Origin: Nitrospirota bacterium
GTDB taxonomy: Bacteria; Nitrospirota; Nitrospiria; Nitrospirales; Nitrospiraceae
Length of the DNA: 36,311 nucleotides
Direction of reading: 5' to 3'
Assembly (NCBI GenBank): GCA_004296885.1
Contig: SCVN01000018.1
Coordinates: 66,980 to 103,290 of the forward strand
Position numbers and translations under genes: made by a program. Below are positions 1 through 36,311 of the stretch, piece by piece; position 1 is the first letter of the stretch, and each line of letters begins with the position of its first letter. The notes under the pieces were generated by a model. The model saw only the letters and a program-made list of their open reading frames with translations. It did no database searches and was not told the origin of the DNA.

Positions 1-201
1 AGGTCCAGCCAGGGCCAGTGCGTATCTCCTTGAAAGTAAGTGCCTATTTCTTGAGCTACTGGTCCCGAGGCATAGCGGCACCACTCTTGCCCTTCAAGCA
101 GAGAGCCCTCCCGCGCGTAGCGTGAGGCGCCCGGGACAGTGCAACTGATACCGAACGGACAAGGTCACAATGGCCCGCACAGGGTTTCGACGGAGACTCC
201 G

Positions 202-1911
202 ATGAGACGCTTCCGACGGACAGCCTCCCCGGGAAGAATATGCCAGGCGCTCCGGGAGGTCTGGCTGATCGGCATCATTGTGCTGCTGGGAAGCTGCGTG
301 GCCCCGCTGCCCACGATGCAACAGGCAGCCAAACAGGGGGACACCAAAACCGTGCTGCTGCTCCTGGATCAGGGGGCGGATGTGAACGCCAGAACCGACC
401 GGGAACAGGTCCAAGGGATGACCCCCCTGCACTGGGCGGCCATGTACGGCCAAACGGATACCGTCAAGGCGTTGCTCGCGCGCGGCGCGGACATCAACGC
501 CAGGACAGGATACAGCGGGGAGACCGCCATCCAACTCGCGGTGACGCCCTATCGAGTCGTGGAAGGGCAGGCCGCCGCAGAGAGGGAAGCGACCGTGCAA
601 GCCCTGCTGGATGCAGGTGCGGATGTCCACAACAAGACCAAGGCGGGAGGCACGTTGCTCTGCACCGCCGCGTACCATCTCTCGCCAGACATCGTCGGCA
701 GGATTCTGGACAAAGCGAGAGACATAGAAGAGCGAGACGGCAGAGGGCAGACCCCACTGTGGTGTGCGGCTGGTTCTCCTTTTGACCGGACTGGCAACGT
801 GCGCGTACTCTTAGCCAAGGGAGCCAAGGTGAATGCCCTGGACAACCAGGGCAAATCCGTGCTCGCCATCGCCGCGCAGGTAGGCAACGCGGAGGTGGTC
901 CGCATGCTCCTTGCCAAGGGCGCGGATGCCAGCATCAAAGACCAGGAGGGATTCACGGCTTTGGATCGAGCCGAGAGCAATCATCAGAAGGACGTCGTCG
1001 CGCTGCTCGAACGCGCCATCGCCAAGCAGCAGCCTGTCATCCAGTCCCCTTCGGTTCCATCCGTTGCCGCGGCGCCGCCGGCTCCTGCGCCTCCAGTGAG
1101 CGACGTGGACCACCCACCCGTCAACAAAGCGACGGCGAAGAAGCATGCCTATGCGGTCGTGATCGGCATCGAACAGTATCAACAGCAATTACCGCGGGCC
1201 GACTTTGCGGCACACGACGCGCAGATCATGGGCCAGTATCTGAACACAACGCTCGGCTATGCCGAGGAACATGTCGTGGTCCTGCTCAACGACCGGGCCA
1301 CGAAGAATGGCGTAGAGAAGTACATCGAGGGCTGGCTCCCCGATCACGTGGAGGCGGGTGACTCGGTGTTCATCTACTTTTCGGGCCACGGGGCGCCGAA
1401 CGCCAGGACCGGCAAGGCCTATCTTGTACCCTATGACGGTGATCCGGCGTTTGTGGAGCAGACGGGCTATCCGCTTGACCGTCTGTATGACAAGCTGGCC
1501 GCACTCCCCGCGAAGGAGATCGTCGTTATGCTCGACTCCTGTTTTTCGGGAGCCGGAGGAAGGTCCGTGATCGGCAAGGGCATGCGGCCGATGGTGCTCT
1601 CGGTGGAGAATCCACTCTTGGCCAAAGGCAAGGTAGTGGTCCTGGCGGCGAGCGGCGGCGGTCAAGTCTCCTCGACCTACAACCAACAAAGCCATGGACT
1701 GTTGACCTATTTTTTCCTCAAGGGATTCCAGGGCGAGGCGGACGCGAACCATGACGGCCGCATCGAGCTGCGGGAACTGTACGAGTATCTGAAGCCGCAA
1801 GTGGAGCGGACGGCGCGGCGCGAGTTTCACAACGAACAGCAGCCACAACTGCTGGGCAACCCCGACATCCTGAGCCAGGGCATCGTGCTGATGGGAGCGG
1901 GCAGACCGTAA
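202..1911 (+). CDS. Ankyrin-repeat lipoprotein with C-terminal caspase-like (C14) protease domain, paralog 1
   Basis: The start at 202 is chosen over the upstream in-frame ATG at 139: it has a GGAGA ribosome site about 6 nt upstream and immediately gives a lipoprotein signal with lipobox LGSC (Cys32). The product is 569 residues. Residues about 35-280 are ankyrin repeats (recurring TPLHWAA, LLxxGADVN). A Pro/Ala linker and SDVDHPP lead into a caspase-like domain from about 315. The catalytic pair is visible as His396 in SGHGAP and Cys447 in DSCFSG. A loop at 514-525 (D-x-N-x-D-G-x-I-x-x-x-E) has the full EF-hand ligand pattern. It is probably anchored to a membrane facing the periplasm. Family members are caspase/metacaspase relatives; the substrate is unknown. 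It is first of three tandem paralogs, 5 nt before the next. Confidence 0.9.
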   Translation: MRRFRRTASPGRICQALREVWLIGIIVLLGSCVAPLPTMQQAAKQGDTKTVLLLLDQGADVNARTDREQVQGMTPLHWAAMYGQTDTVKALLARGADINARTGYSGETAIQLAVTPYRVVEGQAAAEREATVQALLDAGADVHNKTKAGGTLLCTAAYHLSPDIVGRILDKARDIEERDGRGQTPLWCAAGSPFDRTGNVRVLLAKGAKVNALDNQGKSVLAIAAQVGNAEVVRMLLAKGADASIKDQEGFTALDRAESNHQKDVVALLERAIAKQQPVIQSPSVPSVAAAPPAPAPPVSDVDHPPVNKATAKKHAYAVVIGIEQYQQQLPRADFAAHDAQIMGQYLNTTLGYAEEHVVVLLNDRATKNGVEKYIEGWLPDHVEAGDSVFIYFSGHGAPNARTGKAYLVPYDGDPAFVEQTGYPLDRLYDKLAALPAKEIVVMLDSCFSGAGGRSVIGKGMRPMVLSVENPLLAKGKVVVLAASGGGQVSSTYNQQSHGLLTYFFLKGFQGEADANHDGRIELRELYEYLKPQVERTARREFHNEQQPQLLGNPDILSQGIVLMGAGRP

Positions 1912-1916
1912 GGTTT

Positions 1917-3629
1917 ATGCGTGGTCGCATGATCAAGCTCCTGAGCATCCCATTGCTGGCCCTTTTGGCCGGCTGCGCCACGATCTTCACCGCCGCCCGC
2001 GACGGTGATCTTCCGACGGTGCAGACCTTGGTCACCCAAGGCGCCGACGTCAATGCCGCGAATGAGAACGGCAGCACGGCTCTCCATTTCGCGGCGGATA
2101 AGGGACGTGCGGAGGTCGTCCGGTTTCTGCTGGACCAGGGAGCCTCGGTCAACGTCAAGGCCAAGTCCGGTTCGACGCCGCTCTTGCTGGCTGCGCAATC
2201 CGGTTCTCTGGAGGTTGTCCGGCTCCTGCTGGACCGTGGCGCCGAGGTCAACGTAGAAACCGGCGCCGGCAAGGGCCACATCAATTGGACGCCTCTGACA
2301 GTGGCCGTGGAAGCCAATTCTCTGGAATTGGTACAGCTCCTGTTGAGCAAAGGGGCCGACCCGAATCTCCCGGACGACCCGACTATCGCTCCCCTCGCGC
2401 ATGCTGCGAGGAAAAACAATCGTGAGATGGTTCGCCTCCTCTTGGAACACAAAGCACATGCCGGTAAGGAGTATGCCCTGCGCATGATGGCGCTGCACGG
2501 CGATGTGGAAACCGTCCGTCTGCTTCTGGACCGGGGCGCCGATGTGAACGACCGGGGAGGGGGAGGCTGGACTGCGTTAAAGGAAGCCGCCTGGGGGAAT
2601 GATGCAGGAAAACAACTCCGCGTCATCCAGCTCCTGCTCGAGCGCGGAGCCGACCCGACCGCGATCGACGATGAAGGCTGGACCGCCGCGCGGTGGGCGG
2701 AACATCGGGGCAAGCCGGCCCTGGCCAAGGTGCTCAGAGAAGCAGAAGCGAGGGCCGCCAAGGCCGGCCCCGCGGCCCCGCTCCCGGCCGGTCCCGCCGT
2801 TCCCGCCAGCGACGTGGACCGTCTCCCGACTGCAAAGGCGCTACGAAAAAAGAACGCCTATGCCGTCGTCATCGGCATCGAACAGTATCGCGAGAAATTG
2901 CCCAAAGCGGATTTCGCCGCGCGGGACGCCACGCTGATGGGCGAATATCTGACGAAAGTCCTCGGATACCCGGAAGAGAACGTGGTGGTCCAAGTCAACG
3001 AACGCGCGACGGGCAAGGACCTGGAAAAGTATTTCGAAAACTGGCTGCCGAATAATGTCGAGAAGGATGGCTCGGTGTTCGTCTACTACTCAGGCCACGG
3101 CGCCCCGAACCCCAAAACAAGCGACGCCTACCTGGTGCCCTACGACGGCGACCCCACCTTCATCGAGTCCACGGGCTATCCCTTGAAGCGGCTCTACGCC
3201 GCCCTGGAGAAACTGCCCGCGAAGGACATCACGGTGGTGTTGGACTCCTGTTTTTCGGGAGCCGGCGGACGGTCGGTCCTCGCCAAGGGGGCCAAGCCGA
3301 TGGTGCTCTCGGTCGAGAATGCGATTGTAGCCGGAGGCAAGACCATCGTGCTCTCGGCCAGTGCTGGCGATCAGATCTCCAGCGCCTATCAGGAGCAGGG
3401 CCACGGGCTGCTCACGTATTTCTTCCTCAAAGGCCTCCAAGGAGAGGGGGACCTGAACAAGGACGGGGCGATCGACCTGGCCGAGCTGTTCGACTACATC
3501 AAACCGAACGTGAAGAAAATCGCGCGCAAGCAATACAACAACGACCAGCAGCCGCAACTGCTGGCCAGCCCGGAACTGTTGCGCAAAGGCGGGGGGCGGC
3601 TGGTCGAACTGTCGTCGCAGTCGCGGTAA
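1917..3629 (+). CDS. Ankyrin-repeat lipoprotein with C-terminal caspase-like (C14) protease domain, paralog 2
   Basis: The product is 570 residues if translation starts at 1917; an in-frame ATG at 1929 is equally possible and both ribosome sites are weak, so translation may be coupled to the upstream gene 5 nt away. The signal peptide ends in LLAGC (lipid-modified Cys20). Ankyrin repeats span roughly residues 25-285. A Pro/Ala linker and SDVDRLP precede the caspase-like domain, with His394 in SGHGAP and Cys445 in DSCFSG. An EF-hand-type loop lies at 512-523 (DLNKDGAIDLAE). By eye the protease domain is about 85-90% identical to paralog 3 but less close to paralog 1, whereas the ankyrin part is shared in type only with paralog 1. 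It is likely a membrane-tethered protease whose repeats bind a partner protein; that role is inferred. Confidence 0.9.
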   Translation: MRGRMIKLLSIPLLALLAGCATIFTAARDGDLPTVQTLVTQGADVNAANENGSTALHFAADKGRAEVVRFLLDQGASVNVKAKSGSTPLLLAAQSGSLEVVRLLLDRGAEVNVETGAGKGHINWTPLTVAVEANSLELVQLLLSKGADPNLPDDPTIAPLAHAARKNNREMVRLLLEHKAHAGKEYALRMMALHGDVETVRLLLDRGADVNDRGGGGWTALKEAAWGNDAGKQLRVIQLLLERGADPTAIDDEGWTAARWAEHRGKPALAKVLREAEARAAKAGPAAPLPAGPAVPASDVDRLPTAKALRKKNAYAVVIGIEQYREKLPKADFAARDATLMGEYLTKVLGYPEENVVVQVNERATGKDLEKYFENWLPNNVEKDGSVFVYYSGHGAPNPKTSDAYLVPYDGDPTFIESTGYPLKRLYAALEKLPAKDITVVLDSCFSGAGGRSVLAKGAKPMVLSVENAIVAGGKTIVLSASAGDQISSAYQEQGHGLLTYFFLKGLQGEGDLNKDGAIDLAELFDYIKPNVKKIARKQYNNDQQPQLLASPELLRKGGGRLVELSSQSR

Positions 3630-3680
3630 GCCTGTTGACGGCGGCCGGACCTCTCTGCCATCAGCCGACGGAGTGTGAGC

Positions 3681-5102
3681 ATGCCAAAGACCCTCCTCTC
3701 CCTGTGCGGCCCCGCCGTGCTGATGATTGCGGCGGCGTTCGCGTCCGTCGGTTGTTATGGCGAGCGCCATCTCGTGATCACACCGAACCCGGACTCGATC
3801 AATGAGGCGCCGTTGCCCTTGTCGGTCCGAGTCGAGGTGGAGCGGTTCACCCTCAATGTGGATCCGCTGATCCCGGTCGATCTCGATTTCCGGGAAGCGC
3901 TTCTCTCCTACATGAACAAGCGGCGCACCTTCCGGGAGGTGTCCGACCAGGCCTCCGAAGCGGTCTTCAAGGTCAAGGCGAAGTTGTCCATGTTGGTCGG
4001 TCACGGCACGCGGTTCATCTACCAGTTTGCCGTGTCGGCCGCGCTGCTCACCCACGACAAGGTGTCCATCGGGTCCTACGAGGCGGAAGATGAGGCGATC
4101 GGGGGGGCGACGCGTTTCACCGCCTCCGCCGACGAGCCTCCGACGAGCCTCGCATTGAATCGGGCGCTCGACAGCCTGTTTGCTAAGATAGAGGCCGATC
4201 GCGCAGCGATCCTGGCAAGACTGGAGGGGCAGCCGACTCCGTCACCGTTCGCCCGCCCCTCCTTGCCTCGCGTGCCCGTCAGCGACGTCGACCGCCTGCC
4301 CTCCGTCGTCGCGTCACCGCAGCGGCACGCCTATGCCGTCGTCATCGGCATCGAACAGTATCGCGAGAAACTGCCCAAGGCGGATTTTGCCGACCGGGAT
4401 GCCAAACTCGTCGGGGAGTATCTGACCAAGGTCCTCGGCTATCCCGAAGAGAATGTCGTGGTTCGGGTGAATGAAAAGGCGACGAAGACGGACTTGGAGA
4501 AGTATGTCGAGGCCTGGCTCCCGAACAACCTCGAAAAGGACGGCTCCGTGTTCATCTATTATTCCGGCCATGGGGCGCCGAATCCCAAGAGCGGCGACGC
4601 CTATCTTGTCCCCTACGACGGAGATCCGACCTTCGTGGAGAAGACCGGGTATCCGCTAAAGCGGCTCTACGCGCAACTGGAGAAGCTCCCCGCCAAGCAC
4701 ATTACCGTGGTGCTGGATTCCTGTTTTTCCGGCTCGGGTGGACGGTCGGTCCTGGCGGCGGGAGCCAAGCCGATGGTGCTATCCGTCGAGAACGCCATCC
4801 TGGCCGGAGGCAAGACGATCGTGCTGTCGGCCAGCGCCGGCGATCAGGTTTCCAGCGCCTACCAGGAGCAGGGGCACGGGCTGCTGACCTATTTCTTCCT
4901 GAAGGGCCTCCAGGGGGACGGCGATCTCAACAAGGACGGAACGATCGACCTGGCCGAGCTGTTCGAATACCTGAAGCCGAACGTCCAGAAGATCGCCAGA
5001 AAGCAGTACAACAACGAACAGACGCCGCAACTGCTGGCAAGCCCGGAGCTGCTCAAAAAGGGCGGGGGGCGGTTGATCGAGGCGCCGGCCTCCTCAAGAT
5101 AG
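3681..5102 (+). CDS. Lipoprotein with unrecognised N-terminal domain and C-terminal caspase-like (C14) protease, paralog 3
   Basis: ATG 3681 is preferred over the GTG at 3675 because GGAG lies 7 nt upstream. The product is 473 residues. The signal peptide ends in SVGC (Cys25), a slightly atypical lipobox with Ser at -3. Unlike its two neighbours it has no ankyrin repeats. Residues about 30-190 form an alpha/beta-looking domain I do not recognise, ending in an Ala-rich helix. A PTPSP linker and SDVDRLP lead into the caspase-like module with His297 (SGHGAP), Cys348 (DSCFSG) and an EF-hand-type loop at 415-426. The protease part is nearly the same as paralog 2, so the gene looks like a domain-swapped duplicate. 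No clear terminator follows; a T8 run lies near 5122 without a good hairpin in front. Confidence 0.88.
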   Translation: MPKTLLSLCGPAVLMIAAAFASVGCYGERHLVITPNPDSINEAPLPLSVRVEVERFTLNVDPLIPVDLDFREALLSYMNKRRTFREVSDQASEAVFKVKAKLSMLVGHGTRFIYQFAVSAALLTHDKVSIGSYEAEDEAIGGATRFTASADEPPTSLALNRALDSLFAKIEADRAAILARLEGQPTPSPFARPSLPRVPVSDVDRLPSVVASPQRHAYAVVIGIEQYREKLPKADFADRDAKLVGEYLTKVLGYPEENVVVRVNEKATKTDLEKYVEAWLPNNLEKDGSVFIYYSGHGAPNPKSGDAYLVPYDGDPTFVEKTGYPLKRLYAQLEKLPAKHITVVLDSCFSGSGGRSVLAAGAKPMVLSVENAILAGGKTIVLSASAGDQVSSAYQEQGHGLLTYFFLKGLQGDGDLNKDGTIDLAELFEYLKPNVQKIARKQYNNEQTPQLLASPELLKKGGGRLIEAPASSR

Positions 5103-5244
5103 CCTTCGCACTTCCCGCTCTTTTTTTTGTCGTTCGGAATTCCCCAGCCGACGGACGGCTCAAGACTTCGACGACCCCACAAGGCCACATCGGGCTGGTA
5201 TAATCGGTCACAAAGTAGGATGATTCGCTTCGACCAGAGTAACC

Positions 5245-6339
5245 ATGGCGACGCAGTTCACCACCCAGGTTCCCACCAAATACTGGCATTCGCTCGACGA
5301 CGGGCGCGTGCAGTGCGACCTCTGTCCCCGGTTCTGCAAACTGCAGGAAGGGCAGGAGGGGATGTGCTTCGTCCGCGCGCGCCGGGATAACCGGATCGTC
5401 CTCACCACCTACGGCCGCTCCAGCGGCTTCTGCGTGGACCCGATCGAGAAGAAGCCGCTGAACCATTTTCTGCCCGGCACCCCGGTCCTCTCCTTCGGCA
5501 CGGCCGGCTGCAACCTGGCCTGCAAGTTCTGCCAAAACTGGGACATGAGCAAGTCCCGTGAAATGGACACCTTGGCCGACGAGGCCTCGCCGGAAACCAT
5601 CGCCCGCGCCGCCAGGGAGCTCGGCTGCCGCAGCGTGGCCTTCACCTACAACGATCCGGTCATCTTTCACGAATACGCGATCGACGTGGCCCAGGCCTGC
5701 CGCGAGGCGGGCATTCAATCAGTGGCCGTGACCGCCGGGTACATGTGCGAGGAGCCGCGGGCCGAGTTCTACCGATATATGGACGCGGCCAACGTGGACC
5801 TGAAGGCCTTCACCGAACGGTTCTATCACCAGGTGACGAATTCGCACTTGCAACCGGTGCTGGATACGCTTCTGTATCTGAAGCATGAGACCAAGGTCTG
5901 GTTCGAGATCACCACGCTGCTCATTCCGGGCGAGAACGATTCGGACCAGGAACTCGACGCACTGAGTTGCTGGGTCGCCGAGCGGCTGGGGCCTGACGTG
6001 CCGCTGCACTTCACGGCCTTTCACCCGGATTGGAAGATGCGGGATACCCAGTCCACCCCGCCGGCCACGTTGACCCGTGCCCGCCGCATCGCCATGGGCA
6101 ACGGGCTGCGTTACGTGTACACGGGGAACGTGCATGACGAAGCGGGCGGGAGCACCCTCTGTCACCGGTGCGGGACGGTCCTCATCGGGCGGGACTGGTA
6201 TCGGCTCACGGCTTGGACCTTGACGAAGGACGGGCGTTGCCGCGCCTGCGGAACCGCGTGCGCCGGCCTCTTCGACGCCAAGCCCGGCGCCTGGGGGCCG
6301 ACCCGCCGGCCGGTCATGCTCAAGCACTTCGCCGAGTAA
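5245..6339 (+). CDS. amrS: AmmeMemoRadiSam system radical SAM enzyme (AmrS), copy 1
   Basis: This 364-residue protein carries the radical SAM cluster motif CxxxCxxC at Cys89, Cys93 and Cys96 in GTAGCNLACKFCQNW. A Cys-rich N-terminus (Cys24, 27, 31, 41) and a C-terminal zinc-ribbon pair (CHRC, CRAC) flank the barrel. VDPIEKKPLNHF and FTYNDPVIFHEY are typical of the AmrS family. AmrS is one of three partners (AMMECR1-like AmrA, MEMO1-like AmrB, radical SAM AmrS) of unsettled function; neither of the other two is in this window. The gene stands alone between the caspase array and a convergent gene. The ribosome site before ATG 5245 is weak. A second, diverged copy lies at 23700. Confidence 0.9.
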   Translation: MATQFTTQVPTKYWHSLDDGRVQCDLCPRFCKLQEGQEGMCFVRARRDNRIVLTTYGRSSGFCVDPIEKKPLNHFLPGTPVLSFGTAGCNLACKFCQNWDMSKSREMDTLADEASPETIARAARELGCRSVAFTYNDPVIFHEYAIDVAQACREAGIQSVAVTAGYMCEEPRAEFYRYMDAANVDLKAFTERFYHQVTNSHLQPVLDTLLYLKHETKVWFEITTLLIPGENDSDQELDALSCWVAERLGPDVPLHFTAFHPDWKMRDTQSTPPATLTRARRIAMGNGLRYVYTGNVHDEAGGSTLCHRCGTVLIGRDWYRLTAWTLTKDGRCRACGTACAGLFDAKPGAWGPTRRPVMLKHFAE

Positions 6340-6376
6340 CGGGGCACCTCACACGCAGCGACGCTCCTCCGCGTTT

Positions 6377-7255
6377 TCAGCGTCTGACGACCAAGACGGC
6401 GCAGGGCGCATAACGCACCACTCCGTCGGACACGCTTCCCAGCAGGAACCGACTATCCCCGGTCAGGCCCCGCGACCCCACCACCACCAGATCCGCCCGC
6501 TTGGCTTCGGCCAGCTTGACGATTTCATGGCTCGGGTTCCCGTGCAGCACCATCGTCGTCACCTCGAATCCGGCTCGCTCGATCGGCGCGGCTGCTTCGT
6601 CGGCGACCAGGCCCGCCTCCTTCTCCAGCGGGGCGAGGACGCGGTCCAGCAGCTCCGCATCGGACACTCCGGCGCCTGCTTCGATAGGAAGGGGCGGCAC
6701 GGCCGACACGACCGTGATCCGCGCGAGGTCGGGGAGCGGCAAGCCGAGCAGACACTTCACGATGGATCGCGACCGCTTGGATCCGTCCACGCCAACGATG
6801 ATCCGCTCGAACGCAGGGACTCGTTTCTTCACCACCAACACAGGGCAGGGCGCCGCCATCACGACGTGCCGCGACACGCTCCCGAGCAGGAAGCTCCGCA
6901 CGTCGGTCAGCCCTCGCGATCCCAGGACGATCAGGTCCGTCTTGCGGCGCGCGGCGATCTTGGTCAAGGCCTCCGCCGGATAGCCTCGGACCAGACTGGT
7001 CTCCACCTGAAGTCCCTCTTGGGTCAGTAACGCTTCCGCTTGACCCAGAAGGTCTCGACCGTTCCGCTCCGCTACCCCCAGGGCTTTCTCCAGGGCACGC
7101 TTGGCGGCCTGCGTCATCCCTTTGACCGGCCGGAACCGGCTGAGATCGATAACATGCACGAGCCCCACCGTTTCACCAGGCCTCGCGAGCGCGTGCTGGA
7201 CCATGTCCAGGGCCATCTGCGTATGGCGTGAGCCGTCCACGGCACAGAGAATCAT
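6377..7255 (-). CDS. Tandem universal stress protein (two UspA domains)
   Basis: The 292 residues contain two UspA domains (about 1-145 and 150-292). Each has the nucleotide-binding signature G-2x-G-9x-G-S: residues 112-126 (GSRGLTDVRSFLLGS) and 260-274 (GSRGLTGDSRFLLGS), so both sites look able to bind ATP. Each domain opens with a VDGS-type strand. Usp proteins are cytosolic stress and metabolic-state proteins. AAGGA precedes the ATG at good spacing. It sits 46 nt downstream of the P-type ATPase gene on the same strand and is probably the last gene of that transcription unit. Confidence 0.92.
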   Translation of the reverse strand: MILCAVDGSRHTQMALDMVQHALARPGETVGLVHVIDLSRFRPVKGMTQAAKRALEKALGVAERNGRDLLGQAEALLTQEGLQVETSLVRGYPAEALTKIAARRKTDLIVLGSRGLTDVRSFLLGSVSRHVVMAAPCPVLVVKKRVPAFERIIVGVDGSKRSRSIVKCLLGLPLPDLARITVVSAVPPLPIEAGAGVSDAELLDRVLAPLEKEAGLVADEAAAPIERAGFEVTTMVLHGNPSHEIVKLAEAKRADLVVVGSRGLTGDSRFLLGSVSDGVVRYAPCAVLVVRR

Positions 7256-7301
7256 GACGTTCCTTTCCAGGCCTCGGCGGCCCTGCGTGGTTCTCTCCGA
7301 A

Positions 7302-10130
7302 TCATCCAGCCCCGGCGACCGTGCGTCGCACCATCAGTTTCCGCAGTTCCTCCGCGGCCAACAGCCCGATGGCTCCGGCGATCAGCGGGAGCCAGGCCCA
7401 CCAAGGCAAGGGCATGGTGCCTAACACCCGGTTCCCCAAGGGGGTATACACGATCAGCGCGAGCAGTGCCAATTCTGCGGCGATCCCCCAGAGGAGAAGC
7501 GGATTCGTCAGGAACCCCAAACGGAAGACCGAGGCTCGTTCGGACCGGCAGGCAAAGACGTTGGCCACCTGCGCCACCACGATGGCGGCGAAGGTAATGG
7601 TCGTCGCCTGACGATAGAGCGGATCAGCCCACGCGAGAGGCGCACCCCACTTCCAACCGTTGGCATGCAGAAGCCAGAAGAAGGCCGCCATGGCGATACC
7701 CGCCTCGATCAACCCAAGGAACACATAGACTCGGAGCAGCACGGGCACGCTGAGCAATCGTTCGGTTCTCGGCCTTGGCGGACTCTCCATGATGCCGGGG
7801 TGCGGCGGCTCGGCGCCCAGCGCCACGGCCGGGACCATGTCGGTCCCCAAGTCCACCGCCAACACCTGGGGAATCGTCAACGCCAGCGGAATTTGAAACA
7901 GCCCATAGCCCAGATAGGGGACGACTTCCGGGACATTGCTGGCCAACACATAGGTGACGAACTTGCGGATGTTGGCATAGACCGCCCGGCCTTCCTCGAT
8001 CGCGTTCACGATCGTGGCGAAGTTGTCATCCAGCAGAATCATGTCGGCGGTTTCTTTCGCCACGTCGGTCCCGGTGACGCCCATGGCGATACCGATGTCC
8101 GCCTTTTTGAGGGCGGGGGCGTCATTGACGCCATCGCCCGTCACCGCCACGACTTCCCCCATCTCCTTGAGCAGCGAGACGATCCGCATCTTGTGCCGGG
8201 GGGCCATGCGGGCGAACACCGACTCCGTCCGCCCGCTGTCGCGAGCGGCCAGACGTTGTTTGAGTTCGTCGTCGCTCATGGCATCCACCTGCGCGCCTTC
8301 GACGACCGACGTTGGCCGGTTCGGGTCCGCGTCGGACTCGGCGGGCACGAGTCCGATGAGACGGGCCACGGCCAGGCCCGTCAACGGATGGTCGCCGGTA
8401 ATCATGATGACCCGCACCCCGGCCTTGCGGCAGCGGGCTACGGCCTCGGGCACCTCCCGATGGGGCGGGTCCATCATGGCGACCAGCCCCAGGAAGATGA
8501 GGTCCTGCTCGACGGTGTCCGGAGTGAGGTGAGGCGCCATCCCCCGTTCGATCTCCCGCGTCGCCACCGCCAGCACCCGGTAGGCCTGATGCGCGAAGGC
8601 CCGGCTTTGCGCGAGGGCCGCCTCGCGCATGTCCTGCGTGAAGGGGACCAGCACCCCGTCCCGATACGTCCGGCTGCACAGGGCTATGATCACCTCCGGA
8701 GCGCCTTTCACGAAGGCGACCAACTTGCCTTCCATCCAGTGCAGCGTGCTCATGCGCTTGCGGTCCGCATCGAACGGCAGCTCGCCCATGCGGGCATGGT
8801 GGTTCTGGTCCGCCGGGCCGTACTGTTGGGCAAACGTCAAGAGCGCCACTTCGGTGGGGTCTCCCTGCATCGTCGTGAGGGAGCCGGAGCCCTCGCCGCG
8901 CCGGACCAGCCGGGCGTTATTGCAGAGGGCCGAGGCCAGACACAAGAGGCGCAGGGATTCCTGCTCGGACACCTGGCAGGCCCGGCCTTGCAGGAAGAAT
9001 TGCCCGTCGCGCACCTCCACCTCGCCGCCGTTCACATACAGGCGCTCGACCTCCATGCGGTTCATCGTGAGCGTGCCGGTCTTGTCCGTACAGATCACGG
9101 TCGTGCAGCCCAAGGTTTCGACGGAGGTCAGTTGTTTGATCAAGGCCTTGCGCTTGGCCATCCGCTGACTGCCCATCGCGAGCGCGAGGGTCACGGCCGG
9201 CAGGAGCCCTTCGGGCACATTGGCCGCAATGATCCCGATCCCGAAGACGGCGCTGACCCAAAAGCCCAGGCCCATGAACCAGCCGATGACAAAGAAGGCC
9301 AGCCCCATGACGGAGGACAGGATGGCCACCACATGCGTCACCCGGACGATCTCGCGTTGGAGCGGGCTCAATCCGGACTCGACCATCGTGGTCATTTGCG
9401 CGATCTTGCCGAACTCCGTCCGGATCCCCGTCGCATAGACGACGGCGCGCCCCCGGCCGGACAAGATCGTCGTCCCGGCAAACACGAGGTTGGCGGCCTC
9501 CAACGGATTGCGATCGGCATCGGTCACGGCCTCCGCATGGTGCCGCTTGGGCTTGGCCTCGCCGGTTAAGGAGGAATTGTCCAGGCGCAGACCGATGGCC
9601 TCGATCAGCCGCGCATCGGCCGGCACTTGCTCCCCCTCTTCCAGCAGCAGGAGATCGCCCGACACCAATTCTCGCCGAGGCACCTCGTGCGGCTGGCCCG
9701 AGCGCAGGACCCAAGCCATGGCGGGGAGGAGACGGCGGAGCGCTTGCACAGCCCGTTCCGCCTTGTATTCCTGGATAAAGGAGAAGCAGGCGTTGATCAG
9801 GATCACGCCCAGAATCGCCCAGCCGAGCGTGGCCATCCCTTGTCCCGGTTGGAAGAACTCGGCCAGAAAGGAAAGTCCGGCGGCAACCCAGAGCAGGAGG
9901 GCAAGGAAATGCGTGAACTGCCGGAGAAACCGCAAGACGAGGGACGGACCTTTGACCTCCTGAAGGCTGTTCGGTCCGTCACGAAGGAGCCGCAGGCGGG
10001 CCTCCGCCGGCGACAGCCCGTCCGACGTGGTGTCGAGCGCGTTCAGCGTATCGCCGGGAGCAAGGCGTGCAACATCCATCGGTGACGGAGTCGATGATCG
10101 GGTCAACGTACGGTCACGCGTGTCGCCCAC
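7302..10130 (-). CDS. P-type cation-transporting ATPase, Na,K-ATPase-like (type II)
   Basis: The product is 942 residues from a GTG start at 10130, supported by AGGAG 8 nt upstream; an ATG at 10079 has no ribosome site. Domains in order: cation ATPase N-terminal domain, actuator domain with TGEA at 189-192, M4 motif NVPEGLLP (304-311), phosphorylation site DKTGT with Asp349, nucleotide-binding domain, TGDGVND hinge and C-terminal membrane helices. The M4 motif and LGTDMVPA in M6 resemble the Na,K/H,K-ATPase group more than SERCA (PEGLPA). It presumably pumps Na+ or another cation; ion choice cannot be fixed from sequence here. No beta subunit is adjacent. The start lies only 11 nt after the decarboxylase stop, so the two are probably co-transcribed. 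Confidence 0.92.
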   Translation of the reverse strand: MGDTRDRTLTRSSTPSPMDVARLAPGDTLNALDTTSDGLSPAEARLRLLRDGPNSLQEVKGPSLVLRFLRQFTHFLALLLWVAAGLSFLAEFFQPGQGMATLGWAILGVILINACFSFIQEYKAERAVQALRRLLPAMAWVLRSGQPHEVPRRELVSGDLLLLEEGEQVPADARLIEAIGLRLDNSSLTGEAKPKRHHAEAVTDADRNPLEAANLVFAGTTILSGRGRAVVYATGIRTEFGKIAQMTTMVESGLSPLQREIVRVTHVVAILSSVMGLAFFVIGWFMGLGFWVSAVFGIGIIAANVPEGLLPAVTLALAMGSQRMAKRKALIKQLTSVETLGCTTVICTDKTGTLTMNRMEVERLYVNGGEVEVRDGQFFLQGRACQVSEQESLRLLCLASALCNNARLVRRGEGSGSLTTMQGDPTEVALLTFAQQYGPADQNHHARMGELPFDADRKRMSTLHWMEGKLVAFVKGAPEVIIALCSRTYRDGVLVPFTQDMREAALAQSRAFAHQAYRVLAVATREIERGMAPHLTPDTVEQDLIFLGLVAMMDPPHREVPEAVARCRKAGVRVIMITGDHPLTGLAVARLIGLVPAESDADPNRPTSVVEGAQVDAMSDDELKQRLAARDSGRTESVFARMAPRHKMRIVSLLKEMGEVVAVTGDGVNDAPALKKADIGIAMGVTGTDVAKETADMILLDDNFATIVNAIEEGRAVYANIRKFVTYVLASNVPEVVPYLGYGLFQIPLALTIPQVLAVDLGTDMVPAVALGAEPPHPGIMESPPRPRTERLLSVPVLLRVYVFLGLIEAGIAMAAFFWLLHANGWKWGAPLAWADPLYRQATTITFAAIVVAQVANVFACRSERASVFRLGFLTNPLLLWGIAAELALLALIVYTPLGNRVLGTMPLPWWAWLPLIAGAIGLLAAEELRKLMVRRTVAGAG

Positions 10131-10141
10131 ACAGATCGCTC

Positions 10142-10921
10142 CTATTCCCCTTTGAACTGCGGGGGGCGCTTGTCCAGAAACGCGCGAATCCCTTCCTGGT
10201 AATCGTGACTGCTGTAGACGAGGCGCCGGAGTCCTTGGATACGCTCGAAGGTGAGCGGGGACAGATCGCGGGCATTGGCCAACAGGTTGAGCTCTTCCTT
10301 CATGACCGAGATGCTCAGCGGGGAGTTCAGGGCGATATGCGCGGCCATCTCATAGGTGACGCGTTCCAGTTCGTCGCGCGGGACGGCGCGGTTGATGATC
10401 CCCAGTCGCTCCGCCCGGTCGGCCGTGATCGGCCGGGCCGTGAAGGCCATCTCTTTCACGATGTGGAGGCTGACCGTGTTCATGAAGGTGAGCAGCCCCG
10501 TCAGGTTGTAGGGCACGCCCAGCTTGGCGGGCGTCAGCGCAAAGGTGGCCTCCTGCGCCGCCACCACCAGGTCGCAGGCGAAGGCCATCTCGCAGGCCCC
10601 GCCCCACACCCCGCCCTCGATCATCGCGATGACCGGCGCCGGACAGTCCTCCAACTCCCTGATGACCCGCCGGAGCGGATCGCCCCAGCCGAGCGGGTCA
10701 CGGTGCGCGAGCGGCAGCTCGGAGACGTCGTGGCCCGCCGACCAGACCTTGACGCCTTGCGGAGCGCGCAACACGATCACACGGAGGTTCTGCCGTCTGA
10801 ACTCGGTCAAGGCGGCGATAAGGTCCGTGATCAGCGCTTCGCTGAGCGCGTTCCGTTTCTCCGGATGATTGAGCGTGATGGTTCCGATGGAGTCCTGTAC
10901 ACCGGTTACGACGAATGGCAT
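10142..10921 (-). CDS. scpB: Methylmalonyl-CoA decarboxylase (crotonase family, ScpB-like)
   Basis: This 259-residue crotonase-fold enzyme is recognisably like E. coli ScpB along its length: RAPxGxKVxSAGHD, VWGGACEM, LGVPYNL, IVKEMxFTARPITA, FERIQGxRRxVYxSxDYQEG. His64 and Tyr138 correspond to the active-site His66 and Tyr140 of the E. coli enzyme. It would convert methylmalonyl-CoA to propionyl-CoA and CO2 in the cytosol, without ion pumping. AGGAG stands 8 nt before the ATG. It follows the mutase large subunit by 45 nt, which strongly supports the substrate. Other enoyl-CoA hydratase activities are possible but less likely. Confidence 0.88.
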   Translation of the reverse strand: MPFVVTGVQDSIGTITLNHPEKRNALSEALITDLIAALTEFRRQNLRVIVLRAPQGVKVWSAGHDVSELPLAHRDPLGWGDPLRRVIRELEDCPAPVIAMIEGGVWGGACEMAFACDLVVAAQEATFALTPAKLGVPYNLTGLLTFMNTVSLHIVKEMAFTARPITADRAERLGIINRAVPRDELERVTYEMAAHIALNSPLSISVMKEELNLLANARDLSPLTFERIQGLRRLVYSSHDYQEGIRAFLDKRPPQFKGE

Positions 10922-10966
10922 CGCTGACGCTCCTCTCCCTGGCCTGTTCCGGCCCCCTTCACCGTC

Positions 10967-12645
<1,679 letters not shown>

Positions 12646-12649
<4 letters not shown>

Positions 12650-13641
12650 GACTTCGCGCTCCCGGCTCCGTGTTCCCTCGCAACGGTGTCCAGCAGTCCG
12701 CCCACAAGCCCGGCCACGGTCGTCTCGCCGCGCAAGACCCGGCGGACCTGCTCGGACGCCGCGTCGTCGTGCCCGAGCGCGCACAGGACTTGGCGGCGGG
12801 CCTCTTCAAGCACCGCGAGCCTGACGTCCGCTTCAACGGCCAGGCTGCGCCGTTCCCGCCACCGGTTGTGCTCCTGCTCGCACCGCGTCTCGAGGAGATC
12901 GATCAACTCGGCCACCCCGCGCCCCTTGAGCGCGCTGACCGTCAGAACCTCCGTCGGGAGGCCGTGCCGCCGTCCGTCGCCGGCCAAGTGGAGGGTGGCG
13001 AGCAACTGGGCGGCCAGCCGATCGGCCCCTTCCCGATCGGCCTTGTTGACCACGAAGACGTCGCCTGCTTCCAGCAACCCGCACTTGAGGAGCTGAATCC
13101 CGTCCCCCTGACCCGGCGCCAGGATGACGAGCACCAGATCGGCCACCTCCGCCACTTCCACTTCGCTCTGCCCGACGCCGACCGTCTCGACCAGCACGAC
13201 GTCGCACCCGGCCAGCCCCATGATACGGACCATGCCCCTGACGCCGAGCATCAGGCCGCCGACGTGGCCGCGCGACGCGGCCGAGCGAATGAACACCATC
13301 GGGTCCGTGGCGTGCCGCATCATGCGCACACGGTCGCCCAGAAGCGCGCCGCCCGTATAGGGAGACGAGGCGTCCACGGCGATCACCCCGACGCGACGGT
13401 CCGGATGGCGCGTGCGGAACCCGCCGATCAGGCGGTCGGTCAACACGCTCTTGCCGGAGCCGGGCTGGCCGGTCAGCCCCACGACCATCCGGGGCTCCGG
13501 CCACTCGGCCATCCCCGCGAACAGTTCCGGGATCCGTTCCGGCTCGTTCTCCGCCAGGGATAGGAGCCGGGCCGCGGCGCGGATGCGCCCGGCCGTCTCG
13601 CACCCGGCTTCCCGGATGAGCTGCCGGACGTCTCCGGTCAT
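12646..13641 (-). CDS. meaB: MeaB/ArgK-type GTPase, chaperone of the B12-dependent mutase
   Basis: A 331-residue G3E-family GTPase. Walker A is GQPGSGKS with Lys64; further motifs are VDASSP (from Asp90), [10 protein letters not shown] (Glu152) and the guanine-specificity motif NKAD (199-202). MeaB proteins load and protect the cobalamin cofactor of methylmalonyl-CoA mutase using GTP. It lies between the two mutase subunits and overlaps both neighbours by 4 nt (ATGA at each junction), so the three proteins are probably translationally coupled and made in matched amounts. It was historically misnamed an arginine/ornithine transport kinase. Confidence 0.93.
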
Positions 13642-14084
13642 GCGGCGCCCTGACGCGTCTGGAGCAAGGCGTTCAGCGTGTCCACGATGGACTTGGACGA
13701 AGCCCCGGAGGTCAGCACTGCGGCCACCCCCAGCTCCTTCAGGTACGGAATGTCAGAGCTCGGGATGGTGCCGCCGGCCACGACGAGGATGTCCCCGGCC
13801 CCTCGCTCGTGCAGCAGGTCGATCACCCGTTTGAAGAGGACCTTGTGCGCGCCGGACAGGATCGACAGGCCCACCACCGCGACGTCCTCCTGGATCGCCG
13901 TGTCGGCGATCTGTTCCGGACTGCGCCTGATACCGGTATAGATCACTTCGTAGCCTGCATCGCGGAGCACATGCGCCACGTACTTGGCTCCCCGGTCGTG
14001 GCCGTCCAGCCCCGCTTTTCCGATCAGAATGCGGGCAGGCACCCGCTTGCGATTCAGTTCTTCTGCGCCCGCTGCACCCGGCAT
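13638..14084 (-). CDS. Methylmalonyl-CoA mutase small subunit (cobalamin-binding)
   Basis: This 148-residue Rossmann-like B12-binding domain has the base-off signature DxHxxG at Asp27, His29 and Gly32 (LDGHDRG), SILSGAH and VVAGGTIP. His29 should be the lower axial ligand of cobalt. It completes the mutase large subunit, whose gene lacks this domain. It is the first gene of the run; the stretch upstream of its ATG is only purine-rich (GAAG) as a ribosome site. Two-gene mutases of this kind are common in archaea and several bacterial phyla. Confidence 0.92.
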   Translation of the reverse strand: MPGAAGAEELNRKRVPARILIGKAGLDGHDRGAKYVAHVLRDAGYEVIYTGIRRSPEQIADTAIQEDVAVVGLSILSGAHKVLFKRVIDLLHERGAGDILVVAGGTIPSSDIPYLKELGVAAVLTSGASSKSIVDTLNALLQTRQGAA

Positions 14085-14354
14085 CGCTATTTCTTCACGC
14101 CTCGTTTTCCGTCAGAAGAGAACGCCAACCCGTCTGGCTGCCGAGACCTTTCGGAACAGCTGCGCTCTCGCTGTGCGATCGTCGTCATCGGCAGAACAGC
14201 ACGAACATCGACAAGCATCTCAAGTTTCGTGCCAAGACAATCGGGCAGGCTGGCTTGGAAATGGGGGGAAATGGCCTTGGGAATCAGGCCGCTGGAGTCG
14301 GGGAGCGAGAGGGATGGCAAGGCCGGCCTGCTTTGCCCCAAAGCTTCAGGGCCT

Positions 14355-14375
14355 CCTGGGGCAAAACTCCCCAGG
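14355..14375 (-). terminator. Hairpin just after glnS stop
   Basis: CCTGGGG (14355-14361) and CCCCAGG (14369-14375) form a perfect 7-bp GC-rich stem with a 7-nt loop, starting directly after the glnS stop codon. There is no T run, so it could be a weak terminator or an mRNA 3' stabiliser. A second perfect 6-bp stem (14330-14335 with 14339-14344) follows. Confidence 0.45.
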
Positions 14376-16064
<1,689 letters not shown>

Positions 16065-16378
16065 GGAAACGGATCCTTCTTCCTGTTGACCGTGCAGCTC
16101 GCTGACCGGTAGTTCTATCATAGACGAGGGGGAAGGAGAAATGCCCTGCGCATAGAGTCTTGGAGTCTTGCTCCTCCGATCTCGGCCGCGTATGCTCGAC
16201 TCCGAAGAAGGCTCTCCGGAGAATCTTCGATTCGGGCGGACCCCGTTATTGCTCTTGCGCTGTCTAATTCATTTTCATTGGACGAACGAAGCAGGGCGTG
16301 AACCGATGGCGAGATTCTTGCACCGCTCAGATACGCTTGTCCAAGATCCATTGTCAATCGCCCTCAGGGGACGAAAGG
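16065..16378. promoter_or_regulatory. Divergent intergenic region between glnS and pentapeptide gene
   Basis: 314 nt without a convincing gene; an ORF at 16118-16357 (-) has no recognisable features. On the minus strand TATGAT at 16122-16117 is a fair -10 box for glnS, with no good -35. On the plus strand AGGGG at 16366-16370 is the ribosome site of the pentapeptide gene. I see no riboswitch or T-box. Confidence 0.3.
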
Positions 16379-17758
16379 ATGCGCGTGAAACCAAACTATC
16401 GGCGGATCTCGATGCTCACGGTCGGGCTCGTCACGATCCTGCTCCTACCATGGTCCCCCGGAGTGGCCGGCGCGGCGGCGGTCCCTTCTCCGGCAGACCT
16501 TGAGGCGGCCTGCTCAGGCCCATTCCGCGACAAGCACCCGAGTCGGAAGGCGCTTGCGCAGGTGCTCGATGCCCATGCCCATTGGCTTGAGGATATCCAG
16601 GACCGGAACGGAAAACGCGCGAACCTCTGCAAGGCCGGGTTACGGGGCGTCCGCCTGCGGGAAGCGAACCTGGACCGGGCGGACCTCTCCGGGGCGGACC
16701 TGCGGGAAGCCGACTTGCGCGAGGGCACCCTGAGCGAAGCGGACCTCTACGGAGCCGACCTTCAGAAAACCGATCTCTTTGGGGCCGACCTGACCGGCGC
16801 CGACCTTCGCAAGGCCAATTTGAACGGGGCGAATCTTCAAGAGGCCGCGCTGGCGGAGACGGCCCTGTTCGGCGCCACGCTGGTGCGGGCCAATTTGCGC
16901 GTCGCCTACATGGAAGGGGTGCACTTGTACGGAGCGGATTTGCGGAACGCCGATCTGCGGGAAACCAGCCTGGGCGACGCCCACCTCTATGGAGCCAACC
17001 TGCAGCACGCCAATCTGTCCGGGGCCGAGCTGATCGAGGCCGATCTCCGCAAAGCGCACCTGGACAGGGCCAATCTCTCGTCCGCAAACCTCAAGAATGC
17101 CAATGTCGCCGGGGCCAGCCTGCAGGGGGCCAATCTCCACAAGGCCGATCTCTTTGCGGCGATTTTCCGGGACACTATTCTCGTCAAGGCCAACTTGCAA
17201 GGAGCCATTTCGTCCGAGGCCGATTTCTCGAATGCCAACTTGCGCGAAGCGACTCTGCAAGGAGCGGGCTTGGCCCGGGCCAACCTGGAAGGGGCCGACC
17301 TCGGCAAGGCCGACCTCCGCGATGCGAATCTGGGGATGGCCATTTTGTACAAGGCGGATCTGCGCGGCGCCAATCTGCGCGGCGCCTCTTTGCCGCAAGC
17401 GGTCCTGCTCGGGGCCAGGCTCGGAGCCGCCGACTTGCGGGCCGCCCGGCTGGAGGAAGCTCATCTCGCCGGAGCCGACTGCGAACGGGCGACTATGGCC
17501 GGAGCCGTCCTGGAAGGGGCGAATCTGGTCAAAGCCAACCTGCGTGGAGCCGATCTCCGGCAGGCCGACCTGCGCCACGCGAATCTCCAGGAGGCGGATC
17601 TGAGCGGGGCCAACCTCGAGGGGTCGGTCCTGAGCGGAGCCGATCTCACCGGAGTCTCGGGCCTGACTCAGGCGCAACTCAACCGGGCTTCCGTCGGAGC
17701 GGACACGAAGCTCCCGGCGGAGCTCATGCGACCGTCGGCCGTTCCGGCCCAGCCGTAG
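16379..17758 (+). CDS. Exported pentapeptide-repeat protein
   Basis: The ATG at 16379 is preferred over 16298 because AGGGG lies 8 nt upstream and a signal peptide follows ([15 protein letters not shown], likely cleavage near VAGAA). The product is 459 residues. After a short N-terminal helical part, about 344 residues are uninterrupted A(D/N)LxX pentapeptides, roughly 69 repeats, predicting a right-handed quadrilateral beta-helix of about 17 coils. The repeats stop 30 residues before the end. Pentapeptide proteins have varied roles, including DNA mimicry and scaffolding; a secreted one cannot be assigned a function here. A GC hairpin (17760-17780) follows the stop. Confidence 0.88.
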
Positions 17759-17759
17759 C

Positions 17760-17780
17760 CCGCGCGGAGTTCGTGCGCGG
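17760..17780 (+). terminator. GC hairpin after pentapeptide gene
   Basis: CCGCGC (17760-17765) pairs with GCGCGG (17775-17780) across a 9-nt loop right after the stop codon. It lacks a T run, so termination is uncertain and the macro-domain gene 41 nt further on may be partly co-transcribed. Confidence 0.3.
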
Positions 17781-17820
17781 CCGACGATTCTCACCATTTT
17801 CAATCAAGAAGGAGGAACCG

Positions 17821-18309
17821 ATGATCAAGGACGTTGCAGGGGACATTCTCTTGACCAAAGCTCAGGCCATCGCCCACGGCGTTGCGCCCAACGATAACTT
17901 TGCGACCGGGCTGGCTCTGGCCTTACGGGACCGGTGGCCGGCCATGTACAAAGATTTGCGGCACTACCACCAGCAGGCCAACCCCAAACCGGGGGAACTC
18001 TGGAGCTGGGGCGGGGCCGGCGGGGTGCGGATCGTGAACCTTTTCACGCAGGAATCGGCCGCCAGCCACGGGGTCCATCCGGGCAAAGCAACGCTGGAGA
18101 ACGTCAATCACTGCCTGCGCGCCCTGCGGAAAGAAATCGAGGCGCAGGGGTTCAAGAGCGTGGCGCTGCCGAAACTGGCCACAGGGGTCGGGGGATTACG
18201 CTGGGAAGAGGTGAAGCCGCTGATCGACAAACACCTGGGCGACCTCTCCATTCCAATCTTCGTATACTCGCAGTACAAGCCCGGTGTCGCCGCGGCAGAA
18301 GCCGTCTAA
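17821..18309 (+). CDS. Macro-domain protein (ADP-ribose binding or hydrolysis)
   Basis: Start 17821 has a strong AAGGAGG site 6 nt upstream; the ORF extends to 17773 but without support. The 162 residues are one macro domain: VAGDILLTKAQAIAHGV at the start, the FATGLALAL and GGVRIVN strands, KATLENVNHCLRAL helix, and the phosphate-binding loop ATGVGGL (120-126). The pattern resembles the TARG1/ALC1-like branch whose members remove ADP-ribose from proteins, or in DarG from DNA. Lys89 is a candidate catalytic lysine, unproven. No DarT-like toxin is adjacent. The stop codon abuts the MITE-like element. Confidence 0.85.
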   Translation: MIKDVAGDILLTKAQAIAHGVAPNDNFATGLALALRDRWPAMYKDLRHYHQQANPKPGELWSWGGAGGVRIVNLFTQESAASHGVHPGKATLENVNHCLRALRKEIEAQGFKSVALPKLATGVGGLRWEEVKPLIDKHLGDLSIPIFVYSQYKPGVAAAEAV

Positions 18310-18313
18310 CGGG

Positions 18314-18559
18314 CTAGTGTTGCGTTCCCCAAATACGTTCGTGGTGAGCCCGGTTCGACGGTGCTCACCACAGGCTTCGAGAAACCAACCGTTTGTCCTG
18401 AGGCCTGTCCTGAGCTTTGTCGAAGGGCTCTCGAAGGAGACGGTTGGTTTCCTCAGGGCAGGCTCGTCGAACCATGAACGGAATGGCCTGAAGTCACATG
18501 CCCTTCGACAGGCTCAGGGCGAACGGATTATGACAAGAACTTCTGGGACGCAACACTAG
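18314..18559. mobile_element. MITE-like non-coding element with terminal inverted repeats
   Basis: 246 bp bounded by CTAGTGTTGCGTTCCC (18314-18329) and GGGACGCAACACTAG (18545-18559), near-perfect inverted repeats. CGGG flanks both sides (18310-18313 and 18560-18563) as a candidate 4-bp target duplication. The inside is full of inverted repeats, including GAAACCAACCGT with ACGGTTGGTTTC, and sequences of the widespread CCCTTCGACAGGCTCAGGGCG intergenic repeat type. No transposase is encoded. The right end supplies the stop codon of the zinc-ribbon gene. Confidence 0.75.
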
Positions 18560-18741
18560 CGGGAGGCTTCTTTCGCCCTGCCTTGCTCGGTTCGAGATTC
18601 GAAACAGGCCTGGCAGAGGTGGGTCTGCTTGTCTTCGGAGGTGTAGTAGACGGTGAGACTGCCGGCTGCACAGTCGGCGCAGGTCACGGGGCCGAGCCGG
18701 CGGGCATCGACGGGGACGAAACAAGCAACGCGGCAGGTCAT
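18556..18741 (-). CDS. Small Cys-rich zinc-ribbon-like protein
   Basis: The start at 18741 has AGGAG 7 nt upstream; in-frame ATGs further up (to 18804) lack this. The 61-residue product has Cys3 and Cys7, then CADC and CQAC pairs, suggesting one zinc-ribbon fold. The last residues (RAKEASR) lead to a TAG that lies within the terminal inverted repeat of the neighbouring MITE, so the original C-terminus may have been different. Function unknown. Confidence 0.6.
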   Translation of the reverse strand: MTCRVACFVPVDARRLGPVTCADCAAGSLTVYYTSEDKQTHLCQACFESRTEQGRAKEASR

Positions 18742-18824
18742 CGGGATCTCCTGCCCCATCATTTCATACTTCGCCGGCCCCTGCAACGCAGAAGCCGACG
18801 GCATGAGGCGGCGCCGCAGACGAG

Positions 18825-19328
18825 TTAGCGGATGATGAAGTCGGCGAAATAGACCGATCGCACTCCGCCGTTCGGCAAGAGGGCATTGATCTTCCTCGTG
18901 AGACCATCACGGAGCCGGGTCTTTCCCTCTACGCTCCGCAGTATCTTGGAGTCCTGGCTTGCGGCCGTGATGATGACGACGTTTTCGATGGCCGCCAGGC
19001 GGGCCTGCACATCATCGGCGACATCAGGACGCTCCAATTCCAGGGTCAGGGTTAGCCGCACGAAATCCGTGGCGTCGATATCCCTCGAGTTGACGATCAA
19101 TGGCTCCATGTAGAAGAGGTTGTTCGACGGGCCTGTGGGCCGGTTGACGGAATTGTTGTATGACGTCGACAGGCTGAACCCGCCCTTCAAGAATGGCACG
19201 GGCGACAGGTTGTACGCCAGGACGATCCCCGCCGCGAAGAGGCCCAGCACCACTCCGACCGCCAGCAGGCGTCTCCATTGCAGATCGCTCTCGTCGGCCT
19301 CTTGTCCGTCTGAAGACTGTTCTCTCAC
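18825..19328 (-). CDS. FliL-like single-pass membrane protein
   Basis: The C-terminal half (VRLTLTLELERPDVADDV ... LRDGLTRKINALLPNGG ... VYFADFIIR) follows the pattern of the FliL family of flagellar-motor-associated periplasmic domains. A transmembrane helix (LLAVGVVLGLFAAGIVLAY) lies near the N-terminus with an acidic cytoplasmic tail. The start is uncertain: a GTG at 19328 giving 167 residues fits a normal FliL topology; the ORF is open to a GTG at 19469 but that extension looks non-coding. No flagellar gene is in the window, so it may act as a stomatin-like scaffold elsewhere, or the flagellar genes lie outside. Confidence 0.65.
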   Translation of the reverse strand: MREQSSDGQEADESDLQWRRLLAVGVVLGLFAAGIVLAYNLSPVPFLKGGFSLSTSYNNSVNRPTGPSNNLFYMEPLIVNSRDIDATDFVRLTLTLELERPDVADDVQARLAAIENVVIITAASQDSKILRSVEGKTRLRDGLTRKINALLPNGGVRSVYFADFIIR

Positions 19329-19562
19329 GATCCAGCGCCTCTCTCCTGTGCAGGTATCGGATATTTCCCACCAAACCTCAAATTCCCCCGGGATGGACGA
19401 ACCGTATCGGATTGAGACACGTCGACGATGGACAGTAACCGACAGCAACAGACAGACCCGCGCGCGCACCTCGACCGGGCAAGACCCACTATGGGACCGG
19501 GCAGAACAATCCTTGCGCGTCGCGCCGAAGCTGTGCGAGAGCGGCCGCCCTCGCTCCGGCGG

Positions 19563-20678
19563 TCAGTGGCCCGACAGGCCGGGGAGCAGGGACAGGAGGA
19601 TCGACACCGCGATCAAGACAATAATGATCCATTCCAACACTTCCATGCGGCGGATCGTCGCACGATCGGACATCTTGTGGTAGATGCTTTCGAGGGCTTG
19701 CAACTTCTTGATGATGCTCGCCTCCCATTCGGATAAGTGAAAACGGCGGGACACGAGCTGATACACTCGGGCAAGATACTGGTCTCCCAGCAGTTTGAGC
19801 GCGTTGGTGACCCGCTCGAAGAGCACGGCGCTGTCGATCTGAAACCGCGCGATGCGCTGGACTTCGGCTTCAAAGGACCCGGGCCAGCGAAACCGGCCGG
19901 TCATCGGCAGGGCGAGGAAGTCGGAGTCGCGGTCGAGCGCCTCGCTCAGTTGCTGGTCCAGGCAGCGCGCCTCCAGCAGCTCGACGTTGGCGAATTCCAG
20001 CACCGCCCGCACATCCTCCATCCCCCGCCCAAACACCAGCGCGGCGTTCCAATCGATGATCGCCAGGTCGTTGACCCCATAGGCAATGCGGCAGGAGACG
20101 GACTCCTCCACCTCCTGGTCGGACAAGGGCAGGAGCTCGCCTCGCAGCAACTGAGCGATTTCCTGCGCGTGGCGCGGACACAGATGGTTCCCCGCGGACT
20201 CCGCCGTCCAGTCGGTCATCTGGAAGATGACATAGTCTTCCACCGCGTCCAGAATCCCCGGCTTTTTCACGGCCCCGATGATGGCGGCCAACAGCCGCTC
20301 CACGCGGCCCCGCGCGTCCGCCTGCAGCGCGGGGTTGTCGTAGAGTTCCTGGCTGAAGGCCAGGAGTTGCGCAAACGGCCCGTCGACGGGAATCGTGTAC
20401 GTCACGGAGACGGCGCCGAAATCGTAGATGACGACATCGACGGCGGCGAGGCTGCGATAATTCCCGATCACCAACGGATCCGCGTCCTGGATCACGCGCA
20501 GAGGGGGAGGATAGAATTTGAACGACTGCGGGGCGCGTCGTTTCTGCCGGAGGGTCGAGCGTTCCTTGCTTTCCGTGATGTGCCGGCCGGCTTCATCCAG
20601 GTCGATCGCCCAGGCGACGTCGTAGGCGAAGAGGGCGTAACAGATACCCTTGTCAACAGTGATCTGTGAAAACATCAC
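19563..20678 (-). CDS. RMND1/DUF155-family protein with C-terminal membrane anchor
   Basis: A 371-residue protein with the RMD1/RMND1 (DUF155) layout: an N-terminal alpha/beta region, then FANVELLEARCLDQQL, LLGDQYLARVYQLVSRRF, a coiled helix (WEASIIKKLQALESIYHKM) and RRMEVLEWIIIVLIAV, where a conserved LEWIIIVLI tail anchors the protein. Eukaryotic relatives act at mitochondrial translation; bacterial function is unknown. It starts at 20678 or 20675 (tandem ATGs). It follows the MgtC-like gene by 21 nt and is likely co-transcribed with it. Confidence 0.8.
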   Translation of the reverse strand: MMFSQITVDKGICYALFAYDVAWAIDLDEAGRHITESKERSTLRQKRRAPQSFKFYPPPLRVIQDADPLVIGNYRSLAAVDVVIYDFGAVSVTYTIPVDGPFAQLLAFSQELYDNPALQADARGRVERLLAAIIGAVKKPGILDAVEDYVIFQMTDWTAESAGNHLCPRHAQEIAQLLRGELLPLSDQEVEESVSCRIAYGVNDLAIIDWNAALVFGRGMEDVRAVLEFANVELLEARCLDQQLSEALDRDSDFLALPMTGRFRWPGSFEAEVQRIARFQIDSAVLFERVTNALKLLGDQYLARVYQLVSRRFHLSEWEASIIKKLQALESIYHKMSDRATIRRMEVLEWIIIVLIAVSILLSLLPGLSGH

Positions 20679-20699
20679 ACGGTGCCCCCGGTCGGACGC

Positions 20700-21983
20700 T
20701 CAGCGAATAAGCATCAACGCCGCGCCGCCCGCGCCGAGCGTGATGCCCAGCCCCAACGCCACCGGCGCGGCCAGCTCCCGCCCTCCCAACCACCAGGCCA
20801 GACCCGCTTTGACCACCGTGTTGGTGACCGCCGCCAGTGTGATGGCGGTTGCAGCAACATGGGCGACCAGCCCGTCCAGATGAAACCGGGCCATCGAAAG
20901 ACTGATGGCATCCACCTCGGTCAGGCCGGCCAAGATCCCCGCCAGGTACAGGCCTCCCTCGCCCAGCCACGCCTGTGCGCCTTTGGACAGAAAAATCACC
21001 GTGGCGTAGAACAGACCGAATTGGAGCGCGGCACGCAGTTCGAAGGGGTTGCGATGAGACACCGGCTCCGCGCGTGGCAATGCGTGGCGCGAGCGGAGAT
21101 ACAAGGCCGCCGCCGTTCCGTAGGCCACCAGGGTCATCATGCCGAGCGGCCAGACCAAGGTCGGCACAAGGCCGATGTCCACGATGCCGACGATCGTCAG
21201 GATGCGGGCAAACATGGTGGCGGACGCCGCGAGGATCGCCACCGCAGCCAGCGGGACGGTCGCGGGCGAGTCCTTCGCGCGCGGGGCCAGGCTCACGGTC
21301 ACGGCCGTGGAGGACACCAGCCCGCCCAGAATCCCCGTGACGGCCAAGCCCTGTTGTGGCCCGATCATGCGCGTGGCGAGATAGCCGAGGAAGCTGATCC
21401 CGGCGATCAAGACGCTCATCGTGCCGATCTCGAACGGATTCAGCACGTGCAAGGGCCCGAATGTACGGTTTGGGAGCAGCGGCAGGACCACCAAGGCCAG
21501 GATGACGAACTTGACCGTGGCGTAGATGTCGTCTTCCGACACCCGCTCGACTGCGTGATGAAGCGGCGCCTTGAAGGAAAGCACCGCCATGACGACCGCC
21601 GCGCTCGCCACGATCAGCAGGTACCGCTGCCCGGTGGCCAGCGGCAATCCCGGCAGAAGCGCCAGGACTCCCAGGAGAAAGGTGATAAGCGCCGCCACCT
21701 GGGTCGTGACCCCGGGCGTCCCGTCCTGATGCCATTCCTGGTAATAGGAAATGGCCAAAAACGATCCGAGCGTCAGCAGCGCGCCCAGGATCACCCACAC
21801 GCCGACCGCATGGGCGAGAAGGGCCGAGAGGGCGCCGGAGAGCGCGATCAGGGGAAACGTGCGGACGCCGCCGATGATGCTGGGCTTCTTGTCCAGCGCC
21901 CGGGACTGCTCCCGTTCCAGGCCGATCAACGACCCGGCCGCCAGAGCCACCAGAAAGCTCAGGAAGATTTCCTCGAAGGACAT
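20700..21983 (-). CDS. MgtC/SapB-DUF4010 family integral membrane protein
   Basis: The ATG at 21983 (427 residues) puts the first helix at the N-terminus, as in MgtC proteins; upstream in-frame codons (to 22103) add a polar stretch with no homology I can see. GSLIGLEREQ at 17-26 is the MgtC signature, followed by an Arg/Thr motif (GGVRTFPLIALSG). About a dozen hydrophobic helices follow, the second half being DUF4010-like (GILGGLVSSTAVTVSLA, LTEVDAISLSMA). A role in Mg2+ or envelope homeostasis is suggested by family only. It is the first gene of a two-gene unit with the RMND1-like gene. Confidence 0.82.
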   Translation of the reverse strand: MSFEEIFLSFLVALAAGSLIGLEREQSRALDKKPSIIGGVRTFPLIALSGALSALLAHAVGVWVILGALLTLGSFLAISYYQEWHQDGTPGVTTQVAALITFLLGVLALLPGLPLATGQRYLLIVASAAVVMAVLSFKAPLHHAVERVSEDDIYATVKFVILALVVLPLLPNRTFGPLHVLNPFEIGTMSVLIAGISFLGYLATRMIGPQQGLAVTGILGGLVSSTAVTVSLAPRAKDSPATVPLAAVAILAASATMFARILTIVGIVDIGLVPTLVWPLGMMTLVAYGTAAALYLRSRHALPRAEPVSHRNPFELRAALQFGLFYATVIFLSKGAQAWLGEGGLYLAGILAGLTEVDAISLSMARFHLDGLVAHVAATAITLAAVTNTVVKAGLAWWLGGRELAAPVALGLGITLGAGGAALMLIR

Positions 21984-22379
21984 GGCTGGTTCGCTTCCCA
22001 TCGCAAAAATCTCATGGTTCGATACATCGCGCAAACCGTCCCATCGCATACGAGCAAGAGCAGTGCCATCAGGTCCTGGCCGGCGCGCCCCGCTTTCCGA
22101 CATTCAATCATCGGCTTAGCGTTCCACAAGCCTGCGCTTGTAGCATCTTGTCTCTTACGTTCACGGCACTTTGTAGCAATTCTCCTCAGTGGAGGCATGT
22201 CCCAATGAGTCGGCCCGGGTGAGGTGATGCAAGTCACCAGATTCATGCAGGATCCCGTGATATCGGACTCGGTGATACTTGGCCACGCCTTTGCTTATGT
22301 AAAGAAGCGGCCGGCTTTTAGCTGTCCGCATTCAACTCCGGGTGATGGCTCACGGCGTCTTCGTTGGAAAGGGCGTTTC
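21984..22379. promoter_or_regulatory. Divergent intergenic region upstream of MAT
   Basis: 396 nt separating divergent genes. It holds a 6-bp hairpin (ACAAGC 22126-22131 with GCTTGT 22136-22141) and a small dyad GGTGA (22223-22227) with TCACC (22234-22238) that could be an operator. No SAM riboswitch structure is recognisable. The ORF of the MAT gene extends back to 22224, but that part does not look like MAT. Promoters must lie here; I cannot place them with confidence. Confidence 0.3.
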
Positions 22380-23594
22380 ATGACCGATGGCATCGTCATT
22401 CAGGAATCGCCCACGATCCCGGCCCAGGACCAGCCGGTTGAAATTGTGGAGCGGAAAGGGAAGGGACACCCGGACACGATCTGCGATGCGGTGGCAGATC
22501 GGATCTCGGTGGAGCTGTCGCGAGCCTATATGAAGTCGTTCGGCCGGATTCTCCACCACAACATCGACAAGGGCCTGTTGGCGGCGGGACAAGTGGACTG
22601 TCGGATGGGCGGCGGTCGGGTGCTGAAGCCGATGCGCCTGATCATCGGGGACAGGGCCGCGCCCGGAGTCGGACGCAAGACGATCCCCGTGGCGACGATC
22701 GTCACAGCGGCGGCCCGGGACTGGTTCAAACAGAACCTGCGCCACGTCGACCCGGAACGGCACATACGGTTCCAGGTGGAACTGCGGCCCGGATCATCCG
22801 AGCTCGGCGCCATCTTCCAGCCGCGCCGTGGCCCGCTTGTCGCCAACGACACCTCGGCCGCAGTCGGCTACGCACCCCTCACGCCGACCGAGCGCCTGGT
22901 CCTGGAGGTGGAGCATTTCCTCAACGGGCCCCTGTTCAAGGGAGCGTTTCCGGAAACCGGCGAGGACGTCAAGGTCATGGCCTTTCGCATGGGACGGACC
23001 ATGACACTGACCGTAGCCATGCCCTTACTTGCCGCGTATATTTCCTCCGAAGCCGCGTATTTCCGGCTGAAGGGCCGCATCCTGCGTGCAATCCAAGCCC
23101 ACGTGCGGCATCACCCATCCGGAGGCCCTCACATTCAGGTGACGGTGAACGCGTTGGACCGCCGGGGAGCCGGACTCGACGGGATGTACCTGTCACTGAT
23201 CGGCACCTCGGCCGAACAGGGAGACTCGGGCCAGGTCGGCCGGGGCAACCGCGTCTGCGGCGTGATCGCCCTCAATCGGCCGATGAGCGGGGAGGCGGCG
23301 GCCGGCAAGAACCCCGTCAGCCATGTGGGGAAGATCTACAGCGTCTTGACGCATGAACTCGCCATGCGGATCTATCAGCAGGTACCGGGCTTGCGAGAGG
23401 TGACCCTGTGGCTGGGCAGTACGATCGGGCACCGGATCGATCGCCCCTCCCTGGTGGTGGCACAGGTGAGTCCGGTCGCGGGCACGTCTCTCCGGCGGGT
23501 GCAGCCGGCGATTCGGAGGATTATCCAGGAGGGGCTCGACAACCTGGAGCCCTTTTGTCAGGCGCTGGCCGAGGGGAAATTTCCGGTGTGCTGA
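22380..23594 (+). CDS. Archaeal-type S-adenosylmethionine synthetase
   Basis: Start 22380 is preferred because GGAAAGGG lies 6 nt upstream and MTDGIVIQES matches the family N-terminus. The 404 residues fit the archaeal-type MAT family (about 400): VERKGKGHPDTICDAVAD with His30 and Asp32 at the ATP site, NIDKGLLAAGQV, VMAFRMGRTMTLTVAMP, SAEQGDSGQVGRGNRVCG, and GKNPVSHVGKIYSVL. It makes S-adenosylmethionine from methionine and ATP. The usual bacterial MetK has different motifs, so this gene was probably acquired laterally, or is a second enzyme beside MetK. It is followed 105 nt later by an AmrS radical SAM gene that uses its product. Confidence 0.92.
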   Translation: MTDGIVIQESPTIPAQDQPVEIVERKGKGHPDTICDAVADRISVELSRAYMKSFGRILHHNIDKGLLAAGQVDCRMGGGRVLKPMRLIIGDRAAPGVGRKTIPVATIVTAAARDWFKQNLRHVDPERHIRFQVELRPGSSELGAIFQPRRGPLVANDTSAAVGYAPLTPTERLVLEVEHFLNGPLFKGAFPETGEDVKVMAFRMGRTMTLTVAMPLLAAYISSEAAYFRLKGRILRAIQAHVRHHPSGGPHIQVTVNALDRRGAGLDGMYLSLIGTSAEQGDSGQVGRGNRVCGVIALNRPMSGEAAAGKNPVSHVGKIYSVLTHELAMRIYQQVPGLREVTLWLGSTIGHRIDRPSLVVAQVSPVAGTSLRRVQPAIRRIIQEGLDNLEPFCQALAEGKFPVC

Positions 23595-23602
23595 CGCAGA
23601 AG

Positions 23603-23658
23603 TTTTGAATTCTTCATGTTGAATTTTGAGTTGGGAACTCACCATTAAGAATTCAAAA
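23603..23658. repeat. AT-rich nested palindrome
   Basis: TTTTGAATTCTT (23603-23614) and AAGAATTCAAAA (23647-23658) form a perfect 12-bp stem; inside, GAGTT (23628-23632) pairs with AACTC (23636-23640) around GGG. Its low GC contrasts with the surroundings. It resembles a dispersed intergenic repeat or a terminator for the MAT gene. Confidence 0.6.
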
Positions 23659-23699
23659 TTTAAAACTTTCGTTCAGCGTTCATCGTTTCGGGGGTTGTG

Positions 23700-24770
23700 A
23701 TGCGGGAAGCGTTGTTCTTTGAGAGGGAGGAGCGCCAACGGGTCCGATGCACCCTCTGTCCCCACCTGTGCAAGGTGGCGCCGGGACATCGCGGGGCCTG
23801 CGGGGTGCGGATCAATCGCGACGGCAGGCTCTACACGCTGGTCGGCGACCGCACGATCGCCCAGGAGATCGATCCGATCGAGAAGAAGCCGCTCTTCCAT
23901 TTTCTCCCCGGCTCGCAGGCTTATTCGATCGCCACCGTCGGCTGCAACCTCCGTTGCCTGTTCTGCGTAAACTGGGAGATCTCGCAGAGTCCCAAGGGCC
24001 AACCGGCCGAAACGGGGGATTTTGCCTGCCTGCCCCTGGCCGAACAGCCCCCGGACATGGAAACGTCCCAGCTCACGTCGCCGGACGCGGTTGTGGCCAA
24101 AGCCCTGGCGAACCGGTGCGCGAGCGTGGCCTACACCTACACCGAACCCACGATCTTCTTCGAGTTGGCCCTGGAAACCGCGAAAGCCGCCAAGGCCGCG
24201 GGTCTGAAGAACCTGTTCGTGACCAACGGCTTTATCATGCCGGACGCGCTGCGCATGATCGCCCCCTATCTGGACGCGGCCAATATCGACCTCAAGAGCT
24301 TCCGCGACAGCTATTATCGGCGGGTGTGCGGCGCGGCGCTCCAGCCGATCCTGGAGGCGATCCGGCTCTACAAGCAACTGGGGGTCTGGATTGAGCTGAC
24401 GACCTTGTTGATCCCGGGGCGAAACGACGCGGCGCAGGAGTTGCGGGACCTGGCCGGATTTATCAAGGCGGACCTCGGTGAGGACGTCCCCTGGCACCTC
24501 AGCCGCTTCTTTCCGACCTACAAGATGGCGGATGTCCCGAGCACCCCGCTGGAGACGCTCCGGGCCGCCAGGCAGATCGGGCTCGAGGCGGGCCTCAAAT
24601 TCGTGTACCTTGGCAACGTGAGCGAGGAGGGAGGCGAAGACACCTCCTGCCCCAACTGCCGGGCCGTGGTGATCCGTCGGGCCGGACTCACGCTGGTCGA
24701 GAATCGGTTGAAGGACTCCGCATGCCCTGCCTGTCGGCAACCACTGGCCGGCGTGTGGCGAGGGAGATGA
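23700..24770 (+). CDS. amrS: AmmeMemoRadiSam system radical SAM enzyme (AmrS), copy 2
   Basis: ATG 23700 has GGGGG 5 nt upstream; a GTG precedes it in frame at 23697. The 356 residues carry CxxxCxxC at Cys82, Cys86, Cys89 (GCNLRCLFCVNW), an N-terminal Cys cluster (CTLCPHLC, Cys34), IDPIEKKPLFHFLPGS, and a C-terminal zinc ribbon (CPNC, CPAC). Relative to copy 1 it has VNW instead of QNW after the cluster and an extra loop of about 20 residues (PAETGDFACLPLAEQ region) before the TSPDAV helix. The two copies are clearly diverged, not a recent duplication. It lies directly after the SAM synthetase gene. Confidence 0.88.
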   Translation: MREALFFEREERQRVRCTLCPHLCKVAPGHRGACGVRINRDGRLYTLVGDRTIAQEIDPIEKKPLFHFLPGSQAYSIATVGCNLRCLFCVNWEISQSPKGQPAETGDFACLPLAEQPPDMETSQLTSPDAVVAKALANRCASVAYTYTEPTIFFELALETAKAAKAAGLKNLFVTNGFIMPDALRMIAPYLDAANIDLKSFRDSYYRRVCGAALQPILEAIRLYKQLGVWIELTTLLIPGRNDAAQELRDLAGFIKADLGEDVPWHLSRFFPTYKMADVPSTPLETLRAARQIGLEAGLKFVYLGNVSEEGGEDTSCPNCRAVVIRRAGLTLVENRLKDSACPACRQPLAGVWRGR

Positions 24771-24791
24771 TAAGGTGGGGAAACATTTGGA

Positions 24792-24811
24792 GGTGCGGTC
24801 ACGCCCGCACC
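24792..24811 (+). terminator. Hairpin between AmrS copy 2 and CBS gene
   Basis: GGTGCGG (24792-24798) pairs perfectly with CCGCACC (24805-24811) over a 6-nt loop, between the AmrS stop and the CBS ribosome site. There is no T run; it may be a weak terminator or a leader structure of the CBS gene. Confidence 0.35.
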
Positions 24812-24837
24812 GTAACGCTCGCTGAGGGGAGGACACG

Positions 24838-25284
24838 ATGACAAAGCAGAACAAAGGCATCCAGGACCGGCAACTGGCCGACTTCAGCCGGCTGACCGTG
24901 GTCCGGTTCATGGAAAAGGACGTGCAGGTCGGCCACCTTCAGACCAAGGCCGACGTGCTCGCATCGCAGATGATCGAGGGGTTCGGCGCGGTCCCCATTG
25001 TGGATGAACGGCAGCGCTTGATCGGCATCGTCAGCGAGCACGATCTGCTGGCGTCGCTGGAGAAGGGCCAGGCATGGAGCCAAGTGGCGGCCGGAGACAT
25101 CATGGCTCCCAACCCCTATTCGGTGCGGCCGGAAACGGAGTTGGGCACCTTGATTCACGTGTTCCGAGCCAGCCAGATGATTCGGGTCCCGGTCGTGGAT
25201 GCAGAGGGAAAACTTATCGGGATCATCGCGCGACGCGACATCCTGCGCGGCTACCTCAACTACGGCCTCGCTCCCGGAGTGTGA
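24838..25284 (+). CDS. CBS-domain pair protein
   Basis: 148 residues forming two CBS motifs (about 22-75 and 86-140): VRFMEKDV...GAVPIVDERQRLIGIVSEHDLL and DIMAPNPYSV...RVPVVDAEGKLIGIIARRDIL. Such stand-alone pairs sense adenine nucleotides or SAM and regulate partners. GGGGAGG lies 5 nt before the ATG. Its stop overlaps a possible GTG start of the next gene. Nearness to MAT and AmrS makes SAM a conceivable ligand, but this is speculation. Confidence 0.88.
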   Translation: MTKQNKGIQDRQLADFSRLTVVRFMEKDVQVGHLQTKADVLASQMIEGFGAVPIVDERQRLIGIVSEHDLLASLEKGQAWSQVAAGDIMAPNPYSVRPETELGTLIHVFRASQMIRVPVVDAEGKLIGIIARRDILRGYLNYGLAPGV

Positions 25285-25964
25285 ACGACCTCGTGCGGCG
25301 CATCCCTCTGAGGAAGCACATGTGGCAGGTGATCGTCGTCGTTGCGATGACGGCCTTGTGGCTGGGCCATGCCGCTCCAGCCAGCGCAGCCGGTTCGGCG
25401 ACCGAGGCGGTCAGGGGCACGATCGACGAAGTCATCCGCATCCTGTCCGATAAGGAGATGAAGCAGCCGGCGCGTCACCAGGAACGCCGCAAGCTGCTGG
25501 AAACCGTCATCTGGGGCCGGTTCGACGACAAGGAAATGAGCAAGCGTTCCCTGGCCGCCCAGTGGACCAAACTGAACGAGGCGGAACGGGAGGAGTTTGT
25601 CGGCTTGTTTCGATCTTTCTTGACGGATGCCTATGCAGACAAGATCGAGGGCTATGCCGGCGAGCAAGTGCAGTATTTGGGCGAACGGTTGGAGGGGGCC
25701 TATGCGGAGGTCCGCACCAAGCTGCTCTCGGAGAAGACCTCCTACCCGATGGAATACCGCTTGATGGAGAAGTCCGGAGACTGGGTCGTCTACGACATCA
25801 TCGTGGACGGCATCAGCTTGGTCCGCAATTATCGCGGCCAGTTCGAGCGGATTATCCGCGCCGAGTCCTACGCCGCCTTGGTGGAGAAGCTGCGTAAGAA
25901 GTCGAAGGACATCACGGCGCCCAAAACCAAGGGCTCGGACCGATCGAGCCGGGATCCGTCGTGA
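25281..25964 (+). CDS. MlaC/Ttg2D-like periplasmic phospholipid-binding protein
   Basis: A GTG at 25281 overlaps the CBS stop (GTGA) and gives a proper signal peptide with a basic N-region (LVRRIPLRKH), then VIVVVAMTALWLGHAAPASA; the ATG at 25320 has a better ribosome site (GAGGAAG) but leaves no positive charge, so the start is open. The mature part (IDEVIRILSD, RRKLLETVIWGRFDDKEMSKR, FVGLFRSFLTDAYADKIEGY, VYDIIVDGISLVRNYRGQF) is typical of MlaC, which shuttles lipids between outer and inner membranes. The other mla genes are not here. Confidence 0.88.
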   Translation: MNDLVRRIPLRKHMWQVIVVVAMTALWLGHAAPASAAGSATEAVRGTIDEVIRILSDKEMKQPARHQERRKLLETVIWGRFDDKEMSKRSLAAQWTKLNEAEREEFVGLFRSFLTDAYADKIEGYAGEQVQYLGERLEGAYAEVRTKLLSEKTSYPMEYRLMEKSGDWVVYDIIVDGISLVRNYRGQFERIIRAESYAALVEKLRKKSKDITAPKTKGSDRSSRDPS

Positions 25965-26009
25965 AACGGCGGTAAGGGCCTGCGTCTTCGGCGCCCTTGC
26001 GCCCCGTCC

Positions 26010-26513
26010 CTAGCCTCTGTATCCGAACAGGCGCAACTGCGCCTTCCGGTCCGCAATGTCCTGCTCCTGTTCGATGCCACGGGGGCTCTGTCCGTCCACC
26101 ACGCCCAGAATTCCCCGACCGCGGCTCGTTTCGGCCAGGATCACCTCGACCGGATTGGCGGTGGCGCAGTAGATTCCGCAAACCTCCGGCACCTGCCAGA
26201 CCGCCGGGAGCACGTTGATCGGATAGCAGTTACGGAGGAGAATCAGGAAGCTGTGCCCGGCCCCGATGGCCTTGGCGTTGCGCTGGGCCAGAGCGATCAG
26301 TTCCTGATCGTTGCCGCTCCAGCGCACCAGGCAGGGGCCTGAGGATTCGCAAAACGCCACCCCGAACGCGATGTCCGGAACGGACCCGATCAGCGCATCG
26401 TGCAAATCGTCCACGGTTTTGAGGAAATGCGCCTGGCCAAGAATGAGGTTGACCGTGTCCGGTTTCGCGACGGACACGGAGAGCAGACGGACCGCCGACG
26501 CTGTATCGTCCAT
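26010..26513 (-). CDS. Adenosine-specific kinase family protein (PF04008)
   Basis: The 167 residues match the adenosine-specific kinase family along their whole length: IGSVPDIAFGVAFCES, VRWSGNDQELIALA, AIGAGHSFLILLR, PEVCGIYCATANPVEVI, GRGILGVVDGQSP, DIADRKAQLRLFGY. Family members, first studied in archaea, bind adenosine; physiological role is poorly known. GGAGG stands 7 nt before the ATG. It lies 12 nt after the cytochrome c gene on the same strand. Confidence 0.9.
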   Translation of the reverse strand: MDDTASAVRLLSVSVAKPDTVNLILGQAHFLKTVDDLHDALIGSVPDIAFGVAFCESSGPCLVRWSGNDQELIALAQRNAKAIGAGHSFLILLRNCYPINVLPAVWQVPEVCGIYCATANPVEVILAETSRGRGILGVVDGQSPRGIEQEQDIADRKAQLRLFGYRG

Positions 26514-26525
26514 AGACCGACCTCC

Positions 26526-26900
26526 TCACCGACCCCGTTGCGCCAGAACCCGCACGTAGGCGATGACGTCTTCCATTTGTTGGTCGGTGAGGCGTCCCCG
26601 CCAGCCGTGCATCGGACTCAGAGCCAGCCCGAATTCGATCGTCGTGAACAGTTGCTCGTCCGACTTCATCTGGGTGATGAACCGATGGAAATTGGCGGGC
26701 GGAATTTTTAGCCCCAGCGCGTCCGGCCCGTCGCCCCAACCGCCCGCTCCATGGCAGCGCTGGCACTGCTGTTCATAGACACTCTTTCCCCGATGGACAT
26801 CTCCGGCAAGGTCTTGGGCCTGGACGGGAAGGGGCGGCCCCAGCGCCCACCAACCGAACCCCGTCCCCATTAACAGCACCGGTACCAGGAAGCGTTTCAT
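26526..26900 (-). CDS. Exported mono-heme cytochrome c
   Basis: ATG 26900 is favoured (AGAGG 7 nt upstream) over ATG 26915. 124 residues: a signal peptide (FLVPVLLMGTGFGWWALG, cleavage after VQAQ), the heme site CQRCH (Cys46, Cys49, His50) and Met97 in SPMHGW as likely sixth ligand; a C-terminal helix (DVIAYVRVLA) completes a small class I cytochrome. It would shuttle electrons in the periplasm. Its neighbour is a copper protein, suggesting a shared redox chain. Confidence 0.9.
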   Translation of the reverse strand: MKRFLVPVLLMGTGFGWWALGPPLPVQAQDLAGDVHRGKSVYEQQCQRCHGAGGWGDGPDALGLKIPPANFHRFITQMKSDEQLFTTIEFGLALSPMHGWRGRLTDQQMEDVIAYVRVLAQRGR

Positions 26901-26981
26901 GACAAGCCTCTTCATGGATAGCGGGCCGCGCGATAGGCATCGCGCGGCCCGCGTCTATCCGCCCCTACCCTTGAGGGAAGC

Positions 26982-27446
26982 TCAGCCGCCGCCGACCTCG
27001 CCCTTCGTCTCGACAAGGAACACTTCCCCCTTCATCTCCGGATGCATATCGCACCAGAAGGGGATGCGCTGGGTCTCCACATCCTTGGTGCTGCCCTTGG
27101 TGAAGTAGAGGGTGATCGCCTTGCCCGGGCGAATGTGATAGGCCCGGACTCCTTTCCCCACCAGGTAGACCCCTTCGCCGTCCATCCGTACCGGCACATC
27201 GAAGAGCAGGGGTGACGTGAACCCATGTTCGATCGTGTCCTCGTTCCGAATCGTAATGCTCGTCAACTCCCCCGGCATCGAAGCGCCGGTCACCTTGTAA
27301 CTCTTGTCCTTGATCACCACTTCGACTTTGTGGGCCTCGGCCGCCAATGCCGTGGTCGGCCCGATCATGCTCGGAACCGTCGAGCCGATCATGGCGATCG
27401 CCATGGACGCGAGGAGTGAGGTAAACCCTTGAGCTTTGACCTTCAT
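26982..27446 (-). CDS. Exported cupredoxin-like copper protein
   Basis: 154 residues with a signal peptide ending near TTALAA. His74 (EHGF) plus Cys132, His135 and Met138 (WCDMHPEMKG) give the ligand set of a type-1 copper site, and the beta-rich body is plastocyanin-like. AAGGAGG lies just before the ATG. It probably transfers electrons in the periplasm. It is first in the group with cytochrome c and adenosine-specific kinase genes (gaps 81 and 12 nt). Confidence 0.88.
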   Translation of the reverse strand: MKVKAQGFTSLLASMAIAMIGSTVPSMIGPTTALAAEAHKVEVVIKDKSYKVTGASMPGELTSITIRNEDTIEHGFTSPLLFDVPVRMDGEGVYLVGKGVRAYHIRPGKAITLYFTKGSTKDVETQRIPFWCDMHPEMKGEVFLVETKGEVGGG

Positions 27447-27857
27447 AGTGGCCTCCTTTGGCTGAAATACCTACCGCAACCTGTCAGTGCCTCATGCCAG
27501 CTCACCGCCAAGGGCCGGCACCCTGGTGGCTGTACATGTATCTTGGTTTGATAACTGTGCAACTGCGATGCCATGAACGGCTCACAATCGAATGTCCAAG
27601 AGGATAGGCAGCAGACCGAGGCTGAGCGTGCCGATTCCCTTTGTGCACAAGGAGTTACCGAGCACTTCCGACCTGCAACCTGGGCCGGCCCGATGGCCGT
27701 CTGCTTGTCCCTGCGTCGCCTGCCGCTTTGCACCACAGGCCGAATCTCTCGGCCTGTAGCAGAATGCGCCGTTCTTGAAGGGTGTCCTGTTGTGGCAACG
27801 GAACGAGAAGAGCGGGTGGTGATCTGGAGGGGGGCGCAAGGGGGCTTGGCACGCTTC
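27447..27857. other. Intergenic region without assignable gene
   Basis: 411 nt between the cupredoxin start and the zinc-ribbon stop. ORFs on either strand here have no recognisable motif and poor starts. The minus strand near 27660-27790 reads as a short Gln/Arg-rich helical segment (LQERRILLQAERFGLW) ending at a stop, which could be a decayed small gene. The cupredoxin promoter should lie near its 27447 end. Confidence 0.3.
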
Positions 27858-28016
27858 TCAGCTTTTCTTCGTCGTGTGCGCGATGAAACTCGTATAGAGC
27901 TGTTGCAGCTTCTTGCTGCCGCAAGAGGGACACACAACCGGGCCGCTCTCATGTTCCTTCAACGTCAAGATGATCAGCGACTCTTTGCCGCAATCGAGAC
28001 ACTTGTAATCATACAT
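27858..28016 (-). CDS. Small FmdB-like zinc-ribbon protein
   Basis: A 52-residue gene: MYDYKCLDCGKESLI at the start, CPSCGSKKLQQLYT in the second half, a basic end (HTTKKS). Cys6, Cys9, Cys29 and Cys32 make two CxxC knuckles spaced as in the FmdB/zinc-ribbon family, and the YDYKC start is typical. The ribosome site is weak. It is preceded by a copy of the palindromic intergenic repeat. Probably a small regulatory or RNA/protein-binding factor; the exact role is unknown. Confidence 0.75.
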   Translation of the reverse strand: MYDYKCLDCGKESLIILTLKEHESGPVVCPSCGSKKLQQLYTSFIAHTTKKS

Positions 28017-28040
28017 CGGCACGTCGTCACCCCTGAGAGC

Positions 28041-28177
28041 ATTGACGATTGAGGGATTGTCGGAATCGCCGGGATTGCCAGGATTGCCAACATTGTCCGA
28101 GTCCGGTACTCATGGCAATCCTTCAATCTCGGCGATTCTCGTCCTGGCAATCTTGGCAATTCCGTCTAATCGTTCAA
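28041..28177. repeat. Palindromic intergenic repeat, copy A
   Basis: Iterated ATTGCCAGG/CCTGGCAAT units with outer ends ATTGACGATT (28042-28051) and AATCGTTCAATTCC, i.e. the same ends as copy B. The right end overlaps the last codons and TAG of the LonB-like gene (stop 28166-28168). Confidence 0.65.
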
Positions 28178-30682
28178 TTCCTTTTGGCCCTCGCCCCACG
28201 CCATCACGATCTCGGCCATCTCCGCCAGACGCTGCGCCGCTTTGCCGAACAGCGTATCGGCCGGATAGAGGCCGTCCGGCCCGCGGGTGCCGGCGGGCAA
28301 GCCGGTCAACAGTTCCAGCGCTTCTTCCACCGTGTGGACGGCATAGATGGAGAACCGGCCCGCCTCCACGGCCTGCACGACATCGCGGCGCAGGCCCAAG
28401 TGTTTGGTGTTGCGGGCGGGAATGATCACGCCCTGGTCGCCGGTCAACCCGCGCCGGTCGCAGGACGCGAAGAAGCCCTCGATCTTTTCGTTCACGCCGC
28501 CGATCGGCTGGATCGCGCCAAGTTGGTTGACCGAGCCCGTGATCGCCAGGGACTGGCGCACCGGGACTTCGGCCAGGCTGGAGAGGATCGCGGCCAGCTC
28601 GGCAACCGCGGCACTGTCTCCCTCGACCTCGGAGTAGGTCTGCTCGAACGTCAGCGTCGCCGTGAGCGCAAAGGGATGGGCTCCGGCAAACTTCCCGGCC
28701 AAATATCCGGCCAACGTCAGCACCCCCTTGCTGTGAATGTGTCCGGCCAGTTCGGCTTCCCGCTGGATGTCGAGCACCCCTTTGGTGCCCACGGAGGTGC
28801 GGGCGGTGATCCGGCAGGGACGCCCGAAGGCATAGTCGCCCAGCAGATGCACGGAGAGTCCGTTCACCTGACCGACCACGGCCCCCGCGAGATCGACCAT
28901 GAGCGTCCCTTCCTCGATCTCGTCCTGGACCCACTGCTCCGGCAGGTCTGCCCGGTGCCGCTTCTTGGCCACGGCGGTTTCGACATCGCCCCGCGACACC
29001 ACCGTCCGGCCTGCGCGAGTAGCCCAGAACGCCGCTTCGCGTACCACGTCGCTCAGAAGGCTCAGGCGCAAGGACAGCCGGTCGTACCGCTCGGCCATCC
29101 GGGCGCCCTCTCGAATCAGTTCCGCGACGGCCTCGGCGCTGAAATGGGGCAGGCCCTCGTCCCGGCAGAGCTTGGCCACCAGGCGGCCGTACAATCGGTC
29201 CTGTCGCTCGTCCCGCTCGACGTCGACATCGAAGTCCGCCTTCACTTTAAAGATCTTCTGAAAATCCTCTTCATAGGCCTGCAACAGGTGATAAATGATC
29301 GGCGGCCCCACCATGATGACCTTGACATCCACCGGCACCGGCTGCGGCCTCAGGCCGGTGGTCGAAAACCCGAAGAACTCGCCCGGATCTTCGATCTTGA
29401 CCTCCCGGGTCTTGATGGCACGCTTCAACGCGTCCCAGGCAAAAGGCTGCCGGAGCAGATCCAACGCGCTTAAAATCAGATAGCCGCCGGACGCCTGCAG
29501 GATGGCGCCGGCCTTGATCTCCGTGAAGTCCGTGAACACCACCCCCAAGTGGGCCTTGCGTTCGATCTTGCCCACCAGGTTGGCGTACGTCGGGTGGGAC
29601 TCGTCCACGAGCGGGGCGCCGCCCTCGGCTGCATGCTCCACGATCAGGTTCACGCTATAGCGGGTCAGGTCCGGCGGACGGCCCCCGACGAGTCCAGGGA
29701 TGGGGAGGGGGATGGGCGGCGCCTCCTGGCGCAGAAAATCCTTAAAGGTGCCCAGGATGTCCTCGTGCACCCGCTCCAGATAGTCGAGCACCGCCGCCTG
29801 CCCGCCGTACGCCCGCCGGAAGGTCTCGAACCGGCCGATCAGCGCATTCTTGACGACCTCCCGATCCATGTCCCGCACGCGCTGCTCGGCTTCATGGTCC
29901 AACGCATGGACGCGGACGTGGAACTCGCGAATCTCGCTGTCGAGCGTTTTGCGCTTCTCGGCGATGTCATCCCGCTCCTGCTCCGAGAGCTTGGCCATCG
30001 CCTCCTCCGAGATAGGCTGCCCCTCGCGCGTCGGCACGAGGCTGAAGCCGACCGGCGTCTCTTCGAATCCGAAGCCCCGGGCTTCAGTCAGGTCGGTCAG
30101 GTTCCGGAAGAGCGTCTTTTTTTTGGCCTCGGTTTCCTCGTAGATCCTGGCTCTGGCTTCCAGGTAGGTGGTGCCTTCGAAAATCTTGGGGAGGTCGCGG
30201 CGCAGGCCCTCGATCAGGCCGGTCATGGCTTCTTTGAAGGTCCGGCCCTGGGCGGCCGGAAACGACAGGCAGTGCGGCTTCGACGGGTCCTGAAAATTAT
30301 TGACGTAGCACAGGTCCGGCGCCGGGGGCGCCAGGCGGGCCAGCCGCTTGACCATGTCTTTGGCCATCGACCATTTGCCCGAGCCGATCGGCCCCGCCAC
30401 ATACACGTTGAAGCCCGGGCTCTGCATGCGCAGGCCGAATTCCAAGGCCTCCACCGCCCGCGCCTGGCCGATCGGCTCCTCCAGCGGCGGCAGTTCGCTC
30501 GTGTCCTTGTACCCGAGCCGCGACAGGTCCACGGAGGGCGCCAGCGCGGACACCGGCAATTTCAAGAGGCCGCGCGCCGCCGTCTCCGGAGGCCCCTTAC
30601 CCGACGGACGGGATCGGCTCGACGGTGGTGGCTTGGGGACCTTTGTCACCGGCCTCGACGTTGAAGGCGACTTCTTGCCCAT
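28166..30682 (-). CDS. LonB-like ATP-dependent protease (AAA_32 plus Lon C-terminal domain)
   Basis: 838 residues. The Lon catalytic dyad is Ser690 (EGDSAAV) and Lys733 (GGVNEKI), spaced 43 as in E. coli Lon. The ATPase part is of the YcbZ/LonB-like type with a coiled insert (about 155-290). Its P-loop reads GPIGSGKW (97-104), with Trp where Ser or Thr is expected, so nucleotide binding may be altered. The start at 30682 has GAGGA 8 nt upstream and lies inside the previous gene, overlapping it by 86 nt out of frame; the extra N-terminus is basic and Pro/Ser-rich. It degrades proteins in the cytosol; substrates unknown. Its stop lies in a palindromic repeat. Confidence 0.9.
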   Translation of the reverse strand: MGKKSPSTSRPVTKVPKPPPSSRSRPSGKGPPETAARGLLKLPVSALAPSVDLSRLGYKDTSELPPLEEPIGQARAVEALEFGLRMQSPGFNVYVAGPIGSGKWSMAKDMVKRLARLAPPAPDLCYVNNFQDPSKPHCLSFPAAQGRTFKEAMTGLIEGLRRDLPKIFEGTTYLEARARIYEETEAKKKTLFRNLTDLTEARGFGFEETPVGFSLVPTREGQPISEEAMAKLSEQERDDIAEKRKTLDSEIREFHVRVHALDHEAEQRVRDMDREVVKNALIGRFETFRRAYGGQAAVLDYLERVHEDILGTFKDFLRQEAPPIPLPIPGLVGGRPPDLTRYSVNLIVEHAAEGGAPLVDESHPTYANLVGKIERKAHLGVVFTDFTEIKAGAILQASGGYLILSALDLLRQPFAWDALKRAIKTREVKIEDPGEFFGFSTTGLRPQPVPVDVKVIMVGPPIIYHLLQAYEEDFQKIFKVKADFDVDVERDERQDRLYGRLVAKLCRDEGLPHFSAEAVAELIREGARMAERYDRLSLRLSLLSDVVREAAFWATRAGRTVVSRGDVETAVAKKRHRADLPEQWVQDEIEEGTLMVDLAGAVVGQVNGLSVHLLGDYAFGRPCRITARTSVGTKGVLDIQREAELAGHIHSKGVLTLAGYLAGKFAGAHPFALTATLTFEQTYSEVEGDSAAVAELAAILSSLAEVPVRQSLAITGSVNQLGAIQPIGGVNEKIEGFFASCDRRGLTGDQGVIIPARNTKHLGLRRDVVQAVEAGRFSIYAVHTVEEALELLTGLPAGTRGPDGLYPADTLFGKAAQRLAEMAEIVMAWGEGQKELND

Positions 30683-31136
30683 CGCTCAATTCCTCAAAGG
30701 TGAACCCATGCACGGCATTCCGATGAAAATAGACTTCGCCGCCGCCTTCTTGGAGAATGAAGCCATATCCCTCGCGCGGAAAGAGTTTGCAGATCACGCC
30801 GCGCAGCGGCACGGGAGGCACGCGGATGTCGGTCGAGGCTCGTTTCTCGCGGTACTTCCGCAACTCGATCGCCACCGCGGCAAAGGCGGCCCGAATCGCT
30901 TCCTCAAAGGTTTTTTCTTCCTTCCGTGCCGTGAAGGTATGCCGCCCCGGCAGCGTGATCACGACCAGCGCCTCGGCGACATCGTCGAGCTTCTTATGGT
31001 GTTTGTTTTTGGTCAGCGTCACCCGGGCATGGGTCACATCCTCGTGACCGGATTGCAGATCGGCCACCCGTTGTTCGATTTCGGTCTTCCATCGCGGCGT
31101 CATCGCGATGTTGCGGCTCTCAATGCGCAGATCCAT
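30597..31136 (-). CDS. Ribosome hibernation factor-like protein fused to a cold-shock domain
   Basis: 179 residues: an HPF/RaiA (S30AE) domain at 1-100 (MDLRIESRNI, ARVTLTKNKHHKKLD, FEEAIRAAFAAVAIELRKYREK) and a cold-shock domain at 111-175 with RNA-binding motifs EGYGFI (122-127) and VYFHR (135-139). It may bind ribosomes under stress while contacting RNA. AGGGGGA stands before the ATG. The last 86 nt overlap the LonB-like gene, hinting at coupled expression of a ribosome-protecting and a protein-degrading factor. Confidence 0.9.
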   Translation of the reverse strand: MDLRIESRNIAMTPRWKTEIEQRVADLQSGHEDVTHARVTLTKNKHHKKLDDVAEALVVITLPGRHTFTARKEEKTFEEAIRAAFAAVAIELRKYREKRASTDIRVPPVPLRGVICKLFPREGYGFILQEGGGEVYFHRNAVHGFTFEELSDGQEVAFNVEAGDKGPQATTVEPIPSVG

Positions 31137-31297
31137 ACGTCCCCCTGCAATAATAATTGGCCGATACGTGAGCGAATCCCTGTTGCATTGTATAGACTTC
31201 CGCCATGGCTCTCCCTAGCACCAATGCAAAGGCAACGCAAAGGCCATGCCACAAAACCGTGCAGCCCATTGCATCATGAACGATTGCCAAAATCGCC

Positions 31298-31389
31298 GGA
31301 ATTGACGATTGCCACGATTGGGTGATTGTCAAAATTGCCAGGATTGACGGATTCCGATGATCCTGGCAATCATGGTAATCGTCAATTCC
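31298..31389. repeat. Palindromic intergenic repeat, copy B (most complete)
   Basis: 92 bp bounded by perfect 13-bp inverted ends GGAATTGACGATT (31298-31310) and AATCGTCAATTCC (31377-31389), with an inner perfect 11-bp pair ATTGCCAGGAT (31334-31344) and ATCCTGGCAAT (31360-31370). Best-preserved member of the family here. Confidence 0.75.
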
Positions 31390-31458
31390 TTTGAGCTGGT
31401 GCATAATTCCTCACTGGCGTCAATCCGGGTGAAGCCGAATGCGGCAGTCGGGATAGCT

Positions 31459-31537
31459 TTCAGCTATCAGCCGTCGGCTTTCGCGGCCGAACGGGGGGAA
31501 TAGGACTTGCTTCTCTCTGTGCAAGCTGATAGCTGAA
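31459..31537. repeat. GCTGATAGCT palindrome
   Basis: TTCAGCTATCAGC (31459-31471) and GCTGATAGCTGAA (31525-31537) are a perfect 13-bp inverted pair 53 nt apart; the right arm continues as a direct repeat of GCTGATAGCT. It lies just upstream of the phosphotransferase gene. Confidence 0.6.
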
Positions 31538-31565
31538 TGCTGATAGCTAACAACGCGCAGTCCCC

Positions 31566-32654
31566 ATGCCGATCTTGCACCGGGAGAAGCTTGAAACGTA
31601 CCTGCGCCGACGGTTCGGACCGAAGGCGCGGTTGCTGGCGTTCGGGCCCATCGGAAAAGAAACCTCGGGCGCGGCGCGCAAGAAGTACGGCTACGGAGCC
31701 CCCGTCGGCCTGACCGTGCACGACGGGCTGGCGACCAGGCGCGTCGTCATCGAGACGATGCGTCCGGGACCCTTCGGCCACGAACACATGGCCGACCGAG
31801 CCCAGGCGCTGCTCTGGGATTACGACTCCTACGGCCGACTGCCGCGTCACGTGCCGGCGTTGGACGTCGGCGCCTTCGACGCGGACGGAGCCCTGTTCTC
31901 GGTGGCGCCGGCGGAGGAGTTCTTCGTCCTGACGGCATGGGCCGAAGGGGCCGGCTACCAGAAGGACCTGGAACGTTTGAGCCGCACCGGTCGCCTGCCG
32001 AAAGGGGATCGGGACCGTGCCGGAGCCCTCGCTCGGTACCTGGCCGTGATTCATCGCACGAAACGTCGGGACCCACCCCTCTACCGGCGGCGGCTCCGGG
32101 AACTGCTCGGCCACGGCGAATGCATCATGGGCCTGACCGACAGCTATCCCCGCCGGTTCGGCTTCATCACGGAAGACTTGCTGCGGTCAATCGAAGAGGG
32201 CTGCAACCGCTGGCGCTGGCGCTTGCGTCACAAGGCCGGCCGGCTCGCGCAAGTGCATGGAGACTTTCATCCCTGGAACGTGCTCTTCCGCAAAGGGACT
32301 GATTTCAGCGTCCTAGACCGCTCGCGGGGGGAGTGGGGCGAGGCCGCCGACGACGTGACCGCGATGACCATCAACTATTTGTTCTTTTCGTTGTGCCGAT
32401 GGGGCCGGTTGCAGGGGCCGTTCGAGGTCTTGTTCCGTCAGTTCTGGGAGGATTATGAGACGGCCAGCGGGGACCGCGCGATCACGGCATGCGCCGCGCC
32501 CTTTTTCGCGTTTCGCGGTCTCGTGATCGCGAGTCCGCTCTGGTATCCGAAACTGTCCCTCTCGGTACGGCGCAGCATCTTCACGTTCGTCCAAAACGTG
32601 CTCTCGGCCGACCGGTTCGAGCCGGCTGACGTGCACCGGTATTACACACGCTGA
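31566..32654 (+). CDS. Aminoglycoside phosphotransferase-like (APH/choline-kinase fold) protein
   Basis: 362 residues. HGDFHPWNVLF (His231, Asp233, Asn238) is the catalytic loop of the APH family and Asp251 (VLDRSRGEWGEAADD) sits where the metal-binding Asp is expected. The N-lobe is short with VVIETM as a possible ATP-lysine strand lacking the usual Lys. The substrate is unknown; such genes next to a P-loop kinase often act on sugars or other small metabolites. It leads a three-gene plus-strand run (zinc ribbon, APS-kinase-like). Confidence 0.8.
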   Translation: MPILHREKLETYLRRRFGPKARLLAFGPIGKETSGAARKKYGYGAPVGLTVHDGLATRRVVIETMRPGPFGHEHMADRAQALLWDYDSYGRLPRHVPALDVGAFDADGALFSVAPAEEFFVLTAWAEGAGYQKDLERLSRTGRLPKGDRDRAGALARYLAVIHRTKRRDPPLYRRRLRELLGHGECIMGLTDSYPRRFGFITEDLLRSIEEGCNRWRWRLRHKAGRLAQVHGDFHPWNVLFRKGTDFSVLDRSRGEWGEAADDVTAMTINYLFFSLCRWGRLQGPFEVLFRQFWEDYETASGDRAITACAAPFFAFRGLVIASPLWYPKLSLSVRRSIFTFVQNVLSADRFEPADVHRYYTR

Positions 32655-32779
32655 GATCGGATCGAGGCACGAGCGGGTGGACGACCATGCAAAAAAATGC
32701 TTCACTTCAATCTCAAAACGGAGTAGTAGTAGTTGCTCGTACGGTAGGACTACAGCCTGAGAAACGCTCGGGACCGTCG

Positions 32780-32998
32780 ATGATGGATTGTCGGAAGCTC
32801 ATCTCCATTCTCACGACCCGCTGCCCGATCTGCCGGGCCCGATACGGGAGGCGGATCGTGCGCCACTCGACCGACCGGTGGCTCGGCTTGTTCTGTCTCT
32901 ATCTTTTCGAATGCGCGTCCTGCAATCACCGCTTCCACGCCTTTTCCTTTTCGCGCCACACACCGTCGGACCACTCCCCCCATTCGCATGCCCCGTAA
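32780..32998 (+). CDS. Small zinc-ribbon protein
   Basis: 72 residues from the ATG at 32780; an in-frame ATG at 32687 gives 103 residues with an unremarkable N-terminus. CPIC (after TTR) and CASC (after LFE) form a probable zinc knuckle, with a basic loop between (RARYGRRIVRH) and a hydrophobic stretch (LGLFCLYLF). The end overlaps the next gene by 11 nt. Function unknown; its existence rests on the two CxxC pairs and the operon context. Confidence 0.5.
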   Translation: MMDCRKLISILTTRCPICRARYGRRIVRHSTDRWLGLFCLYLFECASCNHRFHAFSFSRHTPSDHSPHSHAP

Positions 32999-33557
32999 GC
33001 CCGGGTTCGCCGTCTGGCTCACCGGCCTTCCCGCTTCCGGAAAGAGCGCCATCGCCGCGGTGCTGAAGCCGAAGCTGGAAACATTGGGGCTTCGTGTGGA
33101 GGTGCTGGAGTCGGATGCCTTGCGCCAGACATTAACCCCTGCGCCGACCTACTCGCGCGAGGAACGCGACTTGTTTTACCGGGCCCTGGCCGTCATGGGC
33201 AGCCGGCTGGCCGCCCAGGGCGTGGCCGTGATTTTCGACGCCACGGCGAACCGGCGAGCCTACCGGGACTTCGCCCGCACGTTGATTCCCAACGTGATCG
33301 AAGTGTCGGTCGAGTGCCCGTTGGAGACGTGCATGGAGCGGGATCGGAAAGGGACCTATCGGAAAGGACGGGCAGGGGAGTCGGCGACGGTGCCGGGATT
33401 GCAGGACCCTTACGAACCGCCGCTCGACCCGGCCCTCCGCATCGACACGACACGGATCGCGCCGGAAGCGGCGGCCGATCTGATCCTGGCTTCGTTGCGG
33501 GAGCGGCAGCTCCTGACGCCACCCGGAGAGGGCGGGGCCGTCAGTCCGGCGCGTTGA
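32988..33557 (+). CDS. APS-kinase-like (CysC-related) P-loop kinase, substrate uncertain
   Basis: 189 residues. P-loop GLPASGKS (13-20) and the C-terminal lid (RDRKGTYRKGRAGE, GLQDPYEPPLDP) are clearly CysC-like. But the DGD motif that helps bind APS is ESD (41-43), and the ISP strand is replaced by IFDATANRRAYR (82-93), a pattern seen in other small-molecule or nucleic acid kinases. So it is probably a kinase of another substrate. No sulfate-assimilation genes are near. It ends 17 nt inside the convergent response-regulator gene. Confidence 0.8.
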   Translation: MPRKPGFAVWLTGLPASGKSAIAAVLKPKLETLGLRVEVLESDALRQTLTPAPTYSREERDLFYRALAVMGSRLAAQGVAVIFDATANRRAYRDFARTLIPNVIEVSVECPLETCMERDRKGTYRKGRAGESATVPGLQDPYEPPLDPALRIDTTRIAPEAAADLILASLRERQLLTPPGEGGAVSPAR

Positions 33558-34329
33558 GCATCAGCTTGACCATGACAGCCATCTCGACTTGGTCCAGGTC
33601 CACCGGCTTGGACAGGACGTCGAAGGCGCCCAGGTCCAGCGCCGTCTTCAGCAGCGGCTCTTCCTGACTGGCGGTCAGCATGATGACGCCGCCGGCAAAC
33701 TTGTTCTTGACCAGCCGCCGCAGCACCTCCACCCCGTTGATATCCGGCATGTAAATGTCCAGCAGCACGAGATCGGGCGGTTCCTGTTTCACGCTCGCCA
33801 GCGCCGCCTCTCCGCCGTAGGCGGTCTTGACCCGGTATCCGCGCCGTTGCAAGAACTCGCCCACGAGGTCGCAAATCTCCCGTTCGTCGTCCACGATAAG
33901 AATCGTCGCAGGCTTGGGCTCGACGCCGGCCGGAGCCACGGAAGCCGGAGCCGCCTTGGCCGGCTTGCCGACTTCCTGCAACGCGCGGTTGACGGCCTGC
34001 ATGATCACATCCATTTTGAGCCGCTTGCGCAGGACGTCGAGGACGCCCATCTCGCGGGCGCGGTTCTCGACGTCGGCGGTGACATCGCCCGTCACCACCA
34101 CGACCGGCAAGCGGGGATCACGAGCTTTCAGCTTCGCCAGGGCGTCGAGTCCGGACAGGCCCAGCAGCACCAAGTCCAGAAGCACAACGGCCGGCTGCCG
34201 CTCGTCGAAGCGTTGCACCGTCTCCTCGCCGGTTCGCGCAATCACGATCTCGTGCCCATAGGCGCTCAACACGTTCTTCAGCGTCTGACTAAACCGGTGA
34301 TCCGCATTCGCAATCAGAATCGTCGCCAT
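33541..34329 (-). CDS. Response regulator with two receiver domains
   Basis: ATG 34329 (MATILIANADHRF) is the sensible start, giving 262 residues; the ORF runs back to 34392 through the repeat. Receiver 1 (1-118): phospho-acceptor candidate Asp52 (VLLDLV), acidic pocket reduced to NAD (8-10), Lys102. Receiver 2 (141-262): VDDE (146-149), Asp191 (LLDIYMP), Lys241 (SKPVD), a full site. An Ala/Pro linker (121-140) joins them. No output domain, so it signals through protein contact. A decayed histidine-kinase tail lies just upstream on the same strand. Confidence 0.9.
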   Translation of the reverse strand: MATILIANADHRFSQTLKNVLSAYGHEIVIARTGEETVQRFDERQPAVVLLDLVLLGLSGLDALAKLKARDPRLPVVVVTGDVTADVENRAREMGVLDVLRKRLKMDVIMQAVNRALQEVGKPAKAAPASVAPAGVEPKPATILIVDDEREICDLVGEFLQRRGYRVKTAYGGEAALASVKQEPPDLVLLDIYMPDINGVEVLRRLVKNKFAGGVIMLTASQEEPLLKTALDLGAFDVLSKPVDLDQVEMAVMVKLMLNAPD

Positions 34330-34350
34330 GCTTTTCCTCCATGGATTATT

Positions 34351-34427
34351 GCCAGAATTGCCAGGATTGTCGGAATCCGTCAATCCTGGCAATCGTCAAT
34401 TCTTCTGAATCGTCAATGATTCAATTC
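34351..34427. repeat. Palindromic intergenic repeat, copy C
   Basis: ATTGCCAGGATTG (34357-34369) and CAATCCTGGCAAT (34381-34393) are perfect 13-bp arms around an 11-nt centre. AATCGTCAATTC and AATCGTCAATGATTCAATTCC follow in tandem as family ends, the latter containing the stop of the kinase remnant. Confidence 0.7.
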
Positions 34428-34528
34428 CTCAGAAACCGGCAGCCGGACGATACCGGTCGCGCCCCGGCCACGTCGAGCTCGCCGGTCGCCGTCTCCTTCA
34501 GCCCCATTATGATCGGCCCGACGGTCCG
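34413..34528 (-). pseudogene. Decayed C-terminal end of a histidine kinase
   Basis: Read on the minus strand, this stretch gives TVGPIIMGLKETATGELDVA and, after a one-base frameshift, GATGIVRLPVSEELNH-stop. This aligns with the end of the intact kinase at 35792 (TVHMIVTTLGGTVTCESEM then GATFIVRLPATEELRD-stop). It lies between the CsgG/TPR lipoprotein and the response regulator, where the kinase of a kinase-regulator pair would be expected. About 115 bp survive. Confidence 0.7.
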
Positions 34529-34529
34529 G

Positions 34530-35627
34530 TCACGGGGACACCGGTTTTGCGGGAGGGGCGCCCATTTGTTCCTGAAGCTTTTTGTGTCGCTCCGATGCTT
34601 TCCTGACCCCTCCGACCGCCTGTATGTAGCTGTCCTTGGCCGTGATCCGTTCAGCCGTCCGGTAGGCCTGCTCCGCCCGGTCGAATTGATTGCCGAGTTC
34701 GTATCCGATACCCAAATCGTACCAGGCTGAAGGGTTCTCCGGATCGTGCTTGGTGACCGATTCCCATTGGGCCACGGCCTCGTCCAGACGATCCGCCTTC
34801 ACATAGTCGATCCCTCGCTTAATGTCGGCGTCGCCGAACAACCATCCGCCGTTTTCAAACTCCCGCGCCACCGTCACCCGATGCGGCTGAATCTGGTTGA
34901 TGAACCTGGTGACAACGGTCTCCGTGAGCAGCCCGAGGATCTCGCTTTCTCCCTTGTCCGGTCCGGAGGCCGCGGCGGTGTCGTAGAGATAACTGGCGGA
35001 CTCTTCCCGGCCCGTCAGGACCGCCGCCGTGTCCGCCACCACCACCCGGTACGAGGCCGTCACCGTCCCCGTTCGGCGGTGATGATGCTCCTCGACCGGG
35101 ACTTCCTCATAGACCGGCATGTCATTGCACCGCTGTTGCTTCTTGCCGTCTTTCTCGACGGTGTAACAATTTTTTCGCACTTGCCCGGTATCCCGGCGTT
35201 GCATCACGGTGCGGGTATAGGGTTCCGTCTTGGCCGCATAGGCCGACACGGTTCCCACCAGGAGGGCATCGACCCCCAAGGCCTTGCCCGCCTTGGCCGC
35301 CATCCGTTCGTCGACGACCCCCAACATGCCGAGCGCCTGCTCCTGCTCCAGCGCCAGCAGCTTCTCGCGTTCGACCACCGTGAAAAATTGCCCTTCTGCC
35401 AGCTTCGCCGTCAGGAGCGCCGAGATTTTGTCTTCGGAATCCTCCGGTCCATCGACCGCCGTGACGGCCAGCGACCGAACGCCCTTCGCCTTCAGGTTCA
35501 CCTCCGCGGGAACCATCACCGAGAATTCCAAGCGCGTCGTGGCACAGGCGGAGAGGCCGGCCGCCACGAGCCCAAGAGCCAGAAGCGTTACACCGTGAAC
35601 GAGGCCCGAGTGTCGTCCGCTTTTCAT
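34530..35627 (-). CDS. CsgG-like lipoprotein with C-terminal TPR repeats
   Basis: 365 residues. The signal peptide ends in GLSAC (lipid-modified Cys28). Residues about 40-140 (VRSLAVTAVDGPE, LLTAKLAEGQFFTVVEREKL, AGKALGVDALLVGTVSAY) resemble CsgG-type envelope lipoproteins. A Tyr/Cys/His-rich middle (EEHHHRR near 180) follows, then one or two TPR units (NPSAWYDLGIGYELGNQFDRA). Probably an outer-membrane-associated protein of the periplasm; the partner is unknown. The next gene downstream was probably the kinase that is now a remnant. Confidence 0.8.
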   Translation of the reverse strand: MKSGRHSGLVHGVTLLALGLVAAGLSACATTRLEFSVMVPAEVNLKAKGVRSLAVTAVDGPEDSEDKISALLTAKLAEGQFFTVVEREKLLALEQEQALGMLGVVDERMAAKAGKALGVDALLVGTVSAYAAKTEPYTRTVMQRRDTGQVRKNCYTVEKDGKKQQRCNDMPVYEEVPVEEHHHRRTGTVTASYRVVVADTAAVLTGREESASYLYDTAAASGPDKGESEILGLLTETVVTRFINQIQPHRVTVAREFENGGWLFGDADIKRGIDYVKADRLDEAVAQWESVTKHDPENPSAWYDLGIGYELGNQFDRAEQAYRTAERITAKDSYIQAVGGVRKASERHKKLQEQMGAPPAKPVSP

Positions 35628-35763
35628 GCGCGATCCTTTCTATGAAGCATCCTGCGCATGCCTCCGACCCGACAAGCGACGCCCATCGCTACGACAGTCC
35701 TAGAATCGCCAAGGCCAACCGTTTCGTTCTCTGCCTGAGTTGTTCGGCCTGCAGCATCTCCAT

Positions 35764-35806
35764 CCTCAATCATGGCAATCTTGGCAATCCCTCAATCTCT
35801 TAATTC
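35764..35806. repeat. Palindromic intergenic repeat, copy D (partial)
   Basis: CAATCATGGCAATCTTGGCAAT units ending in CAATCTCTTAATTC, a half copy of the family. It contains the TGA stop (35792-35794) of the kinase. Confidence 0.5.
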
Positions 35807-36311
35807 TTCAGTAGCCGGCAGCCGGACGATGAACGTCGCGCCCTGACCCATCTCGGACTCGCAGGTCACCGTCCCGCCCAGCGTCGTCACGATCATGTGC
35901 ACGGTCCAGAGTCCCAGTCCGGTCCCCTCTCCGACCGGTTTCGTCGTAAAGAACGGCTCGAACAGTTTCGCCCGATGCTCGGGCGGAATCCCCGGCCCGT
36001 CGTCTTGAATCCTGACTTCTATCCATCGCTCTCCATCGCCCCTTCCCCGTGTCACCCCTTCACCGTGTCCCCGTGTCTCCGTGTCGGTAATAAGCCTCGC
36101 TTTCACCCTCAACGTCCCCTGCCCGTGCGCCTGCGCCATGGCCTGCAGGGCGTTCATGATCAGGTTCAAGAAGGCCTGGTGCAGTTGGGTGGGATCGGAC
36201 CGGCAGGGGGGCAGGTCCGCCGCATACTCGGTCACCACGGTGATGCGGGCCTTCATCAATTCGTTGGACAGGAAATCCAGCACGCCTTTGAGGATCGCGG
36301 CGACCGAGCAG
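35792..36311 (-). CDS. Sensor histidine kinase, C-terminal part (cut by window end)
   Basis: The reading frame is open to the right edge, so the N-terminal sensor and most of the dimerisation domain are outside. Visible ATPase-domain motifs: N box (LNLIMNALQAM), G1 box DDGPGI (about 35987-36004), FEPFFTTK, and G2 box GEGTGLGL. The end is GATFIVRLPATEELRD. Between two strands of the domain sits an extra Gly/Arg/Thr-rich loop (TETRGHGEGVTRGRGDGER) encoded by a low-complexity repeat. It would phosphorylate a response regulator, possibly the one at 33541. Confidence 0.9.
   Translation of the reverse strand, partial: CSVAAILKGVLDFLSNELMKARITVVTEYAADLPPCRSDPTQLHQAFLNLIMNALQAMAQAHGQGTLRVKARLITDTETRGHGEGVTRGRGDGERWIEVRIQDDGPGIPPEHRAKLFEPFFTTKPVGEGTGLGLWTVHMIVTTLGGTVTCESEMGQGATFIVRLPATEELRD
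36026..36088. repeat. CACGG-type repeat inserted in frame in kinase gene
   Basis: Repeated CCGTGTC/CCCCTTC units of the kind usually seen between genes. It is a multiple of three long and keeps the kinase frame open, adding about 21 residues between WIEV and the preceding strand. Confidence 0.6.

Follow-up and report, generated by a model that had tools for sequence, protein, structure and literature searches.

How a bacterium comes to encode, side by side, three predicted lipoproteins that share one caspase-like protease and differ in what stands in front of it is the question raised by the genes between positions 202 and 5102 of the window, the whole 36,311-nucleotide stretch analysed here. 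The window belongs to contig C18 of a 3.26 Mb genome whose nearest relatives are metagenome genomes of Nitrospiraceae. To our knowledge, most bacterial caspase relatives have no known function, and a good part of the experiments concerns cytoplasmic forms.

Nitrospirae have a high density of metacaspases, 1.11 per 1000 proteins, with 57% conservation of the catalytic dyad, and many of these proteins have possible signal peptides (Asplund-Samuelsson 2012, PMC3501461). Operons with several metacaspases, up to three genes, have been described in four groups, Nitrospirae not among them (PMC3501461). A lipoprotein caspase family in which a constant protease is combined with recombining N-terminal domains found no account in the literature searched, with subscription papers and most preprints outside its coverage.

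The three-gene array and its common protease

The three lipoprotein genes run head to tail on the forward strand, separated in the open reading frame listing by gaps of 5 and 45 nt, and are composed as follows.

202..1911, + strand: copy 1, lipoprotein with ankyrin array and C14 protease; lipobox LLGSC, Cys codon 295-297 (open reading frame; Pfam Ank and C14)
322..1023, + strand: copy 1 ankyrin-repeat domain, about 5 repeats (Pfam Ank_2/Ank; our own ankyrin HMM)
1099..1899, + strand: copy 1 SDVD linker and C14 module (blastn homology to the copy 2 module of the sister species G003 from 1099; C14 HMM start 1144)
1917..3629, + strand: copy 2, lipoprotein with ankyrin array and C14 protease; lipobox LLAGC, Cys codon 1974-1976 (open reading frame; Pfam)
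1980..2756, + strand: copy 2 ankyrin-repeat domain, about 7 repeats (Pfam; our own ankyrin HMM)
2808..3617, + strand: copy 2 SDVD linker and C14 module (C14 HMM; module search)
3555..3629, + strand: 3' end of copy 2, probable join of the copy 3 insertion (sliding identity)
3675..5102, + strand: copy 3, lipoprotein with LptE-like N-domain and C14 protease; lipobox ASVGC, Cys codon 3753-3755 (open reading frame)
3753..4229, + strand: copy 3 N-domain (N1), modelled with the LptE/CsgG/PelC/PqiC outer-membrane lipoprotein fold (AlphaFold model, Foldseek, VIA-align)
4281..4325, + strand: copy 3 SDVDxxP linker, putative 5' border of N-domain exchange (motif; sister-species homology from 4271)
4326..5087, + strand: copy 3 C14 protease module; His299 codon 4569-4571, Cys350 codon 4722-4724
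4923..4958, + strand: EF-hand-like loop DLNKDGTIDLAE in the copy 3 protease module (pattern search; Pfam EF-hand below cut-off)

Pfam assigns Peptidase_C14 to all three copies, with E-values of 2e-14, 2e-19 and 9e-19 in gene order, and ankyrin repeats to copies 1 and 2; in copy 3 it finds no other domain. The preliminary description of this DNA had read here three adjacent lipoprotein genes with a common caspase-like protease, intact His and Cys, and different front ends, and the reading frames, Pfam domains, lipoboxes and catalytic residues all agree with it. It had also recognised that copies 2 and 3 have the closest proteases (87% identical, against 63% for copies 1 and 2) on unrelated N-termini, which reach 28% identity in a low-scoring alignment. 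The lipoboxes of copies 1 and 2 are canonical and that of copy 3 is relaxed, with Ser at -3 and Tyr at +2.

Copy 3 is followed by a 142-nt gap and a radical SAM gene (5245-6339), and the neighbours of the array within the window are housekeeping genes, namely those for the radical SAM protein, Usp, a cation ATPase and methylmalonyl-CoA mutase. The cation-transporting P-type ATPase (7302-10130, - strand) is ordinary and is recorded with the EF-hand-like loop of the proteases in mind.

Modelled with AlphaFold (pLDDT 71.7), copy 3 has the caspase-haemoglobinase fold in its residues 218-470, which align in space with metacaspase 4 of Arabidopsis at a Z score of 20.2 and an rmsd of 3.2 over 215 residues, and with MALT1 at a Z score of about 18; loops 351-374 and 389-399 are of low confidence. 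His299, in an SGHG motif, and Cys350, in a DSC motif, align with solved metacaspases, the DSC match being a weak and separate one, and the placement of the catalytic residues among C14 proteases is thereby borne out in the model. The His-Cys dyad is kept in all 96 members of the subfamily, and so are an Asp at C-2 and the helix residue Asp242. Because these two conserved acids are, as we take them to be, the ones that line the S1 pocket in TbMCA2 and MALT1, Arg/Lys specificity is expected, and their conservation suggests cleavage after Arg or Lys.

An EF-hand-like loop pattern occurs in 48 of 53 Nitrospiraceae members, the own genome included, and in 4 of 43 members elsewhere; as a feature of the whole family it was dropped, being mostly confined to Nitrospiraceae, and calcium control of the members there is an idea worth testing. 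NCBIfam NF047832 (caspase, EACC1-associated) was not reached at its cut-off of 140 bits by any of seven proteins tested, which scored 84-100 bits. With prokaryotic metacaspases and orthocaspases (PF00656) the subfamily has in common the C14 fold, the His-Cys dyad and the acids expected for Arg/Lys specificity, but it differs from them in its predicted lipid anchor, its SDVDxxP joint and its recombining ankyrin, LptE-like and other N-domains.

Front domains and their exchange at the module border

The front of copy 3, which the preliminary description could not recognise, can now be modelled, with a pLDDT of 80 and a pTM of 0.76 when folded alone in AlphaFold. Foldseek matches it to LptE, CsgG and Cj1090c with E-values of about 1e-5 to 1e-4, and VIA-align gives Z scores of 12.4 for XCC0632 (DUF330/PqiC), 10.9 for CsgG and 10.1 for PelC; with few exceptions, the best structural matches belong to lipoproteins of the outer membrane (LptE, CsgG, PelC, GNA1162, Cj1090c and DUF330/PqiC). 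The domain shares with the LptE/CsgG/PelC/PqiC lipoproteins its fold and its position behind the lipobox, but it is fused to a protease and has no sequence match in Pfam, the LptE, CsgG and GNA1162 families included. L125, an own-genome member related to this N1 domain, scores above the LptE cut-off of Pfam.

Elsewhere in the family the front is an ankyrin array, a domain called N2, S41-PDZ or another domain. L050 (4495-6825) has PDZ and an S41 C-terminal-processing protease ahead of the same C14 module according to Pfam, and similarly long N-terminal regions are found in L061 (3309-5282) and L071 (253-2478), PDZ/S41 being Pfam-confirmed in L050 only. Such an S41-PDZ-C14 fusion is typical of exported proteins and speaks for export of the family. 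A strict lipobox pattern fits 58 of 90 members, with Ala, Val, Gly, Ser, Thr or Met and never Asp at +2, and among the 32 that this filter missed some show a relaxed lipobox, and others a signal peptide alone or a start that is set wrongly. Export and lipid anchoring are supported by these predicted features, and the modelled N1 fold supports a place on the periplasmic face of the outer membrane.

Two junctions show how fronts are exchanged. L015 of the own genome, with an N2 front, and L096 of G014, a genome of another genus, with an N1b front, are syntenic, and their proteases are 87% identical and reciprocal best matches; the N-domains are unrelated, each being nearer to N-domains at other loci. 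Homology between the two ends upstream of the sequence coding for the N-domain and returns at nt 5766, the module starting at 5763. L065 (5425-6849) agrees in its N-domain with one L052 gene (91%) and in its protease with the family gene after that one (97%), with the reciprocal halves at 44% and 70%. Over 483 informative sites, with 230 of 251 and 204 of 232 in agreement on the two sides, this chimera is explained by one crossover, located at 6108-6116; the module starts at 6124, 8-16 nt further on.

Of 91 members, 69 have an SDVDxxP-type motif, in most cases 14 aa ahead of the module, with a background of 7 in 454 windows, and by its position it marks the joint between N-domain and protease. 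From the sequence evidence, new pairings of N-domain and protease arise through recombination at the edges of the protease module. The protease tree, a quick tree of 96 rows, agrees: nine N1 rows stand at nine separate places, their nine changes are no improvement on what shuffled labels give, and at least five N1 changes are imposed by branches with good support, these N-type counts being approximate because N1 may be two families, in which case part of the nine-place scatter is expected. The profiles of the two putative families, N1a (copy 3-like) and N1b, give no match once the linker is removed (hhalign probability 1.4%). Weak matches of the N1 and N2 profiles to ankyrin proteins were set aside as due to the shared linker. 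Between the mapped exchanges and the scatter of N-domain types on the tree, the earlier proposal that the modules have been shuffled stands.

The opposite replacement is possible in one pair, L016 (6604-8145) and L083 of G001 (5552-6982), with a protease dS of 1.47 and an N-domain dS of 0.41; the protease module may have been the part replaced there. Over ten orthologue pairs, dN/dS (NG86, with synonymous sites near saturation in a few pairs) is 0.04-0.16 in the protease and 0.23-0.49 in the N-domain. By this estimate the protease is maintained and the front evolves several-fold faster, with dN/dS never above 1.

Spread of the family and turnover of arrays

The family to which the array belongs is dispersed through its own genome, which has 15 PF00656 hits; a search with the copy 3 module brings in 3 further C14-like proteins, namely C23:44188 (56% identity) and two relatives at 35%. 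The constant module is common to 12 own-genome proteases, and other exported C14 proteins are present as well, as are C14 fusions with FGE-sulfatase, WD40 and TPR domains. Across the relatives PF00656 counts run from 0 to 15. Tandem arrays occur at 15 places among 73 loci, and 8 of these 15 mix N-domain types. Homologs are therefore not single-copy everywhere, and a one-species duplication is ruled out, since arrays recur at other loci and the array site is common to sister species. One correction to the preliminary description, which thought that an anchored array with variable sensors would be unusual, is that Nitrospiraceae and Desulfobacterota commonly have exported, lipid-anchored caspase relatives.

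The two 35% relatives, L126 (5637-7694; G000:C8:47690) and L127 (5780-7750; G000:C14:18839), keep the lipobox and a VDQVP joint and have lost both catalytic residues, SGRAQ/LDVT and AGQAL/FDGA standing in place of the His/Cys motifs. Similar relatives with frames of 650-700 residues are found in many related genomes, the residues having been read in L126 and L127 only, and proteins of this type may be conserved pseudo-caspase regulators. Another ankyrin-C14 gene, L107 (4601-5968; G007:C4), has an in-frame TAA inside the protease and looks like either a decaying copy or an assembly error. L052 (5413-6867), from a Nitrospirae genome, and L049 (3815-5197), from Candidatus Desulfaltia (Desulfobacterota), have proteases 88% and N-domains 40% identical, a likeness that suggests transfer between phyla.

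As for conservation of the array itself, the locus is common to three species at the same chromosomal site, with flanks about 75-88% conserved, and its exact three-gene make-up is particular to the own species among those compared. G001 has copies 1 and 2, its copy 1 orthologue being 94% identical in the protease and 69% in the N-domain, and G003, from which copy 1 is absent, has copy 2 only; copy 2 is thus the member found in all three and copy 3 at this locus the one found in a single species. A sliding comparison shows copy 2 to be orthologous through most of the protease, with the 3' end of the ancestral gene and its downstream sequence now behind copy 3: in the 3' end region identity to G001 is mostly 89-94% for copy 3 and 47-67% for copy 2. 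The simplest reading is that a unit made up of a protease and a new front was inserted close to the 3' end of the copy 2 protease module; loss of copy 3 in both sisters would be less parsimonious. A second locus also varies, with one gene in the own genome, two in G001 and three in G014. Since the majority of family loci hold steady from one sister species to the next, as chromosomal orthologues at the same sites, exchange is not rapid everywhere.

Many arrays of Desulfobacterota and some Nitrospirota are followed, about 0-40 nt 3', by a gene for a secreted protein with DUF4384 as its C-terminal domain. Among 61 relatives, 33 of 67 DUF4384 hits lie within 5 kb of, or are fused to, a C14 domain, against an expectation of about 1%; the expectation is crude, and some loci are orthologues or of other C14 types. 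The own genome has two DUF4384 proteins, neither adjoining caspase genes; one of them, the secreted L124 (6846-7745; G000:C23:16334), has a conserved N-terminal half, and genes for L124-like DUF4384 proteins stand directly 3' of the arrays at L050, L052, L053 and others, as their operon partners. DUF4384 is an accessory domain in 23 cyanobacterial orthocaspases (PMC8283722). The pairing of DUF4384 with C14 is common to both groups, whereas here the domain is mostly a separate secreted protein beside the array or, as in the own genome, unlinked.

Possible roles of an exchangeable front

We think it somewhat more probable than its alternatives taken together that these genes form a lipoprotein protease family with a constant C14 part and an exchangeable, recombining front, aimed at envelope partners. 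Most likely, as we infer their location, activity and function, the members are periplasm-facing, outer-membrane-anchored Arg/Lys-type proteases aimed by means of exchangeable binding domains. The mature protein would be lipid-anchored in the outer membrane and face the periplasm, and its front domain would bind an envelope component or signal; the bound front would place or release the tethered protease and so set when it cuts and what is cut, with cleavage after Arg or Lys as in metacaspases and MALT1. The secreted DUF4384 proteins, which in relatives adjoin C14 proteins or are joined to them in fusions, would act in the same pathway. Against this reading weigh the atypical Ser in the copy 3 lipobox, the members outside the strict lipobox pattern, the unlinked DUF4384 proteins of the own genome and the stability of most family loci. 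The earlier suggestion that the three copies answer different signals and act on a common target fits this scheme. A bolder form of it, tentative and with the odds against it, is a periplasmic surveillance repertoire, in which an anchored caspase effector would be continually re-paired with recognition domains at a dedicated joint, and the dead relatives and DUF4384 proteins would be regulators.

The fast-evolving variable fronts on a constant effector, and the array make-up that differs between sister species, would also suit a periplasmic conflict or immune system, whose N-domains would sense phage parts or delivered toxins and whose protease would damage the envelope or kill the cell; in bacterial conflict systems, peptidases of the caspase type have been predicted to serve as effectors (PMC10907252). 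We consider this unlikely. PADLOC finds only partial matches at the window, to generic caspase and ankyrin-containing profiles, beside neighbours that are housekeeping genes, and most copies are chromosomal orthologues kept at the same sites, with N-domain dN/dS below 1. Polymorphic toxin systems with caspase-like domains (PMC3482391) are exported too and recombine a constant part with many variable parts, but their C-terminal toxin varies, whereas here the C-terminal protease is constant and the front varies, and an unsystematic look brought no linked immunity gene to notice.

Housekeeping quality control of the envelope, with LptE/CsgG/PelC-like domains docking on outer-membrane machines and the protease removing or maturing faulty parts, would account for an N1 fold that is that of outer-membrane export machine subunits, for a strongly constrained protease and for the fusion with an S41-PDZ protease. 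It is nevertheless doubtful, as array size and N-domain identity differ between sisters, which is unexpected with fixed housekeeping partners, and ankyrin arrays are atypical for such machines. Neutral duplication, in which paralogues drift and recombine without selected diversity, could explain the copies that look broken, such as the G007 gene with its in-frame stop, and the varying array composition among species, but we give it very little credence: all 96 members keep the dyad, protease dN/dS is as low as reported above, the same few N-domain kinds return on separate protease lineages, and the junctions fall at the module border.

Under the favoured reading of an anchored protease aimed by its front, many active-looking caspase-type copies would be placed outside the inner membrane in the environmentally widespread Nitrospirota and Desulfobacterota, and a route by which one protease acquires new front domains has been mapped. 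If the surveillance repertoire were true, it would be an extracytoplasmic counterpart of intracellular sensor-caspase systems. A general question is made testable with this family, namely whether the substrate of a bacterial caspase is chosen by its front domain.
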